Positions 1 to 64,000 of a stretch of DNA of 64,000 nucleotides are shown piece by piece. Within the stretch, counting starts at the first letter, position 1, and every line of letters starts with the position of its first letter. Both the position numbers and the translations under genes were made by a program. This DNA is from Pseudacidovorax sp. RU35E. Its GTDB lineage: Bacteria > Pseudomonadota > Gammaproteobacteria > Burkholderiales > Burkholderiaceae_C. The stretch is taken from positions 62,001 through 126,000 of the forward strand of contig NZ_FTMY01000002.1 in the NCBI RefSeq assembly GCF_900156165.1, written 5' to 3'. Below the pieces are notes generated by a model, which was not told the DNA's origin, searched no databases, and saw only the letters and a list, made by a program, of their open reading frames with translations.

Positions 1-2007
1 GGCGGTGGCCAGCGCCTGTGGGTCCTCGCTGGACAGCGCCAGGATGTACTTGTCGTTGGAGCCGCCCAGGCCCACCTTGACCCGCACGCCCGGCACCTCG
101 GCCATCACCTGGCGCAGCTCGCGCTCGATCACCTGCTTGACCGGGCGCTCGCCGCGCGGCGCCAGGCGCAGTGTCATGGTGGCCTTGCGCGGATCGCTGC
201 CGGCGCCGCCGGCCATCGGGTCGGCCCCGGCCGCGCCGCCGCCGATGGCGACGTAGATGCTCTCGATGTGGCCCACCCTGCGGATGCGTTCGCTGGCCGC
301 CTCGACCGCGCGGCGCGTGTCGGCCAGCTTGCTGCCGGGCGGCAGTTCGAGCGTGACCTGCGTCTGCACGTTGTTGTCCGGCGGGATGAAGCCCGAGGGC
401 AGCAGCGGGATCAACGCCAGCGAGCCGACGAAGAACACCAGCGCGCCAAGCAGCGTCAGCCCGCGGTGGCGCAGGCACCAGGCCGAGGCGCGCATGTAGC
501 TGCGCATCCAGCCCGGCTCCTTGTCATGGGCCACCAGCGGCTTGAGGATATAGGCCGCCATCATGGGCGTGAGCAGCCGCGCCACCACCAGCGAGGCGAA
601 CACGGCCAGCGCCGCCGTCCAGCCGAACTGCTTGAAGAAGCGGCCCGGAATGCCGCTCATGAAGGCCGTGGGCAAAAACACCGCGATCAGCGTGAAGGTG
701 GTGGCGATCACCGCCAGGCCGATCTCGTCGGCCGCCTCCATGGCCGCCTGGTAGGGGCTCTTGCCCATGCGCAGGTGGCGCACGATGTTCTCGACCTCCA
801 CGATGGCGTCGTCGACCAATATGCCCACCACCAGCGAGAGCGCCAGCAGCGTGATGATGTTGATCGAGAAGCCCAGCAGGTACATGCCGATGAAGGCCGG
901 GATGACCGACAGCGGCAGCGCCACGGCCGAGACGATGGTCGCCCGCCAGTCGCGCAGGAAGAGCCACACCACCACAACCGCCAGCAGCGCGCCTTCGTAG
1001 AGCAGGCGCATGGAGCTGTCGTACTCGCCGCGGGCGATGTCCACGAAGTCGAAGGTGCGCTGCAGCCTCAGGTGCGGGTAGTCGGCCTGCAGCTTGTCCA
1101 GCGCCTTCTGCACGCCGTCGCCCACCTCCACCTCGCTGGCGCCGCGGCTGCGCGAGATCTCGAAGCCGATCACCGGCTTGCCATCCAGCAGGGCCAGGGC
1201 GCGCGGCTCGGCCACGGTGTCGGTGACGGTGGCCACCTCGTCCACGCGCGCATGGCGGCCATTGCCCAGCGGGATCTGCATGGCGGCGACTTCGGCCGCC
1301 GTCTTGGCGGTGGCCAGGGTGCGCAGCGGCTGCTCGGCGCCGCCCAGCTCGGCCCGGCCGCCGGCGCTTTCCATCTGCACCTGCCGCAGCGTGCGCGAGA
1401 CCGTCGCTGCGGTGATGCCCAGCGACTGCATGCGCGCCGGATCGAGCGCGACGCGCACCTCGCGCGTGACGCCGCCCACGCGGGTGATGGCGCCCACGCC
1501 GGGCACGGCCAGCATGCGGCGCGACAGCGTGTCGTCGACGAACCACGACAGCTGCTCGTCGTCCCAGTTGTCGGAGGCGATGGCATAGGCCTGCACCGGC
1601 TGCGACGACAGCTCCAGCTTGGCCACGATGGGGTCGCGCAGGTCGGCCGGCAGGTCGGCGCGCACGCGGCTCACGGCCGAGCGCACGTCGTCCACGGCTT
1701 CCTGCACGGGCTTCTCCAGCTCGAACTCGGTGGCGATGGTGGCCTGGCCGTCGACCAGGGTGGAGGTGATGTGCTTGACGCCCTGGATGGTGGCGATGGC
1801 GTTCTCGATCTTGCGCGCCACATCGCTTTCGAGCTGCCCTGGCGCGGCGCCGGGCAGGGCAGCGGTGACGACCACCACCGGCAGGTCCATGTCCGGGAAG
1901 TTCTGCACCTTCATGGACTTGAAGGACAGCAGCCCTGCCAGCGTCAGCAGGACGAAGAGCATCGCCGCCGGAATGGGGTTGCGGATCGACCAGGCGGAAA
2001 GGTTCAT
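1..2007 (-). CDS. RND efflux pump inner-membrane permease (AcrB/HAE1-like), 3' end outside window
   Basis: Proton-driven inner-membrane subunit of a tripartite drug or xenobiotic exporter. From ATG 2007 the frame stays open for 669 codons to the window edge; AcrB-type pumps run about 1,030-1,050 residues, so roughly the last third is missing here. The N-terminus MNLSAWSIRNPIPAAM leads into the first membrane helix, followed by a large periplasmic porter region. Around residue 395-410 lies GILVDDAIVEVENIV, the TM4 proton-relay signature with both aspartates intact. A second periplasmic loop begins after LIPLLPSGFIPPDNN. The start lies 16 bases after the adaptor stop, in a four-gene tetR-channel-adaptor-permease operon. 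Substrate cannot be told from sequence. Family assignment is firm. Confidence 0.95.
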   Translation of the reverse strand, partial: MNLSAWSIRNPIPAAMLFVLLTLAGLLSFKSMKVQNFPDMDLPVVVVTAALPGAAPGQLESDVARKIENAIATIQGVKHITSTLVDGQATIATEFELEKPVQEAVDDVRSAVSRVRADLPADLRDPIVAKLELSSQPVQAYAIASDNWDDEQLSWFVDDTLSRRMLAVPGVGAITRVGGVTREVRVALDPARMQSLGITAATVSRTLRQVQMESAGGRAELGGAEQPLRTLATAKTAAEVAAMQIPLGNGRHARVDEVATVTDTVAEPRALALLDGKPVIGFEISRSRGASEVEVGDGVQKALDKLQADYPHLRLQRTFDFVDIARGEYDSSMRLLYEGALLAVVVVWLFLRDWRATIVSAVALPLSVIPAFIGMYLLGFSINIITLLALSLVVGILVDDAIVEVENIVRHLRMGKSPYQAAMEAADEIGLAVIATTFTLIAVFLPTAFMSGIPGRFFKQFGWTAALAVFASLVVARLLTPMMAAYILKPLVAHDKEPGWMRSYMRASAWCLRHRGLTLLGALVFFVGSLALIPLLPSGFIPPDNNVQTQVTLELPPGSKLADTRRAVEAASERIRRVGHIESIYVAIGGGAAGADPMAGGAGSDPRKATMTLRLAPRGERPVKQVIERELRQVMAEVPGVRVKVGLGGSNDKYILALSSEDPQALATA

Positions 2008-2023
2008 GCCGGATGCTCCCGCG

Positions 2024-3181
2024 TCACTTGGCGGCCGGGGCCGGGGCGGCGGCCGCCGGGGCCGGCTGGCCCTGCACCTGCACCACGTCGCCGTCGTTGA
2101 GGAAGGCGGCGCCGCGCTCGACAAGCTTCATCTCCGGCTTCACGCCTTCGGCGATGGCGATGCGGTCGCCGGCGCGCTGGCCAGTCGTCACGCGGCGCAT
2201 GGCGACCTTGCCGTCGGCGCCCACCTCGAACACGCTGGCGAAGCCGTCGCGCACCACCACGGCGGACTGCGGCACGGTGAGTTGCTCGATGCGACCGAGC
2301 ATGAATTCGCCGCGCGCGTACATGCCGGCGCGCACGTCGCCGTTGGCGGGCAGGTCGACGTAGACCAGCGCATTGCGCGTCTGCGGATCGACCGTGGGCG
2401 CCAGAGCGCGCACCGTGCCCTCGACCGTCACGCCGCTGGCGGCCGTCACACGGGCCTTCTGGCCCACGCGCACCCTGGGCAGCTCGTTGGAGGCCACCTC
2501 GGCCCGCCATTCGAGGCGGCCGCGGCGCACCAGGCGGAAGAGCTCGGCGCCCGAGCCCACCACCGCGCCCACGGTGGCCGTGCGCGAGGAGATGACACCG
2601 TCGTCCGGTGCCAGCACCTGCGTGTTGCGCTGGCGCACCTGCTGCGCCTGCAGCGCGGCGCGGGCGGCCTCGACGCGGGCCTTGGCGGTCTGGCCGGTGG
2701 TGAGGTACTGGTTGATCTGCGCCTGGCTCAGCGCGCCGGTCGCCGACAGCGTGCGGGCACGCTCGGCATTGGCGGCGGCATCGGCTGCGGCGGCCTCGGC
2801 CTCGGCCAGGCTGGCGCGGGCCTGGGCGACTTCGGCCTGCACCGTGTCGCCCGAGAAGGTGGCCAGCACCTGGCCCTTCTTGACCAGGTCGCCCACGTTC
2901 ACCCGCACGTCGGCCAGGCGCAGGCCGGCCGCCTCGGAGCCGATGATGGCCTCCTGCCACGCGGCGATGTTGCCGTTGGCCGGCAGGCCGGCCACCAGGT
3001 CGGCGGGCTGCGGCTGCACCACCGTGACGGTGAGCGCGGGGCGGGCGGTGGCGGCGGGCTTGTCGGCCTTTTTGGCCGCCTCGCCTTCCGCGGGCTTGCC
3101 GCGCAGCAGGAAGAAGGCGGCCACGGCCACGAGGGCCACGACCAGGATCGCGATGAGGAGCGGGCGTCGGGAGCGTTGCAT
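2024..3181 (-). CDS. RND efflux periplasmic adaptor (membrane fusion protein)
   Basis: Adaptor of 385 residues that bridges the RND permease and the outer-membrane channel. The start at MQRSRRPLL was chosen because a hydrophobic anchor (residues about 7-25, LLIAILVVALVAVAAFFLL) follows at once; the frame is open further upstream but there it lies across the channel gene. There is no lipobox, so it is probably a membrane-anchored adaptor. Residues about 105-185 are rich in Ala, Glu, Gln and Arg and form the alpha-helical hairpin. They are flanked by lipoyl-type halves, the second near VLAPDDGVISSRTATVG, then a beta-barrel and a membrane-proximal domain. The C-terminus is an Ala/Pro tail. Gene order channel-adaptor-permease and short spacing indicate one transcript. 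Confidence 0.93.
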   Translation of the reverse strand: MQRSRRPLLIAILVVALVAVAAFFLLRGKPAEGEAAKKADKPAATARPALTVTVVQPQPADLVAGLPANGNIAAWQEAIIGSEAAGLRLADVRVNVGDLVKKGQVLATFSGDTVQAEVAQARASLAEAEAAAADAAANAERARTLSATGALSQAQINQYLTTGQTAKARVEAARAALQAQQVRQRNTQVLAPDDGVISSRTATVGAVVGSGAELFRLVRRGRLEWRAEVASNELPRVRVGQKARVTAASGVTVEGTVRALAPTVDPQTRNALVYVDLPANGDVRAGMYARGEFMLGRIEQLTVPQSAVVVRDGFASVFEVGADGKVAMRRVTTGQRAGDRIAIAEGVKPEMKLVERGAAFLNDGDVVQVQGQPAPAAAAPAPAAK

Positions 3182-3209
3182 GGTGATCTTTCCGGGCGCG
3201 GGGCAGGGT

Positions 3210-4808
3210 TCAGGGGCGCGGCGTGGCGGTGGCGCCGGACGGGGTCGGGCTGGTCGTCGAAGCGGGCTTGGCGCCTGGGGCGGCGACGGCGGCGTTCGAC
3301 ATGCCGGCGGTGGAGGCCGGGGCGGTGGCTGCGCCGTCGGCGTCGGGCCGTTGCCAGCCGCCACCCACTGCGCGGTAGAGCGCGACCCACGCCTCGTTGC
3401 TCTCGCGCTGCAGCGAGACCCGCGCCGTCTGCGCGGCGAACAGCGTGCGGCGCGCGTCCTCCAGCTCGAACAGGCTGGCCAGCCCCGTCTGATAGCGCGA
3501 CTGGGCAGCGTCGAAGTTGGCCTGGTAGCCGCGCACGGCGGTGTCGGCATCGGCGGCGCGCTGGCGGGTGCTGTCGAGGTTGGTCAGCGCTTCTTCGACC
3601 TCGCGCACGGCCTGACGCACGCTGGCGCGGTACTGCACTACGGCCTCGTCGTAGCGGGCGCGGGCCGATTCGGCATTGGCGGCCGACACGCCGCCGTCGA
3701 ACAGCGGCACCGACAGCGCCACCGGGCCCACGCTCCAGGTGTCGAGCGAGGCGCGGAAGCCCTGGCTGCGCAGCTGCAGCCGGCCCACGCTGCCGCTGAG
3801 CGTCAGGCGCGGATAGCGCTGGGCCTGCGCCGCGCCGGCCTCGGCACTGGCAGCCGCCACGGCGCGCTCGGCGGAGAACAGGTCGGGCCGCTGCGAGAGC
3901 GTCTGGGCCGGCACGGCGTCCACGGCCGGTGGCGTGGGCAGGGCGGTGACGGCGGACTGGGCATCGAGTCGCCGGTCCAGGTCTTCCGCCGACAGGCCCG
4001 TCAGCGCGACCAGTCCGTGGCGCAGCACGCGGCACTGGGCGCGCTGCTGCGTGAGCCGGCCCGACGCATCGGCCGCGCTGGCGCGGGCCAGGGCCGCATC
4101 GGCCGGCGCGGTGAAGCCGGCGTCGGCCGACAGGCCCGTGAGGCGGGCCGTCTCGGTCCGTGAGCGGGTGTCGGCCTCGGCCACGGCCAGCTGGCGGGCG
4201 CAGGCGCGTTCGGCGAAGTAGGCATTGGCCGTCTCGGCCGCCACGGCGATGCGGGCGTCGTGCCAGCGGGCCTCGCCGGCATCGAGGCGGGCGATGGCGG
4301 CGTCGCGGCTGGCGCGCAGGCCGCCGAAGAGGTCGATCTCCCAACTGGGCTGCAGCGTGGCCTGCAGCACGGTCGCCGGGGGCACGCTGGTGCTGCCGGT
4401 CCCGGTGGTCGTGGTGCTGCCCGTGCTGGTGCCGCTGAGCGGCGAGGCGCTGCGCGTGGCCGACAGGTTGCCGTCCAGCCGCGGCGCCAGGGCGGCGCCG
4501 GCCTGGGTGCGGGCGCCGCGGGCCTCGGTCACGCGCGCGGCGGCGCTGGCCACGTTGGGGCTGGCGGCCTGGGCGGCCTTGATCAGCTCGCCCAGCAGCG
4601 GATCGCCGGCCTGGCGCCACCAGTGGGCGAGGTCGGCCGTCGAGCCGTGGTGGGGCAGGGCGTCGGCCGGCACCGGGCTGCGCCATTGCGCGGGCGCGGG
4701 CGCCTGCACGGCGGCGGGCGGCCGGGTCACGCCGCAGGCAGCCAGGGCCAGCGCGAGCGGCAGCGCGGCCAGCAGCCGCGCGGCGGGCGGGGCGGTTCGA
4801 GTCGTCAT
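3210..4808 (-). CDS. Outer-membrane efflux lipoprotein (NodT/OprM-type channel)
   Basis: Trimeric outer-membrane exit duct of the tripartite pump, 532 residues. The N-terminus has a lipoprotein signal with lipobox LAAC ending at Cys25, so the mature protein should be lipidated. Two long helical repeats of the outer membrane efflux protein family follow, for example around SWEIDLFGGLRASRDA and VGPVALSVPLFDGGVSAAN, two conserved strand-helix junctions of NodT-type channels. The C-terminal 50 residues form a low-complexity Ala/Pro/Thr tail of no known role. The ATG at 4808 overlaps the tetR stop by four bases (ATGA), which implies translational coupling and settles the start. Confidence 0.93.
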   Translation of the reverse strand: MTTRTAPPAARLLAALPLALALAACGVTRPPAAVQAPAPAQWRSPVPADALPHHGSTADLAHWWRQAGDPLLGELIKAAQAASPNVASAAARVTEARGARTQAGAALAPRLDGNLSATRSASPLSGTSTGSTTTTGTGSTSVPPATVLQATLQPSWEIDLFGGLRASRDAAIARLDAGEARWHDARIAVAAETANAYFAERACARQLAVAEADTRSRTETARLTGLSADAGFTAPADAALARASAADASGRLTQQRAQCRVLRHGLVALTGLSAEDLDRRLDAQSAVTALPTPPAVDAVPAQTLSQRPDLFSAERAVAAASAEAGAAQAQRYPRLTLSGSVGRLQLRSQGFRASLDTWSVGPVALSVPLFDGGVSAANAESARARYDEAVVQYRASVRQAVREVEEALTNLDSTRQRAADADTAVRGYQANFDAAQSRYQTGLASLFELEDARRTLFAAQTARVSLQRESNEAWVALYRAVGGGWQRPDADGAATAPASTAGMSNAAVAAPGAKPASTTSPTPSGATATPRP

Positions 4809-5485
4809 GCGGAAGGTTCCTCGGAGGCATTGGCCGCGCGGCGGCCCCGTTCGGCCGCCACCAGGGCCAGCGCCATGCCGGCCAGCCGTTCGGCCCACTG
4901 GTCGACGGCACGGGGGCTGCGCAGCAGGCCGGGGCGGATCACGTCGATGAAGTCGCGCGTCACGTAGGGCTGCATCGCCAGGCCGGTGACGGCGAAGGCC
5001 AGGCGATGGATGTCGTCGTCCACGCGGGCATCCAGATGCCGGGCCAGCAGCCGCACCATGGCCTGGTGCGGGCCCTTGATCTCGCGCTCCACCTCGGTGG
5101 CCCACTGGCTGCTGGGCTCCAGCATCTCGCGCAGGTGCAGGCGCATGCACTGGCGCACGCGCTCACCCAGCTTGAGCGGCTCCAGGTAGGCGCGCATGAA
5201 CACCGTCAGCGCCTCGTCGAGCGACAGGCCGGGCGCGGACCACAGGGCGGTGGTCTCTTCGGCCTTGCCGCCCATGGGCTCGGTGAAGCAGGCGGCGTAC
5301 AGCCCGGCCTTGTCGCCGAAGTAGTAGCTGATGGCGCCGATGTTCATGTCGGCGGCCGCGGCGATGGCGCGGGTGGAGGTCTTGGCGAAGCCCTGGTCGG
5401 CGAACAGGGCGAGCGCGGCCAGCAGCAGGCGCTGGCGGGCCTCGGCCCCGTCGCCCCGGGCCGGCTTGGGCGTGGCGGTGGTCAT
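4805..5485 (-). CDS. TetR-family repressor of the efflux operon (CerR-like C-terminus)
   Basis: One-component regulator, 226 residues. Residues about 18-65 hold the TetR helix-turn-helix (LFADQGFAKTSTRAIAAAA, then NIGAISYYFGDKAGLY). The rest is an all-helical ligand-binding and dimer domain that resembles the DUF1956/CerR type (inference). It is the first gene of the efflux operon and overlaps the channel gene, so it most likely represses its own transcript until a pump substrate binds. A palindrome just upstream (5509-5524) is the likely operator. The family is certain; the ligand is unknown. Confidence 0.93.
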   Translation of the reverse strand: MTTATPKPARGDGAEARQRLLLAALALFADQGFAKTSTRAIAAAADMNIGAISYYFGDKAGLYAACFTEPMGGKAEETTALWSAPGLSLDEALTVFMRAYLEPLKLGERVRQCMRLHLREMLEPSSQWATEVEREIKGPHQAMVRLLARHLDARVDDDIHRLAFAVTGLAMQPYVTRDFIDVIRPGLLRSPRAVDQWAERLAGMALALVAAERGRRAANASEEPSA

Positions 5486-5508
5486 GCGGGTGCGGATTAG
5501 ACCACCGA

Positions 5509-5524
5509 AATCAAACGAATGATT
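5509..5524. promoter_or_regulatory. Palindromic operator candidate for the TetR regulator
   Basis: AATCA-aacgaa-TGATT is a perfect 5-bp inverted repeat in an AT-rich patch within the 92-bp spacer between tetR (leftward) and the DUF2130 gene (rightward). It lies 24 bases upstream of the tetR start, where it would overlap the leftward promoter. TetR proteins usually bind such short palindromes. Assignment is by position only. Confidence 0.55.
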
Positions 5525-5564
5525 AAAGTCTGTGCCGCGGTCGCGCCTTTGTCCGACGCCGCGC

Positions 5565-5570
5565 TAGGAT
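5565..5570 (+). promoter_or_regulatory. -10 element (TAGGAT) close to the DUF2130 start
   Basis: TAGGAT ends seven bases before ATG 5578. If it is a -10 box, transcription would begin at or next to the start codon and the mRNA would be leaderless or nearly so. The embedded AGGA could instead act as a ribosome binding site eight bases from the ATG. I see no convincing -35. Confidence 0.4.
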
Positions 5571-5577
5571 CGCCCGC

Positions 5578-6984
5578 ATGCAAGACATCAAGTGCCCCCA
5601 CTGCGGCAAGGCCTTCAAGATCGACGAGTCCGGCTACGCGGACATCCTCAAGCAGGTGCGCGACAGCGACTTCGACCGCCAGCTGCACGAGCGGCTGGAA
5701 CTGGCCGAGCAGGACAAGCGCAGTGCGGTCGAACTCGCGCGGGCCCAGCTCGCCAGCGAGCTGGAGAAAAAGGCCGCGGCCCGGGAGGCCGAGATCCTCG
5801 CGCTCAAGGCCAGGCTCGACGCCGGCGAGGTGGCGCGCCGGCTCGCGGTGAACGAGGCGCTGGGCAGCATCGAGCGCGAGCGCGACCAGCTGGCTCACGA
5901 ACTGGCACAGGCCCGGCAGGAGCGCGAATCCGCGGCCCGCCTGGCCGAGGCGCGGCTCGCGAGCGAAGTGCAGAAGGCCGCGGCTGCCAAGGACGCCGAG
6001 ATCCAGGCGCTGAAGTCCCGCCTCGACGCTGGCGGCATGGCGCAGCGGCTGGCCGTCACCGAAGCCGTTGGCGCGGTCGAGAAGGAGCGCGATGCCCTGC
6101 GCAACAACCTGGAGCGCGTGGCGCTCGAAAAGCAGGTGGCCGAGCAGATGCTCAAGGACAAGTACGAGACGCAGATCCGCGACCGCGACGACGCCATCGA
6201 GCGCCTGCGCGACATGAAGGCGCGGCTGTCCACCAAGATGGTGGGCGAGACGCTGGAGCAGCACTGCGAGACCGAGTTCAACCGCATCCGCGCCACCGCC
6301 TTTCCGCGTGCCTACTTCGAGAAGGACAACGACGCCCGCAGCGGCAGCAAGGGCGACTACATCTTCCGCGACCTCGACGAGGACGGCACCGAGATCGTCT
6401 CGATCATGTTCGAGATGAAGAACGAGAGCGACGCCACCGCCACGCGCAAGAAGAACGAGGACTTCTTCCGCGAGCTGGACAAGGACCGCACCGAGAAGGG
6501 CTGCGAGTACGCGGTACTGGTCTCGCTGCTGGAGCCCGAGAGCGAGCTCTACAACACCGGCATCGTCGACGTGTTCCACCGCTACCCGAAGATGTACGTG
6601 GTGCGGCCGCAGTTCTTCCTGCCCATGGTCACGCTGCTGCGCAATGCGGCCACCAAGGCGCTGGCCTACAAGTCGGAGCTGGCGCTGGTCAAGGCGCAGA
6701 ACCTGGACATCACCCGCTTCGAGACGCAGCTGGACGACTTCAAGGCCGCCTTCGGCCGCAACTGGCGGCTGGCGTCCGATGGCTTCGAGGAGGCCGTCAA
6801 GCGCATCGACGAAGCCATCAAGGACCTGGAGAAGACCAAGGACGCGCTCTACAAGTCGGCCAACAACCTGCGCCTGGCCAACGACAAGGCCGAGGACCTG
6901 ACGATCAAGAAGCTCACGCGCGGCAACCCGACCATGGCGGCCAAGTTCGCCGAGCTCAAGGACGCCGGCAGCACCGACGACTAG
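5578..6984 (+). CDS. DUF2130 (COG4487-type) coiled-coil protein with a nuclease-like C-terminal core
   Basis: Protein of 468 residues and unknown function. It opens with a zinc-knuckle-like [11 protein letters not shown] (only two cysteines). Residues about 30-220 are a charged Glu/Arg/Ala-rich segment that reads as a long coiled coil. Around residues 245-320 lies the conserved DUF2130 core: [12 protein letters not shown], then [10 protein letters not shown], then [17 protein letters not shown]. The spaced Asp and the E-x-K on a predicted strand resemble a PD-(D/E)XK nuclease active site; that is my inference, not an established activity. The C-terminus is again helical and lysine-rich. It is a single gene with its own probable promoter, divergent from the efflux operon and 27 bases before the sigma-54 activator. 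Confidence 0.85.
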
Positions 6985-6997
6985 GCCATGGCGCCGC

Positions 6998-7003
6998 TAC
7001 GAT
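6998..7003 (+). promoter_or_regulatory. -10 element (TACGAT) just upstream of the sigma-54 activator start
   Basis: TACGAT lies eight bases before ATG 7012 and no Shine-Dalgarno sequence intervenes. This favours ATG 7012 over the in-frame ATG 6988 and suggests a leaderless mRNA. A -35 is not clear. Confidence 0.4.
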
Positions 7004-7011
7004 CGCGCGCC

Positions 7012-8525
<1,514 letters not shown>

Positions 8526-8529
<4 letters not shown>

Positions 8530-8801
8530 GCGTCAAGGCACTGCGCGCCACCTTCGGGCCCAACTGCCATTGGTGCGGCCTGCCGATGGATTTCGACGAG
8601 CCCGCCGGCCGGCCGGAGTCGGCCACCATCGAGCATCTGGTCGACTCGACCTTCGGCGGTGTCCGCTCCTCGAAGCACCGGCGGCTGGCGCATGCGGCCT
8701 GCAACCATGCGCGCAACCAGTTCCGCCAGCAGGCCGAGCGCCAGTTCGAGCAGTGGATCACCGAGCGCCAGACCTCCGGGAAAGCCCTGCCTGAAAATTG
8801 A
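8526..8801 (+). CDS. Small HNH-type protein, 91 residues
   Basis: A compact zinc-binding HNH-like protein. The order CHWCGLPM, then ATIEHLVDSTFGG, then LAHAACNHARNQ gives a Cys pair, the central His and the trailing C-N-x-x-R-N found in HNH/McrA-type folds. Members are often nucleases, but short ones without extra domains are mostly uncharacterised, so activity is not proven. It begins at GTG 8526, which overlaps the activator stop (GTGA), so the two are co-translated. It sits between the activator and the sigma-54 promoter. A role in the same response is possible but unsupported. Confidence 0.75.
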
Positions 8802-8848
8802 ACATTCGACCGAAAATCAGGCATGCCAGATGTTCGTAGATCAGGCAT
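8788..8848. promoter_or_regulatory. Repeated TGCCTGA/TCAGGCA motifs: candidate upstream activator sites
   Basis: The heptamer TGCCTGA at 8788-8794 is followed by its inverse TCAGGCA at 8817-8823 and again at 8841-8847. The last two lie within a direct repeat ATCAGGCAT spaced 24 bases apart. They lie roughly 75-140 bases upstream of the expected start of the sigma-54 promoter, where enhancer-binding proteins normally bind. The first copy overlaps the end of the HNH gene. Confidence 0.5.
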
Positions 8849-8898
8849 AAAGCAGTTTGATCGAATGAAGTAGCCTTTGATATCAACGGTTTAGCAAG

Positions 8899-8913
8899 TG
8901 GCACGAACTGTGC
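8899..8913 (+). promoter_or_regulatory. Sigma-54 (-24/-12) promoter of the PHA/ABC transporter operon
   Basis: TGGCACG at 8899-8905, four bases, then GTGC at 8910-8913 and AA. This matches the sigma-54 consensus TGGCACG-N4-TTGC with one change, and the invariant GG and GC have the correct spacing. Expected transcription start is near 8925, with AGGAG at 8934-8938 and ATG at 8946. The gene for a sigma-54 activator lies immediately upstream, which supports the call. Confidence 0.85.
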
Positions 8914-8945
8914 AATGTTCAGTCACCTTTTTCAGGAGACAACGA

Positions 8946-10136
8946 ATGAACCGTCGCCACCTCGTCGCCTTGGCCGCGCTCGCCGCCTCTGTCGCGGTCC
9001 CCGCTTCGGCCTGGGCCCAGTCCAACGAGATCCGCATCGCCCACGTCTACAGCAAGACCGGCCCGCTGGAGGCCTACGGCAAGCAGACCCAGACCGGCCT
9101 GATGATGGGCCTGGACTACGCCACGGGCGGCACCATGATGGTCAACGGCAAGAAGATCGTCGTGATCGAGAAGGACGACCAGGGCAAGCCTGACCTCGGC
9201 AAGTCGCAGCTCGCCGCCGCCTATTCCGACGACAAGGCCGCGCTGGCCGTCGGCCCCACCTCTTCGGGCGTGGCGCTGGCCATGCTGCCGGTGGCCGAGG
9301 AATACAAGAAGCTGCTGATCGTCGAGCCCGCGGTGGCCGACTCGATCACCGGCGACAAGTGGAACAAGTACATCTTCCGCACCGGCCGCAATTCGAGCCA
9401 GGACGCCATCTCCAACGCCGTGGCGCTCGACAAGCCGGGCACCACCATCGCCACGCTGGCCCAGGACTACGCCTTCGGCCGCGACGGCGTGAAGGCCTTC
9501 AAGGACGCGGTCAAGAAGGCCAAGATCGTCCATGAGGAATACCTGCCGCAGAACACCACGGACTTCACCGCCGGTGCGCAGCGCCTGATCGACAAGCTCA
9601 AGGACCAGCCCGGCCGCAAGGTGATCTGGATCGTGTGGGCCGGCGCGGGCAACCCCTTCAAGATCGCCGACCTGGACCTCAAGCGCTACGGCATCGAGAT
9701 CGCCACCGGCGGCAACATCCTGCCGGCCATGGCCAGCTACAAGAACTTCCCCGGCATGGAAGGCGCCACCTACTACTACTTCGGCATTCCGAAAAACCCG
9801 GTGAACGAGGCGCTGGTGTCCATGCACTACAAGGAATTCAAGAGCCCGCCGGACTTCTTCACCGCCGGCGGTTTCTCGGCCGCCATGGCCGTCGTCACCG
9901 CGCTCAAGAAGACCGGCGGCGACACCGGCACCAACAAGCTCATCAGCACCATGGAAGGCATGAGCTTCGACACGCCCAAGGGCACCATGACCTTCCGCAA
10001 GGAAGACCACCAGGCCCTGCAGAGCATGTACCACTTCAAGATCAAGGTGGACCCGGCCTTCGCCTGGGGCGTGCCGGAACTGGTGCACGAGATCAAGCCG
10101 TCGGAGATGGACATTCCGATCCGCAACAAGAGATAA
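8946..10136 (+). CDS. ABC transporter periplasmic binding protein, branched-chain amino acid (LivK) type
   Basis: High-affinity receptor of a HAAT-family importer, 396 residues. A Sec signal peptide (MNRRHLVALAALAASVAVPASAWA) precedes the mature start QSNEIRIAHVYSKTG. The body is a type-I periplasmic binding fold, with stretches such as KIVVIEKDDQGKPDLGKSQL and PTSSGVALAMLPVAEEY. AGGAG seven bases before ATG 8946 decides the start; an upstream in-frame GTG would lie in the -24 box. First gene of a sigma-54 operon with LivG/F/H/M-like subunits. This family also imports amides, urea, aromatic acids and organic acids. The neighbouring PHA depolymerase suggests a hydroxyalkanoate ligand (inference). 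Confidence 0.92.
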   Translation: MNRRHLVALAALAASVAVPASAWAQSNEIRIAHVYSKTGPLEAYGKQTQTGLMMGLDYATGGTMMVNGKKIVVIEKDDQGKPDLGKSQLAAAYSDDKAALAVGPTSSGVALAMLPVAEEYKKLLIVEPAVADSITGDKWNKYIFRTGRNSSQDAISNAVALDKPGTTIATLAQDYAFGRDGVKAFKDAVKKAKIVHEEYLPQNTTDFTAGAQRLIDKLKDQPGRKVIWIVWAGAGNPFKIADLDLKRYGIEIATGGNILPAMASYKNFPGMEGATYYYFGIPKNPVNEALVSMHYKEFKSPPDFFTAGGFSAAMAVVTALKKTGGDTGTNKLISTMEGMSFDTPKGTMTFRKEDHQALQSMYHFKIKVDPAFAWGVPELVHEIKPSEMDIPIRNKR

Positions 10137-10141
10137 CAGGG

Positions 10142-10323
10142 CGACATCCCGCATGCCGCTTCGCGGCTCCCCCTTCTGATACTCGAAGGGGGCACACCCC
10201 ACGGCCCGGCAAAGCCGGTTCCGTGGATAACGGACCACCGACATCCCCCAGGCCGCTTAGCGGCTCCCCCTTCTGATACTCGAAGGGGGCACACCCCACG
10301 GCCCGGCAAAGCCGGTTCCGTGG
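10142..10323 (+). repeat. Tandem pair of hairpin-rich intergenic repeats
   Basis: Two near-identical 71-bp units, 10156-10226 and 10253-10323, sit 97 bp apart; similarity extends a few bases further upstream of each (from about 10142 and 10239). Each unit can form two stem-loops: CCCCCTTC/GAAGGGGG, and a second one with CCGG-C-aaa-G-CCGG inside CCACGG/CCGTGG. A diverged copy lies at 33281-33352. In both places the repeat follows a binding-protein gene and has the same orientation to transcription, as REP elements do between malE and malF. A role in protecting the upstream mRNA or damping downstream expression is inferred. Confidence 0.85.
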
Positions 10324-10373
10324 GTGTCCCCGCCCAGCGCCACTACGGCTCACCTTCCTTCAGGAGACGCACC

Positions 10374-11825
10374 ATGCAGAAGTTCACCGCGCCCCTCAGG
10401 CGCGCCGCCGGTGTGCTCGTGTCGGCCTGGCTGCTGGCTGGCGCGGCGGCGGCCGTGCCGCTGCCGGAGCTCAATATCGACCCGGCACAGGTCAGCGTGT
10501 CGGGCGTGTCCTCGGGCGGCTATATGGCGGTGCAACTGCACGTGGCCTATTCGGCCACCTTCAAGAAGGGTGCGGGCGTGGTGGCGGGCGGGCCGTACTA
10601 CTGTGCCGAGGGCTCGGTGGTCTACGCCACCGGCCGCTGCATGGCGCACGACACGAGCATCCCGGTCAGCAGCCTGGTGACCACCACCAACAACTGGGCC
10701 ACGAGTGGCGCCATCGACCCGGTGGCCAACCTCGCGGCCAGCCGGCTCTACCTGTTCTCGGGCACGCTCGACAGCGTGGTCAAGACGGCCGTGATGGACG
10801 ACCTGCGCAGCTACTACGGCGCCTTCGTGCCGGCGGCCAACATCGCCTACAAGAAGGACCTGGCGGCCGAGCATTCCTTTGTGACGGACGACTACGGCAG
10901 CGCCTGCTCGGTCAAGGGCGACCCCTACATCGACGACTGCAACTTCGACCTGGCCGGCGCGCTGCTGCAGCAGATCTACGGCCCGCTCAATGCGCGCAAC
11001 GTGTCGACGCTGGGCGGCAGCTTCATCGAGTTCGACCAGCGCGGCTTCGTCGGCGGCCATGCCATGGCGCAGACCGGCTGGGCCTATGTGCCCGCGGCCT
11101 GCGCCAGCGGCAGTGCCACCTGCCGGCTGCACGTGGCGCTGCACGGCTGCAAGCAGAACACGGCGCAGATCGGCCAGCAGTACGTGCGCAACACCGGCTA
11201 CAACCGCTGGGCCGACACGAACAACATCGTCGTGCTGTACCCGCAGACCGGCGTGACGGCCACCAACGGTTGCTGGGACTGGTGGGGCTATGACAGCCCC
11301 GACTATGCAAAAAAGGCGGGCCCGCAGATGGCCGCCATCCAGGCCATGGTCAAACACCTGTCGGGCGGCACGGCCACGGCCGCGCTCGCGGCGCCGGGCG
11401 GCCTGACGGCCTCTGCCGCCACGGCCAGCAGTATGAAGCTGAGCTGGTCTGCCGTGCCGGGTGCGGCGGGCTATGTGGTCTACCGCAACGGCGGGCGGCG
11501 CAACCCCACGCCGGTCGCCGGCACCAGCTTTACCGACACCGACCTCGTCGCGGGCAGCAGCTACGGCTGGACGGTGCGTGCGGTGAATGCCGCCGGCGCC
11601 CGCGGCGCGCCCTCGGCCACGGCCACCGCCAGCACCACCGGTATGGCGCCCGTGTGCACCACCACCGACAACTACAGCCACACCGTGGCCGCGCGGGCCT
11701 ATGCGCTCTACGGCTTCGCCTATGCCTATGGCTCCAACCAGGGCATGGGGTTGTGGAACATCTACATCGAGACCACCCTGAAGAAGACCGCCGCCGGCTA
11801 CTACGAGGTCGGCACCTGCTACTGA
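10374..11825 (+). CDS. Secreted short-chain-length PHA (PHB) depolymerase, type 2 catalytic domain, with FnIII linker
   Basis: Extracellular esterase of 483 residues that cleaves poly(3-hydroxybutyrate)-type polyesters to oligomers and monomers. A signal peptide (to about residue 26, ending AGAAAAVPLPE) is followed by the lipase box GVSSGGY near residue 43; a serine box this close to the N-terminus marks a type 2 catalytic domain. Further conserved pieces are LHVALHGCKQNTAQIG and WDWWGYDSPDYAKKAGPQMA. A fibronectin type III linker spans about 338-422 and a C-terminal domain with two Cys (about 425-483, NYSHTVAARAYALYGFAYAY) probably binds polymer. AGGAG at 10362-10366 supports ATG 10374. Unusually, it sits inside an ABC importer operon, between the binding protein and the first ATPase. 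Confidence 0.9.
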   Translation: MQKFTAPLRRAAGVLVSAWLLAGAAAAVPLPELNIDPAQVSVSGVSSGGYMAVQLHVAYSATFKKGAGVVAGGPYYCAEGSVVYATGRCMAHDTSIPVSSLVTTTNNWATSGAIDPVANLAASRLYLFSGTLDSVVKTAVMDDLRSYYGAFVPAANIAYKKDLAAEHSFVTDDYGSACSVKGDPYIDDCNFDLAGALLQQIYGPLNARNVSTLGGSFIEFDQRGFVGGHAMAQTGWAYVPAACASGSATCRLHVALHGCKQNTAQIGQQYVRNTGYNRWADTNNIVVLYPQTGVTATNGCWDWWGYDSPDYAKKAGPQMAAIQAMVKHLSGGTATAALAAPGGLTASAATASSMKLSWSAVPGAAGYVVYRNGGRRNPTPVAGTSFTDTDLVAGSSYGWTVRAVNAAGARGAPSATATASTTGMAPVCTTTDNYSHTVAARAYALYGFAYAYGSNQGMGLWNIYIETTLKKTAAGYYEVGTCY

Positions 11826-11845
11826 ACGCGACAGGACATCCGCAA

Positions 11846-12610
11846 TTGCTTGAAACCCAGAACCTCACCATCCGCTTCGGCGGGCATGTGGCGGTGAATG
11901 CCGTCAGCTGCCGCTTCGCGCCGGGCACGCTGACGGCCATCGTCGGCCCGAACGGGGCGGGCAAGACCACCTACTTCAACCTGGTCTCGGGCCAGCTCAA
12001 GGCCACCGAGGGCAAGGTGCTGCTGAACGGCCGCGACCTGTCGGGGCTGCCGGCCTCGGCGCGCACCCGCGCCGGCCTCGGCCGCGCCTTCCAGCTGACC
12101 AATCTGTTCCCCAACCTCACGGTGCTGGAGAACGTGCGCCTGGCCGTGCAGGCCGCGCACGAAGGGCCGCACCGGCGCGGCCTCAACCTCTGGAGCATCT
12201 GGAGCGACCACCGCGCGCTGACCGAGCGCGCCGACGCGCTGCTGGCCGAGACCAACCTCAAGGCCCGCGAGCACGACGTGGTGGCCAGCCTGCCGCACGG
12301 CGACCAGCGCAAGCTGGAAGTGGCACTGCTGATGGCGCTGGAGCCGCAGGTCTTCATGTTCGACGAGCCCACGGCCGGCATGAACGCGGCCGAGGCGCCG
12401 GTCATCCTCGACCTGATCCGCCGGCTCAAGCAGGACAAGACCAAGACCATCCTGCTGGTCGAGCACAAGATGGACGTGGTGCGCGAGCTGGCCGACCGCA
12501 TCATCGTGCTGCACAACGGCACGCTGGTGGCCGATGGCGAGCCGGCCGAGGTGATCGCCTCGCCGGTCGTGCAGGAAGCCTACCTGGGCGTGGCGAAGGA
12601 GGCGGCATGA
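11846..12610 (+). CDS. ABC transporter ATPase, LivG type (TTG start)
   Basis: Nucleotide-binding subunit of the HAAT importer, 254 residues. Walker A is VGPNGAGKTTYFNL, the signature region is unusual (ASLPHGDQRKLEVALLMALE, with PHGDQR where LivG usually has YGxQR), and Walker B is VFMFDEPTAGMN followed by the H-loop LLVEHKMD. The homologous N-terminus LETQNLTIRFGG begins directly at TTG 11846, with AGGA at 11833-11836; the longer upstream frame is antisense-like and lies over the depolymerase. The gene starts 20 bases after the depolymerase stop and overlaps the next gene by four bases. Confidence 0.92.
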   Translation: MLETQNLTIRFGGHVAVNAVSCRFAPGTLTAIVGPNGAGKTTYFNLVSGQLKATEGKVLLNGRDLSGLPASARTRAGLGRAFQLTNLFPNLTVLENVRLAVQAAHEGPHRRGLNLWSIWSDHRALTERADALLAETNLKAREHDVVASLPHGDQRKLEVALLMALEPQVFMFDEPTAGMNAAEAPVILDLIRRLKQDKTKTILLVEHKMDVVRELADRIIVLHNGTLVADGEPAEVIASPVVQEAYLGVAKEAA

Positions 12611-13332
12611 ACGACGCACTGCTCACGCTCGAAGGCGTGCACACCCACATCGGCGCCTACCACATCCTCCACGGCGTGGACTTGGTGGTGCCCAAGGGCC
12701 AGCTCACCATGCTGCTGGGCCGCAACGGCGCCGGCAAGACGACCACGCTGCGCACGATCATGGGCCTGTGGAAGGTTGCGCAGGGCCGCGTGCAGTTTGC
12801 AGGCAAGAGCATCGCCAACCTGCCGACGCCGCAGATCGCCGACCTGGGCATCGCCTATGTGCCCGAGACCATGGGCATCTTCGCGGACCTGACCGTCAAG
12901 GAGAACATGCTGCTGGCCGCCCGCGGCGCCCGCCGCGCGCAGGACATGGACGAGGCGCGCCTGAAGTGGATCTTCCGGCTCTTCCCCGCGGTGGAGAAGT
13001 TCTGGAACCACCCAGCCGGCAAGCTCTCCGGCGGCCAGAAGCAGATGCTGGCCGTCTCCCGCGCCATCGTCGAGCCGCGCGAGCTGCTCATCATCGACGA
13101 GCCCAGCAAGGGCCTGGCGCCCGCCATCATCAACAACATGATCGACGCCTTCGCCGAGCTCAAGGCCAGCGGCGTGACCATCCTGCTGGTGGAGCAGAAC
13201 ATCCACTTCGCCCAACGCCTGGGCGACACCGTCGCCGTGATGGACAACGGCCGCGTGGTGCACGCCGGCGGCATGGCCGAGTTCTCGGCCGACACGCAAC
13301 TGCAGCAACGCCTGCTGGGACTGGCCCTATGA
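12607..13332 (+). CDS. ABC transporter ATPase, LivF type
   Basis: Second nucleotide-binding subunit, 241 residues. Walker A LGRNGAGKTTTLRTIMG, signature KLSGGQKQMLAVSRAIVEPR and Walker B LLIIDEPSKGLAP are all intact, followed by VEQNIHFA. LivF-type ATPases pair with LivG in a heterodimer under the two permeases. The ATG overlaps the stop of the preceding ATPase gene, and its own stop overlaps the next start; both are ATGA junctions. Confidence 0.93.
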   Translation: MNDALLTLEGVHTHIGAYHILHGVDLVVPKGQLTMLLGRNGAGKTTTLRTIMGLWKVAQGRVQFAGKSIANLPTPQIADLGIAYVPETMGIFADLTVKENMLLAARGARRAQDMDEARLKWIFRLFPAVEKFWNHPAGKLSGGQKQMLAVSRAIVEPRELLIIDEPSKGLAPAIINNMIDAFAELKASGVTILLVEQNIHFAQRLGDTVAVMDNGRVVHAGGMAEFSADTQLQQRLLGLAL

Positions 13333-14321
13333 CGACCCTCGCCAAAGACATCGACTGGAAGCCGCTGCTGCTGGTGCCCGCGCTCGCGCTGGTGGCCCTG
13401 CCGCTGGTGGGCTCGCCCTCCACCTGGCTCACGCTGACCATCGCCGGCCTGGCCATGGGCATGATCGTGTTCATCATCGCCTCGGGCCTCACGCTGGTCT
13501 TCGGGTTGATGGACGTGCTGAATTTCGGCCACGGGGTGTTCATCGCCCTGGGTGCCTTCGTGGCCACCAGCGTGCTGGGCGCCATGGGCGACTGGACGCA
13601 GTCCACCTCCATCCTCACCAACCTGGTGGCGGTGCTGCCGGCCATGGTGGTGGCCATGCTGGTGGCGGGCGCGGTGGGCCTGGCCTTCGAGCGCTTCATC
13701 GTGCGGCCGGTCTACGGCCAGCACTTGAAGCAGATCCTCATCACCATGGGCGGCATGATCATCGGCGAGGAGCTGATCAAGGTGATCTGGGGCCCGGCGC
13801 AGATCCCGCTGCCGCTGCCCGAGGGCCTGCGCGGCTCCTGGCTGTGGGGCGATGCGGCGGTGGAGAAGTACCGTGTGCTCGCGGTGATCGTCGGCGCGCT
13901 GGTCTTCGGCCTGCTGGCCTGGACGCTGGCCCGCACCAAGATCGGCCTCTTGATCCGCGCCGGCGTGCAGGACCGCGAGATGGTCGAGTCCCTGGGCTAC
14001 CGCATCCGCGTGCTCTTCGTCGGCATCTTCGTGGCGGGCAGCGCGCTGGCCGGCCTGGGCGGCGTGATGTGGGGCCTGTACCAGCAGAACGTGATCCCGC
14101 AGATGGGGGCGCAGGTCAATGTGCTGATCTTCATCGTCATCATCATCGGCGGCCTGGGCTCGACCACCGGCGCGCTGATCGGTGCACTGCTGGTGGGGCT
14201 GATGGCCAACTACACCGGCTTCGTCGCGCCCAAGGTGGCGCTGTTCTCCAACATCGCGCTGATGGTGGCGATCCTGCTGTGGCGGCCGCAGGGCGTTTAT
14301 CCCGTGGCGGGCAGCCGCTGA
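13329..14321 (+). CDS. ABC transporter permease, LivH type
   Basis: Inner-membrane channel subunit, 330 residues with about eight hydrophobic helices. Typical LivH features are the early segment GLTLVFGLMDVLNFGHGVF and the late segment IIIGGLGSTTGALIGALLVG near the coupling site. The ATG at 13329 overlaps the livF-like stop and fixes the start; the frame is open further upstream only as a shadow of the ATPase gene. Confidence 0.93.
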   Translation: MTTLAKDIDWKPLLLVPALALVALPLVGSPSTWLTLTIAGLAMGMIVFIIASGLTLVFGLMDVLNFGHGVFIALGAFVATSVLGAMGDWTQSTSILTNLVAVLPAMVVAMLVAGAVGLAFERFIVRPVYGQHLKQILITMGGMIIGEELIKVIWGPAQIPLPLPEGLRGSWLWGDAAVEKYRVLAVIVGALVFGLLAWTLARTKIGLLIRAGVQDREMVESLGYRIRVLFVGIFVAGSALAGLGGVMWGLYQQNVIPQMGAQVNVLIFIVIIIGGLGSTTGALIGALLVGLMANYTGFVAPKVALFSNIALMVAILLWRPQGVYPVAGSR

Positions 14322-14339
14322 AAGGGGAGGGGACCGATC

Positions 14340-15404
14340 ATGCTTCGACGCCTTCTCTCCAACGACCTGCCGCGCAGCAAGGTGCTGGCGGTGCTGCTGC
14401 TGGCCGTGCTGCTGGGCCTGGCCTTCGCGCCCTTCCTGTTCCCGGGCGTCAAGGCGCTCAACGTGGCGGCCAAGATCCTGGTCTTCATCGTGCTGGTCGC
14501 CAGCTTCGACTTGCTGCTGGGCTACACCGGCATCGTGAGCTTCGCCCACACCATGTTCTTCGGCATCGGCGCCTACGGCGTGGCCATTGCAGCCACGCGC
14601 ATGGGCGCGGGCTGGGACGCGGTGGTCGTCGGCGTGCTGTGCGCGCTGGCGGTCTCGCTGGTGCTGGCACTGGCGGTGGGCCTGTTCTCGCTGCGGGTGC
14701 GGGCCATCTTCTTCGCCATGATCACGCTGGCAGTGGCCTCGGCCTTCCAGACGCTGGCTTCGCAGCTGTCGGACTTCACCGGCGGCGAGGACGGGCTGAC
14801 CTTCAAGCTGCCAGAGCTGATCTCGCCCAGCTTCGAATTCAGCGAGGAGCCCTTCCTCGGTGTCTCGCTGGATGGCCGGCTGCTGTGCTACTACCTGCTC
14901 TTCGTGCTGGCCGTGGTGCTGGTGCTGGCGCTGCTGCGCATCGTCAACTCGCCCTTCGGCCGCGTGCTGCAGGCGATCCGCGAGAACGAGTTCCGGGCCG
15001 AGGCCATCGGCTACCGCGTGGTGGTGTTCCGCACGCTGTCGGCCGTGCTGTCGGCTCTGTTCGCCACGCTGGCCGGCGCCATGCTCGCCATCTGGCTGCG
15101 CTACAACGGCCCGGACACCTCGCTCAGCTTCGAGATCATGGTCGACGTGCTGCTGATCGTGGTGATCGGCGGCATGGGCACCATCTACGGCGCGGCCATC
15201 GGCGCGGTGCTGTTCGTGGTGGCGCAGAGCTACCTGCAGGACCTGCTGCGCCTGGGCAGCGAGGCGGCGAGCGGGCTGCCCTGGCTGTCGGCCGTGCTCT
15301 CGCCCGACCGCTGGCTGCTGTGGCTGGGCGTGCTCTTCGTGCTCTCGGTCTACTACTTTCCCACCGGCATCGTCGGCAAGCTGCGCAGCAGGAGCGCGAA
15401 ATGA
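14340..15404 (+). CDS. ABC transporter permease, LivM type
   Basis: Second permease, 354 residues. It carries the family landmarks LGYTGIVSFAHTMFFGIGAY near residue 60, LQAIRENEFRAEAIGYRV, and MGTIYGAAIGAVLF. It starts 18 bases after the LivH-like gene with GGGGAGG upstream of the ATG, and its stop overlaps the hydrolase start (ATGA). It completes a full HAAT importer of one binding protein, two permeases and two ATPases. Confidence 0.93.
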   Translation: MLRRLLSNDLPRSKVLAVLLLAVLLGLAFAPFLFPGVKALNVAAKILVFIVLVASFDLLLGYTGIVSFAHTMFFGIGAYGVAIAATRMGAGWDAVVVGVLCALAVSLVLALAVGLFSLRVRAIFFAMITLAVASAFQTLASQLSDFTGGEDGLTFKLPELISPSFEFSEEPFLGVSLDGRLLCYYLLFVLAVVLVLALLRIVNSPFGRVLQAIRENEFRAEAIGYRVVVFRTLSAVLSALFATLAGAMLAIWLRYNGPDTSLSFEIMVDVLLIVVIGGMGTIYGAAIGAVLFVVAQSYLQDLLRLGSEAASGLPWLSAVLSPDRWLLWLGVLFVLSVYYFPTGIVGKLRSRSAK

Positions 15405-16276
15405 GCGTCACCCCCACTTCCCACTATGCGCAGCTGGTCGGCCGCGAGATCCACTGGATGGATTGGGGCGATGCAGCCGCGCCGGCCGTCATCGCCTGGC
15501 ATGGCCTGGCCCGTACCGGCCGCGACATGGACGAACTGGCGGCGCACCTGGTGGCCGAGGGCTGGCGCGTGATCTGCCCCGACACACTGGGGCGCGGCCT
15601 CAGCCAGTGGAGCCCTGCGCCGGACGAGGAATACCAGCTGGCCTTCTATGCGCGCCTGGCCGACGCGCTGTGCGAACACCTGGGTCTGGCGCGCGTGCAC
15701 TGGGTGGGCACCTCCATGGGCGGCGCCATCGGCACGGTCTGCGCATCCGGCCTCGTGGTCCCGACGATGAAGAAGCGCATCGCCGCCGTGGTGCTCAACG
15801 ACAACGCGCCGCAGCTCGCCTCGGCCGCCATCGAGCGCATCAAGGCGTATGCGGGCAACCCGCCGGCCTTCGACACGGTCAGTGAGCTGGAAGGCTTCCT
15901 GCGCACGGTCTACAAGCCCTACGGCTGGCTCAGTGATGTGCAGTGGCGGCGCATGGCGGAGACCTCGACGCGACGCCTGCCCGACGGGCGCGTGACGCCC
16001 CACTATGACCCCGCCATGGTGCGCCAGTTCACCGTGCACGACGACGACTACTTGATCTGGCCGCACTACGACGCCATCGAAGTGCCGGTGATGATCCTGC
16101 GCGGCGCCGAGTCCGATCTGGTGCTGCCGGAGACCGTCGAGGCGATGCGCCACCGCGGGCCCGGTGCGGCGGGGCGGCTGACGGTGCTGGAGGTGCCGGG
16201 GTGCGGGCATGCGCCGGCGTTGAACGTCCCAGCGCAGCTGGAGCCCATCGCTGCCTTCCTGGGCGCATCCCGCTAG
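15401..16276 (+). CDS. Alpha/beta hydrolase, possible intracellular hydroxyalkanoate-oligomer esterase
   Basis: Soluble alpha/beta hydrolase of 291 residues with no signal peptide, so probably cytoplasmic. The oxyanion-side motif is WHGLARTG, the nucleophile elbow is GTSMGGA (Ser near 107), the acid is in LRGAESDLVLP, and the catalytic His is in VPGCGHAPAL. The core is a classic fold of this superfamily, whose members include lactonases, oligomer hydrolases and C-C hydrolases. Its last place in the sigma-54 operon behind a PHA depolymerase and an importer suggests that it cuts imported 3-hydroxybutyrate oligomers. That role is inferred from context only. Confidence 0.88.
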   Translation: MSVTPTSHYAQLVGREIHWMDWGDAAAPAVIAWHGLARTGRDMDELAAHLVAEGWRVICPDTLGRGLSQWSPAPDEEYQLAFYARLADALCEHLGLARVHWVGTSMGGAIGTVCASGLVVPTMKKRIAAVVLNDNAPQLASAAIERIKAYAGNPPAFDTVSELEGFLRTVYKPYGWLSDVQWRRMAETSTRRLPDGRVTPHYDPAMVRQFTVHDDDYLIWPHYDAIEVPVMILRGAESDLVLPETVEAMRHRGPGAAGRLTVLEVPGCGHAPALNVPAQLEPIAAFLGASR

Positions 16277-16317
16277 CACGCCCAGGCAGTGCGGGCCGTC
16301 GACAGGCCCCAAACGCA

Positions 16318-16343
16318 ACAAGGCCCGCATGTGCGGGCCTTGT
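16318..16343. terminator. Hairpin terminator between the hydrolase operon and the PA2169-type gene
   Basis: ACAAGGCCCGCA and TGCGGGCCTTGT form a perfect 12-bp stem with a two-base nominal loop. It lies 41 bases after the hydrolase stop and 45 bases from the stop of the convergent gene, so it could serve both. There is no T-run on either side beyond a few bases. Confidence 0.7.
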
Positions 16344-16388
16344 CGTTCGTGCCTGCGCCGCATGCGGGCGCCGGCCTGGTGCCGATGA

Positions 16389-16847
16389 TCAGCTGGCGGC
16401 GCGTGCCTGGTCGCGCAGGCTCTTGATCTGGTCATGGTTCTTCTGGGCGCCCTGGGCCTGGCGCTCGATCACTGCACGGACGTCGGCCGGCAGATCCTGC
16501 TGCAGCGCCTTGCGATAACGGGCCACTGCCGCGTCTTCGCCGCGCTCGCATTCGTTGAGCATGGACTCTTCGCTGTTGGCGCCGACGGCGCCCTTGACGT
16601 GCACCCAGCCGCGGTGCAGGGCGCCGGAGGCGGTGCCGCCGTCGGCGGGCTTGCCGCCCAGGCGAACGACGAGTTCTTCCAGTTCGCGCGCGGCCTGCGC
16701 GCATTCGGTGGCGCGATTGGCGAAGGTGGTGCGCAGGCTGCTGTTCTCCACCTCTTCGGCGCACAGGCGGAAGCCATACTCGCCGTCGCGCGAGTTCTCC
16801 AGCAGGTCGTTCAGGGTGTCGATGATGTCGTTGGTGGTCTGGGCCAT
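16389..16847 (-). CDS. PA2169-family four-helix-bundle protein (DUF2383)
   Basis: Protein of 152 residues, predicted all-helical and acidic, matching the PA2169/DUF2383 ferritin-like bundle family. Recognisable pieces are NDIIDTLNDLLENSRDGEYG at the N-terminus and LHRGWVHVKGAV plus ECERGEDAAVARYRKALQ in the second half. Family members are stress-associated and of unknown function. The start at MAQTTND has AAGGA about eight bases upstream; an in-frame extension further upstream is arginine-rich and unlikely. Confidence 0.85.
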   Translation of the reverse strand: MAQTTNDIIDTLNDLLENSRDGEYGFRLCAEEVENSSLRTTFANRATECAQAARELEELVVRLGGKPADGGTASGALHRGWVHVKGAVGANSEESMLNECERGEDAAVARYRKALQQDLPADVRAVIERQAQGAQKNHDQIKSLRDQARAAS

Positions 16848-17035
16848 GGTGGATTCCTTGTCCGATGGGGGTGTCGAGGGCCGGATTTCGCGGGAGCGCG
16901 ACATCCGGCTGCGGAACCGCCATGGTTGAGGGTCGCACCCGCGCGGATCGTCGTCGCGCCGCGCGCGCCGCTGTAGGTGCAGCAGCCTTGGCACCGCCCG
17001 CCAAGCGCGGGTGCCGGGTCAGCGTGGACCGTGCG

Positions 17036-17275
17036 CTACGAGAGTTGCAGCAGCTCGGCCGGACTCGCCATGTGCAGCCGCATGAGCTCGTCGGCCACGC
17101 GGGCGCCGCTCAGCGGCGTCACGCCCTCGCGCGCGGCATAGGCCAGCAGACTGTTGCGCAGCGTGATGCGCGAGACGAAGAAGCTGCGCTCGCGCAGATG
17201 CGCCAGGATCTCGTCGACGACGACCTCGAACTGGACGGCTTCATCGGGCGGGACGTGAGGGGCGGTGTCGGTCAT
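17036..17275 (-). CDS. Small conserved-looking protein, 79 residues, unknown function
   Basis: Not recognised. The product begins MTDTAPHVPPDE and contains a helical, charged middle (FEVVVDEILAHLRERSFFVS, then NSLLAYAAREGVTPLSG), ending LHMASPAELLQLS. It looks like a small soluble helical protein. The long open frame upstream is antisense to the kinase gene and is not counted. It is divergent from the hybrid kinase across a 108-base spacer. Codon use matches the neighbours. Moderately confident that it is a real gene. Confidence 0.6.
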   Translation of the reverse strand: MTDTAPHVPPDEAVQFEVVVDEILAHLRERSFFVSRITLRNSLLAYAAREGVTPLSGARVADELMRLHMASPAELLQLS

Positions 17276-17371
17276 GGAACTCGGCGGGTGTGTGGCAGGT
17301 GGAAACGCGCAGACGGGCGAAGCAAGCTTCGTGCGAGCCTCGACCGCGTCCGTGGGTGCAGTGTGCCTCCC

Positions 17372-17377
17372 TACAAT
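17372..17377 (+). promoter_or_regulatory. -10 element (TACAAT) at the hybrid kinase start
   Basis: TACAAT ends six bases before the GTG at 17384, and no Shine-Dalgarno lies between. Transcription would begin at or beside the start codon, so the message is probably leaderless. This also supports GTG as the real start. Confidence 0.5.
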
Positions 17378-17383
17378 CCGCCG

Positions 17384-19480
17384 GTGAACACGCCGTGCTC
17401 CGCTCCCTTCCTGGCCGGTGGCGGCCGTGCCACCGAACTCATCCTGCAGCGGGACTGGCGGGACCATCCTCTTGGGCCGCCCGGACAGTGGCCCGAAGGG
17501 CTCAAGGTCGCACTCAGCCTCGTCGTCAACTCGCCCGAGTCGATGATCCTCTGCTGGGGCCCGCAGCTCCACTTCTTCTTCAACGACACCTACATCCCGC
17601 TGCTCGGCCCGCGCGTCGAATGGGCCATGGGTGCTCCCTTCGACGAGGTGTGGGCCGACGCGCTGGCGCAGGCGCATCCGATCATTGCGCAGGCCATGGC
17701 CGGCCAGCGCCAGCGCTTCACCGACCTGTACTGGAAGCTCGCCACCGACCGCGGTCAGTCGGACACCTGGTGGACCTTCTCGTACTCGCGCATCCTCGAT
17801 GCCGACGGCGAGATCGCTGGGCTGTTCATCTTCACCAACGAGACCACCGACAAGGTCCTTGCCGACGCCGCCCTGCGCGAAGTGACCGAGCGCCAGCGCC
17901 AGTCGCTGCAGCAGATGCCCGGCTTTGTCGCCATCCTGAGCGGGCCGGATCACCGCTACGACTACGTCAACGACGCCTATGTCGCCATTGCGGGTCAGCG
18001 CGACTTCCTGGGCCGCACGGTGCGCGAGGCCTTGCATGAACTGGAGGGGCAGGGCTTCTACGAGCTGCTCGACCAGGTCTATGCCAGCGGCCAGTCCTAT
18101 GCCACCAAGGCCATGCCCATCCACCTGGGCAACAAGACGCCGGAGGAGGCCGACCGTTTCATCGACTTCGTGTATGAGCCGATCCGCGATGCGGCCGGCG
18201 CGGTGACCGGCATCTTCGTGGGTGGCTACGACGTGACCGAGCGGGTCCGGGCCGAGCGGCTGCTGGCCGAGGCCAACCGCGAACTCGAGCAACGCGTCAA
18301 TCTGGCCGTGAAGGAGCTGATGGCGGCGGAAGAGGCGCTGCGGCATTCGCAGAAGATGGAGGCGGTGGGCCAGCTCACCGGTGGGCTGGCGCACGACTTC
18401 AACAACCTGCTCACCGCCGTCACCGGCTCGCTGGAGCTGATCCAGCGTCATGCCGCCCGGGGACGCTTCGCCGAGATCGACCGCTACGTGGGCACGGCGC
18501 AGGCGGCGGCGCGGCGCGCGGCGGCGCTGACGCACCGGCTTCTGGCCTTCTCGCGGCGGCAGACCCTGGCACCCACCGCCGCCAACCTCAACGACCTGGT
18601 GGTTGGCATGGAGGAGCTGATCCGGCGTACCGTCGGCCCGAGCATCCATGTGGAGACGGTGGGCGCCATGGCCCTGTGGACCACCTTCGTGGACGTTCCC
18701 CAGCTCGAGAACGCGTTGCTCAACCTGTGCATCAACGGCCGCGATGCCATGCCCGATGGCGGACGCATCACCATCGAGACGGCCAACCGCTGGATCGATG
18801 CGCAGACCGCCCGCACGCTGGGGCTGGCGGCGGGCCAGTACGTCTCGCTCAGCGTGACCGACACCGGCACCGGCATGACGCCCGAAGTGCAGGCCAAGGC
18901 CTTCGACCCCTTCTTCACCACCAAGCCCATGGGGCAGGGCACCGGACTTGGGCTGTCGATGATCTACGGCTTCGCCCAGCAGTCGGGCGGGCATGTGCGC
19001 ATCTATTCGGAGCTGGGGCAGGGCACCACCATGTGCATCTACCTGCCACGCCACTTCGGTCCAGCCGAAGCGCCCGCGGACATGACCCAGGCCCTGGCGC
19101 CGCAGGGTGCGGCGGGCGAGACCGTGCTGGTGGTCGACGACGAGCCGGCCGTGCGCATGTTGATGCTCGAATGCCTGGGCGAGCTCGGCTATACGCTGCT
19201 GGAAGCGCATGACGGGCCGTCGGCCCTGCGTCTGCTGGAATCAGGCGTTCGCATCGACCTGCTGGTGAGCGACGTCGGCCTGCCCGGCGGCTTCAATGGG
19301 CGGCAGCTGGCGGATGCAGCGCGCGTGCACCGGCCGCAGCTCAAGGTGCTGTTCGTCACTGGCTATGCGGAAAACGCGCTGATCGGCAACGGCCACCTTG
19401 AGCCCGGCATGGCCGTGCTCACCAAGCCCTTCCCGCTGGAGCAATTGGGCGTGCGGGTGCGCGAGATGCTGGGGGGCTGA
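17384..19480 (+). CDS. Hybrid sensor histidine kinase (two PAS, HisKA, HATPase, receiver)
   Basis: Soluble two-component sensor of 698 residues with no obvious membrane helix. Two PAS-type domains occupy about 30-150 and 165-290 (LHFFFNDTYIPLLG; DYVNDAYVAIAGQRDF). The dimerisation box GGLAHDFNNLLTAV carries the phosphoacceptor His near 337. The ATPase domain has the N-box LNLCINGRDAMPDGG and G-boxes DTGTGM and GTGLGLSMIYGF. A C-terminal receiver (about 578-695) has the DDE acid patch and the phospho-Asp in LLVSDVGLPGG. No output regulator lies beside it. It is a paralogue of the kinase at 19893-22607, which shares the same N-terminal PAS and kinase core. Confidence 0.92.
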   Translation: MNTPCSAPFLAGGGRATELILQRDWRDHPLGPPGQWPEGLKVALSLVVNSPESMILCWGPQLHFFFNDTYIPLLGPRVEWAMGAPFDEVWADALAQAHPIIAQAMAGQRQRFTDLYWKLATDRGQSDTWWTFSYSRILDADGEIAGLFIFTNETTDKVLADAALREVTERQRQSLQQMPGFVAILSGPDHRYDYVNDAYVAIAGQRDFLGRTVREALHELEGQGFYELLDQVYASGQSYATKAMPIHLGNKTPEEADRFIDFVYEPIRDAAGAVTGIFVGGYDVTERVRAERLLAEANRELEQRVNLAVKELMAAEEALRHSQKMEAVGQLTGGLAHDFNNLLTAVTGSLELIQRHAARGRFAEIDRYVGTAQAAARRAAALTHRLLAFSRRQTLAPTAANLNDLVVGMEELIRRTVGPSIHVETVGAMALWTTFVDVPQLENALLNLCINGRDAMPDGGRITIETANRWIDAQTARTLGLAAGQYVSLSVTDTGTGMTPEVQAKAFDPFFTTKPMGQGTGLGLSMIYGFAQQSGGHVRIYSELGQGTTMCIYLPRHFGPAEAPADMTQALAPQGAAGETVLVVDDEPAVRMLMLECLGELGYTLLEAHDGPSALRLLESGVRIDLLVSDVGLPGGFNGRQLADAARVHRPQLKVLFVTGYAENALIGNGHLEPGMAVLTKPFPLEQLGVRVREMLGG

Positions 19481-19485
19481 GTACG

Positions 19486-19504
19486 GGCCGCGCCCGGCGC
19501 GGCC
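19486..19504. terminator. Short perfect hairpin between convergent genes
   Basis: GGCCGCGC-ccg-GCGCGGCC forms an 8-bp GC stem in the gap between the kinase stop (19480) and the GNAT stop (19505). There is no T-run. It could act as a bidirectional terminator, but evidence is limited to the fold and position. Confidence 0.45.
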
Positions 19505-19816
19505 TCAGATCCCGAAAGCGCGCCGGCTTTCGGGCGCGATCAGGTCGTGGAACTCGGGATGCTTGCGCAGATAGGCCGCCACGAACGGGCACACCGGGAT
19601 CACCCGCGTGCCCAGGGCGCGCACATCCTCCAGGGCATGTCGGACCAGCGTGGAACTCAGGCCCTGTCCTTCGAATTCGGGAAGGATCTCGGTGTGGGTG
19701 AAGATGAGCCCGTTCGCCAGCACGTTGTACTCGGAGAAGCCCGCCAGCGTGTCGCCCAGCAGGATCTCGTAGCGATGGACGGCTTCGTTCTTGCGGAGGG
19801 TGGGCGTCTGCGGCAT
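19505..19816 (-). CDS. Small GNAT-family N-acetyltransferase (COG2388 type)
   Basis: Protein of 103 residues. The core includes RYEILLGDTLAGFSEYNV, the acetyl-CoA loop LPEFEGQGLSSTLVRHAL and PVCPFVAAYLRKHPEF, the compact set of motifs seen in the YidJ/COG2388 group of GNAT proteins. These bind acetyl-CoA but their substrates are mostly unknown. The start MPQTPTL has AAGGA eight bases upstream. It lies convergent with one hybrid kinase and 76 bases after the other. Confidence 0.87.
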   Translation of the reverse strand: MPQTPTLRKNEAVHRYEILLGDTLAGFSEYNVLANGLIFTHTEILPEFEGQGLSSTLVRHALEDVRALGTRVIPVCPFVAAYLRKHPEFHDLIAPESRRAFGI

Positions 19817-19892
19817 GCGGGGTCCTTGGCGTCGTCGAAGTGGGCGGACCATCATCGCTCAGGCCGCGGCAGGCCGCCTGCCGCGACCTGTG

Positions 19893-22607
19893 TCAGCTGC
19901 GACTTTCCGAGGCGGCCGCCGGCGGGGCATCCGGCGCCGGCGCCGCGGGCTCGCGCGCCGACTTGACGGCGGCAACGAGGGCGGCCGACGTATAGGGCTT
20001 GGCCAGGATCAGGCTGCCGCTGAGCTCGCCCCGCAACAGGGGCGAGGCATCGCCGCTGGCGAAGATCGTCACCAGCTCGGGCAGCTGCGTGCGCAGGGCT
20101 GCGGCCAGCTCGGTGCCCGAAGCGCCGGGCAGGTTGATGTCGGTCACCATGACCTGCGGACGATGGCGCTGGGCCAGGGACTCGGCTTCCTCCGCGCTGC
20201 CGGCTTCGACCACGGCGTAGCCGGCGTCGGTGAGCATGGCGGCCGAGGTCACGCGGATCAGCGGATCGTCCTCGACCAGCAGCACCACGCCGGCACTCGC
20301 ACGCGCGGCCGGGGCGGATGCCGGTGCAGCCGTCTGCCGCACAGCAGCCGGTGTGGGCGAAGCCGCAGCAGCCGCACCGGCCTGCCCGGTCGCCGCAGGC
20401 GCCGCGGTCTGCCGCTGCGCCCGATTGCCGAGCAGGTGGCGCACCTTGCGCGCCAGCGCCTCGCGCGAGTACGGCTTGGACAGCAGTTCGACGCCTGCAT
20501 CGAGGCGTCCGCCGTGAACGATGGAGTTCTCGGTGTAGCCCGAGGTGAACAGCACCGCCAGATCCGGGATGCGCTGGCGGGCCTGGCGGGCCATCTCGGG
20601 GCTCTTGAGCGGGCCCGGCATCACCACGTCCGTGAACAGCAGGTCGACCGGAATGCCACTCTCGATCACCGCCAGCCCCTTGGACGCATCGGAGGCCTGC
20701 AGCACGCGGTAGCCCAGGTCGACCAGCATGGCCACGACGACCTCGCGAACCTCGGCATCGTCCTCCACCACCAGCACGACCTCGGTCCCGCCCTCGATGG
20801 CGCCGGCGTCCACGCGGACGGCCACGTCCTCCGCCTGCATGGCGCGGGGCAGGAACACCTTGACGGTGGTGCCGTGGCCCAGTTCCGAATAGATCTTGAT
20901 GTGCCCGTTGGACTGCTTGACGAAGCCGTAGACCATCGACAGGCCCAGGCCCGATCCCTTGCCTTCCGGCTTGGTGGAGAAGAAGGGCTCGAAGGCGCGG
21001 GCGATCACCTCCGGCGGCATGCCGGAGCCGGTGTCCGATACCGCCAGCATCACATACTGGCCGGGCGCCACCTCGTCGTGCTTGAGCGCATAGGCCTCGT
21101 CCAGATGCACGTTGGCCAGTTCGATGGTGAGGCGACCCGAACCATTCATCGCGTCACGCGCATTGATGGCCAGGTTGAGCACCGCGTTCTCGATCTGCGT
21201 CGGATCGACGAAGGTGTTCCACAGCCCGCCGCCGAGCACCGTCTCGATCTCGATCGCGCCACCCAGGGCGCGGCGCAGCATGTCGTCCATGCCCTGCACC
21301 ATGCGCGTGGCATTGACCACGCGCGGCTCCAGCGGCTGCCGGCGACCGAAAGCCAGCAACTGTGCCGCGAGCTTGGCCCCGCGCGACACGCCGGCCATGG
21401 CATTGCCCACCAGCCGCTGCGCCCGGTCGTTGCCGGCGATGTCCTTGGACAGCAGGTGCAGGCTGCCCGAGATCACCTGCAGCAGGTTGTTGAAGTCGTG
21501 GGCCACGCCACCGGTCAGCTTCCCGATGGACTCCAGCTTCTGCGCCTGGGCGAGCTTGGCCTCGGCCTGCCGGCGCTCGTCGATCTCGGCGATGACGCGG
21601 GTCTCCAGGTTCTCGTTGAGCAGACGCAGCTGTTCCTCGGCCCGCTCCCGGTGGCGCACCTGCGCGGCGAGCGCCGTGGCCTGGGCCACCAGGCTTCGTT
21701 CGGCAGCGCGCTGCTCGGTGATGTCGGTGTGCACGCCCACCCATTCGTCGATGCTGCCGTCCTCGCGCAGGATGGGCAGGCCCCGCACGGCGAAATTGCG
21801 CCACACGCCATCGCTGCGGCGCACACGGTGTTCGTGGATGAACAGGGTGCGTCCCTCGACGGCGGCGTTCCAGGTTGCGATGGCGCCCTGGGCATCATCG
21901 GGATGCAATGCGTCGGCCCAGCCATAACCTTCGTATTGCGCCTGCGTCTGGCCGGTGAGGGCGGCCCAGCCCGGCTGCTCGCCGGTCATGCGGCCATCGG
22001 CGGTGTTGGTCCAGAGCACGCCATGAACGGCATCCATGGCGGTGCGGAAGCGTCGGTTGCTGATGCGCAGCGCCTCTTCCTGCCGGGCGCGGTCGGTCAC
22101 GTCGAGCACGGTGCACATCACGCCGGCCGCCAGGTCTGCCGAGTCGTAGACGGGCGTGTAGAAAAGGTCGAACACATGCGCCTTCGGCCCGTCGTCGTGC
22201 ACCAGCGTCATCGTGTGCTCGCGGAAACAGACGATCTCGCCACCCAGACACCGCTGGAGCACGTCGCGGTTCCATTCCGCGATCTCGGGCCAGACCTCCA
22301 GCGAGGTGCGGCCCAGGGATGCCGGATGTTGCGCACCGAGCACGGCCGTATAGGCATCGTTGTAGAGCATGACATGGTCGTGCCCCCACATCAGAACCTT
22401 GGGCACGGGAGAGTTCACGATGTTGGACACCGTGATCCGCAGGGCGGGCGACCACTCGCCCACGGCGCCGAGCGATGTCGCGCTCCAGTCCCGTGCCCTG
22501 ATCAGCGCGCCGCACTCGCCGCCGGCCGGCGGCCATGCGCTCTTCGTCACGCCAGGGCGTGGCTCGTCTGCTGCGGACAGTAACGAGGCGGCGGTGGCAT
22601 TCGGCAT
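19893..22607 (-). CDS. Hybrid sensor histidine kinase (two PAS, kinase core, two receivers)
   Basis: Sensor of 904 residues with no membrane helix. PAS-type domains lie at about 45-165 (MLYNDAYTAVLGAQHP) and 185-305 (GWADALHPDDAQGA). A short coiled linker leads to GGVAHDFNNLLQVI with the phosphoacceptor His near 367. The ATPase boxes are NLAINARDAMNGSG, DTGSGMP and GSGLGLSMVYGF. Two receivers follow, the first from about 610 (VVEDDAEV; LFTDVVMPG) and the second from about 776 (LLVEDDPLI; MVTDINLPGASG), joined by an Ala/Pro-rich linker. The two receivers suggest internal phosphorelay or competition. The start MPNATAAS has no clear ribosome site. Confidence 0.92.
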   Translation of the reverse strand: MPNATAASLLSAADEPRPGVTKSAWPPAGGECGALIRARDWSATSLGAVGEWSPALRITVSNIVNSPVPKVLMWGHDHVMLYNDAYTAVLGAQHPASLGRTSLEVWPEIAEWNRDVLQRCLGGEIVCFREHTMTLVHDDGPKAHVFDLFYTPVYDSADLAAGVMCTVLDVTDRARQEEALRISNRRFRTAMDAVHGVLWTNTADGRMTGEQPGWAALTGQTQAQYEGYGWADALHPDDAQGAIATWNAAVEGRTLFIHEHRVRRSDGVWRNFAVRGLPILREDGSIDEWVGVHTDITEQRAAERSLVAQATALAAQVRHRERAEEQLRLLNENLETRVIAEIDERRQAEAKLAQAQKLESIGKLTGGVAHDFNNLLQVISGSLHLLSKDIAGNDRAQRLVGNAMAGVSRGAKLAAQLLAFGRRQPLEPRVVNATRMVQGMDDMLRRALGGAIEIETVLGGGLWNTFVDPTQIENAVLNLAINARDAMNGSGRLTIELANVHLDEAYALKHDEVAPGQYVMLAVSDTGSGMPPEVIARAFEPFFSTKPEGKGSGLGLSMVYGFVKQSNGHIKIYSELGHGTTVKVFLPRAMQAEDVAVRVDAGAIEGGTEVVLVVEDDAEVREVVVAMLVDLGYRVLQASDASKGLAVIESGIPVDLLFTDVVMPGPLKSPEMARQARQRIPDLAVLFTSGYTENSIVHGGRLDAGVELLSKPYSREALARKVRHLLGNRAQRQTAAPAATGQAGAAAAASPTPAAVRQTAAPASAPAARASAGVVLLVEDDPLIRVTSAAMLTDAGYAVVEAGSAEEAESLAQRHRPQVMVTDINLPGASGTELAAALRTQLPELVTIFASGDASPLLRGELSGSLILAKPYTSAALVAAVKSAREPAAPAPDAPPAAASESRS

Positions 22608-22793
22608 GGTGGGCAGGAGGTGATGGCGGTGGAAGAACGGCGAGGCGGGCCCGCTTCCTACGCACGCAGCCCGCCTTTGGATCTTCGACTGCCGGAGGCC
22701 GAAATGGTGACGGACAAAGCCGCGACCCGCATGGGCCTCTTTCGCCCGCCGTCTTGCACCGACCCGGCCGCGCAGGCCATCGCCAGGCCTGGG

Positions 22794-23480
22794 TCAGGCC
22801 GGATCCATCCCCTGCCGCCGGATGGCATCGGCCGCGTCGGGGCCCGCCATGAAGTCGAGCACCGCCTGGGCCTCAGCCGCCCGCTCGCTCGTGGCCGCCA
22901 CGGCACCCGAGAAGGTGGTGACGATCTGGATCGCATCGGGCAGCGGGCCCAGGATGTCGATGCCTTCGAGGTTCAGCATTTCGCTCAGCTGCTGGAAGCC
23001 CAGCGCCACCTCGCCCTTGGCCACCAGGCTGCCCACGGGCACGCCGGGCGGCGCGGTGACGATGCGCGGCTGGATCTCGGCGGCGATGCCCCAGCGCTCG
23101 AAGAGCTTGGCCAGTTGCACGCCGCTGGGGCCGGTGGAGTAGGCCAGGCTCTGCGCGCCCAGCACGGCCTGCTTGACGGCCTCTTCGGTGTCGATGGCGG
23201 GCCGCGGCGCGCCGGCCTTCACGGCCACGGCCACCCCCGAGGTCACCAGGTCCTTGCGCGGGCCGGCCGTCTTGCCGGCAGCGGCCAGCTGGTCGATGGC
23301 GTTGGCCGCCAGCACCACCAGGTCGAAGGCCTCGCCGGCCTGCACGCGCTTGGCGGCATCCACGCCGCCCACCGATTCCACCTTCACCGCCTGGCCGGTG
23401 CGGCGTTCGTAATCGGCCGCCAGGTCGTTCAGGATCTGCCGGGTGGCCATGGAGGAGATGAGCGTCAGGGGGGCGGTCAT
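22794..23480 (-). CDS. ModA-like type-II binding protein without a signal peptide
   Basis: Protein of 228 residues of the molybdate-binding/ModA superfamily (COG0725). It starts directly with the first strand of the fold, MTAPLTLISSMATRQILNDL, and contains FDLVVLAANAID, VAVKAGAPRP and YSTGPSGVQLAKLF. No secretory signal precedes the fold, and no in-frame upstream start adds one, so it may act in the cytoplasm. It follows the NahR-like gene by 43 bases on the same strand and no modB or modC is nearby. A sensor or chaperone role for an organic anion in the salicylate locus is speculative. Confidence 0.85.
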   Translation of the reverse strand: MTAPLTLISSMATRQILNDLAADYERRTGQAVKVESVGGVDAAKRVQAGEAFDLVVLAANAIDQLAAAGKTAGPRKDLVTSGVAVAVKAGAPRPAIDTEEAVKQAVLGAQSLAYSTGPSGVQLAKLFERWGIAAEIQPRIVTAPPGVPVGSLVAKGEVALGFQQLSEMLNLEGIDILGPLPDAIQIVTTFSGAVAATSERAAEAQAVLDFMAGPDAADAIRRQGMDPA

Positions 23481-23523
23481 GCTGCGGGTCGATGAGGGGT
23501 TGTCGGATGAACGGCGGATTGTG

Positions 23524-24429
23524 TCAGCCGTCGCCGAAGCGCGTGGCGATCAGCTGGCGCAGCCACTGGTTGGCCGGCTCGCGGTGCAGGCGCGCGTGCC
23601 ACAGCAGGTGGATGCCGATCTCGGGCAGCGGCGCCGGGTGCGCCAGCCAGCGCAGGCCGAAGGGCCCGGCCATGCGCTGGGCCAGCCGCTCGGGCACGGT
23701 GGCGATCATGTCGGTGCCGGCCAGGATGTGGCCCAGGGCCACGAAGTGCGGCACCGTCAGCCGCACCCGGCGTTCGATGCCCTGGCGGGCCAGCTCGTCC
23801 TCCACCACGCCGTGGCCGGTGCCCGCGGAAACCACGGCCAGGTGTTCGGCCGCGCTGAACTCGCGCAGCCCGATGCGGCGCTTGTCCAGCGGATGGCCCT
23901 GGCGCATCAGGCACACATAGCGTTGGGTGAACAGGCGCCGCTGAAAGAAGCCGGTGCGCAGCTGCGGCAGCAGGCCCAGGGCCAGGTCCACATGGCCGGA
24001 CTCCATCTCGTCCTTGAGCTGCACCGCGGTGTTGCGCACGGTGCTCACGGTCACGCCGGGGGCGGCTTCGGCCAGGGCTTCCATGAGGCCGGGCAGGAAG
24101 TAGATCTCGCCGATGTCGGTCATGCCGATGGTGAAGGCACGGTTGCTGGTGGCGGGGTCGAAGCCCTGGTCCTGCCGCAGCGCGCCCTGCAGCAGCTGCA
24201 GCGCGGCGGCCACCGGCTCCGCCAGTTGCACGGCCCGCGGCGTGGGCTCCATGCCGCGCGAGGTGCGCAGGAAGAGCTCATCGCCCACCGCCTTGCGCAG
24301 CCGCGCCAGCGCGTTGCTCACCGCCGGCTGGCTCAGCCCCAGCGCCCGCGCCGCGCCCGAGACGCTGCGCTCGGCCAGCAGCTGGTTGAACACCAGCAGC
24401 AGGTTCAGGTCGAGCTGCCTGAGATCCAT
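23524..24429 (-). CDS. nagR: LysR-family regulator of the NahR/NagR type
   Basis: Transcriptional regulator of 301 residues. From memory it aligns along its length with NahR: N-terminal DLNLLLVFNQLLAERSVS and GLSQPAVSNALARLRKAVGD, the NahR-like RGMEPTPRAVQLAEP, then FTIGMTDIGEIYFLPGLME, LALGLLPQLRTGFFQRRL and AGTGHG. NahR and NagR answer to salicylate and activate naphthalene/salicylate genes. It is divergent from salicylate 5-hydroxylase genes across a 108-bp spacer, which fits that role exactly. Subfamily is well supported; the specific ligand is inferred. Confidence 0.88.
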   Translation of the reverse strand: MDLRQLDLNLLLVFNQLLAERSVSGAARALGLSQPAVSNALARLRKAVGDELFLRTSRGMEPTPRAVQLAEPVAAALQLLQGALRQDQGFDPATSNRAFTIGMTDIGEIYFLPGLMEALAEAAPGVTVSTVRNTAVQLKDEMESGHVDLALGLLPQLRTGFFQRRLFTQRYVCLMRQGHPLDKRRIGLREFSAAEHLAVVSAGTGHGVVEDELARQGIERRVRLTVPHFVALGHILAGTDMIATVPERLAQRMAGPFGLRWLAHPAPLPEIGIHLLWHARLHREPANQWLRQLIATRFGDG

Positions 24430-24458
24430 GGCGTGTTATTGACGATAGTGATGGGGCC

Positions 24459-24484
24459 TATTCACCGGATTCTATTGGTGGATA
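24459..24484. promoter_or_regulatory. Operator candidate for the NahR-like regulator
   Basis: TATTCACC-N10-GGTGGATA is an inverted repeat with one mismatch, in the divergent spacer between the regulator and the oxygenase gene and about 54-79 bases before the oxygenase start. The half-site ATTCAC matches the start of the NahR consensus as I recall it. GATAGTG also occurs twice in the spacer (24443-24451 region and 24481-24487). Confidence 0.6.
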
Positions 24485-24537
24485 GTGTGCCCGGCCGGAT
24501 GATGCGCCCCACTACGACAACGACGGAGACACGCACG

Positions 24538-25896
24538 ATGAACAGCGCGCCCCACGAGGCCCCGCTGCGCTGGGAAGCCGGCGGCACCAGCCGCATTCCC
24601 TTTGCCGCCTACACCCGCGACGACCTGCACCGCAAGGAGCTGGAACGCTTCTTCTACCGGGGCCACTGGTGCTACGTCGGCCTGGAGGCGGAGATTCCCA
24701 ACCCCGGCGACTTCAAGCGCACCGCCGTCGGCGAGCGCTCGGTGATCCTGGTGCGCGCACAGGACGGCAGCATCCATGTGGTGGAGAACGTCTGCGCCCA
24801 CCGGGGCATGGCCTTCTGCCGCGAGCGCCACGGCAACCGCAAGAGCTTCACCTGCCCCTACCACCAGTGGAACTACAACCTCACCGGCAAGCTGATGGGC
24901 GTGCCCTTCCGCCGCGGTGTGCGCGACGAGGCGGGGGAGATGCAGGGCGGCATGCCCGAGGACTTCAAGCCCGAGGACCACGGCCTCACCAAGCTCAAGG
25001 TGGCCACGCGCGGTGGCGTGGTCTTCGCCAGCTTCGACCATGAGGTCGAGTCGCTGGAAGACTTCATGGGCCCGGTCATCCTGCGCTGGTTCGACCGGCT
25101 CTTCAACGGCCGCAAGCTCAAGATCCTGGGCTACAACCGCCAGCGCATTCCCGGCAACTGGAAGCTGATGCAGGAGAACATCAAGGACCCGTACCACCCC
25201 GGCCTGCTGCACACCTGGTTCGTGACCTTCGGCCTCTGGCGCGCGGACAACAAGTCGCAGCTGGTGATGGACGCGCGCCACCGCCACGCGGCCATGATCT
25301 CCACCCGCGGCCAGCAGGGCGCCGCCTCGCAGGTGACGCAGGTGTCGAGCTTCAAGGAGAAGATGTCGCTGGAGGACGCGCGCTTCCTGGACATCGTGCC
25401 GGAGTCGTGGTGGGGCGGCCCGACTGCCGTCATGACGACGCTGTTCCCCAGCGTGATCCTGCAGCAGCAGGTCAACAGCGTCTCGACGCGCCACATCCAG
25501 CCCGACGGCCACGGCGCCTTCTTCTTCGAATGGACGCACTTCGGCTTCGAGGACGACACCGAGGAGATGCAGCAGCGCCGCCTGCGCCAGGCCAACCTCT
25601 TCGGCCCGGCGGGCTTCGTGTCCGCCGACGACGGCGAGGTGATCGAGCTGTCGCAGATGGCCTTCGAAAGCAAGCCCGGCCACCGGGCCCTGGCCGAACT
25701 GGGCGGCCGCGACGTGGGCGATGCCGACCACATGGTCACCGAGACGCTGATCCGCGGCATGTACGACTACTGGCGCGGTGTGATGGAGGCGCCTGGTGCG
25801 GATGGCCCACCGGCCGCGGCGGCGCCCCGACCGTCGCCGTGTGCATCCGGAGGCGACGCGTCCCACGGCCATGGGGAAGGGAGCGCCGCCCGATGA
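24538..25896 (+). CDS. nagG: Salicylate 5-hydroxylase, large (oxygenase alpha) subunit, NagG-like
   Basis: Rieske non-heme iron oxygenase, 452 residues, predicted to hydroxylate salicylate to gentisate using a ferredoxin chain. The Rieske cluster is CAHRG near 84 and CPYHQW near 105. The mononuclear iron site is in [13 protein letters not shown] near 212-224. Stretches such as [19 protein letters not shown] and [17 protein letters not shown] recall NagG of Ralstonia U2. The start MNSAPHEAP sits 14 bases downstream of GGAGAC-like sequence; earlier in-frame starts lie within the regulator spacer. It overlaps the small-subunit gene (ATGA). No ferredoxin or reductase gene is nearby. Confidence 0.9.
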
Positions 25897-26375
25897 GCCC
25901 GCTCAATTTCGAGGACTGGTTCGCGCTCAGCCAGCTCTATGCCCGCTACGCCAGCGCGCTCGATGCCGCCGACTGGGACGCCTGGCCCGAGTTCTTCACC
26001 GAGGACTGCTCCTACCGGCTCCAGCCGCGCGAGAACCACGAACGGGGCTTTCCGCTGGCCACGCTGTCCTTCGAGAGCAAGGCCATGCTGCGGGACCGGG
26101 TCTACGGCATCCGCGAGACGCTCTACCACGACCCCTACTACCAGCGCCACGTGGTGGGCACGCCGCTGGTGCGGGAGGTGGTGGACGGCCGCATCCACTG
26201 CGAGGCCAACTACGCCGTCTTCCGCACCAAGCTGTCGCAGCTGACCACCGTGTTCAACGTGGGCCGCACGATCGACGAGGTGGTGCGTATGCCCGACGGC
26301 GCGCTCAAGTTCGCGTCGCGGCTGGTGGTGTACGACAGCGAGATGATCCCGAACTCGATCATCTACCCCATCTGA
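25893..26375 (+). CDS. nagH: Salicylate 5-hydroxylase, small (beta) subunit, NagH-like
   Basis: Ring-hydroxylating oxygenase beta subunit, 160 residues, with the NTF2-like/cystatin-like fold. It forms the alpha3-beta3 terminal oxygenase with the preceding subunit and has no cofactor. Characteristic pieces are [35 protein letters not shown] and [17 protein letters not shown]. The ATG overlaps the stop of the large-subunit gene. The C-terminal motif is typical of NagH and related small subunits. Confidence 0.9.
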
Positions 26376-26385
26376 GGCCGGCTTC

Positions 26386-26775
26386 ATGAACATTCCCACT
26401 GCCCACCTTTCAGGCGCGGAGCCCGATCCGCACGGCCCGCCGCTGCGGCGGTTCCTCGATCCCGGCTACAGGCCGCTTTGCAACTCCCTGGCCGAGATCC
26501 GCGCCGGCATCGATGCGCTGGACGAGCAGATCGTCGCGCTGTTGGCCGAGCGGGGGCGCTATGTGCGCGATGCCGCGCGATTCAAGCGTGACGCCTTCCA
26601 GGTCTCGGCGCCTGCCCGGCAGGAGCAGGTGTTCGCCAAGGTGCGAGCGCTGGCCGAGGCCAAGGGCGCCTATCCCGAAGTGGTGGACGCCTGCTATCGC
26701 GCGATGGTGGCCGGTTTCATCGCGCGCGAGCAGCAGGACCATGCGGCCATGGCCCCGGTGGAGGATGGGCGATGA
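26386..26775 (+). CDS. AroQ-fold chorismate mutase / isochorismate-pyruvate lyase-like protein
   Basis: Protein of 129 residues, about 35 of unknown N-terminus followed by the three-helix AroQ domain (SLAEIRAGIDALDEQIVALL, then RYVRDAARFKRDAFQVSAPA, then VVDACYRAMVAGFIAREQ). The Arg of EIR, the second Arg of ERGR and the Lys of RFK match AroQ active-site positions. The position equivalent to PchB Gln90 appears to be Glu, which argues for mutase over lyase, though the call is tentative. No signal peptide. It lies 10 bases after nagH and overlaps the Bug gene. Sitting in a salicylate operon, a salicylate-forming or salicylate-binding role is possible. Confidence 0.8.
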   Translation: MNIPTAHLSGAEPDPHGPPLRRFLDPGYRPLCNSLAEIRAGIDALDEQIVALLAERGRYVRDAARFKRDAFQVSAPARQEQVFAKVRALAEAKGAYPEVVDACYRAMVAGFIAREQQDHAAMAPVEDGR

Positions 26776-27770
26776 CCCTGCTGCGTCGACATACCCTCCG
26801 ATGGACGGCGCTCGCTGCCATCGTTGCGGCAGTCTTGCCCGCTCAAGCCCAGAACGTTGCCGCGTCGCAGGACTGGCCCAGGCGCCCGATTCGAATCGTC
26901 GTGCCCTTTGGCGCCGGCTCGTCGCCGGACATCCTCGCGCGCATCGTCAATGACCGCCTGGCGCCGCGGCTGGGCCAGCCGGTGATCGTCGAGAACCGCG
27001 CGGGGGCGGGCGGCAACGCCGGCACCGACGTGGTGGCCAAGGCCAATCCGGATGGCTACACCTTCCTGCTGTCGGTCAATGCCCCGCTGGTCTACAACAC
27101 GGTGCTCTACCGCAACCTGCCCTACGACCCCTTCCGCGACCTGGCCCCGGTATCGCTGGCAGCCACCACACCCAACGTCTGTGCCGTCAACGCGCAGACC
27201 GGCATCGACTCGGTCAAGGGATGGCTGGATGCGCTGCGGCGCAACCCTGGCAAGTACAACTTCGCTTCCACCGGCAACGGTTCGATCGCGCACCTCGGGG
27301 TGGAACTCGTCAAGGCGAAGACCCAGTCATTCGCCGTCCACATTCCCTACGCTTCGTCGGCGCAGGCCGTGACGGCGCTGGTGCAGGGGGATGTGCAGTT
27401 CGCCTGCCTGCCGCCGGTGACCGTGATGCCGCAGGTCAAGGCGGGCAAGCTCAAGGCCTTGGCTGTGACCTCCGCGCAGCGCTCCGCCCTGCTGCCCGAT
27501 CTGCCCACGTTGCGCGAGTCCGGCCTGCCGGACATCCAGGCCGTGCCGTGGTTCGCCTACATGGCACCGCGCGACACGCCGCGGCCGGTGGTCGAGCGCA
27601 TGAGCCGGGAGATCGCCGCCGTGCTCGCCGAGCCCGAGGTCCGCCAGCGTCTGCTCGGCGCCTACTTCGATCCGGTCGGCGGGACCCCGGAGCAACTCGC
27701 GGCCTTCATGCGTGAAGAGCTGCAGCGATGGAAGCCGGTGATCGAGCGCGCCGGCCTCAAGCCGGACTGA
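26772..27770 (+). CDS. Bug-family (TctC-like) periplasmic receptor
   Basis: Extracytoplasmic solute receptor of 332 residues with a signal peptide ending near VLPAQAQ. Family landmarks are RIVVPFGAGSSPDILARIV, VENRAGAGGNAGTDVVAKA, NPDGYTFLLS and YNFASTGNGSIAHLG. Bug proteins bind carboxylates, nicotinate and aromatic acids, and most are orphan receptors without tctA/tctB nearby, as here. The ATG overlaps the mutase-like stop. Position suggests that it senses or delivers an aromatic acid for the nagGH pathway (inference). Confidence 0.9.
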   Translation: MTLLRRHTLRWTALAAIVAAVLPAQAQNVAASQDWPRRPIRIVVPFGAGSSPDILARIVNDRLAPRLGQPVIVENRAGAGGNAGTDVVAKANPDGYTFLLSVNAPLVYNTVLYRNLPYDPFRDLAPVSLAATTPNVCAVNAQTGIDSVKGWLDALRRNPGKYNFASTGNGSIAHLGVELVKAKTQSFAVHIPYASSAQAVTALVQGDVQFACLPPVTVMPQVKAGKLKALAVTSAQRSALLPDLPTLRESGLPDIQAVPWFAYMAPRDTPRPVVERMSREIAAVLAEPEVRQRLLGAYFDPVGGTPEQLAAFMREELQRWKPVIERAGLKPD

Positions 27771-27808
27771 GCCCCCCACCGCATTCCATCGGGGCGGACG
27801 CGCACGAT

Positions 27809-28108
27809 TCAGCCGCCCAGCAGCACGCCCCGCGCCTTGTCCACCCACAGCTGCAGACTGTCCAGCAGGTCCTTCTGGCTGAAGGAGCAGCTTTCCTCGC
27901 TGAACAGGGCGCTGGATTCCAGGCGGTCCACCACGTCGAGCAGCACGGGCGCATAGCGCGGCGGCAAGGCGGTCTGCAGTGCAGAGGCTTGCCGTGCGTG
28001 GTCGCAAAGACGGCCAAGTTGCAGCGGATCACGGCGGGTGGCGGCGAGCAGGTCGGCGAGTCGGGCGAGCTGGTCCTGGGCGGTGGCGGCGTCGGTGGTC
28101 GTGTTCAT
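27809..28108 (-). CDS. Small protein of unknown function, 99 residues
   Basis: Not recognised. The product (from MNTTTDAATAQDQLARLADL) is helical and ends FSQKDLLDSLQLWVDKARGVL. A leucine-rich amphipathic middle (APVLLDVVDRLESSALFS) suggests a small soluble helical protein. There is no signal peptide. It lies 54 bases upstream of the phosphodiesterase stop codon's far side, that is, directly after the glycerophosphodiesterase gene on the same strand. Codon use is like its neighbours. Confidence 0.6.
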   Translation of the reverse strand: MNTTTDAATAQDQLARLADLLAATRRDPLQLGRLCDHARQASALQTALPPRYAPVLLDVVDRLESSALFSEESCSFSQKDLLDSLQLWVDKARGVLLGG

Positions 28109-28162
28109 GGCGCAAGCGGGGTGTTCGAGATCGGTACGGTGCAAGGGCGCAGCCTGCAACGG

Positions 28163-29212
28163 TCAGGCGGAGGCGGGCCGTGCGGGCTGCGCAGGCGGCA
28201 GCGGCAAGCCGCGTTCCTGCATCAGCGCCCGCAGCCGGTCGGGATAGTCGGTGATCAGGCCGTCCACGCCCATGTCGATCAGCCGCGCCATGTCGGCGGG
28301 GTTGTTGACTGTCCAGGGCAGCACCTTCAGGTCCAGGTCGTGGGCCTCCTTCACCTGCTGCGGCTGCAGGTCGCCGAAGGCCGGCGACCAGATGGACAGG
28401 CCCTTGCCGCGCCGCGATGCGGCATCGATCAGCCGCGGTACGCTGCCGCCATGGTCGGCCAGCCGCAGGCCCGCGGTCCAGCGGCTGTCCTGCACGGTGC
28501 GCGGGCTGGTGAGCCAGGCGCGCCAGAGACGGGGTTCGCGCGTCCCGGCATACACGAGGCTGCGCCAGTCGAAGCTCTGCAGCGTCACGTGGGGCAGGCG
28601 CCCGGCGCGCCGCGCCTCGGCCAGGATGGCGTCGGTGATGGCTTCGGGCGACGCGGTCTCCGTCGGCTTGGTGGGGTCGACCTTGGTCTCGATGTTGAAG
28701 CGGATCTGGCTCGCGCCGCGACGCTCGGCCAGTGCGAACAGTTCGGCCAGCGTGGGGATACGCTCGCCATCGCGCGGCACCTGGGTGGGGAACTGCTGGC
28801 CGTATTGGGTGTTCGGGTTCAGCCGGCCCACGTCATAGGTCTTGAGCTGGGCCAGGGTCAGCTGGTGGATGGCCGGGCCCGTGGCGTTCAGCCAGCGGCC
28901 TTGCGCATCGCGCGTGTGGTCGGGGTTGAGGGCGGTGTCGTGCGAGATCATGGCAACGCCGTCGGCCGTGAGTCCGATGTCCAGCTCGAGCGTGGTGACG
29001 CCGAGGCTGATCGCGTTGTCGAAGGCGGCGAGCGTGTTCTCGGGCGCGAGGCCGCGGCCGCCGCGATGCGCCTGCAGGTCCAGCAGGCGCTGCTCAGGCG
29101 CCGTGGGCAGGGCGCGGCAGGCCGCCAGGCTGGCGAATGCGGGCAGAAGGATGACGGTGCCGCGACCGAGCAGCGCGCGGCGGGACAGAGACGGTAGAGA
29201 TGGCGTGGACAT
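28163..29212 (-). CDS. Lipoprotein glycerophosphodiester phosphodiesterase
   Basis: GDPD-family enzyme of 349 residues that hydrolyses glycerophosphodiesters to glycerol-3-phosphate and an alcohol. The N-terminus has a Tat-like SRRALLG at 10-16 and a lipobox LAAC ending at Cys32, so it is probably exported and lipidated. The TIM-barrel catalytic sites are AHRGGRGLAPENT (48-60), LELDIGLTADG and SHDTALN. The C-terminus carries VLPWTVNNPADMARLIDMG and DGLITDYPDRL, standard for the family. Close to UgpQ/GlpQ types; substrate range unknown. Confidence 0.9.
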   Translation of the reverse strand: MSTPSLPSLSRRALLGRGTVILLPAFASLAACRALPTAPEQRLLDLQAHRGGRGLAPENTLAAFDNAISLGVTTLELDIGLTADGVAMISHDTALNPDHTRDAQGRWLNATGPAIHQLTLAQLKTYDVGRLNPNTQYGQQFPTQVPRDGERIPTLAELFALAERRGASQIRFNIETKVDPTKPTETASPEAITDAILAEARRAGRLPHVTLQSFDWRSLVYAGTREPRLWRAWLTSPRTVQDSRWTAGLRLADHGGSVPRLIDAASRRGKGLSIWSPAFGDLQPQQVKEAHDLDLKVLPWTVNNPADMARLIDMGVDGLITDYPDRLRALMQERGLPLPPAQPARPASA

Positions 29213-29334
29213 GCCCTGATTCTGGATGCCGTCGATGACGGTGGTGCCTGGGCGGGCGCCGGGGTTTGCCCGCAGGCGAGAGCGTGTTGTGCAGCCGATG
29301 GCGGCACCGGCTGCCGCACTGCCAAGCCAGGCGG

Positions 29335-29916
29335 CTACTTCAGCTGCACCTTGATGCCGTCCGCCAGCATCGTGATGTCGCCGATCGCATAGGTCTTGCG
29401 GCCGACGGTGAGGTCTTCCTTGCGGAAGGTGTGCAGGGCTTGGCCCTGCAGCAGTTCCTGCGCGACGGCGGCGCCCGCACGCTGCAGGCGCACGGCGTCC
29501 TGGCCGCCCACGCCGTCGAACACGACGCGCTCGGCGCGCGGCTGGTCCAGGCGCAGGCTCAGTGTCTCGGGGTCGTAGCGCAGCATGCTGCTCACGGCCA
29601 ACTGGCCGCCCACCTGCGAGGGGTTGAGGAAGGGGCTGGCGATGGTGACGGCGGTGGTCAGCATCGCGCGGTTGGCGCCCGGGTCCAGGTCCAGCCGCGG
29701 GTCGCGCAGCGTGACGTCCAACAGGCCACCGGCGCTCTGCCGCAGCGGGAATTTCTTGGCCACCTGGGCCTGCAGTTCCTCGCGCGAGGCGGTGTATTCG
29801 CTGGTGAAAAAGTTGAAGCCGGCCCAGGCGCTGCGCAGCGGGGCGGCACCCAGCAGGAGCAGGGCGCCGCCGCCAGTGAGCAGGCGGCGGCGGAAAGCGA
29901 GGTCACGGTGCGTCAT
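29335..29916 (-). CDS. DUF1439 (YceB-like) exported protein
   Basis: Protein of 193 residues. The N-terminus FRRRLLTGGGALLLLGAAP looks like a signal or Tat-type leader with cleavage near SAWA, with no lipobox Cys. The mature part (FTSEYTASREELQAQVAKKF; LDVTLRDPRLDLDPGANRAM) matches the DUF1439/YceB group of small periplasmic beta-rich proteins of unknown function. A single gene, between the phosphodiesterase gene and a Bug receptor. Confidence 0.78.
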   Translation of the reverse strand: MTHRDLAFRRRLLTGGGALLLLGAAPLRSAWAGFNFFTSEYTASREELQAQVAKKFPLRQSAGGLLDVTLRDPRLDLDPGANRAMLTTAVTIASPFLNPSQVGGQLAVSSMLRYDPETLSLRLDQPRAERVVFDGVGGQDAVRLQRAGAAVAQELLQGQALHTFRKEDLTVGRKTYAIGDITMLADGIKVQLK

Positions 29917-30070
29917 GCGGGAATTGGAGGGGCCAGCTTCGGGTGGGTTCCTGGGCCAGCGCCGACGTGGTGTCAGCGTGTTTCGCTGGCGCTCGATCGT
30001 AGAAGCCGATGCGGTTGCGCAACCCGTCGGCGTCGAGTGGGCATGTGGCCACCCAAAGCTGTCGTGCTGT

Positions 30071-31060
30071 TCAGTCGAGCCGGGCGCCCGATGCCTTCAC
30101 GGCCGCCGCCCAGCGCGGCGTCTCCGTCTGCAGGAAGCGGCCGAAGTCCGCGCTGCCCAGGAAAGCCGGATCGGCGCCCTGGCTCACCATGCGGCTCTTC
30201 AGGTCGGGCTGGGCCAGCACCTGCTGGAAGGCGCCGCTCAGTCTGTCGACCACGTCCTTGGGCGTGCCGTCCGGCACGAAGAAGCCGTAGAAGCCCACCA
30301 CCTCGAAGCCCTTGAGGCCGGCCTCGATGGCGGTCGGAATGTCCGGCAGCGCCGGGTTGCGCTCGCGGCTGGTCACGGCCAGCGCGCGCACCTTGCCCTG
30401 CTTGTGGTAGCTCGCAGCCTGGGGAATGGACTCGGCCATGAACTGCACCTGTCCGCCCATCAGGTCAGTGAAGGCCGGCGCACTGCCGCGGTAGGGGATG
30501 TGGACCATGAAGATCCCGGCCGCGCTCTTGAACATCTCCGGCACCAGGTGGCTGATGCCGCCGTTGCCCGCCGAGCCGTAGTTGATCTGGCCCGGCCGTG
30601 CCTTGGCGTACTGGATGAACTCGCCCAGCGTCTTGGCGGGCACGTTGTTGTTGACCAGCAGCGCCAGTGGCTGCATGGCGGTGCGCGCCACGGGCGTGAA
30701 GTCACGCAGCGTGTTGTAGGGCAGGTTGCGGTAGAGCGCGCCGTTGATCACCGCCACGCCGGTGTTGGCCAGCATCAGCGTGTAGCCGTCGGCCGGGCTC
30801 TTGGCGACGAAGTCGGCGCCGACCGAGCCGCCCGCGCCGGGCTTGTAGTCCACCAGCACGGGCTGGCCCAGCATGGCCTGCAGCCGGTCGGTGAGCAGGC
30901 GGGCATGCTGGTCGAGCGGACCTCCGGCGGGAAAGCCGATGACGATCTTCAGCGGCTTGTCGGGAAAGGCGGCCTGCGCGGCCAGGCTGGTGACCAGGGC
31001 CAGCGCGCCCAGCAGGGCGGCCAGGCCGCGGCGGCGATAGATGCGGTGCTCTTGCTTCAT
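30071..31060 (-). CDS. Bug-family (TctC-like) periplasmic receptor
   Basis: Second receptor of the TctC/Bug family, 329 residues. The signal peptide ends near [10 protein letters not shown]. Landmarks are [47 protein letters not shown] and [19 protein letters not shown]. No tctA/tctB genes are present. It starts 63 bases after the ABC ATPase stop on the same strand and may be co-transcribed with that importer. Ligand unknown. Confidence 0.9.
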
Positions 31061-31123
31061 CGGCGTCTCCGTTCTTGTGAGGGCGCCGATGATAGTGAGC
31101 GGCCTCTGCCGCCTTGGAGGCGA

Positions 31124-31883
<760 letters not shown>

Positions 31884-31900
<17 letters not shown>

Positions 31901-32537
31901 GGGTCTTTCTTTCGAGATGCTTGGCGTAGAGGCTGACGGGGAAGCACAGCGCGAAGTACATGAGCGCCACGCAGGCAAACACGGTGAAGGGGCGGAAGGT
32001 GGCGTTGGCGATCATGCCGCCGGCCTTGGTCAGCTCCACGAAGCCGATGACCGAGGCCAGGGCCGTGCCCTTGATGACCTGCACCAGAAAGCCGACCGTC
32101 GGCGCGATGGCGATCTTGACCGCCTGCGGCAGGATCACATGCCGCATCTGCTCGCCGAAGTTGAGTGCCAGGCTGGACGACGCCTCCCACTGGCCGCGCG
32201 GAATGGCGGCCACGCAGCCGCGCCAGATCTCGGTGAGGAAGGCGCTGGTGTAGAGCGTGAGGGCGAAGGCCGCCGAGGTCCACGGCGACACGTCGATGCC
32301 GAAGAGCGCGATGCCGAAATAGGCCAGGAAGAGCTGCATCAGCAGCGGCGTGCCCTGGAAGAGCTGCACATAGCCGCCGATGAGGCGCTGCACGGCATTG
32401 CCGCCGCGCAGCCGCGCGGCCAGCAGCAGGCCGCCGACGATGCCGCCCCCGATGAAGGCGATCAGCGACAGCACCACCGTCCAACGCGCGGCCAGCAGCA
32501 GGTTGCGAAGGATGTCCCAGAGGGTGAATTCGACCAT
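31884..32537 (-). CDS. Polar amino acid ABC transporter permease (HisM/GlnP type)
   Basis: Inner-membrane permease of 217 residues with about five membrane helices. The family signature region is around AFLTEIWRGCVAAIPRGQWE, which leads to the EAA loop SSLALNFGEQMRHVILPQAV contacting the ATPase. It lies 12 bases after the second permease gene and overlaps the ATPase gene by 17 bases. Confidence 0.92.
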
Positions 32538-32549
32538 CGTGGTGCTCCT

Positions 32550-33203
32550 TCAGCGGCCGAAGAACCGGGGGCCGGCCCAGTTGAACAGGCGCCGCGCGCC
32601 GACGGCCAGCAGCAGGTAGATGGCCGTGGCGACGATGAAGGCCTCGAAGGCGCGGAAGTTGCGGCTCTGGATCAGGTTGGCCGCGTAGCTCAGTTCCTCG
32701 ACCGAGATCTGGCCGCACACCGCCGAGCCCAGCATGACGATGATGATCTGGCTGACCATGGCCGGCCACACCTTCTTCATGGCGGGCGGCAGCACCACGC
32801 GCAGGAAGGTCTGGGCCCGCGTCAGCGCCAGGCTGGCGGCGGCCTCGATCTGGCCCTTGGGCGTGGCCTCGACGCCGGCGCGGATGATCTCGGTGGCATA
32901 GGCACCCAGGTTGAGCACCATCGCGATGATCGACGCCACTTCGGGCGTGAGCTTCACCCCTGCGGCCGGCAGGCCGAAGAAGATGAAGAACAACTGCACG
33001 ATGAAGGGCGTGTTGCGGATCAGCTCCACATAGGTGCCCACCACCCAGCGCAGCCAGCCCGGCCCCCAGGCCCGCGCCCATGCGCAGCCGATGCCCAGCG
33101 CCATGCCGATCACGGTGGCGATGGCCGTGAGCCCGAGGGTCCACGCCACCCCCTTGAGGAGCAGCGGCCATTCCGAAAGGATGGCCCAGAAGTCAAAAGT
33201 CAT
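32550..33203 (-). CDS. Polar amino acid ABC transporter permease (HisQ/GlnP type)
   Basis: Second permease of the heterodimer, 217 residues. Signature stretches are GTYVELIRNTPFIVQLFF, AYATEIIRAGVEATPKGQIE and the EAA-like AASLALTRAQTFLRVVLPPA. The ATG at 33203 (MTFDFWAIL) is preferred to an upstream in-frame ATG that would add an unconserved basic leader. It is separated from the binding-protein gene by 171 bases that carry a hairpin repeat. Confidence 0.92.
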   Translation of the reverse strand: MTFDFWAILSEWPLLLKGVAWTLGLTAIATVIGMALGIGCAWARAWGPGWLRWVVGTYVELIRNTPFIVQLFFIFFGLPAAGVKLTPEVASIIAMVLNLGAYATEIIRAGVEATPKGQIEAAASLALTRAQTFLRVVLPPAMKKVWPAMVSQIIIVMLGSAVCGQISVEELSYAANLIQSRNFRAFEAFIVATAIYLLLAVGARRLFNWAGPRFFGR

Positions 33204-33280
33204 GGAAGGCCCTGAGAAACGAGGGAGACCGGCCTCGCGAGTCGCCATTGGCAAGGGCAAGCGAAGCGAAGCCCGTTCGG

Positions 33281-33352
33281 GAGCACCCGCGGAACCGGCT
33301 TTGCCGGGCCGCTGGGTGCGCCCCCTTGAGGGGGGAGGCGGCTACACGAAGT
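33281..33352 (-). repeat. Diverged copy of the hairpin-rich intergenic repeat
   Basis: On the minus strand this copy reads GCCGCCTCCCCCCTCAAGGG, then CCGGCAAAGCCGG within CAGCGG...CCGCGG. It is the same architecture and partly the same bases as the tandem pair at 10156-10323. It lies between the binding-protein stop (33375) and the permease start (33203), in the same orientation to transcription as the other copies. Confidence 0.8.
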
Positions 33353-33374
33353 GAGCAAGCAACGGGGGTGGGCT

Positions 33375-34163
33375 TCAGACCGGAAGATCGCCAGCGGCTT
33401 TTCCGAGCCACTGCTTGGACATCTTGTCCAGCGTGCCGTCCTTCTTGGCGGCGGCGATGATCTCGTTCACCTTGGCCTTGAGGGCATCCTCGCCCTTGGC
33501 GATGCCCACGAAGCAGGGGCTGTCCTTGAGCAGCAGCTTGAACTCGGTGTTGATCTGCGGGTTCTTGCGGATCATCTCGGCGGCCACGGCGCCGCTCATG
33601 GCGATCACCTGCGTCTGGCCGGCCACGTAGGCGGCGACGGTGGCGTTGTTGTCCTCGAAGCGCCGGTAGTCCACGCCGCTCGGGGCCACCTTGTTCAGCT
33701 CCTGATCTTCCATGGCGCCGCGGGTCACGGCCACGGTCATGCCGGTCAGATCCTTGAAGTCCTTGATGGCGGCGGTCTTCTTGGCGAACACGCCCTGGAA
33801 GAAGGGCGCGTAGGCCGAGCTGAAGTCGATGACCTTCTCGCGCTCGGCGTTCTTGCCCAGCGTGCTGATGACCAGGTCGGCCTTCTTGGTCTGCAGGTAG
33901 GGAATGCGGTTGGCGCTGGTCACGGGCACCAGTTCGAGCTTGACGCCCATCTTGGTGGCGATCAGCTTGGCCATGTCGATGTCCAGGCCCTGGGGCGCCA
34001 TGTCGGTGCCGACGAAGCCGTAGGGCGGGTAGTCGGTGGGAATGGCCACCTTCAGCGTCTTGGACTTGAGCACGTTGTCCAGCGCGCTTTGGGCATGCGC
34101 GGCACCGGCGAAGAGGGCGGCGGCGGCCAGGCCGAGGGTGAAGAGGCGTTTGGAGGGCGTCAT
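33375..34163 (-). CDS. Polar amino acid-type ABC periplasmic binding protein
   Basis: Receptor of 262 residues of the HisJ/GlnH superfamily (PF00497 type). The signal peptide ends at AAHAQ. Core motifs are LKVAIPTDYPPYGFVGTDM, APQGLDIDMAKLIATKMGV and ADLVISTLGKNAEREKVIDF. This family mostly binds amino acids and small carboxylated ligands. The ATG at 34163 overlaps the GntR stop (ATGA). Its proximity to the PyrD/PyrK/amidase genes makes orotate, dihydroorotate or carbamoyl-aspartate possible ligands (inference). Confidence 0.92.
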   Translation of the reverse strand: MTPSKRLFTLGLAAAALFAGAAHAQSALDNVLKSKTLKVAIPTDYPPYGFVGTDMAPQGLDIDMAKLIATKMGVKLELVPVTSANRIPYLQTKKADLVISTLGKNAEREKVIDFSSAYAPFFQGVFAKKTAAIKDFKDLTGMTVAVTRGAMEDQELNKVAPSGVDYRRFEDNNATVAAYVAGQTQVIAMSGAVAAEMIRKNPQINTEFKLLLKDSPCFVGIAKGEDALKAKVNEIIAAAKKDGTLDKMSKQWLGKAAGDLPV

Positions 34164-34975
34164 AGGAGCTTTCCCAGGTAGGTGGAGGAGTCGTCGGAGG
34201 AATCGGGGCCGCCGGCGGCGCTGCGCTTGCGCGCAGCGGCCTTGGGCGGGGTGGTTCGCAAAAGCTGTGCCGAGGTGGCGGCGTCGGGGTTGGCGCCGGC
34301 CGCCCGCACGGGCGCCAGGGCTTCGCGCAGGCGCGCCAGCGGGTCGGGCGCGGTAGAGACGCTCAGGGCGGCCTGCACCGTGCCGATGTGCTCGGCCATC
34401 AGCGCCTCGGCCTCGGCGATGGCCCCGCGCTCCAGGGCCTCGACGATGCGCACATGGTCCTCGCAGGACTGCTCGGCATCGTGGGTGGACTGGTAGCGCA
34501 TCGCGATCAGCGTGGTGCGGGCGGTGTAGTCGCGCAGGGTGTCGGCCAGCAGCGAGTTGCCCAGGCAGTCGGCCAGGCAGACGTGGAAGTCGCCCAGCAG
34601 GTAGCTGCGCTTGCCGATGTCGTCCTGCCGCAGGGCGGCCTTTTCCTGCTGCAGGTGCTGCTTGAGGCGCTTGAGGGCCTCCTTGCGCACGCCGCCGGCG
34701 CTCTGGCGGATCAGGCCGGTCTCGATCACGCGGCGGGCCTCGAAGGCCTCGCGCGCCTCGTCCTGCGAGGGCTCGATCAGGTACCAGCCGCGGCGGGCGC
34801 TCACCGTGACGATGCCGCGCGCCGCCAGGCGGGTGAGCGCCTCGCGCACGATGGTGCGGCTGCAGTCGAAGAGCAGCGCCAGCTCCTGCTCGCCCAGGCG
34901 GGAGCCGGGCGCCAGCTTCTGCGCCAGGACCGCTTCGACGATGCGGTTGCTGATGTCGGTGGACGAGATCGCCAT
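34160..34975 (-). CDS. GntR-family regulator (FadR/FCD type)
   Basis: Regulator of 271 residues. The winged helix is at about 10-75 (LAPGSRLGEQELALLFDCSR, then EALTRLAARGIVTVSARRGW). An all-helical FCD ligand domain follows (FEARRVIETGLIRQSAGG; DFHVCLADCLGNSLLADTL with the metal-binding-like His), typical for regulators that sense organic acids. The last 45 residues are a disordered Ala/Lys/Ser tail. The start MAISSTD was chosen for fit to the family; the upstream in-frame extension crosses likely operator sequence. It is translationally coupled to the binding protein and probably represses this operon. Confidence 0.9.
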   Translation of the reverse strand: MAISSTDISNRIVEAVLAQKLAPGSRLGEQELALLFDCSRTIVREALTRLAARGIVTVSARRGWYLIEPSQDEAREAFEARRVIETGLIRQSAGGVRKEALKRLKQHLQQEKAALRQDDIGKRSYLLGDFHVCLADCLGNSLLADTLRDYTARTTLIAMRYQSTHDAEQSCEDHVRIVEALERGAIAEAEALMAEHIGTVQAALSVSTAPDPLARLREALAPVRAAGANPDAATSAQLLRTTPPKAAARKRSAAGGPDSSDDSSTYLGKLL

Positions 34976-34995
34976 GCCGGGATGGTGAGCACGAA

Positions 34996-35014
34996 GCATG
35001 CCCATCTGGTATGC
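34996..35014. promoter_or_regulatory. Candidate GntR operator 1
   Basis: GCATGCC-catct-GGTATGC is a 7-bp inverted repeat with one mismatch, 21 bases upstream of the gntR start. Half-sites of the form TGGTATGC resemble those bound by FadR/FCD regulators. Autoregulation is likely, by position only. Confidence 0.5.
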
Positions 35015-35033
35015 AAGTCTGACGCACGAATGT

Positions 35034-35054
35034 GGTTCATTCCTGGGATGAACC
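35034..35054. promoter_or_regulatory. Perfect inverted repeat upstream of gntR (operator or terminator)
   Basis: GGTTCAT-tcctggg-ATGAACC is a perfect 7-bp inverted repeat, 59 bases upstream of the gntR start and 67 bases after the pyrD-like stop. It may be a second operator or a weak terminator for the upstream operon. No T-run follows. Confidence 0.45.
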
Positions 35055-35120
35055 GCCCTGGCGTGCACCACGGCCATGCGATGGCCGCACGCTTGGAGTG
35101 CGGCGGTCGCGGCGGCGGCG

Positions 35121-36071
35121 CTAGGCCCAGGCGGCGGCCTGTGCCCGCCAGCTGCGTTGTTCCTCGCCTTCCATCTGGACGGCCCCGGTCAGCTCGGCCA
35201 CCCGCGCCACGCCGTGGGCGGCGCAGTAATCGTGGAGTCCCGCCACGATGCGCTGCATCGCCCCGGGGTCGATGAAGGAGGCCGTGCCCACCTGCACGGC
35301 GGTGGCGCCGGCCAGCAGGTATTCGACGGCGTCCTCGGCGGTGGCGATGCCGCCGCAGCCGATGACCGGGATGCGCACGGCCCGCGCGCACTGGTAGGTC
35401 ATGCGCAGCGTGACCGGCTTGAGCGCCGGCCCCGACAGCCCGCCCATGCCGTTGCCCAGCCGCGGCCGGCGGGTGTGCACGTCGATGGCCATGCCCAGCG
35501 CCGTGTTGCCCATCACCACCGCGTCGGCGCCGGCTTCTTCGGCGGCGCGGGCGATGGCGGCCACGTCGCCCGCGTTCGGCGTCAGCTTGGCCCACAGCGG
35601 CAAATCGGTGGCGCGGCGCATGGCGGCGATGGCGTCGTGCGTGCTGCGCGCCTGCATGGCGAAGGCCAGGCCGTCGGCCTCCAGGTTGGGGCAGGAGATG
35701 TTGGCCTCGATGGCAGCCACGCCGGGGCGCGAGAGCACCTGCACGGCCGCCGCGAATTCGGCCACCGTGTCGGCCGAGAGCGAAACGACCACCGGCGTGC
35801 CGAAGCCCTGGTAGGCCGGCAGCACGTCGCGCACGAAGGCGTCCAGCCCCTTGCTGGGGATGCCGATGGAATTGAGCAGGCCGCCCTGCACCTCCGCCAC
35901 CCGGGGCGTCGGGTTGCCCACGCGCGTCTTGGGTGTGACGCTCTTGATCACCAGCGCGCCCAGGCCGCCCAGGTCCAGCGCCTCCTGGTATTCGACGGCG
36001 AAGCAGCCGGAGGCCGGCATCACCGGGTTGCGCAGCGCCAGGCTGCCGACGCGCACCGAGAGCTCAGCCAT
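35121..36071 (-). CDS. pyrD: Dihydroorotate dehydrogenase, class 1B-like catalytic subunit
   Basis: FMN flavoprotein of 316 residues that interconverts dihydroorotate and orotate. Class 1 signature pieces are NPVMPASGCFAVEYQEALDL, IKSVTPKTRVGNPTPRV and the catalytic loop IEANISCPNLEADG, with Cys as the class 1 base. ANAGDV-type LTPNAGDVAAIA and GGIATAEDAVEYLLAGATAV bind FMN phosphate. The gene overlaps a pyrK-like gene by eight bases, the pairing that defines the NAD-linked 1B enzyme. Betaproteobacteria normally use the quinone-linked class 2 enzyme, so this is probably an additional, possibly catabolic copy (inference). Confidence 0.88.
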   Translation of the reverse strand: MAELSVRVGSLALRNPVMPASGCFAVEYQEALDLGGLGALVIKSVTPKTRVGNPTPRVAEVQGGLLNSIGIPSKGLDAFVRDVLPAYQGFGTPVVVSLSADTVAEFAAAVQVLSRPGVAAIEANISCPNLEADGLAFAMQARSTHDAIAAMRRATDLPLWAKLTPNAGDVAAIARAAEEAGADAVVMGNTALGMAIDVHTRRPRLGNGMGGLSGPALKPVTLRMTYQCARAVRIPVIGCGGIATAEDAVEYLLAGATAVQVGTASFIDPGAMQRIVAGLHDYCAAHGVARVAELTGAVQMEGEEQRSWRAQAAAWA

Positions 36072-36927
36072 GCCAGCCTCCCAGCATCTCGCGTAGCGGA
36101 AAGACGGGGCCCTCGCGGCACACGCGCTGCAGGGCGACGTGGCCTTTGCGCTCGAAGGGCCGCACGCAGGACAGGCACACGCCCATGCCGCAGGCCATGC
36201 GCTGCTCCAGCGCCACCTCGGCCCGGACCTGCGGATGCGGCTGCAGCAGCCGGCGCAGCAGCAGCGCCAGTCGCTCGGAGCCGCAGGTGTAGACGGCGTC
36301 GCAACCCGCGGTCAGCAGTTCTGCCAGCAGCGGCTCGACGCGGTCCACGGCGGAGCTGCCGTCGCTGTCGAAGACGGCATGCACCGCGGCCGGGGCGCCG
36401 CGCAGCAGTTCGTCCGCCATCGCGTCGGCCGGGCTGCGGGCGGAAAGCAGCACGTCGATGGCCACGCCCGCCTGCGCCGCCTGGCGCACCAGCGGCGCCA
36501 TGGTGGCCAAACCCACGCCGCGTGCCACCAGCAGCACGCGCCGGGCCTGCGCGTCGAGCGTGAATCCCCGGCCCAGCGGACCGACGATCTCCATCGACTG
36601 GCCTTCTGCCAGCGTGGCCAACGCCTGCGTGCCGGTGCCCGCGACGGCATAGAGGAATTCGACCGTGCCTGCGTCGGGCCCCGTGCCGTAGACGCTCATG
36701 GGTCGCAGCAGGAAGGGCTGCAGCGCGCTCGTCTGCGGGCAGCGCAGCTGATAGAACTGCCCGGGCCGCGTGCTGCCGGCCAGGTCGGCCTCGGCCTGCA
36801 GCCGCAGGTAGCGGTAGCGCGCGTTGACCGCCCGGTGGGCCGTCACGCGGCAGCGGTGGCTGGCCACCCGGGCCGGCGCGGCCGTGGCGCAGGTGGCGGG
36901 CAGATCGTCGACAACGGTGCAGTTCAT
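36064..36927 (-). CDS. pyrK: PyrK-like electron-transfer subunit (FAD, [2Fe-2S])
   Basis: Partner of the PyrD 1B-type subunit, 287 residues, moving electrons between NAD(H), FAD and a [2Fe-2S] cluster. The FAD site is LLRPMSVYG and the pyridine nucleotide side includes VLLVARGVGLATMAPLVRQA. The cluster ligands are in ACGMGVCLSC followed about 15 residues later by RVC, matching the PyrK cysteine pattern. The N-terminal 30 residues are longer than usual. The ATG at 36927 overlaps the amidase stop (ATGA), and the gene runs into pyrD. Confidence 0.87.
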   Translation of the reverse strand: MNCTVVDDLPATCATAAPARVASHRCRVTAHRAVNARYRYLRLQAEADLAGSTRPGQFYQLRCPQTSALQPFLLRPMSVYGTGPDAGTVEFLYAVAGTGTQALATLAEGQSMEIVGPLGRGFTLDAQARRVLLVARGVGLATMAPLVRQAAQAGVAIDVLLSARSPADAMADELLRGAPAAVHAVFDSDGSSAVDRVEPLLAELLTAGCDAVYTCGSERLALLLRRLLQPHPQVRAEVALEQRMACGMGVCLSCVRPFERKGHVALQRVCREGPVFPLREMLGGWHG

Positions 36928-38210
36928 GGCGCGGCCTCTGCGGGAAGCAGGACGGGGAGGGCGGGGGCGGTCGGCTGTGCGGCACGCAGCGACGCGACGG
37001 CGTTGCGCAGCACGGCGATGCCGGCGTCCAGGTCCTCCGCCGACAGTGCTTCGTGCGGGTTGTGCGAGCCGTGCGCGTTGCGCACGAAGAGCATGGCCGA
37101 AGGGATGCCGGCGGCGGCGAAGACGGCGGCGTCGTGGCCGGCCCCGCTGGGCAGCCGCTCCAGCGGCTGGCCGAGCGCGGCGCTGGCGGCCTCGAAGCGG
37201 CGGATCCAGCCCTCGTCCATGGTGGCCGGCGCGCTGGCGACAGGCTCGTCGAATTCGAAGCGCACGCCGCGCTCCGCGGCCACCGTCTCGCATTCCTGCT
37301 TCAGCAGTGCATGGAAACGGCGCAGCGTCTCGGCGTCCTGGCTGCGCACCTCGAAGCTGAACTGCACCTCGCCCGGGATCACCGACACCGCATGCGAGGC
37401 GGCGGGGGTGGTGAAGATGCCGGCGGTCATCACCAGGTCCATGCCCATCTGCAGCAGCACGCGCCAGTGCTCGTCCATGCGCGCCAGCAACTGGGCCACG
37501 GCGAGCACGGCGTCGTGGCGCAGCCAGCGCGGCACGGCGCCGGAGTGGCCGGTCTCGCCCACGCAGCGCACGCGGTTGTGACGCAGGTTGCCGCGGATGC
37601 CGGTGACGGCCGCCACCGGCCAGTTGCGCGCCACCATCACCGGACCCTGCTCAATGTGCAGTTCCAGGTAGGCGGCGACGGGCGCCGGCAGCAGCGGCTC
37701 GCCGCGCGCGATGGCCGCCACGTCGGCACCGCAGCCGGCCAGGGCTTCGCCCAGCGTGCCGGTGCCTGTGCGATGGCGCAGCGCCAGCGCCGCGGCGGGC
37801 AGGCGGCCCAGCAGCGCCAGGGAGCCGACATAGGCGCGGCCGTACCAGGCGCTTTCCTCGCCGCGCAGCGCCAGCACGCGCAGCGGCGGAAGGCTTTGCC
37901 AGTCGCCCTCCAGCGTCTGCAGCACCGCGATGCCCGCCACCACGCCGGCCAGGCCGTCGTAGTTGCCGCCCTGTGGCACCGAGTCGACGTGCGAGCCGAT
38001 GACCACGGCCGGCGCGTCCCGGCAGTCGGCCGCGATGCGCAGCCACAGGTTGCCGGCGCGGTCGGTCTCGGCGGCCAGGCCCATTGCTTCGGCCTCCTGC
38101 GTCAGCAGCGTCAGCGCGGCGCTTTCGCCGTCGCCATAGCTTTCGCGGGTGATGCCGAGGCCGTCATGGGTGGCCTGGCCGATCCGGTCCAGAAGATCGA
38201 AGGGCGTCAT
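36924..38210 (-). CDS. M20-family amidase, hydantoinase/carbamoylase type
   Basis: Metal-dependent amidohydrolase of 428 residues. Metal ligands lie in VIGSHVDSVPQGG, GNYDGLAGVVAG, LALRGEESAWYG, LELHIEQGP and GSHNPHEAL, and the conserved SGAGHDAAVFA supports the L-carbamoylase/ureidopropionase branch. Enzymes of this group strip the carbamoyl group from N-carbamoyl-amino acids, beta-ureidopropionate or allantoate. It sits between pyrE-like and pyrK-like genes with overlaps on both sides, so N-carbamoyl-L-aspartate is a reasonable substrate guess. Family is firm; substrate is inferred. Confidence 0.88.
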   Translation of the reverse strand: MTPFDLLDRIGQATHDGLGITRESYGDGESAALTLLTQEAEAMGLAAETDRAGNLWLRIAADCRDAPAVVIGSHVDSVPQGGNYDGLAGVVAGIAVLQTLEGDWQSLPPLRVLALRGEESAWYGRAYVGSLALLGRLPAAALALRHRTGTGTLGEALAGCGADVAAIARGEPLLPAPVAAYLELHIEQGPVMVARNWPVAAVTGIRGNLRHNRVRCVGETGHSGAVPRWLRHDAVLAVAQLLARMDEHWRVLLQMGMDLVMTAGIFTTPAASHAVSVIPGEVQFSFEVRSQDAETLRRFHALLKQECETVAAERGVRFEFDEPVASAPATMDEGWIRRFEAASAALGQPLERLPSGAGHDAAVFAAAGIPSAMLFVRNAHGSHNPHEALSAEDLDAGIAVLRNAVASLRAAQPTAPALPVLLPAEAAP

Positions 38211-38878
38211 GCCGCCACCCCCGTGCCGCCGTGGGCCACCGACCATTCGATGGGCGAGGCGCTGAATTCGGCCAGCATCTCCAGCGCGGCGGCGTCGAGG
38301 CGGCCCGCCTGCTGGAGGGCCGCGTGTAGATGGCGCCACGAGGCCAGGGCGTGCAGCGTCACCGGCGCCGGGGCGGGTGGCACCTGCGGATAGATCGCGT
38401 AGTCGAACAGCACCAGCACGTCGTCCACCTGCGCGCCGGTCTGGCGCAGCGCGGCGGCTGCGGCATTCTTGGAGCGGCCGTCGGTGCTCACGTCGTCCAC
38501 CAGCAGCGTGCGGCAGCCTGGGGCCAGGCGGCCCTGCAACTGGGCCTGCACCCCCCAGCCGATGGGCCGCTTGCGCAGCGTGAGCAGGGGCAGCGACAGG
38601 CGTTCGGCCAGCCAGGCGGCCAGGGCGATGCCCGAGCTTTCCGTGCCGACCACGGCGCCGATGCTCTGTTCGCGCACCCGCGGCGCCACGGCCTCGGCCA
38701 TGCGGTCCAGCAACTGGCGGCGCCGCGCCGGTTCGGCCAGCAGCGCATGCACGTCGACGTAGACCGGGCTGGCCCAGCCCGAGGTGTAGAAGAAGGGGGT
38801 GCCTTCGGCCAGGCGCACGGCGTCGGCTTCGACCAGGGCGCGGGCCACGGAGGCGGCGTCGGATTCGGAAAAGATCAT
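38207..38878 (-). CDS. Orotate phosphoribosyltransferase-like protein with variant active site
   Basis: Type I phosphoribosyltransferase fold of 223 residues that resembles PyrE. The PRPP loop reads LLVDDVSTDGRSK, where D replaces one of the usual Ser/Thr. The flexible catalytic loop TLRKRPIGWGVQAQLQG keeps R-K but lacks the K-x-H/E-G seen in PyrE (the His position is Trp). Enzyme activity may therefore be altered or lost. The C-terminal 60 residues are not typical. It is the first gene of a four-gene overlapping set (amidase, pyrK-like, pyrD-like), and its promoter faces the divergent LysR gene. Confidence 0.82.
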   Translation of the reverse strand: MIFSESDAASVARALVEADAVRLAEGTPFFYTSGWASPVYVDVHALLAEPARRRQLLDRMAEAVAPRVREQSIGAVVGTESSGIALAAWLAERLSLPLLTLRKRPIGWGVQAQLQGRLAPGCRTLLVDDVSTDGRSKNAAAAALRQTGAQVDDVLVLFDYAIYPQVPPAPAPVTLHALASWRHLHAALQQAGRLDAAALEMLAEFSASPIEWSVAHGGTGVAA

Positions 38879-39007
38879 GGGCTTGCAGAAAGGAGCAAGC
38901 GGCGCATCCTAGGCAGCGGCTGCGGCGCGACGAAGTGCAAAAATCTCCGCCAGCCGTTCCGATCCGCGATGGCTCGAACCCGGGCGGTCCGACGCCTGAA
39001 GGCCTGC

Positions 39008-39925
39008 ATGTCCCGTCCACCTTCTCCCCGCAGCTTTGCCCGTCAGCTCGATGTCGGCACCCTCGACCTCTTCGTGCTGGTGTGCGAGACGGGCAGCATC
39101 GCCCGCGCGGCCGAGCGCGCGCAGCTGGTCGCCTCGGCCGCCAGCAAGCGCATCGCCGAGCTGGAGTCGCTGGCCCAGGCGCCGCTGCTCGTGCGCCACG
39201 CCCGTGGGGTGCGGGCCACGCCGCTCGGTCAGTTGCTGCTGGAGCATGCCCAGGCCATCCTGCTGGCGGTCGAGCACCTGAGGGAGGACCTTGCCGAGGC
39301 GGCGCAGGGCATCCGCGGCCGGGTGCGCGTGTGCGCCAGTGCGTCGGCGGTGGAGCAGTTCCTGCCGGCCGATCTGTCCGATTTCATGCGTGAGCATCCC
39401 GACATCCGCATCGACCTGCGCCAGGCCGCCAGCCGCGCGGTGGCACAGGCGGTGCGCGAGGGGACGGCCGACGTGGGCGTGTGCGGGCCCAGCGACGATG
39501 TGCTGGGCCTGGAAAGCCGGCCCTACCGGCAGGAGCAGCTGGTGCTGGTGGTGCCGCGGGGTCATGCGTTGGCGCGGCTGCGGCGGGTCGCCTATGCCCG
39601 AACCCTCGACTGGCCGCAGGTGGGGCTGCGCGACAGCAGCACCGTGCAGCAGGCCCTCGCGCAGGAGGCCAGCAGCACCCGACGCGTGTTGCGCCGCCAC
39701 ATCGAGGTGGACAGCCTCAGCGCCCTGTGCCGGATGGTCGAGGCCGGGCTGGGCGTGGGCGTGATGCCGCAGGGCGCCTTCCGCGCGCTGGCCGAGGGCA
39801 CACCTTTGCGGGCCGTGCCGCTCACCGACGCCTGGGCGCAGCGCGAGCTGCGCTTGTACGCCCCGCGCTTCGCCGGGCTGCCGGCGGTGGCGCAGCGCTT
39901 CGCCGACCACATCGCGCCGGTCTGA
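39008..39925 (+). CDS. LysR-family regulator, divergent from the pyrE-like operon
   Basis: Regulator of 305 residues. The helix-turn-helix is FVLVCETGSIARAAERAQLV, then SAASKRIAELESLAQAPLLV. The effector domain includes RVRVCASASAVEQFLP and GLGVGVMPQGAFRALAEGTP. ATG 39008 was chosen; an earlier in-frame ATG (about 38969) would add a basic leader in the divergent spacer. LysR genes usually control the gene they face, here the PyrE/amidase/PyrK/PyrD set. No clear T-N11-A site was found in the 129-bp spacer. Confidence 0.9.
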   Translation: MSRPPSPRSFARQLDVGTLDLFVLVCETGSIARAAERAQLVASAASKRIAELESLAQAPLLVRHARGVRATPLGQLLLEHAQAILLAVEHLREDLAEAAQGIRGRVRVCASASAVEQFLPADLSDFMREHPDIRIDLRQAASRAVAQAVREGTADVGVCGPSDDVLGLESRPYRQEQLVLVVPRGHALARLRRVAYARTLDWPQVGLRDSSTVQQALAQEASSTRRVLRRHIEVDSLSALCRMVEAGLGVGVMPQGAFRALAEGTPLRAVPLTDAWAQRELRLYAPRFAGLPAVAQRFADHIAPV

Positions 39926-40030
39926 CGCGGAGCTTGGGGCCGCCGCCAGCGGCCTGATGCGCGGGCAGCCTCCACGAGGGCCCTGCCATGAGCGACGAGT
40001 TCTTCAAATTCAGCAAACGTGCGTTTTAGA

Positions 40031-40058
40031 TTGTCAAGAACGAGGCAAAATGTATTCA
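40031..40058 (+). promoter_or_regulatory. Possible sigma-70 promoter of the diguanylate cyclase gene
   Basis: TTGTCA (40031-40036), 16 bases, then TATTCA (40053-40058) in a locally AT-rich patch between the LysR stop and the cyclase start at 40171. The 245-bp intergenic region otherwise shows no gene or repeat. Moderate to weak match. Confidence 0.35.
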
Positions 40059-40170
40059 GGACGGCGCGGAAATGCCGATAAGAGAAGAAAACTCCGGATG
40101 ACCGTCTGCCGGCCGCAGGCATGTCCCCCTGAAAGCCCTTGCCCTGATCGCCAGCGCCACGCCTCTTTCG

Positions 40171-41949
40171 ATGGATCTCGACGACCCGCTGAAGCCTGAC
40201 CTGGTCCATGACCTGAGCGCGCCCGTCCGCGTGATGGCCGATGCCCTGGACGGCCTGGCGGTGGCCCTGTGCCTCTTCGACGACCAGGACCGCTGCCTGC
40301 TCTGGAACCGCACGTTCCTGCGCTTCTTTCCGGAGCATGAGGGCCATGTGCACGTCGGCGAGTCCTACCGCGACAACCTGCGCCGCTTCTATGGCGTGCG
40401 GCTGACCGGGGACGAGCTGGGCCAGCTGGAGCGCTTCGTCGCCGAAGGCCTGCAGCGCCACCGCGCGCAGCACCGGCCCTTCGCCTTCGAGCATCGGGGG
40501 CGATGCCTGTGGGTGTCGTCCCTGCCGATGGCGGGCATCGGCCGGGTGCGCATGTGGCGCGAGGAGGGCGGCGTCCAACTGTCTGGCAGCACGGGCAACG
40601 CCGGGATCGCCGGCCTCGACAGCCACGCGCTGCTCGACCACATGCCCGACGGCGTCATGATCACCTCGCCCGATCAGCGCATCGTCTGGGTGAACGAGCC
40701 CTTCCTGGCGATGTACGGCCTGCGCGAGCGGCAAGCCGCCATCGGCAGCACTTTCGAGCAGGTGTTCCGGTCGGCCTGGTCGGCCACCGCGCGCGAAGGC
40801 GAACGGGCCATGTTCGACGAGGGCATCGCCATCCTGGGCGAGAACCTGAACTTCATCGGCGCGCCCTTCGAACTGCCGCTGCCCGACGCGCGCTGGAGCC
40901 GGGTCATCGGCGAGCGCAGCGCGGGGGGCACCTGCTTCTTCGCGCACGTCGACATTACGCTGCTCAAGCGCCAGCAGCAGCAGTTGCTGATGGCGAACTG
41001 GCGGACCTGGGAGAGCGACACGCTGCTGCGCCAGAAGTCCACCATGCTGGAGGCGGCGCTCGAGCGCATGGAGCAGGGCATCATCATGGTCAATCCGCAG
41101 GGCGTGGTGGAGGTCTGCAACAAGCGCGTGGTGGAGCTGCTGGACCTGCCGCCGGAGTTGATGGCGTCGCGGCCGTCCTTCCGCGAGGTGCAGGCGATCC
41201 AGCTGGCCCAGCGCGTGGCCCGTGGGATGCCGCCCGGCCTGGCGGCCCAGCCGCAGGCGATTCCCTTCGACCAGCCCTACCGCTACGAGCGCCAGCAACC
41301 CGACGGGCGGGTGATCGAGGTCTACAGCGTGCCCATGGATGGCGGCGGCGCGGTGCTCACCTACACCGACATCACCGACCGCCGCCGCAGCGAGGAGCGC
41401 ATCCGCTACCTGGCGCGCCACGATGGGCTGACCTCGCTCGTCAATCGCGAGGTCTTCCTGGAGCACATGGCGGGCGCAGCACTGGCCGGCAGCCATGGCG
41501 GCGAAGGTTTCGCGGTGCACTACATCGACATCGACAACTTCAAGCCCATCAACGACCGCTACGGCCATGCGGCCGGCGACAAGGTGCTGACCACCGCTGC
41601 CCGGCGCATGCGCGAGGTGATCGGCCCGGGCGACGTTCTCGCGCGCATCGGTGGCGACGAATTCGCCCTGCTGCAGTACGGCACCAACGAGCCCGCGCCG
41701 GCCCGCGCCCTGGCCGAGCGCATGCTGCAGGCGCTGGGCGAGCCGATGGAGGTGGACACGCAGCGGCTGTCGGTGAAGGCATCCGTGGGCATCGCGCTGT
41801 CCACTGGCGTGGGCGACGATCCGGACGAGCTGATCCGCCGGGCCGACAGCGCCATGTACCTGGCCAAGGCGCGTGGCGCGGGCGGCGTGTGCCTGTTCGG
41901 TGCGGCCGGCGGATGGGCAGGCGAGGGCGCCGACTCGTCGCCTATGTGA
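40171..41949 (+). CDS. Diguanylate cyclase with three PAS-type sensor domains
   Basis: GGDEF protein of 592 residues that makes cyclic di-GMP from two GTP. Three PAS-like modules lie at about 18-135, 150-265 and 290-405 (for example DDQDRCLLWNRTFLRFFPEH; DQRIVWVNEPFLAMYG; NPQGVVEVCNKRVVELL). The GGDEF domain is about 415-580, with HDGLTSLVNR, the catalytic RIGGDEFAL near 491-499 and YIDIDNFKPIND. The spot for the RxxD product-inhibition site reads GPGD, so feedback inhibition is probably absent. There is no membrane helix and no EAL domain; it looks cytosolic. Confidence 0.92.
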   Translation: MDLDDPLKPDLVHDLSAPVRVMADALDGLAVALCLFDDQDRCLLWNRTFLRFFPEHEGHVHVGESYRDNLRRFYGVRLTGDELGQLERFVAEGLQRHRAQHRPFAFEHRGRCLWVSSLPMAGIGRVRMWREEGGVQLSGSTGNAGIAGLDSHALLDHMPDGVMITSPDQRIVWVNEPFLAMYGLRERQAAIGSTFEQVFRSAWSATAREGERAMFDEGIAILGENLNFIGAPFELPLPDARWSRVIGERSAGGTCFFAHVDITLLKRQQQQLLMANWRTWESDTLLRQKSTMLEAALERMEQGIIMVNPQGVVEVCNKRVVELLDLPPELMASRPSFREVQAIQLAQRVARGMPPGLAAQPQAIPFDQPYRYERQQPDGRVIEVYSVPMDGGGAVLTYTDITDRRRSEERIRYLARHDGLTSLVNREVFLEHMAGAALAGSHGGEGFAVHYIDIDNFKPINDRYGHAAGDKVLTTAARRMREVIGPGDVLARIGGDEFALLQYGTNEPAPARALAERMLQALGEPMEVDTQRLSVKASVGIALSTGVGDDPDELIRRADSAMYLAKARGAGGVCLFGAAGGWAGEGADSSPM

Positions 41950-42033
41950 CGCCAAAGGGGCTTTCCCGGTGTCGGCCGCCGGGGGGCGGGGCGTAGGCTG
42001 CGGCTTTTGTCGCGACCTCGCATTCCTCCACCC

Positions 42034-43734
42034 ATGCCTGCCGACCGCCCGCACTATCGCTTCTGGCCCAAACGCCTGCCGCACGACATCACGCCGCCCG
42101 CCACCTCGCTGTGGCACAACCTGGCAACCAGCGCGCAGCGCTATCCCGACAAGGCGGCGCTGGTGTACTTCGACCACGTCACCTCCTACCGCGAGCTGGC
42201 GGCGCAGGTCGAGACGCTGGCCGGCGCGTTGTACGCGCTGGGCGTGCGCCGCGGCGACCGCGTGGTGCTGGACATGCAGAACACGCCGCAGCTGGTCGTG
42301 GCGCACTTCGCCATCCTGCGCGCGAACGCCGTGGTGGTGCCCGTCAACCCGATGAACCGGGCCGAGGAGCTCAAGCACTACATCAGCGACCCGGACGCGA
42401 AGATCGCCATCACCACCGGCGACCTGGCGCCGGAGATGGCCAAGGCCAGCAATGCGCTGCCCGAAGGCGAGCGACTCGCCCACCTGGTCGTCACCCAGTT
42501 CACCGATGCCTTCGATCCCGCTGCGGCGGACGGTCCTTCGATGGCGCCCGCCTGGAAGAACTGGCTGCTCACACGGCATGAGATGCCACGGCTCGAAGGC
42601 GGGGAGGTGCACGCCTGGACCGAACTGATGGCCCGCAATGCGCCGGCACCGGCGCACGAGGTCGGCGCCGATGACATGGCCCTGCTGCCCTACACGAGCG
42701 GCACCACCGGCCTGCCCAAGGGCTGCATCCACCTGCACCGCAGCCTGATGCACAACGCCGTCTCGGGCCAGATGTGGGGCTGCGCCCATGCCGACACCGT
42801 CGTGCTGGCCGTGGTGCCCATGTTCCACATCACCGGCATCGTCAGCATGATGCACACGGCCATCCTCGCCGCGGCGGCGCTGGTCATCATGCCGCGCTGG
42901 GATCGCGACGTGGCGGGCCACCTGATCTCCACCCGCAAGGTCACCAGCTGGACCAACATCCCCACGATGGTGATCGATCTGCTGGCGAGCCCGCATTTCA
43001 AGAACTACGACCTGTCCAGCCTCATCTACATCGGCGGCGGCGGTGCGGCCATGCCGCAGGCGGTGGCGCAGCGGCTGCTCGAGGAGTTCGGCCTCGCCTA
43101 CCAGGAGGGCTACGGCCTCACCGAGACCGCGGCACCCTCCCACAGCAATCCGCCTGACCATCCCAAGCAACAATGCCTGGGCATGCCCTTCATGGGTGTG
43201 GACGCCCGGGTCGTCGATCCTGACACGCTGCAGGAATTGCAGCCGGGTGAGGCGGGCGAGATCATCATCCACGGCCCCCAGGTGTTCGAGGGCTACTGGA
43301 AGCGGCCCGACGCCACGGCGGCGGCCTTCATCGAGTTCGAGGGCAAGCGCTTCTTCCGCTCGGGCGACATGGGCCGCATGGACGAGGAGGGCTACTTCTT
43401 CATCACCGACCGCCTTAAGCGCATGATCAATGCAAGCGGCTTCAAGGTCTGGCCGGCGGAGGTCGAGCTGCTGATGTTCCGTCACCCCGCCATCCAGGAG
43501 GCCTGCGTGATCGCGACGCGCGATACCTACCGCGGCGAGTCGGTCAAGGCCATGGTGGTGCTGCGGCCCACGCACAAGAACACCACGGCCGAGGACATCA
43601 TCGGCTGGTGCCGGGAGAACATGGCCGCCTACAAGGTGCCGCGGCAGGTGCAGTTTCTCGATGCGCTGCCCAAGAGCGGGAGCGGCAAGGTCATGTGGCG
43701 CCTGCTGCAGGAAGCGGAGGACGGGACGAAGTAG
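42034..43734 (+). CDS. AMP-dependent acyl-CoA synthetase (long-chain or aryl-acid type)
   Basis: ANL-superfamily adenylate-forming ligase of 566 residues. The P-loop is TSGTTGLPKGCIHLH near 219, followed by AVVPMFHITGIVSMM, the A5 motif YQEGYGLTETAAPSHS, and RFFRSGDMGRMDEEGYFFIT. The A8 hinge is DRLKRMINASGFKVWPAEVE, and the catalytic Lys is in PKSGSGKVMWRLL. Full length matches medium/long-chain fatty acyl-CoA ligases; the acyl substrate is not evident. The start MPADRPHYRFW was preferred over an upstream in-frame ATG (42007). Confidence 0.9.
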   Translation: MPADRPHYRFWPKRLPHDITPPATSLWHNLATSAQRYPDKAALVYFDHVTSYRELAAQVETLAGALYALGVRRGDRVVLDMQNTPQLVVAHFAILRANAVVVPVNPMNRAEELKHYISDPDAKIAITTGDLAPEMAKASNALPEGERLAHLVVTQFTDAFDPAAADGPSMAPAWKNWLLTRHEMPRLEGGEVHAWTELMARNAPAPAHEVGADDMALLPYTSGTTGLPKGCIHLHRSLMHNAVSGQMWGCAHADTVVLAVVPMFHITGIVSMMHTAILAAAALVIMPRWDRDVAGHLISTRKVTSWTNIPTMVIDLLASPHFKNYDLSSLIYIGGGGAAMPQAVAQRLLEEFGLAYQEGYGLTETAAPSHSNPPDHPKQQCLGMPFMGVDARVVDPDTLQELQPGEAGEIIIHGPQVFEGYWKRPDATAAAFIEFEGKRFFRSGDMGRMDEEGYFFITDRLKRMINASGFKVWPAEVELLMFRHPAIQEACVIATRDTYRGESVKAMVVLRPTHKNTTAEDIIGWCRENMAAYKVPRQVQFLDALPKSGSGKVMWRLLQEAEDGTK

Positions 43735-43786
43735 ATCGCCCGCCGCTCCACCCGGACGCCTCGGGCGGCCGCGGGGGCGCAAAAAA

Positions 43787-43815
43787 AAAACGGCCCGCAT
43801 GAAGCGGGCCGTTTT
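43787..43815. terminator. Bidirectional rho-independent terminator
   Basis: AAAACGGCCCGC and GCGGGCCGTTTT form a perfect 12-bp stem with a five-base loop. T-rich sequence follows in the rightward direction and a run of ten A (43781-43790) precedes it, giving a T-run leftward. It terminates both the acyl-CoA ligase gene and the convergent RRM gene. Confidence 0.85.
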
Positions 43816-43869
43816 CATTCAGTCCATGCACCTGCCGGCGTGGTGTGCCAGCGGCGCAATGGTCAGATT

Positions 43870-44211
43870 TCAGTACGAATTGCGATAGCCACCGCCGCCG
43901 CCGCCGTAGCCGCCGCCGTTGCCACGACGGTCGCCGCCGCCGCCGCCACCGCCGGTGCGGGGCGTCATCGGGCGGGCCACGTTCACGGTCACGGCGCGGC
44001 CGTCGATGCTCTGGCCATTCAGGCCGTTGATAGCGGCCTGGGCTTCTTCGGCAGAGCCCATTTCCACGAAGCCGAAGCCCTTGGAGCGGTCGCTGTCGCG
44101 GTCGATCATGACCTTGGCCGAGTTGACGTGGCCGAATTCGGAGAAGTGACGCTGCAGGCTTTCGTCACGGGTGCTGTAGGCCAGATTGCCAACGTAGAGT
44201 CTGTTTTCCAT
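43870..44211 (-). CDS. RRM RNA-binding protein with Gly-rich tail
   Basis: Glycine-rich RNA-binding protein of 113 residues. The single RRM (residues 4-80) has RNP2 LYVGNL (5-10) and RNP1 KGFGFVEM (44-51). The C-terminus is Gly/Arg/Tyr-rich (GGGGGGGDRRGNGGGYGG). Bacterial relatives, well known in cyanobacteria, are cold-induced. The gene lies 69 bases after infA. The start at MENRLYVG agrees with the RRM family; the upstream frame would only add a short leader. Confidence 0.92.
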   Translation of the reverse strand: MENRLYVGNLAYSTRDESLQRHFSEFGHVNSAKVMIDRDSDRSKGFGFVEMGSAEEAQAAINGLNGQSIDGRAVTVNVARPMTPRTGGGGGGGDRRGNGGGYGGGGGGYRNSY

Positions 44212-44280
44212 AGGGTTCTTTCGTTCTGCCGCGTTTGAAGTTCGATGCGGCAAGGGGGGGTGAAGGTTGAAGGGAAGCGA

Positions 44281-44553
44281 TCAGCGCTGCGGCGGACGCT
44301 TGCGCGGCGCGGCAGAGGCTCCACCCGAGCGTTGCTCGAGATGGCGGAAGGTGAGGCGACCCTTGTTCAGGTCGTAGGGCGACATCTCGATCGAGACCTT
44401 GTCGCCGGCCAGCACGCGGATGCGGTGCTTGCGCATCTTTCCGCCCGTGTAGCAGATGAGGGTGTGCCCGTTGTCGAGCGTGACGCGAAAGCGGGAGTCC
44501 GGCAGGACTTCTTCCACCTTGCCTTGCATTTCGATCAGTTCTTCCTTGGCCAC
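44281..44553 (-). CDS. infA: Translation initiation factor IF-1
   Basis: OB-fold factor that binds the 30S A-site, 90 residues. The core [20 protein letters not shown] and [18 protein letters not shown] is a normal IF-1, while the last 18 residues ([19 protein letters not shown]) extend beyond the usual 72. Burkholderiales often carry a second infA copy away from the ribosomal operon, which this is likely to be. It sits between a small unknown gene and the RRM gene, a cold-shock-like grouping. Confidence 0.95.
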
Positions 44554-44583
44554 GAAGCTCCTTGTCAGTGATGAGGCGGCCTG

Positions 44584-44799
44584 TCAGGCCAGCTGGTTGT
44601 TCAGCACGAAGTGCTGGCCCTGGGCGAGGGCATAGCGCTCGGCATTGGCGGCGCTGTCGAATCGCGGAATGAGCCGGAAGATCCGGTCGTGCATGCCGCG
44701 GCGGATGGAGACGGACGCGGCGTACTGGCCGGAGTCAGTCAGCCGCGTCAGCGGTGTGATGAGGTAGCGGCCCAGCGATTGGGCGGGAGTGTTCTGCAT
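44584..44799 (-). CDS. Small protein of unknown function, 71 residues
   Basis: Not recognised by name. It starts MQNTPAQSLGRYLITPLTRL and includes YAASVSIRRGMHDRIFRLIP, followed by a helical end (AANAERYALAQGQ). The beta-rich first half looks like a small regulator or RNA-associated protein. It precedes infA by 30 bases and would share its promoter. Longer in-frame extensions lie in the leader and are not supported. Confidence 0.7.
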   Translation of the reverse strand: MQNTPAQSLGRYLITPLTRLTDSGQYAASVSIRRGMHDRIFRLIPRFDSAANAERYALAQGQHFVLNNQLA

Positions 44800-45147
44800 G
44801 AAATCGAAATCCGTGATCCGCGTCTCGGCGCGGACCTGCGCTGGGTGGCGAGCCAAGGGCCGCCATGCGCAGAAAAGTGAAACCCTGAAGGGGGAAGATC
44901 CAGCCCGCAAGAAAGGGTGATGCGGACGGGCGATGAACTCGCCGAAGAAGATGGGCGTCCGGCCATTTGTCGGGGCCGAAGCCTGGGCAGCTCGGGAGGC
45001 TGCGCGGTGCCAATCAAGGGCGGGGGCGGCGAGTACGCCCCGGCCAATCGTTGGAGTATAGCGGTTTGCGCGCAACTCTGCTTAAAAATTCCTGATGGCG
45101 CGCGGCCCGGGTGTTACGCTGTGTTATCGACGCTTGGAAGGGCACGA
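44800..45147 (-). other. 348-bp leader/spacer with a probable leftward promoter
   Basis: No gene is seen. On the minus strand TATACT (45055-45060 as AGTATA on the plus strand) is a good -10 element, so the hyp-infA-RRM transcript would have a leader of about 250 bases. Long leaders of this size are common in cold-shock genes. A clear -35 is not apparent. The rest is GC-rich and without a strong single hairpin that I can identify. Confidence 0.4.
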
Positions 45148-45366
45148 ATGAACACTGCCTCGCTTTCTAAACCTCGGCAGGATGCGTTGCGCATCGAGCT
45201 TCCGCGGGTGGCCAACCTTCTGCAACGCCGACGTGCCGGCGAGATCGACGAAGCAATGATCGACGAGTTGGTCGCATTGTCGTGGCTCGAATGGATGGGC
45301 GGCTCGCTGCAGCTGACGACCACCGGCTCCAACATCTGCAGGCAGCAGAAGTTGCGGGAGGATTGA
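45148..45366 (+). CDS. Small winged-helix-like protein of unknown function, 72 residues
   Basis: Not recognised. The product (MNTASLSKPRQDALRIELPR...) has a helical middle, RRRAGEIDEAMIDELVALSW, then LQLTTTGSNICRQQKL, which looks like the wing and last strand of a small winged helix. GGAAGG lies about seven bases before ATG 45148. It is divergent from the infA cluster. After it, 45367-45537 shows no gene. Confidence 0.65.
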   Translation: MNTASLSKPRQDALRIELPRVANLLQRRRAGEIDEAMIDELVALSWLEWMGGSLQLTTTGSNICRQQKLRED

Positions 45367-45537
45367 CCCCCCCCGACGCGCCCTCACAGGCATCGGCTGC
45401 CGGAAAAAATGATGATGCCGCCTATCCAGTTTTTCTGTGGAAAACGTTGGGGATAAGGTGGTGGCGGCGGTTCCAAACCCCATTGTCTTGGTGGGTTTCC
45501 TTGGATTGCCGCTTATCTGAGCACAGCGTCGAAGCCT

Positions 45538-46872
45538 TCAGCGCTCGCTCTCCCGCACCTCGGGCACGACCCGCGCATGTCGGCGGAACGTCCAGTAGGC
45601 GCTGGCCCAGTCCATCAGAACGATCAGCCGGTTGCGAAAGCCGATCAGGAAGTAGACGTGCACGAAAAGCCAGAAGAGCCACGCCGGATAGCCTGAGAAA
45701 CGAAGAGGGCCGAACGGGGTCGGCACGTCGGCCACGGCAGCATTCCGGCCAATGGTTGCCAGGTTGCCCCAGTCCTTGTAGCGAAAGGGGTGGGTGGCGC
45801 CGCCAGCGATCCGCGCCAGGACGTTGCGGGCGGCATGGCGGCCCATCTGCTTGGCCGCCGGTGAGACACCCGGTACCGGTCGGGGTTCCTGGCCGGGAAC
45901 ATGACTCAAGGCCGCCGCGAGGTCGCCCACCACGCTGATCTCTGGATGGTCGGGCAGGCTGAGGTCGGGTTGCACCCGGACACGGCCGGCGCGATCGCAT
46001 TCGACGTGGGTGGCCTGCGCGAGCAGACGGCCCAGGGGCGAAGCGGCAACGCCCGCGGCCCAGATCACGCAGCCGCTGTCGATGCGCGTCGCGGCGCCGC
46101 TGGCACCACCCTCGCGCACGTCGAGTCCCTGGGCGTCGATCCGGGTGACGAGGGCATCGAGTCGCACCCTCACTCCCAGCCTCTCGAGTTGCTGGCGCGC
46201 CCGTTCGCTGAGGTCTTCGGGCATGGCCTGCAGCACGCGGTTGCTCCCTTCGATCAGCAGCACCTCGGCCGTCGACGGCACGATGCGGCGGAACTCGCCC
46301 GCCAGCGTGTGCCGGGCGATCTCGGCCAGGGTGCCGGCCATTTCCACCCCGGTCGGGCCACCCCCGATGACCACGAAGGTGAGAAGGGCGCGGCGGCGCT
46401 GTGGGTCTTCTTCAAGCTCGGCCCGTTCGAAGGCGGTCAGCACGCGCCGCCGGATCTCGAAGGCATCCGCCAGGGTCTTGAGTCCCGGCGCCTGGGCCGC
46501 CCAGTCGTCATGGCCGAAGTAGCTGTGCGTCGCGCCCGCTGCCACGATGAGATGGTCGTAGTGCACGACGTGATCGTTGTCGAGTCGAACGCATCTGGCG
46601 GCGGGGTCGATCCCGCAGACCTCGCCCAGCATCGTCGTGACGTTCGGCTGCCCGCGGAACAGCCATCGCGTGGGCGCCGCGATCGAGGGCGCCGCAAGTC
46701 CGGCCGTTGCCACCTGGTAGAGCAGGGGCTGGAAGAGGTGGTGGTTGGTCTTCTCGATGACCACGATGTCCACTGGCTCGCCGCGCAAGGTCCGCGCGGC
46801 CTCCAGGCCACCGAAGCCGCAGCCGATGATCACCACGCGAGGAAGGGCGGGGGCGCTTGAGAGGGAGGACAT
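45538..46872 (-). CDS. Type II NADH dehydrogenase (NDH-2)-like flavoprotein
   Basis: FAD-dependent NAD(P)H:quinone oxidoreductase of 444 residues. The FAD dinucleotide fold is VVIIGCGFGGLEAARTL, the NAD(H) fold is VVIGGGPTGVEMAGTLAEI, and GDLAAA with KQMGRHAARN closes the core. The C-terminus has a hydrophobic segment (YPAWLFWLFVHVYFLIGFRN) typical of membrane attachment in NDH-2. It would feed electrons to quinone without proton pumping. Divergent from egtB. The start MSSLSSAP was chosen from the dinucleotide fold position. Confidence 0.92.
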   Translation of the reverse strand: MSSLSSAPALPRVVIIGCGFGGLEAARTLRGEPVDIVVIEKTNHHLFQPLLYQVATAGLAAPSIAAPTRWLFRGQPNVTTMLGEVCGIDPAARCVRLDNDHVVHYDHLIVAAGATHSYFGHDDWAAQAPGLKTLADAFEIRRRVLTAFERAELEEDPQRRRALLTFVVIGGGPTGVEMAGTLAEIARHTLAGEFRRIVPSTAEVLLIEGSNRVLQAMPEDLSERARQQLERLGVRVRLDALVTRIDAQGLDVREGGASGAATRIDSGCVIWAAGVAASPLGRLLAQATHVECDRAGRVRVQPDLSLPDHPEISVVGDLAAALSHVPGQEPRPVPGVSPAAKQMGRHAARNVLARIAGGATHPFRYKDWGNLATIGRNAAVADVPTPFGPLRFSGYPAWLFWLFVHVYFLIGFRNRLIVLMDWASAYWTFRRHARVVPEVRESER

Positions 46873-47019
46873 CGGTTCATTATGGAAGGGGGCCGGCACG
46901 CCGACCGGGCATGGCGACCTGCGCGCTGTCGTCCTACGCCTGGCGGCCATGTGGCCGGCTACAAACATCGATCCCCAAGGCCTGCCTGCTTCCGGAAGCG
47001 GGCACTTGTACGGAGACTC

Positions 47020-48279
47020 ATGACCTCACACCACCCGAACGCCGCGTTCGAAGGGCCCGACCTGCTGCAGGCCTTCCGGAGCGTGCGGGCCCACAGCCGG
47101 GCCCTCGCAGGGCCGCTTTCCGCCGAAGACCAGTGCATCCAGTCGATGCCCGATGCGAGCCCCACCAAGTGGCATCTTGCACATACCACCTGGTTCTTCG
47201 AGGCCGTGCTGCTCGATCACCATGCGCCTGGCTACCAAGCCCTGGATCGCCGGTTCCACTATCTGTTCAATTCTTATTACGAGGCACTGGGGCCGCGGCA
47301 TCCGCGTCCTCATCGTGGGCTGCTCACGCGGCCTTCGCTGGAGGAGGTGATGGCCTACCGCGCGCATGTGGATGCCGCGGTTGAAGCCCTGCTCGCGTCG
47401 GCCGACGAGGAGACGCTCGCACGCATCGAGCCCGTGCTCACCCTGGGGCTGAACCACGAACAGCAGCATCAGGAATTGCTGCTCACCGACATCCTGCATG
47501 CCTTCTCGTGCAATCCGCTGCTTCCTGCCTACCGTTCGCCGTCCGCACCCTCGCTGCGACTCGCAGCAGGCATGCCGGCTCTGAACTGGCTCTCGCACGC
47601 CGGTGGACTCGCGGCGATCGGGCACGAGGGTGCGGGCTTCGCCTTCGACAACGAGGGGCCGCGGCATGCCGTACTGCTTCAACCCTTTGCCATGGCCGAC
47701 CGGCTGGTGACCTGCGGCGAGTATGCGCAGTTCATCGCCGAGGGCGGCTACGCGCAGGCCCGCTGGTGGCTGTCCGACGGCTGGGCCGCGGTGCAGTCGC
47801 AGGGCTGGCAGCATCCAGCCTACTGGCTGCCCCCGGATGATCCGCGCCTGGCGCTGTCGGGTCACCACGGCACGGCGGGCTGGCATGTCTTCGGCCTGGA
47901 AGGCGTGCGGCCCATGGACCCCGCGGCCCCCGTGGCACAGCTCAGCTTCTACGAGGCGGCCGCCTATGCCGAGTGGGCTGGCGCCCGCCTGCCCACGGAA
48001 GCCGAATGGGAAGTCGCGGCGACCACCCTGCCGGGGTTCACGCAGGCCGAAGGCGCAGTCTGGCAATGGACGCGCTCGTCCTATGACCCCTACCCGGGCT
48101 TCAAGCCACTGCCCGGTGTGGCCGCCGAATACAACGGCAAGTTCATGGTGGGCCAGTTGGTGCTGCGCGGCGGCAGCGTGGCCACGCCGGCGGGTCATGC
48201 ACGGCCCACGTACCGCAACTTCTTTCCGCCAGCGGCCCGCTGGCAATTCAGCGGGCTGCGCCTCGCCAAGGATCTGTGA
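47020..48279 (+). CDS. egtB: Ergothioneine biosynthesis sulfoxide synthase EgtB
   Basis: Non-heme iron enzyme of 419 residues that joins trimethylhistidine (hercynine) and a thiol donor through a C-S bond. The N-terminal DinB-like domain carries the iron ligands in WHLAHTTWFFEAVLL (near 50) and LNHEQQHQELLLTD (near 143-156, H-x3-H-x-E). The C-terminal formylglycine-generating-enzyme-like domain starts near 190 and includes MADRLVTCGEYAQF, WAGARLPTEAEWEVA and WQWTRSSYDPYPGF. GGAG lies seven bases before ATG 47020. No egtA, egtC or egtE is present; the egtD gene overlaps by one base. Confidence 0.93.
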   Translation: MTSHHPNAAFEGPDLLQAFRSVRAHSRALAGPLSAEDQCIQSMPDASPTKWHLAHTTWFFEAVLLDHHAPGYQALDRRFHYLFNSYYEALGPRHPRPHRGLLTRPSLEEVMAYRAHVDAAVEALLASADEETLARIEPVLTLGLNHEQQHQELLLTDILHAFSCNPLLPAYRSPSAPSLRLAAGMPALNWLSHAGGLAAIGHEGAGFAFDNEGPRHAVLLQPFAMADRLVTCGEYAQFIAEGGYAQARWWLSDGWAAVQSQGWQHPAYWLPPDDPRLALSGHHGTAGWHVFGLEGVRPMDPAAPVAQLSFYEAAAYAEWAGARLPTEAEWEVAATTLPGFTQAEGAVWQWTRSSYDPYPGFKPLPGVAAEYNGKFMVGQLVLRGGSVATPAGHARPTYRNFFPPAARWQFSGLRLAKDL

Positions 48280-49256
48280 TGTCTCCACCTGTCGTCTCCC
48301 TCGCCATCCAGCCCCGTGCGGCCGATGAAGGACGTCGCGCCTTTGCGGATGATCTGGCGGCTGCGCTCGCACAGCGGCCGCGGCGCATCTCGCCCAAATG
48401 GTTCTACGACGCTGAAGGATCCCGGCTCTTCGACCGCATCTGCGAGTTGCCGGAGTACTACCCCACACGCACCGAGCTGTCGATCCTGCAGAACCGCGCG
48501 GCAGAGATCGCCCAGCAGATTGGTCCCGGCGCCGAGATCGTCGAGTTCGGCGCCGGTTCGTTGGTCAAGATCCGGCTGCTGCTGGATGCGTTGGAATCGC
48601 CCCGGCGCTTCCTGCCCATCGACATCTCGGGCGAGCACCTGCAGGGTGCGGCGCGCCAGTTGCGCGCCGACTATCCCGGCCTGGAGGTGACGCCCGTGGT
48701 GGCCGACTACACGCGGCCCTTCGAATTGCCCGAACGTCTGTCAGGCGCAGGTCGGCGCGTCGGCTTCTTTCCGGGTTCCACGCTGGGCAACTTCGAGCCG
48801 GATGAGGCGCTCGCATTCCTGCGCCAGGCGGCGCGCCTGTTGCGCGGCGGCGGCCTGCTGCTGGGCGTGGACCTGGTGAAGGATCCGCAACTCCTGCATT
48901 CGGCCTACAACGACGCACAAGGTGTGACGGCGGCCTTCAACCTCAACCTGCTGGCGCGTGCCAATGCCGAGTTGGGCGCCGACTTCGATCTGGGTGCCTT
49001 TTCGCACGCGGCGTTCTACAACGCGCCCAAGCGCCGGATCGAGATGCATCTGGTGAGCCGCCGGGAGCAGGCGGTCACCCTGGAAGGGCAGCGCCATATC
49101 TTCGAGGAAGGCGAGACGCTGCACACCGAGTATTCGCACAAGTTCACCATCGACGGCCTGCGTGCGATGGCGGCGCGTGCGGGCTTCGGCATCGGTCCCG
49201 TGTGGACCGATCCGCAGCGCCTGTTCAGCGTGCACTGGTTGCCCGCCATGCAATGA
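48279..49256 (+). CDS. egtD: L-histidine N-alpha-methyltransferase EgtD
   Basis: SAM-dependent enzyme of 325 residues that trimethylates histidine to hercynine, the first step of ergothioneine synthesis. The DUF2260/EgtD fold is clear from RISPKWFYDAEGSRLFDRIC, PEYYPTRTE, the SAM site IVEFGAGSLVKIRLLL and FFPGSTLGNFEPDEA, then YNDAQGVTAAFNLNLLAR. ATG 48279 shares one base with the egtB stop; GTG 48276 is an alternative. A strong hairpin terminator follows. Confidence 0.94.
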   Translation: MSPPVVSLAIQPRAADEGRRAFADDLAAALAQRPRRISPKWFYDAEGSRLFDRICELPEYYPTRTELSILQNRAAEIAQQIGPGAEIVEFGAGSLVKIRLLLDALESPRRFLPIDISGEHLQGAARQLRADYPGLEVTPVVADYTRPFELPERLSGAGRRVGFFPGSTLGNFEPDEALAFLRQAARLLRGGGLLLGVDLVKDPQLLHSAYNDAQGVTAAFNLNLLARANAELGADFDLGAFSHAAFYNAPKRRIEMHLVSRREQAVTLEGQRHIFEEGETLHTEYSHKFTIDGLRAMAARAGFGIGPVWTDPQRLFSVHWLPAMQ

Positions 49257-49272
49257 AGACGGCCTGAATCCC

Positions 49273-49305
49273 GGGGCGTCGGCCGAGTGCGCCGGCGCCC
49301 CTTTT
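49273..49305 (+). terminator. Rho-independent terminator after egtD
   Basis: GGGGCGTCGGC (49273-49283) pairs over 11 bases with GCCGGCGCCCC (49291-49301), with one G-T wobble and a seven-base loop, followed by TTTT. It lies 17 bases after the egtD stop and would separate egtBD from the next two genes. Confidence 0.82.
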
Positions 49306-49418
49306 CCGTTCTGGCCGCCGCCGGTGGCCTGGGCTTCGGCAGGAGTCGCCACCGAAGCGCGCCGGCAGCGACAATCGCAGCCCGCGCCCGGCGACGGCGC
49401 GATGAACCTTCTGCCGAC

Positions 49419-49700
49419 ATGAAAGCTACCTGGAACGGCGTGACCATCGCCGAAAGCGACGACACCGTGCTCGTCGAAGGCAACCACTACTTTCCCGCCG
49501 ATTCGCTGCGGCGCGAGTACGTGACCTTCAGCAACAACCACACCGTGTGTCCCTGGAAGGGCACGGCCAGCTACTACTCGCTGCTGGTCAACGGCGAACT
49601 GAACCCCGAGGCCGTCTGGTACTACCCGGACCCCAAGCCCGAAGCCGAGATGGTGAAAGACCGGGTCGCCTTCTGGAAGGGCGTGAAGGTCGAGCCTTGA
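49419..49700 (+). CDS. DUF427 domain protein, 93 residues
   Basis: Small beta-rich protein of the DUF427 family, whose function is unknown. Typical pieces are ATWNGVTIAESDDTVLVEGN, YFPADSLRREYV and VCPWKGTASYYSLLVNGE. The family shows a compact fold and often lies near oxidative metabolism genes. Its stop overlaps the start of the 2OG-Fe oxygenase gene, so the two are co-translated. Confidence 0.88.
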   Translation: MKATWNGVTIAESDDTVLVEGNHYFPADSLRREYVTFSNNHTVCPWKGTASYYSLLVNGELNPEAVWYYPDPKPEAEMVKDRVAFWKGVKVEP

Positions 49701-50437
49701 ACAGCGCGTTCTCTCCCCCGTACACACCGCCCGACGAACTCGCCGCCACCCTGCGCCAGGAAGGCTATGCCGTCCTGAATCCGCGCGGCGTGGCCGAATG
49801 GCTCGATCTGCCACTGGTCGACCTGGAAGCCCTGCAGGCCGACTGGGACCAGCTGCCGCCCGACGAATACCTGAAGGATGGTGGCCGGTATCGCCGCCGC
49901 CGCCATGCCTGCTTCACCACCGAAGGCGGCGCGCTGGTGCAGGCGCCGCACCGAGCGCATTGGCAGCCGGTCGAATACAACGCACTGCATGGCGGCATGC
50001 AACGCTGGTTCGCGCCGATGGAGCCCGACACCGTGGCGCGGCCGGCATGGCGTCGACTGCTGCTCAAGACGGCCGAGGCCGCGGCAGCGCTGCGCGGCGA
50101 CCAGCGCTGGTACATCGAGGCGCACCAGTTCCGCATCGACACCGAAGGCGGCATCGGCCGGCCCACGCCCGAGGGCGCCCACCGTGACGGCGTCGATCTG
50201 GTGGCCGTGGCGCTGGTGGGGCGGCATGGCATCAAGGGCGGCGAAACCCGCGTCTTCGAGGCTGGTGGCCGCCGCGGCGAGCGCTTCACGCTGACCGAGC
50301 CCTGGACACTGATGCTGTTGGACGACCAGCGCGTCATCCACGAATCCACGCCCATCCAGCCGATCGCTCCCGCCACGCAGGGCTGGCGCGACACGCTGGT
50401 CATCACCTGCCGGGCCGGCGGCTTCCAGGGCGATTGA
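49697..50437 (+). CDS. 2-oxoglutarate/Fe(II) oxygenase family protein (TTG start)
   Basis: Protein of 246 residues that resembles the 2OG-Fe_Oxy_2 family (PF10014), whose known members hydroxylate free amino acids. The iron ligands fit HRDGVDLVAV (H-x-D) and VIHESTPIQP, and the 2-oxoglutarate Arg fits WRDTLVITCR. The N-terminus is LNSAFSPPYTPPDEL from a TTG that overlaps the DUF427 stop (TTGA). Proximity to egtBD suggests an amino-acid-related substrate, though a terminator lies between the pairs. Confidence 0.82.
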   Translation: MNSAFSPPYTPPDELAATLRQEGYAVLNPRGVAEWLDLPLVDLEALQADWDQLPPDEYLKDGGRYRRRRHACFTTEGGALVQAPHRAHWQPVEYNALHGGMQRWFAPMEPDTVARPAWRRLLLKTAEAAAALRGDQRWYIEAHQFRIDTEGGIGRPTPEGAHRDGVDLVAVALVGRHGIKGGETRVFEAGGRRGERFTLTEPWTLMLLDDQRVIHESTPIQPIAPATQGWRDTLVITCRAGGFQGD

Positions 50438-50577
50438 TCCAGCGCAGGCTCATGGCCTGCCACCGGCCACTGCCCCGGCGTCCTACATGGTCCGGTCAGG
50501 GGCGCGGGTTACAGTGCACCAAGGCGCCGGCGGTCCCACCGACCGGCAGGACCAACCCACAGCGAGAGGACACCTTC

Positions 50578-51024
50578 ATGTTCAACCACATCCTGGTTCC
50601 CATCGACGGCTCCGAGACGTCGATGCTGGCGGTGAGCAAGGCGAGCGGCCTGGCCCTGGCCTTCGGCAGCCGCATCACGCTGATCCACGTCATCGACAAC
50701 TATCCCTTCATCGGCGTGGGCGCCGACTACGCCCTGGGTCAGAACGAATACCTGGCCGCGGCCACGGCCAGCGCCAACACCGCCCTGGCGCGTGGCGTGG
50801 CCGCCCTGGCCGCCGAAGGCCTGCACAGCGACCAGCGCGTGATCGACGGCCATGTGGTCCACGAAGGCATCGTCGATACGGCCAAGGCATTGGGCTGCGA
50901 CCTGATCGTGATGGGCTCGCACGGCCGTACGGGCATCGAGAAGCTGCTGCTGGGCAGCGTCACGCAGCGCGTTCTGCAGGAGGCGCCGATGCCGGTGCTG
51001 GTGGTCAAGGAACTGGAGGTCTGA
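50578..51024 (+). CDS. Universal stress protein (UspA family)
   Basis: Nucleotide-binding stress protein of 148 residues. It starts MFNHILVPIDGSETSMLAV, and the ATP-binding site GSHGRTGIEKLLLGSVT matches the UspA consensus. GAGAGGA lies ten bases before ATG 50578, and TACAGT near 50511 may be its -10. Expression in stationary phase or stress is typical for the family. Its end overlaps the convergent rluA gene by 20 bases. Confidence 0.93.
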   Translation: MFNHILVPIDGSETSMLAVSKASGLALAFGSRITLIHVIDNYPFIGVGADYALGQNEYLAAATASANTALARGVAALAAEGLHSDQRVIDGHVVHEGIVDTAKALGCDLIVMGSHGRTGIEKLLLGSVTQRVLQEAPMPVLVVKELEV

Positions 51025-51700
51025 GGACCTCCGTCCCGACCTCGTCCTGTGCTGGCGCGAAGGGCGCCGGGCTTTCGATGCGCAGGGCTGCGCCGGTCAC
51101 CGGATGGCGCAGCTGCAGCACCGTGGCATGCAGCAACAGACGTGGCGCAGCCGCCGCCACACGTTCATCGCCATAGAGCGCATCGCCCAGGATCGCATGC
51201 CCCAGCGCGGCCATGTGCACCCGCAACTGGTGCGAGCGGCCGGTCTGCGGTTCGAGCAGCACATGCGTCGCCCTGGCGTGTGGAATTGATCGCAGCGTGC
51301 GCCAGCGGGTGAGGCTGGGCTTGCCGGCGGCATCGACTTTCTGCAAGGGGCGGTTGGGCCAGTCGGGCATGAGCGGCAGGTCGATGGTCTGCCAGTGCGT
51401 GCCGTCCAGCGCGCCGTCGACGATGGCCTCGTAGCGCTTCCACACCTGGCGCGCCGCAAAGGCGTCGCCGAGCGTGCGTTGGACGGTGGGACTACGTGCC
51501 ATCAGGATCAGGCCGCTGGTGGCCATGTCCAGGCGGTGCACCACCAGCGCGTCGGGCCAACGCTGCTGGGCGCGCGCCGACAGGCAGTCCTGTTTGTCGT
51601 CGCCGCGGCCCGGCACGCTCAACAGGCCGGCGGGCTTGTCCAGCACCAGGAGGTGTTCGTCTTCGTGGAGGGCGCGCAGCGCAGTGGGGTCGGGGCTCAC
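51005..51700 (-). CDS. rluA: RluA-family pseudouridine synthase
   Basis: tRNA/23S rRNA uridine isomerase of 231 residues. The catalytic Asp is in VVHRLDMATSGLIL, and the sequence follows E. coli RluA closely as I recall it: LDKPAGLLSVPGR, DLPLMPDWPNRPLQKVD, TGRSHQLRVHMAALGHAILG and APRLLLHA. RluA modifies U746 of 23S rRNA and U32 of several tRNAs. GTG 51700 was taken as the start; an in-frame ATG lies at about 51768. Confidence 0.88.
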   Translation of the reverse strand: MSPDPTALRALHEDEHLLVLDKPAGLLSVPGRGDDKQDCLSARAQQRWPDALVVHRLDMATSGLILMARSPTVQRTLGDAFAARQVWKRYEAIVDGALDGTHWQTIDLPLMPDWPNRPLQKVDAAGKPSLTRWRTLRSIPHARATHVLLEPQTGRSHQLRVHMAALGHAILGDALYGDERVAAAAPRLLLHATVLQLRHPVTGAALRIESPAPFAPAQDEVGTEVLRPPVP

Positions 51701-51822
51701 GGGGCGGGAGTCTAGGCGGGCAGGGCACGCCTGCGTGGTCAGGGCGGCATGAGCGTCGACTCGCATCCCGGCCGGGCTGACCCACGCAGCACCCTGGTCA
51801 GCGAAGAGCGGGGACCCTGGGC

Positions 51823-51828
51823 TATGCT
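51823..51828 (+). promoter_or_regulatory. -10 element (TATGCT) at the MFS gene start
   Basis: TATGCT ends seven bases before ATG 51836 with no Shine-Dalgarno between. A leaderless message is likely, and this supports 51836 over the upstream in-frame starts at 51749 and 51824. Confidence 0.45.
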
Positions 51829-51835
51829 CGACCGA

Positions 51836-53125
51836 ATGCCTCCCGCACCAGCCGACATCGCCGTCGCGCCCGATTCCGATCCTGCTTCTGCCGCCGAACC
51901 GGCCCGCTTCTCCGACCTGACCCGCGTCCGACCCTTCATGCAGCTGTGGCTCGCCCGCCTGCTGGGCACCGCGGCGCAGCAGATGCTGATGGTGGCCATC
52001 GGCTGGCACATGTACGACCTGACCGGCAGTGCCTGGGACCTGGGCCTGGTCGGCCTGTACCAGTTCGCGCCAGCGCTGCTGCTGGCGCTGTACGCCGGCC
52101 ATGTGGTGGACCGGCTGCACCGCGGCCGCATCCTGGCCACGTGTCTGGGCGTGCAGGCGCTGGTGGCCCTGTCGCTGCTGCTCACGCACCTGGGGGGCGG
52201 AGATTCGCGCAATCTGCTGCTGGGTGTGTCGCTGGTGCTGGGCGCCGTGCGGGCGTTCCAGATGCCGGCGCAGCAGGCGCTGACGCCGCTGCTGGTGCCG
52301 CCGCTCATGCTGCCCCGTGCCATGGCCTTCAGCTCGGCAGGGCAGCAGTCGGCCATCATCGGTGGGCCCGCGCTGGGCGGGCTGCTCTTCGTGGCAGGGA
52401 TGGGCGCGGTGTATGCCACCTGCATCGGCTTCTTCATCGTGGCCGTCCTGCTGGCCGCAACCCTGCGCTACGCCCACGCGGCGCGCCCGCGCGAGCCGGT
52501 CACGACCGAGGTGCTGCTGGCTGGCGTGCGCTTCATCTGGCAGCGAAAGCCGGTGCTGGGTGCGGTGTCGCTCGACCTCTTCGCCGTCCTGCTGGGGGGA
52601 GCGGTGGCGCTGCTGCCGATCTTCGCGAAGGACATCCTGCATGTTGGCGCCTGGGGGCTGGGCCTGCTGCGGGGGGCGCCGGCGGTGGGTGCGCTGGCCG
52701 CGTCCATCTGGCTCACCCGGCGGCCGGTGGACCGGCATGTGGGCCGCACGCTGCTGCTGGCGGTCGGGGTGTTCGGACTGTGCATGGTGGTGTTCGGTCT
52801 GTCGCGCAGCTTCTGGCTGTCGCTGACGGTGCTGGCGATCTCGGGCGCCGCGGACATGGTCAATGTCGTGATCCGCCAGACCCTGGTGCAGCTGGAAACG
52901 CCCGATGGCATGCGCGGTCGGGTGAGTGCCGTCAATTCCATCTTCATCGGCGCGAGCAACCAGCTTGGCGAGTTCGAATCCGGCGCCACCGCCGCGCTGT
53001 TGGGACCGGTGGGCTCGGTCGTGGCGGGGGGTGTGGGCACGCTGCTGGTCACGCTGGCGTGGTTCCGGCTCTTTCCCATGCTGGCTCGCCGTGACCGGAT
53101 GGGCGCGGGGCCGGCGCGAGAATGA
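51836..53125 (+). CDS. MFS transporter (EntS-like / MFS_3)
   Basis: Exporter-type major facilitator of 429 residues with about 12 predicted helices. The first helices are preceded by MQLWLARLLGTAAQQMLMVA. The MFS loop motif is GHVVDRLHRGRIL, and the family pattern is close to EntS and related drug or siderophore exporters (VRAFQMPAQQALTPLLVPP; GMRGRVSAVNSIFIGASNQL). Substrate unknown. Downstream is trmJ. Confidence 0.9.
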   Translation: MPPAPADIAVAPDSDPASAAEPARFSDLTRVRPFMQLWLARLLGTAAQQMLMVAIGWHMYDLTGSAWDLGLVGLYQFAPALLLALYAGHVVDRLHRGRILATCLGVQALVALSLLLTHLGGGDSRNLLLGVSLVLGAVRAFQMPAQQALTPLLVPPLMLPRAMAFSSAGQQSAIIGGPALGGLLFVAGMGAVYATCIGFFIVAVLLAATLRYAHAARPREPVTTEVLLAGVRFIWQRKPVLGAVSLDLFAVLLGGAVALLPIFAKDILHVGAWGLGLLRGAPAVGALAASIWLTRRPVDRHVGRTLLLAVGVFGLCMVVFGLSRSFWLSLTVLAISGAADMVNVVIRQTLVQLETPDGMRGRVSAVNSIFIGASNQLGEFESGATAALLGPVGSVVAGGVGTLLVTLAWFRLFPMLARRDRMGAGPARE

Positions 53126-53156
53126 CGGGCTTTTCCGCCCTTCGCGAATGCCCTCG

Positions 53157-53882
53157 ATGCGCACCCGATTCATCCTGATCCACACCAGCCATGCCGGCAA
53201 CGTCGGTGCCACGGCGCGCGCCATGCGCACCATGGGCTTCGACGACCTGGTGCTGGTGGCGCCGCGGTGGGACAACGTGCTGCGCCGCGAAGAAACCATC
53301 CAGCGCGCCAGCGGCGCCCTCGACGTGCTGGAGAAGGCCCGCATCGTGGCCACGCTGGACGAAGCCCTGGACGGCCTGACCCACCTGTGCGCGACGGCGA
53401 TGGTGTCGCGCGACTTTGGCCCGCCTACGCGGGCGCCGCGCGAACACTTCGCCCAGCTGATGCAGGGAAGCGAACAGCATGTGGGCCTGCTCTTCGGCTC
53501 GGAGCGCTTCGGCATGCGCAACGAGGACGTCTACCGCTGCCATGTGGCGCTGTCGATTCCCACCGCGCCGGACTTCGGTTCCCTCAACCTGGCCGCGGCG
53601 GTGCAACTGGTCGCCTACGAATGGCGGCAGGCCCTGGGCGGCTTCGACGTGCGCTCGGCCGCCCCGGTGACGCCCCCGGCGGACGCGCAGGCGGTTGCCG
53701 GCATGCTGGCGCATTGGGAGCGTTCGCTTGTCGACATCGGCTTCCTCGACCCCGCGGCACCCAAGAAGCTGATGCCGCGCCTGGCACAGATGTTCAACCG
53801 CGCACAGCCGACGGTGGAGGAGATCCACATCCTGCGGGGGATCGCGAAGGCGATGGCGGATCAGAAGCGGCTTGGGCGATGA
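53157..53882 (+). CDS. trmJ: tRNA (Cm32/Um32) 2'-O-methyltransferase TrmJ-like
   Basis: SPOUT-class methyltransferase of 241 residues. The knot region is LLFGSERFGMRNEDV and LSIPTAPDFGSLNLAAAVQL; the N-terminal motif is HTSHAGNVGATARAMRTMGF. The last 70 residues form the C-terminal extension typical of TrmJ. ATG 53157 is chosen; ATG 53148 is possible. It would methylate the ribose of position 32 in tRNA. Confidence 0.9.
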   Translation: MRTRFILIHTSHAGNVGATARAMRTMGFDDLVLVAPRWDNVLRREETIQRASGALDVLEKARIVATLDEALDGLTHLCATAMVSRDFGPPTRAPREHFAQLMQGSEQHVGLLFGSERFGMRNEDVYRCHVALSIPTAPDFGSLNLAAAVQLVAYEWRQALGGFDVRSAAPVTPPADAQAVAGMLAHWERSLVDIGFLDPAAPKKLMPRLAQMFNRAQPTVEEIHILRGIAKAMADQKRLGR

Positions 53883-53937
53883 GCTGGGCGTGGCCGCCAG
53901 CCACGCCTTGCATGAGTCTCGGAGAACCAGAGGTTCT

Positions 53938-54361
53938 TCAATCAAACGGGCCTGGATGCTGCGCTTTAGGCAGCTCGGCCAAGGGTGGTTCGCCAAGCGT
54001 ATTGCAGGCGTCACAGCAACTGGCGACGTTCAACAGCACTGACGGGGCATTGAGCTTGCCGATGTGCCCGCCCAGCCGGTCGTACCAGTAGCGCGTGCGC
54101 ACGCGGCCATTTCTGATCTCTTGTTCCAGCTCGGTGGCCGTGTTCCAGCCGAACTGGGTGAGTTCGCCGTTGGGACGGCGGCGAATGAGGTTGCCGCATG
54201 CATCCCAGTCGTAGTGGGTGCGGGCGTAGTCCTTCAGGCGGTTGTCCAGGATGGGCGACAGGCGTCGGGCGGCGGCTTTGGGGTCCAGGCCCGCGCCCGA
54301 GCCCGGGGTGGTGCTGAGTTTGAGGCCCTCGTCCTCGGACTGGGATGGCAGGTCCAGACCT
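53938..54361 (-). pseudogene. Orphan Rhs core fragment with a truncated tail
   Basis: An open minus-strand frame with no start codon, ending at TGA 53938. The span 54052-54357 is co-linear without gaps with 55849-56154 of the full Rhs gene (LDLPSQSEDEGLKLS against LDLPPQPEDEGLRLS; TRYWYDRLGGHIGKL against TRYWYDPLGRRIGKF). Beyond the match it continues NAPSVLLNVASCCDACNTLG for about 38 codons of unrelated tail. It begins exactly where the immunity gene stops. This is a relic of an earlier Rhs tip or a displaced cassette. Confidence 0.85.
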
Positions 54362-54754
54362 CTATTGCCTCACATTGATGCCGTGAGGGCCGATCGCGTC
54401 GACAAGTTCTACGTCAAGGCCGAAGTCCCGTTGCGGCGGCTCGTGTTCCGCTAGCTTCTCGTATAGCGCACGCAGATAACCAACCTTGTCCTCGACTTCG
54501 TCCAACGCCACTTCTTGTGGCACTACATACCCCCAGTATTTCTGGATGTCGCCCGATGACAAGACAAATTCGATGAAATCCAGAACCCTCTGCTTGCTTA
54601 CCTGGCCAAAGTGGTCGAAGTCCGTTCTCATCGCACCAAAAAGCGCCTCTCGACAGCGTGCATCGTTAATGTAGAAGTCAGCGATTTCGTCATCGCTCAT
54701 GACCTCCACGTAGTAGTACAGCGCTCGGATGTAGTCCGGGAATATTTGCTTCAT
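54362..54754 (-). CDS. Candidate Rhs immunity protein
   Basis: Acidic helical protein of 130 residues (about 25 Asp/Glu against 13 Lys/Arg), starting MKQIFPDYIRALYYYVEVMS. The sequence is otherwise unfamiliar. Its ATG lies two bases after the Rhs stop, so it is coupled to the toxin, as expected for immunity proteins that neutralise the Rhs tip in the producer. The amino acid composition and AT-richer DNA differ from the neighbouring genes and suggest horizontal origin. No homologue recognised. Confidence 0.75.
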   Translation of the reverse strand: MKQIFPDYIRALYYYVEVMSDDEIADFYINDARCREALFGAMRTDFDHFGQVSKQRVLDFIEFVLSSGDIQKYWGYVVPQEVALDEVEDKVGYLRALYEKLAEHEPPQRDFGLDVELVDAIGPHGINVRQ

Positions 54755-54756
54755 AG

Positions 54757-57700
54757 TCAAGGCGGAAGTATTGGATATGCGGTAGCGATCCCGTTTGGGC
54801 CTCTGACCACTCTCGCTTTTGTCGTCGTGACAGGGCATCCACCGCCAGCTCTGTACCCCTCGCCAATAGCCCGTCCCATATCGATGGTCTCCGCGTTGGT
54901 GCCGTTTCTGTCCATTGCCTGCGTCGCCCGCTGAATAGCGTCCAACTGATCGACGTTGCTCAGGAACCGAGTCGAGTTGATTGGTCTTGGTCTTCTCGGG
55001 CACGGATTGTCAGGCGGGATGCCGGTGGTCGCCCGGTGCTCCTGTTGCGGCATGGTCGTATGCGCACCATGCCGCGAATACGCATGACCACCTGAAGCGG
55101 CCTGCTGATCTTGCAGGATTTGTCCGGCCCTGCGATTGGCTCGATTGCCAGCGAGGCCAAGCGGGTCGATCCACTCCAGGGTGTTCGGCGCGTACTGATG
55201 CAGGTTCAACCCACCCAACAGCCCAATCGGATCCTTGCTTACGAACCTTCCGGAGTGCGGGTCATAGTACCGATGGCGGTTGTAGTGCAGCCCCGACTCT
55301 TCGTCAAAGTACTGCCCCTGGAATCGGATCGGGTTGTGCAGCCCCGCCTTGCGCGCGGCCTCCTGGATCGTGATGCGGGCCTGGCCCCAGGCCCGGTAGT
55401 TTGCCTCCCAGGCGATCTCGCCCTGCTCATCGGTCAGGGCCTGGGGCGTGCCCAGGTGGTCGCACTGGTAGAAGTGCAGCCGCGTCAGCGGCGCCAATAG
55501 TTCGCCTTTGTCGTCCAGCCCCGGATGCCAACTGCCGTTGTACAGCGGATCCCGGTCCATGTCGTAGCCGTCGGCGCCCTCGTACTCGCGTGCCACGTCC
55601 TTTGGCCGTTGCAGCATGCACGCAAGCATCTCCACCCGGGTGGTGGCCTGCAGCAGCGGCACGAAGCTATTGGGCTCGTGCACGTAGTGCAGGGTCTGCT
55701 GGCGCACGTAGTCCGTCTCCCAGGCGAGCTGGTCACCATCCCAGCCGTAGACCACGCCGCCCAGACCTTCCTCCTTGGCCCGCCGCGCATATTCGCTGGC
55801 CCCGTAGCGGCTACCGGCGTCCGGCGGCACGTGCACGATGGGCTCGCTGAACTTGCCGATGCGTCGGCCCAAAGGGTCGTACCAGTAGCGCGTGCGCACG
55901 CTGCCGTTGCGGATCACCTCTTCGAGTTCGTTGGCGGCGTTCCAGTTGAACTGGGTGAGCTCGCCGTTGTGGCGTCGGCGGATCAGGTTGCCGCGTGCAT
56001 CCCAGTCGTAGTGCGTGCCGGCGTAGTCCTTCAGGAGGTTGTCCAGGATGGGCGGCAGGCGTCGGGCAGCGGCTTCGGGGTCCAGGCCCGCGCCCGAGCT
56101 CGGGGTGGTGCTCAGGCGCAGGCCCTCGTCCTCGGGCTGGGGTGGCAGGTCCAGCATGTTGCTGGCCGGATCGAAGGCAAATATTTCCTGGCCCAGGCGG
56201 CTGTGGGCCTGCAGCAGGCGGCCCACGGGGTCGTAGCGGTAGCTGAGGCTGCCGCGCAGGCTGTCGGCGATGCCAATGAGCTGGCCGGCGGCGTCGTAGG
56301 TGTAGCGGCGCTGCAGGTTCAGTGGGCTGGCCGCGCGGTCTTCGCTGGCCAGCGGCAGCCGCTGCAGGCTGCCCGGACGCTGAGCCAGGCGCTCGGCGCG
56401 CCCGAGCAGTTGCGCCTTCAGGCGCCCGGCTGCGTCGTACTGGCGCTGCTCGGTGATGCGGTTGGCCTGGGTGCGGCTGGTTTCCCGGTGCAGGTCGTCG
56501 CGCTCGATCTGCAGCACCTCCAGCTCGTCGAGCATCAGTCCGTGCACATGGCCGCTGCCGTAGGTGAGCCAGCTGAGGCTGTGGCCGTCCGGGCGGGTGG
56601 TGTGGGTTCTGTGGCCCAGCTCGTCGTAGCGGTGGCGCCAGACGGCCGTGCGTGGCTGCGCCAGGGGCTCGCCGCGGGCGTTCAGCCGGTAGTGCTGGTG
56701 CTCGGCCTGCACGTTGCCCACCGGGTCGTGGAACCACTGCAGGTGGATGCCGGCATTGCGCGCGTCCACCAGCCGGCCGTTGCCGTCGTAGGCGTAGCGG
56801 GCTTCGCGCACGCTCTCCGGCGTCTGCTGCAAAGGCTGGCCGTCCAGGGCGCGGCCGGTGCGTGGATCCCGCGGCACGGCCCACAGGCTGGCGCGCCGCC
56901 AGGTGAGGCGGCCCAGGGGATCGAAGCCCAGTTCGGTGCGCGCATCGGCCTCGCGCACCCACGCCAGGATGCCGCTGGCGCTGTCGTAGCCGTATTCGGT
57001 GACGGCTTTGTCGAAGTGCTCTTCGGCCAAGAGCCGACCCAGGCGGTCGTAGCCGAAGCGGTGGACACGCTCGTTCTCGTTGCGCAGGGCTACCAGCCGG
57101 CCCAGGCGGTCCCAGCTGTAGCCCAGGCGCTGGCCGGCGGCGTCGGTGCGCTGGGCGATCAGTCCGGCCGGGCCGTAGTCGTAGCGCGTCTCGCGCTGCA
57201 GGGCGTCTCGGTGCAGCAGCAGCCGGCCTTCGGCGTCGTGCTCGTAGTGCTCGCGCGTGTTGTCGGGCAGCACGACCTGGGCGAGCTGGCCGCGCGCGTA
57301 GACGTAGCGGGTGGTTTCACCAGCGGCGTTGCGTGCCTGCACCAGGCGCCCGCGCGCGTCGTAGGCCCAGGTGCTGGTCTTGCCCGAGCAGTCGGTGTAG
57401 CGGATCAGTTGGCCGGCGCTGTCGTAGGCGAGGGTCTTCTTGCCGCCCTTGGCGTCGGTGATTTCCACCGGCAGGCCCTGCTCGTTCCATGCGTAGCGGG
57501 TGATGTGGCCCAGCGGGTCGGTTTCTTCCACGAGGTGGCTGCCGTCGTAGGCGCGCTGCCAGGCGTGGCCTTCGGCGTCGCGGATGCCGGTGAGGTTGTC
57601 CTGCGCGTCGTAGGCGAAGTGCACGGTGCTGCCGTCGGCGCGGCTGTGGCGCACGAGGTTGCCGCGGGCGTCGTAGGCGTAGTCGTCGCGGCTGCCGTCG

Positions 57701-59877
57701 GCGTGCAGGTGGCGGGTGATGTTGGCCTGCGCGTCGCGGAAGAACCATTCCTGGTGGCGGTAGGCGAGGCCGTCGGCGCCTTGCACTTCGGGGTGCACGA
57801 CGCGGTAGACGTAGCCGCGGATGTCGAAGTAGTACTCGCGCGCCTGGCCCAGGGCGTCGACGACGGTGGCCAGGCGGATGTGGCGGTTCCACACGATGGT
57901 GGTGTCGAAGCTGCCGTCGTCGGCGTGTTCGCGCCAGGCCTTGGCGCGGGCGCTGTTGGCGGGGGTGAGGGCGTGCGCGAAGCCGTCTTCGTGCATCCAG
58001 TGCAGGTGGATGCCGCGGCCGGTGCGGTCGCGGTAGTGGCGCAGCAGGTGGGTGCTGGGTGCGTCGGCTTGTGCCGATGCAGGCAGGTAGGCATAGGTCC
58101 AGCTGTGCTGGTCTTCGTCCTGGGCGGCCACGAGGTCGCTGCTGCCGTCGGTCTGATCGGCATAGGTGTAGGCCGCGAGCTGGCGCACGGCCTGGCTGTC
58201 CTGCACCAGCCACAGGCTCTGGATGCGGCCCTGGGCGTCGATGGCGGTGCACACGTGGGTGTCGCCGCTGGTGATGTCAGAGAGCTGGCCGCCCGCGTGG
58301 CGGTAGGCCAGTTCGGTGAGGTGGCCCTCGCGGGTGCGCTGGCTTGTGAGGCGGTAGTGCACGGCGCGGCCGCGGGTGTGGGGCTGGCCGTGGCGCAGGA
58401 ACTGGGGGGCGAGTTCGAAGGTCTCGACGAAGTCGCGACCGTGGCTCAGGACGAGCAGGCCGTCGTTGCCGCGGGCGAGGGTGAGGTCCTCGATAGGGTC
58501 GTGGTGGCTCTGGCCGATGGCGCTGCCGGGCACTTCGCCGGGGCCGGCGAGGGCAGGGAAGGCGTGTTCGCGGCCGTCGGCGGCCAGGTAGCGCAGGCTG
58601 CCGTCGGCGGCTTGCTCGATGCGGGTGGTGTACGGCGTGGTCCAGCGGGCGCCCAGGTAGGCGGGGGACGTGGTCTTGCTCGCGGATTCCTGCGGGTGGT
58701 CGTAGGCACCCAGGCGCGAGTAGTAGGTGCGGCTCCACACGATGGGCATGTGACCGGGCAGGGCGAAGTCGGTGTGCACCAGGGTCTCGCTGCCAGTGGC
58801 GAAGCTCAGCGCGTGGGGGGTGCTGCCCTGCGCGGCCGGGGCTCGGCCGCCGCCAGTGGTCTTGCAGCAGTTGGGGTCCTGCTTGACAGGCGCCTGGTTG
58901 CCGGTGACCTCCAGAGCGCCGTCGCCGCGCTTCTTGTGGCTCTTGGCGACGGTCTTGTCGTTCACCATGGGGGCGCTGCGTGACTTGTGCTTGGTCAGGT
59001 AGCGCACCACAGCCTGCTTGAGCCGTGCCAGCAGCCAGGCGATGGACTTCTGCGTCTGGGCACTGGCCTGGGCCTTGATCCGGGCCTTGACCTGCTGCCC
59101 GATCACGCTGAGCAGATCTGCGTTTCGCAGCAGCAGCCTGTCGGCGCCGCTGGCATGCATGGCCGCGCCGACGCTTCGGTTGACCGCTGTCTTGGCGCCG
59201 GCCTTGAGCGCACCCCAGGCGGCCGCAAAGACGTTGAGGTACTTCGACGTGGGGTCGTGCCTGGGCTTCTCGGCCGGCACGGTCTTGAACACTTCGCCGG
59301 CGGCGATGCGCCGCAGCCCGTTGCTCCAGCCCTGGATCAGCGCCTCGCCCTTGTGCGCGCACTCGTCTAGCATGCCCGACAGCTTGGCGATGGCCTGGTC
59401 GATGTAGCCGTCGATTTCGCCAGCGATGCGCGCGTTGAGGTGGTCGATGAGCAGGCTGACGATGGCATCGCCCAGGCCGCTGGCCGCATGCTTGAGCTCC
59501 TGGCGCACCAGGTGCAGCGTGGGCCGCAGGCTCATGCGGGCCGCGGCCATCGATGGCGGCAGCGGAATGATGCCGATGAGGTTGATACCCAGGCTGACCC
59601 AGTTGAAGAAGGTCTCGATCTCGTCGGCCGTCTTGTCGCGCACGAGGTGCACGATGTCGCACAGCACGTCGATCACCGCCATGATGTTGCCGATGATCGG
59701 CAACGAGCCGGCGACGTTCTTGAGCACTTCCAGCGTGACATAGCCGCCGCTGATGTCACGCAGCCACTGGTCGACCACCTGCGCGCCCCGGCCCACGTCC
59801 TCCATGGCCACTTGGCCCAGCGGCACGACGGCGCTCACGCGCTCGGCCGCCTTGCGCTCGATCTCTTGAGGCGTCAT
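54757..59877 (-). CDS. Rhs-family type VI secretion effector with C-terminal toxin tip
   Basis: Polymorphic toxin of 1,706 residues. The start MTPQEIERK follows the VgrG gene by 98 bases. The N-terminal 350 residues hold two hydrophobic segments (about 56-80, SLPIIGNIMAVIDVLCDIV, and 92-110, GINLIGIIPLPPSM), then a DUF6531-like entry (PGHMPIVWSRTYYSRLG, near 365). YD repeats fill about 480-1450 (for example YDAQDNLTGIRDAEGHAW). The core closes with NTLEWIDPLGLA (PxxxxDPxGL) near 1575. The 131-residue tip includes GHAYSRHGAHTTMPQQEHRA, STRFLSNVDQLDAI and GPNGIATAYPILPP, a pattern that suggests an RNase of the BECR type (inference). No PAAR motif is seen. Confidence 0.9.
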   Translation of the reverse strand: MTPQEIERKAAERVSAVVPLGQVAMEDVGRGAQVVDQWLRDISGGYVTLEVLKNVAGSLPIIGNIMAVIDVLCDIVHLVRDKTADEIETFFNWVSLGINLIGIIPLPPSMAAARMSLRPTLHLVRQELKHAASGLGDAIVSLLIDHLNARIAGEIDGYIDQAIAKLSGMLDECAHKGEALIQGWSNGLRRIAAGEVFKTVPAEKPRHDPTSKYLNVFAAAWGALKAGAKTAVNRSVGAAMHASGADRLLLRNADLLSVIGQQVKARIKAQASAQTQKSIAWLLARLKQAVVRYLTKHKSRSAPMVNDKTVAKSHKKRGDGALEVTGNQAPVKQDPNCCKTTGGGRAPAAQGSTPHALSFATGSETLVHTDFALPGHMPIVWSRTYYSRLGAYDHPQESASKTTSPAYLGARWTTPYTTRIEQAADGSLRYLAADGREHAFPALAGPGEVPGSAIGQSHHDPIEDLTLARGNDGLLVLSHGRDFVETFELAPQFLRHGQPHTRGRAVHYRLTSQRTREGHLTELAYRHAGGQLSDITSGDTHVCTAIDAQGRIQSLWLVQDSQAVRQLAAYTYADQTDGSSDLVAAQDEDQHSWTYAYLPASAQADAPSTHLLRHYRDRTGRGIHLHWMHEDGFAHALTPANSARAKAWREHADDGSFDTTIVWNRHIRLATVVDALGQAREYYFDIRGYVYRVVHPEVQGADGLAYRHQEWFFRDAQANITRHLHADGSRDDYAYDARGNLVRHSRADGSTVHFAYDAQDNLTGIRDAEGHAWQRAYDGSHLVEETDPLGHITRYAWNEQGLPVEITDAKGGKKTLAYDSAGQLIRYTDCSGKTSTWAYDARGRLVQARNAAGETTRYVYARGQLAQVVLPDNTREHYEHDAEGRLLLHRDALQRETRYDYGPAGLIAQRTDAAGQRLGYSWDRLGRLVALRNENERVHRFGYDRLGRLLAEEHFDKAVTEYGYDSASGILAWVREADARTELGFDPLGRLTWRRASLWAVPRDPRTGRALDGQPLQQTPESVREARYAYDGNGRLVDARNAGIHLQWFHDPVGNVQAEHQHYRLNARGEPLAQPRTAVWRHRYDELGHRTHTTRPDGHSLSWLTYGSGHVHGLMLDELEVLQIERDDLHRETSRTQANRITEQRQYDAAGRLKAQLLGRAERLAQRPGSLQRLPLASEDRAASPLNLQRRYTYDAAGQLIGIADSLRGSLSYRYDPVGRLLQAHSRLGQEIFAFDPASNMLDLPPQPEDEGLRLSTTPSSGAGLDPEAAARRLPPILDNLLKDYAGTHYDWDARGNLIRRRHNGELTQFNWNAANELEEVIRNGSVRTRYWYDPLGRRIGKFSEPIVHVPPDAGSRYGASEYARRAKEEGLGGVVYGWDGDQLAWETDYVRQQTLHYVHEPNSFVPLLQATTRVEMLACMLQRPKDVAREYEGADGYDMDRDPLYNGSWHPGLDDKGELLAPLTRLHFYQCDHLGTPQALTDEQGEIAWEANYRAWGQARITIQEAARKAGLHNPIRFQGQYFDEESGLHYNRHRYYDPHSGRFVSKDPIGLLGGLNLHQYAPNTLEWIDPLGLAGNRANRRAGQILQDQQAASGGHAYSRHGAHTTMPQQEHRATTGIPPDNPCPRRPRPINSTRFLSNVDQLDAIQRATQAMDRNGTNAETIDMGRAIGEGYRAGGGCPVTTTKARVVRGPNGIATAYPILPP

Positions 59878-59975
59878 GACTCGGAAACTCCCTTGGGCGT
59901 CGTGGCCCGCTTCTTTTGTTGGAACGAGACGAGGTGCACGGGCGCCTTCTCCGGGCGCCAGCGCAGCTTTGCGTG

Positions 59976-62900
59976 TCAGTGGACGGCTGGGGCCCGCGAG
60001 AGGCCAGGCGGCAACATGGCCAAGGCCGGGGTGCCGGCGGTCATGGCCGTTAGTACACCGGCAGAGGCGGCCCCGATGTCGGGGCCGAAGACGCCCGCGG
60101 CGAGGGCGCCGGCTTGCGTGGCGGCGCTTCGGGATGTGGGGCTTGCGATGAACCTGCCGGCCGTGCCCGAAGGCGCTGCGGCCGGCTTGCCGCCAGGCGT
60201 GGACGACAGCGCCCGACCGGCGGGAATTGCCGCGGCCTGCTTCAGGAGTCCGCTTGCCAAATCGCTGGCGGCCGGCTCGGGCTGGGTGCCAAGTGCCTTG
60301 GCCTGCGCTTCCAGCAGTTCGGGCCATGTGGGCTTGCCGAAGTAGCTGCCTGCCGCCCAGGTGTCGCTCGGGTCCTTGCCGAAGCTCACCCGTGTGCCAC
60401 CCGGCGCCAGCCCGGAGACGGCCGCGAAGCCATTGCCGTCCAGCGTGCCCTTGCGGACCTGGCCCAGCACGTCGACGACCTCATAGCTCGCCCCCCGCAA
60501 GCCCCGGCCCTGGGCGTACTGGTGGGTGAGTTCCAACTGGCCCTTGCCGGGCTTGTTGCCTTCGGGCAGCGACGGATTGCCCTGCTGGCTGGGGCCCACC
60601 ATCGAATGGCTGGCGGCATGGCGCACGTCCGCGCCGCTGGTGCCGCTGTCGATCAGGCCGCTCTTGTACTGCGCGTAGCTGCCGCCGCCCTTGATGTTGA
60701 GCTGGGTCTTGGCCTCAATGTTGACCCGGTCGGCCTTGATCGTGATCTCGTCCTTGGCCGCCATGTGCAGGCAGGCCATCAGCGCCTGGATCTCGATGTC
60801 CGCCTGGGCGGCCACCACCTGGATGCCCTTCTGCGCTGCCAGGAGCTTAATGGCCTGCAGCGCCACGGCCAGCAGGCTGTCGCCGCTCACCACGCTGGTG
60901 TGCTTGCCGCTGGTGATGGCCGTGTGCTCGGCGCTGGCCAGGTGCGTGCCATGCTGGCTGGTGGCATGAATGCCTGCTGGCGACGCCAGCAGCAGGTGCG
61001 GCTCGGCCAGTTCAGGAAACTCGCCCATGGCGGGGTTGCCCGGTCCGCTGCCACGGATGGCCTCGTTGTGCGCGCGCAGGGCGTCGGCGACGTCGTCCTG
61101 GTCCCCCGCCTGTTGGCCCTTGTTCTTCTGGGCGATGTCGGCGCCGCTCTGGTGCAGGTCGTGGGCCTGTGCCAGCCGCTCGACGGTCTCGCCCATGTCC
61201 TTGATGTGCGCCTTGGCAGCGGTCCGGGACTCGGTGGTGATCAGCATGCCGCCGCCCGCGCGAACGGCTGCGGGGCCATCGGTGCGCAGCTCCAGGCCCT
61301 CGCCGCGCGGGTCCTTGCGGCCCTTGTTGTCCTCGATGCGGGTGATGCGGCCCAGGCTGAGGCTGGAATGCTGGTGGTCGCTCTTGAGCTGGGCCTGGAT
61401 CTGGCCGGCAGTGTCGTCCATCACGAGGTGGTTACTTCGCCCGGCCGCGCTGTTGCCACCGCCCTGGGTCAGCTCACGACTGCGAAAGCCCGACAGCGCG
61501 GATTGGTCCGGCAGATGCCACGGCGGCAGATTGAGCTGGTTGTGCACCCGTGCCGTGCAGATCGGCAGATCGGGATCGCCGCCGAGGAAGTCGACGATGA
61601 CCTCCTGTCCGATGCGCGGGAGGTGCACGCCACCTAATTGATTGCCCGCCCACTGGCTGGACACGCGCAGCCAGCAGCTGCTGTGCTGGTCGTTCCCGCC
61701 TTGCCGGTCCCACGGGAACTGCACCTTGATGCGGCCGAATTCGTCGGTCCAGAGTTCCTGGCCTTCGGGGCCCACCACCAGCGCTGTCTGGGGACCGTGG
61801 GTATGGGGCTTGAGGCGCGTGTGATCCGGGCGAAGCTGTTCGGCCGTGGGGTGGACGAGCAGGTCGACCCGAACCCGCCAGTGCTGCTGGCGGTGAGGTG
61901 CGGCGCCTGCGGCCTGGCTGTCCTGGCCGGTGTCCTCGATCAGCAGCGTCGTGGCCAGGATCAGGTATTCGACATTGGCGGCTTCGCGCGGATGGCGCTG
62001 CAGCGAGAAGGTGAAACCGGGCACCATGCCGCGCAGGTTGCCGCTGGCCTGCGCGCGTGCGCCTGCGGTGCGCAGCTGCTGCATGCGCAGGCGCGCCAGC
62101 AGCTCGCCTTCGGCCCGCGGGTCATTGGGCGCGGCGGTGCCCGCCTGGGGCTGGGCGTAGTGGCTGCCGGCCAGCGATGCATGCCAGGCATAGACCTCGG
62201 CGTCGGCCTGGCCGGTGGGCCGCGGGTCGCGGCGTGTGGCCTCGAGCTTGGCACGGGGCCGGGTGTAGTCGTAGTCGCGGCTGGTGTAGCGGCCGCTGGC
62301 GATGCGGCTGGCGGGCACGAAGGCGTGGATGTATTCGGCGTCCACCTTCCAGCCCGGCGGGTGATATTCGACGTGGCGGTAGGCCTCGCTGGGATTGGGC
62401 AGGAAGGCGCCCAGGTGGTCGCTGAGCACCAGGCGGTGCGCGCCGGCGTCGTGCTCGAAGTGATAGCTGATCCCCCATTCCTGGCACAGGCGCTCGAAGA
62501 AGGCGAAGTCGCTTTCGTTGAACTGCGTCTGGTAGTCGCGGATCGGCAGGGGCTCGATCAGGCGTTTGTCGACCGGGAAGGGATAGTCGGCCAGCACCGC
62601 GTCGAGCACCTGCACCGGCGTCTGGTTCTGAAAGATGCGGCAATCGCTGTTGAGCGTGGCCAGGTGCAGCCAGGGCTTCAGTCTGAGGCGGTACTGCAGG
62701 TGGCGGCCTTCCTCGCCCAGCAGCTCGGCCTCGGTGATCAGGGCATTGATCTGCCGCACGCCCGCACCGATGCGGTCGGTGGCGCTGCCCACCGCGCCGG
62801 CGACGAAATAGCCGGCGCCGTCCAGGTCGATCTCGCAGTGGATCTCGCGCCCGACGAAGTCGTCCAGCTCGATGTTGGCGCAGGCATCGGCCAGGGCGCC

Positions 62901-63059
62901 GGGCGTGAGACTGTCGGGCGTCTCCAGGATCAGCGAATAGTCGAAGAGGGCGTTGACACCTTCCTGCCCGCTGAGCCGGACGGGGTGCAGCAAGGGTGTT
63001 CCGGCAAAGACGGGCAGGGCGGGTGAGCTCACCCGCAGCGTGTGTGACAGCGTGGACAT
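59976..63059 (-). CDS. vgrG: VgrG spike protein of the type VI secretion system
   Basis: Trimeric spike of 1,027 residues. The gp27/gp44-like base is residues about 1-370, with RIFQNQTPVQVLDAVLADYP. The gp5-type OB region is around 430-450 (WTDEFGRIKVQFPWDRQGG), followed by SSCWLRVSSQWAGNQLGG. A DUF2345-type region lies about 660-810 (LLASPAGIHATSQHGTHLA) and a transthyretin-like adaptor at about 855-890 (KGTLDGNGFAAVSGLAPGG). The last 100 residues are Ala/Pro/Gly-rich. These C-terminal parts probably dock the Rhs cargo encoded immediately downstream. The start MSTLSHTLRV fits the family. Confidence 0.93.
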   Translation of the reverse strand: MSTLSHTLRVSSPALPVFAGTPLLHPVRLSGQEGVNALFDYSLILETPDSLTPGALADACANIELDDFVGREIHCEIDLDGAGYFVAGAVGSATDRIGAGVRQINALITEAELLGEEGRHLQYRLRLKPWLHLATLNSDCRIFQNQTPVQVLDAVLADYPFPVDKRLIEPLPIRDYQTQFNESDFAFFERLCQEWGISYHFEHDAGAHRLVLSDHLGAFLPNPSEAYRHVEYHPPGWKVDAEYIHAFVPASRIASGRYTSRDYDYTRPRAKLEATRRDPRPTGQADAEVYAWHASLAGSHYAQPQAGTAAPNDPRAEGELLARLRMQQLRTAGARAQASGNLRGMVPGFTFSLQRHPREAANVEYLILATTLLIEDTGQDSQAAGAAPHRQQHWRVRVDLLVHPTAEQLRPDHTRLKPHTHGPQTALVVGPEGQELWTDEFGRIKVQFPWDRQGGNDQHSSCWLRVSSQWAGNQLGGVHLPRIGQEVIVDFLGGDPDLPICTARVHNQLNLPPWHLPDQSALSGFRSRELTQGGGNSAAGRSNHLVMDDTAGQIQAQLKSDHQHSSLSLGRITRIEDNKGRKDPRGEGLELRTDGPAAVRAGGGMLITTESRTAAKAHIKDMGETVERLAQAHDLHQSGADIAQKNKGQQAGDQDDVADALRAHNEAIRGSGPGNPAMGEFPELAEPHLLLASPAGIHATSQHGTHLASAEHTAITSGKHTSVVSGDSLLAVALQAIKLLAAQKGIQVVAAQADIEIQALMACLHMAAKDEITIKADRVNIEAKTQLNIKGGGSYAQYKSGLIDSGTSGADVRHAASHSMVGPSQQGNPSLPEGNKPGKGQLELTHQYAQGRGLRGASYEVVDVLGQVRKGTLDGNGFAAVSGLAPGGTRVSFGKDPSDTWAAGSYFGKPTWPELLEAQAKALGTQPEPAASDLASGLLKQAAAIPAGRALSSTPGGKPAAAPSGTAGRFIASPTSRSAATQAGALAAGVFGPDIGAASAGVLTAMTAGTPALAMLPPGLSRAPAVH

Positions 63060-63284
63060 GGAAACCTCCCTGGTTTCGCGTCGGCTGCCTTCTGGTTCGA
63101 GGCGGCTCGGCGCGGGCGGGAGGTTAGCGGCGACTCGTCCGGCGCAGCGCGCAGGGCGCCCGTCGCGCTTCATTCAATCGCGTATGCCGTGGATTTGTGC
63201 TCGCTGCGGCCAGCCAGGGCGCCTCGGCGAAAAAAGTCCTGCAATGCGTCACCAACGTTTCCGCAATCCGGCCAAAGGGTTAAA

Positions 63285-63302
63285 GTATGGATATCCATAC
63301 AG
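63285..63302. promoter_or_regulatory. SOS/LexA-like box upstream of imuA
   Basis: The core GTATGGATATCCATAC (63285-63300) is a perfect palindrome, extended rightwards by AG. The 16-mer at 63287-63302 agrees at 12 of 16 positions with the LexA box CTGTATATATATACAG, including the full right half ACAG. It lies 28 bases before the imuA start. imuA genes are commonly LexA-controlled. Confidence 0.6.
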
Positions 63303-63330
63303 TATTCATCGCACATTCAACCGATTTGCC

Positions 63331-64000
63331 ATGCGCTCTCAAGCCGTCCTCGTCGACTTCTCCGACGCCCCCGAAGGGGTGTGGCGGGGCGACGAGCTGG
63401 GTGAGGCAGGCGCGGCCACCTGCCCCAGCGGACACCCGGGCCTCGATGCCGAGTTGCCCGGCGGCGGCTGGCCGCTCGGTGCCCTGACCGAAATCCTGCA
63501 ACCGGCGGCCGAATCGCCGCTGTGGCCGCTTCTGCTTCCCGCGCTGGCCCAGGCGGCGGCGGTGCGCGGCCAGCCGGTGGCACTGATCGGACCGCCGCAC
63601 GAGCCCTTCGGCCCCGCCCTGGCGGCCGGCGGGCTGCCCATGGAGTCGCTGCTGTGGGTGCGGGCCGACGCCGCACCTGCCCGTCTGTGGGCCTGCGAGC
63701 AGGCGCTGCGCTGCGCCGAGGTGGCTGCCGTGCTGGCCTGGCTGCCGCAGGCGCGGCTGGGCGAGTTGCGCCGGCTGCAGTTGGCCGCCGCCCGGCATGG
63801 CGCGCTGCTCTTCGTCTGCCGGCCGGACGCGGCCGCGCCCTCGTCCTCGCCCGCGCGCCTGCGCCTGCGGCTGCAGCCCCAGCCGGACGGCCAGCTCGAC
63901 GTGCACCTGCTCAAGCGCCGCGGCCCGCCGCTGGCGCGTCCCATGCCGATGCCCGGACGGGGCGCTCGCCTGAGCGGCCTGCTGGAAGCCACCCGGCCTG
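63331..64000 (+). CDS. imuA: ImuA translesion synthesis protein, 3' end outside window
   Basis: The first 223 codons are in the window and remain open to the end. The sequence matches the ImuA/SulA-like partner of the ImuB-DnaE2 mutasome: LDAELPGGGWPLGALTEILQ near 44-63, LWVRADAAPARLWACEQALR and VLAWLPQARLGELRRLQLAA. The family acts in damage-induced mutagenesis with an inactive Y-polymerase (ImuB) and a DnaE2 polymerase, whose genes would be expected beyond the window. It is preceded by a palindromic SOS-like box. Confidence 0.9.
   Translation, partial: MRSQAVLVDFSDAPEGVWRGDELGEAGAATCPSGHPGLDAELPGGGWPLGALTEILQPAAESPLWPLLLPALAQAAAVRGQPVALIGPPHEPFGPALAAGGLPMESLLWVRADAAPARLWACEQALRCAEVAAVLAWLPQARLGELRRLQLAAARHGALLFVCRPDAAAPSSSPARLRLRLQPQPDGQLDVHLLKRRGPPLARPMPMPGRGARLSGLLEATRP

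Follow-up and report, generated by a model that had tools for sequence, protein, structure and literature searches.

Organization of the locus

The window, by which we mean the whole 64,000-nucleotide stretch of DNA analysed, contains a sigma-54 activator gene and a -24/-12 promoter site. These are followed, between positions 8946 and 16276, by closely packed genes for a periplasmic binding protein (SBP), a type 2 PHA depolymerase, the importer subunits LivG, LivF, LivH and LivM, and an alpha/beta hydrolase. The features are as follows.

6988..8529, + strand: sigma-54 activator with PAS, AAA+ (GAFTGA by eye) and Fis-type HTH parts (translation; Pfam Sigma54_activat 222 bits, AAA_lid_14, HTH_8, PAS_4)
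8526..8801, + strand: small ORF of 91 aa, HNH-like by eye, between activator and promoter, outside the proposed function
8788..8804, + strand: enhancer-like imperfect palindrome, copy 1, 3 mismatches to TGYCTGA-N3-TCAGRCA (motif scan)
8807..8823, + strand: enhancer-like imperfect palindrome, copy 2, 3 mismatches (motif scan)
8831..8847, + strand: enhancer-like imperfect palindrome, copy 3, 3 mismatches (motif scan)
8899..8914, + strand: -24/-12 sigma-54 promoter site TGGCACGAACTGTGCA (GG-N10-GC)
8946..10136, + strand: LivK-type SBP, proposed binder of 3HB or 3HB oligomers (Peripla_BP_6 180 bits)
10142..10226, no strand: dispersed hairpin repeat, copy 1 (repeat/hairpin analysis)
10239..10323, no strand: dispersed hairpin repeat, copy 2 (repeat/hairpin analysis)
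10374..11825, + strand: type 2 short-chain PHA depolymerase with catalytic domain, fn3 and conserved C-terminal stretch (NF050059)
11846..12610, + strand: livG-type ATPase, TTG start (ABC_tran, BCA_ABC_TP_C)
12607..13332, + strand: livF-type ATPase (ABC_tran)
13329..14321, + strand: livH-type permease (BPD_transp_2)
14340..15404, + strand: livM-type permease (BPD_transp_2)
15401..16276, + strand: alpha/beta hydrolase with no signal peptide to be seen, proposed to act in the cytosol as a 3HB-oligomer esterase (Abhydrolase_1 74 bits)

The start of the SBP gene was placed at the ATG at 8946 in preference to the GTG at 8898 of the longest ORF. The small ORF at 8526..8801 gave no Pfam match. The gene order, the near-consensus promoter and the adjoining activator described in an earlier note on this DNA were confirmed by the ORFs, the motif and the Pfam and NF050059 matches. 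The last five genes are indeed packed or overlapping, as the note had stated: neighbouring genes share 4 nt at each of the livG/livF, livF/livH and livM/hydrolase junctions, and gaps of 18 nt and 20 nt separate livH from livM and the depolymerase gene from livG. The gap between the SBP and depolymerase genes is wider (237 nt) and contains both copies of the hairpin repeat. Strong hairpins are present in this gap, and no T-tailed terminator-like site was found on its + strand. A simple consensus scan of positions 8500-16500 revealed no sigma-70-like site. It is likely that the SBP and depolymerase genes are cotranscribed across the gap. The operon encodes a complete HAAT importer, with one SBP, two permeases and two ATPases. 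The gene arrangement is beyond chance, since the identical order occurs in dozens of genomes. Among the loci compared, L059 is the operon of Acidovorax sp. GW101-3H11.

Promoter and activator

The promoter site differs by one letter from the sigma-54 consensus used for comparison. It is kept in 117 of 129 importer loci, the window included, where 6.6 would be expected; a control stretch gave 5. The half-site pair of the upstream palindrome was found in 82 of 101 loci versus 2.6 expected; the palindrome was derived and counted on the same loci, and a separate scan for the background rate is the sole outside control. The genome contains one match to rpoN (Sigma54_DBD, 214.8 bits) and two 3HB dehydrogenases above the cut-off. 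No palindrome with two or fewer mismatches was found around the two dehydrogenase genes, a strict scan given that the window's own copies have three mismatches.

The activator has the features of a sigma-54 enhancer-binding protein, namely the Sigma54_activat domain, HTH_8 and the GAFTGA motif read in the translation. Its homologues occur in other families of the class at five loci in four genomes. At one of these loci (L284) an SDR gene lies directly downstream; its product is 29% identical to the 3HB dehydrogenase of the studied genome and too distant to be named.

Depolymerase and the SBP-livG position

The product of the depolymerase gene scored 406.2 bits against the type 2 scl-PHA depolymerase model NF050059 (cut-off 280), contains an fn3 domain and matches the structure 2d80, the Penicillium funiculosum enzyme, with an E-value of 4e-75. 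The residues S46, D133 and H167, presumably the catalytic Ser-Asp-His, are invariant in 15 of 15 sequences, and S46 and D133 align with residues of 2d80. The N-terminus is signal-peptide-like as judged by eye only.

The SBP was found in 133 of 250 genomes of the family, two of which (G063 and G132) contain a doubled SBP gene. A depolymerase above the cut-off is encoded in 52 genomes. The SBP is present in 36 of them, with the depolymerase gene directly downstream of it in 32 and apart from it in four; the remaining 16 have no SBP. The earlier note had named uniqueness to this genome as a finding that would refute its reading. The arrangement is not unique: the depolymerase is the next gene downstream of the SBP in 32 of the 133 importer genomes, and livG directly follows the depolymerase gene in 71 of 80 named loci. 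The note had called the arrangement non-standard; within the family it is widespread. In the openly licensed literature searched, no published account of such a PHB importer operon was found.

Among the relatives, the position between the SBP gene and livG is occupied by a depolymerase gene in 31 of 130 cases and otherwise by nothing recognisable. Two groups of depolymerases occupy this position without following the SBP tree, on which depolymerase presence changes 21 times. Across 32 genomes, the distances between depolymerases show no correlation with those between SBPs (rho 0.001). The depolymerase is absent from the genome G071 of the same genus.

Hydrolase and 3HB-oligomer hydrolase

The alpha/beta hydrolase is present in 107 of 111 long loci, and its residues S105, D239 and H270 are invariant in 24 of 24 sequences. 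It matches no PHA-specific family at the cut-off; the score against the intracellular scl-PHA depolymerase model NF050089 (i_nPHAscl) was 30.7 versus 300 bits. Naming the hydrolase by homology was attempted and abandoned, as 120 listed relatives have generic names or none and the nearest structures are generic alpha/beta hydrolases.

The second variable position, between livM and the hydrolase gene, is filled in 41 of 115 loci, by the 3HB-oligomer hydrolase (3HBOH, PF10605) in 37, a carboxylesterase in three and a second binding protein alone in one. An audit of the 130 and 115 positions revealed no enzyme other than depolymerase, 3HBOH and carboxylesterase, nor any gap of more than 600 nt lacking a match. 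Between the SBP and hydrolase genes only five gaps without a match exceed 450 nt. None of them lies in the two positions, and they contain no nameable ORF (L153, L217, L218, L219 and L221). The 3HBOH search gave no match in the studied genome and was positive in 79 of the 250 family genomes, with 78 of the 250 scoring above the cut-off. Counting full plus broken copies, 3HBOH is encoded in 74 family genomes, 49 of which have the SBP; in 38 of these 49 its gene shares the strand of the SBP gene and lies 3.6-7.0 kb downstream of it. Sixteen genomes carry both depolymerase and 3HBOH. The association of the two enzymes gave a Fisher p of 0.003 ignoring phylogeny; it was discarded as not significant once phylogeny was considered (independent pairs, sign test, median p 0.125).

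By coordinates, up to 79 of the 133 importer genomes have neither PHB enzyme in the operon. At least G104 and G142 among these represent contig breaks and a few more are cut off, and most are intact. The near-constant core of the locus is the activator, the importer and the hydrolase, and the depolymerase is an optional plug-in.

It is possible, if rather doubtful, that the importer carries monomeric 3HB only and that the substrate of the hydrolase is some unrelated ester or lactone. The relatives often carry 3HBOH, which would supply monomers if secreted, and at a locus from another family (L268) the importer is directly followed by a 3HB dehydrogenase, with no match to the hydrolase. The almost invariable retention of the hydrolase in the long loci argues against this reading, as does the locus L279, in which the hydrolase adjoins a 3HBOH gene and the importer is absent.

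Ligand of the importer

The nearest solved structures for the SBP are 3n0x and 3nnd from Rhodopseudomonas palustris, which it matches over nearly the full length (E 2e-168 and 3e-174). In a low-identity alignment, all 132 SBPs retain Ser79 and Ala100 of LivJ and have lost Thr102 and Glu226, with Ala and Ile at the respective positions in 132 of 132 rows. Thr102 and Glu226 of LivJ are the residues gripping the alpha-amine of the amino acid. Their loss counts for a ligand of the 3HB type and against amino acids. The importer proteins score far below the curated Liv and Urt cut-offs; as for the urea importer UrtABCDE, every UrtA-E model that matched did so below its cut-off.

An importer for amino acids or aromatic acids, with the depolymerase as a passenger on a strong promoter, is suggested by the name of the HAAT family. 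Some HAAT binding proteins of solved structure bind aromatic acids, and 4ey3, 4evq and 4f06 are among the structure matches of the SBP. We regard this explanation as very improbable, because the amine-binding residues are lost, two PHB enzymes occur at two positions, two depolymerase groups share one position and no other metabolic enzyme was recognised at these positions.

The importers beyond the family bear on a broader alternative. None of the ten such genomes showed an adjoining depolymerase or 3HBOH gene, the downstream part of L270 being out of view. A 3HB dehydrogenase lies beside the importer in one of them, and a hydrolase homologue (49%) lies downstream in one. Lactate uptake has been reported for a HAAT importer of Phaeobacter. 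The importer studied here could likewise serve general uptake of short hydroxy- or keto-acids together with an esterase, joined in some lineages by PHB enzymes because 3HB would be one of several ligands. This is in keeping with the up to 79 importer genomes without a PHB enzyme in the operon and with the nine of ten importers outside the family that adjoin no depolymerase, 3HBOH or 3HB dehydrogenase. Furthermore, TRAP-like genes adjoin the activator homologue in three of four genomes outside the family (by eye), and the one TRAP binding protein examined is similar to keto-acid and lactate binders. We nevertheless consider general acid uptake unlikely: apart from a second binding protein, everything recognised at the two positions is a hydrolase of the PHB or carboxylester type, and the hydrolase would be superfluous for a lactate importer.

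Proposed function

We propose that the locus encodes a sigma-54-controlled system for PHB scavenging, in which the HAAT importer takes up 3HB and/or its oligomers. Judged from sequence, this is probably correct, with the ligand, the inducer and the hydrolase substrate as predicted parts. The proposal that ligand and joint role concern PHB, made in the earlier note, has gained support from 3HBOH in 37 of the 41 filled positions, the 3HB dehydrogenase at L268, the lost amine-binding residues and the conserved promoter and enhancer-like sites. The locus L277 also speaks for it: a second HAAT importer, no more than 25-41% identical, is grouped there with genes for a depolymerase, 3HBOH, an SDR dehydrogenase and a homologue of the activator. 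Weighing against it are the importer genomes with no PHB enzyme in the operon, the lack of the depolymerase in G071, the 16 depolymerase genomes with no SBP, the absence of depolymerase and 3HBOH beside the importers outside the family, and the low score of the hydrolase against PHA-specific models. The PAS-type activator would bind the upstream palindromes, sense a PHB-derived acid and open the -24/-12 promoter, as the conserved sites suggest. The depolymerase, probably secreted, is expected from its family to degrade PHB that other cells have released, yielding 3HB monomers along with short oligomers. These products would be captured in the periplasm by the SBP and imported by LivHMGF. The cytosolic hydrolase may then cleave imported dimers and oligomers to the monomer usable by 3HB dehydrogenase. 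Activator, importer and hydrolase would form the core, into which the relatives plug depolymerase, 3HBOH or both.

A more far-reaching interpretation, on which we are nearly evenly divided with a slight lean to doubt, is that the whole clade consists of dedicated 3HB-oligomer importers. The locus would then be a modular polyester locus with one sigma-54 circuit, a core of importer and esterase, and two positions repeatedly receiving different PHB hydrolases, and strains with only the core would use oligomers freed by others.

PHB, a polyester abundant in nature, is also used commercially as a bioplastic, and its extracellular depolymerases are well studied. We know of no dedicated importer for PHB-derived oligomers, and none turned up in the openly licensed papers searched. 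If the importer clade carries 3HB compounds, a single purified protein would suffice to test uptake. A probably misannotated branch of "branched-chain amino acid" transporters would gain a function, and the operon would become a genomic marker separating PHB degraders from possible fragment-only scavengers.

Comparison with known systems

Like the type 2 extracellular scl-PHA depolymerases (NF050059; 2d80), the enzyme of the window has a catalytic domain with lipase-box Ser, Asp and His and, behind it, an fn3 domain and a conserved C-terminal stretch; unlike them, it is encoded within an operon for an importer, under a sigma-54 promoter. 3HBOH shares the operon in the genomes of 38 relatives, whereas the studied genome is without a match. 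According to passages in PMC8657755 and PMC8694187, HbcR (PA2005) of Pseudomonas aeruginosa is a sigma-54 activator of (R)-3-hydroxybutyrate catabolism, and 3HB use is under RpoN. Compared by description only, HbcR resembles the window activator in its combination of a PAS domain and a sigma-54 activator, but these passages mention no HAAT importer. The listing of 3n0x and 3nnd, "possible substrate binding protein of ABC transporter system", names no ligand. The window importer shares one binding protein, two permeases and two ATPases with the HAAT/LivKHMGF branched-chain amino acid importers. It differs in lacking the amine-binding residues, in the accompanying ester hydrolase and in the order K-(depolymerase)-G-F-H-M. 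Polysaccharide utilisation loci combine a secreted polymer hydrolase, an uptake system and an internal hydrolase under a single regulator, and the window locus resembles them by analogy only, having a polyester target and an ABC importer in place of a glycan and SusCD.

Gene content and promoter of the operon

The gene content proposed in the earlier note, an activator, a binding protein, a PHA depolymerase, importer subunits and a hydrolase, was confirmed by Pfam and NCBIfam searches. These assigned a sigma-54 activator, Peripla_BP_6, two ABC ATPases, two BPD_transp_2 permeases and an alpha/beta hydrolase, the last with no PHA-specific match in NCBIfam. The depolymerase scores 406 bits as a type 2 short-chain PHA depolymerase (cut-off 280) and also carries an fn3 domain. 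Its catalytic domain aligns with the solved enzyme 2d80, and Ser46, Asp133 and His167 are unchanged in all 15 aligned sequences, including that of the window. The closest depolymerases among the named loci are from Pseudacidovorax, with 94-95% identity. The 5.7 Mb genome containing the window has two 3-hydroxybutyrate (3HB) dehydrogenases above cut-off and zero matches to the 3HB-oligomer hydrolase.

The promoter site TGGCACGAACTGTGCA (8899-8914) begins 47 nt ahead of the binding-protein start. A 91-aa ORF at 8526-8801, HNH-like by eye and without a Pfam match, overlaps the stop codon of the activator and ends within the first enhancer-like site; Variovorax (L082) has a similar C-terminal sequence ahead of its binding-protein gene. 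The binding-protein and depolymerase genes are separated by two tandem copies, 96% alike, of a dispersed 85-nt hairpin repeat:

10142-10226, hairpin repeat, first copy
10239-10323, hairpin repeat, second copy

One 66-nt piece of the repeat has 38 matches in the genome, and the stretch folds much better than its shuffles (z -6.3). The repeats might make expression of the downstream genes lower than that of the binding protein.

Conservation of the arrangement

Among the 250 genomes of the family, the binding protein is present in 133 (E <= 1e-90) and an above-cut-off depolymerase in 52. Both occur in 36 genomes, and in 32 of these the depolymerase gene lies on the same strand within 2 kb downstream of the binding protein; the four others are G021, G046, G147 and G212. 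A second sample, partly overlapping with the first, comprised 80 named depolymerase loci, two of which begin inside the operon. Here livG directly follows the depolymerase in 71 loci, the binding protein directly precedes it in 69, and neither adjoins it in nine. The named loci include Acidovorax delafieldii, A. facilis, Variovorax paradoxus, Rhizobacter, Ramlibacter, Aquabacterium and Ideonella.

A constant core with two variable positions

The core of the fetched neighbourhoods consists of the activator, the binding protein, livGFHM and the hydrolase. Of the 111 loci with enough flanking sequence on both sides, 107 show the hydrolase and 93 the activator within the fetched stretches, although paralogues may be among the activator matches at 56-62%. 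The loci differ at two positions. The first, between binding protein and livG, is filled by a depolymerase in 31 of 130 relatives' loci and is an unmatched gap of at most 600 nt in the other 99. The position between livM and the hydrolase is empty by the same measure in 74 of 115 relatives; it holds the PF10605 3HB-oligomer hydrolase in 37 (11 of them with a second binding protein), a carboxylesterase in three (one with a second binding protein) and a second binding protein alone in one. A profile search checked PF10605 membership for four examples, including one shortened copy, and the others were assigned by similarity to two of these; whole-genome counts came from a separate search across the 250 family genomes. 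When all gaps between binding protein and hydrolase were checked, five unmatched ones exceeded 450 nt, none in either slot.

By coordinates, 16 of the 133 importer genomes have both enzymes in the operon, 16 have just the depolymerase, 22 just the oligomer hydrolase, and 79 lack both. The last number is an upper bound, since at least two of these genomes (G104, G142) reflect broken contigs and do show the enzyme (L179, L276), and seven loci end before livM or have merely a distant livM.

On the binding-protein tree (n=130), depolymerase presence requires 21 changes and oligomer-hydrolase presence 23. The depolymerase tree (47 rows) contains two groups, of 18 rows (support 100) and 25 rows (support 86). 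Slot depolymerases occur in both, and the larger group also includes 10 depolymerases from elsewhere. Pairwise distances of depolymerases and binding proteins are uncorrelated (rho 0.001 in 32 genomes, permutation maximum 0.32); the trees used here are quick ones with some long branches. The changes on the tree, the shared slot and the uncorrelated distances together indicate that the content of the slot has been gained, lost or swapped repeatedly, each time with the same kind of enzyme. We regard this recurrence as the strongest reason to think that PHB products are what the importer handles. The association between depolymerase and oligomer hydrolase is not significant once phylogeny is respected.

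Regulation

In 117 of 129 loci, including the window, a -24/-12 site scoring at least 12.5 of 15.5 lies 40-150 nt ahead of the start of the binding protein; Markov shuffles predict 6.6, and an equally wide stretch farther upstream contains five. Nine of the 12 loci without the site also lack the activator and the hydrolase in the available sequence, partly through contig ends. Upstream of it, TGYCTGA and TCAGRCA half-sites form facing pairs with a 3-nt gap in 82 of the 101 loci having site and activator (2.6 expected), the motif being derived from the same loci in which it was counted. Of 128 relatives' loci, 84 have the palindrome with up to two mismatches within 400 nt; the background rate downstream is 0.002 per 400 nt. 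The window has weaker copies with three mismatches each, among nine such matches in 64 kb:

8788, weaker palindrome copy
8807, weaker palindrome copy
8831, weaker palindrome copy

The genome containing the window has one sigma-54 match.

Ligand of the importer

In a low-identity alignment with E. coli LivJ/LivK, the binding proteins (132 rows, including the window and tandem copies) keep Ser79 and the Ala100 of LivJ, whereas in all 132 Thr102 is replaced by Ala and Glu226 by Ile. We take Ser79, Ala100 and Thr102 of LivJ to contact the bound amino acid, and Glu226 to contact its amine group. The residue pattern fits a carboxylic-acid ligand without an alpha-amine. The nearest solved structures are 3n0x and 3nnd, for which the listing names no ligand.

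We lean towards import of oligomers, because the hydrolase is near-constant and an importer of free 3HB would have no need of it. Locus L279 also favours oligomer import: there an oligomer-hydrolase gene adjoins this hydrolase gene, and 16 kb of sequence contain no match to the importer. The ligand range may be wider than 3HB, since up to 79 of the 133 importer genomes have neither PHB enzyme in the operon, the 10 importers outside the family likewise show neither in the fetched stretches, activator homologues in other families adjoin TRAP-like genes (by eye) in three of four genomes (L285, L286, L287), and the single TRAP binding protein tested is similar to proteins that bind keto acids and lactate. 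The missing PHA-specific match of the hydrolase and the non-significant association of the two PHB enzymes also speak against the PHB reading. At L284, an activator homologue stands beside an SDR gene (29% to a 3HB dehydrogenase).

Importers and PHB genes elsewhere

Importer matches were found in 16 of 299 genomes scanned, six within the family and 10 outside it. Some neighbourhoods beyond the operon give independent support to the PHB reading. One of the importers outside the family, L268, comes from a different family of the same class and has a 3HB dehydrogenase gene after livM (NF009931, 351 bits, cut-off 340; TIGR01963, 303 bits, just below 307). Neither a depolymerase nor an oligomer hydrolase was matched beside any of the 10 in the fetched stretches, that of L270 ending just after livM. 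G212 has a separate gene cluster (L277 2853-17755) that combines a different HAAT importer (25-41% identity) with an activator homologue, a depolymerase, an oligomer hydrolase, the second binding protein and an SDR dehydrogenase, the last 34% identical to a 3HB dehydrogenase. At L275 and L280, two genomes of one genus, a 3HB-oligomer hydrolase is divergent to another HAAT importer (livG 41%).

In Polaromonas (L097, L099), the depolymerase is followed by a second binding protein alone; at L105 it is followed by an oligomer hydrolase. The second binding protein accompanies PHB enzymes in the operon studied here and also, in Polaromonas, immediately after a depolymerase where importer genes are absent. 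TctCBA-type transporter genes (by eye) lie immediately upstream of the depolymerase at L099 6487-9675. The nearest solved structure to the second LivK-type binding proteins is 3lop:

L080 16056-17216, second binding protein
L054 15119-16276, second binding protein
L097 11546-12673, second binding protein
L099 11605-12714, second binding protein

Comparison with known systems

A literature search covering mainly openly licensed papers found no published description of a HAAT operon that contains a PHA depolymerase, nor of an importer for 3HB oligomers, and the available part of PMC12542648 does not mention this importer. According to PMC8657755, HbcR/PA2005 regulates (R)-3-hydroxybutyrate catabolism in P. 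aeruginosa together with sigma-54; PMC8694187 likewise names it as regulator of this catabolism, and the same HbcR work is cited in PMC13390443.
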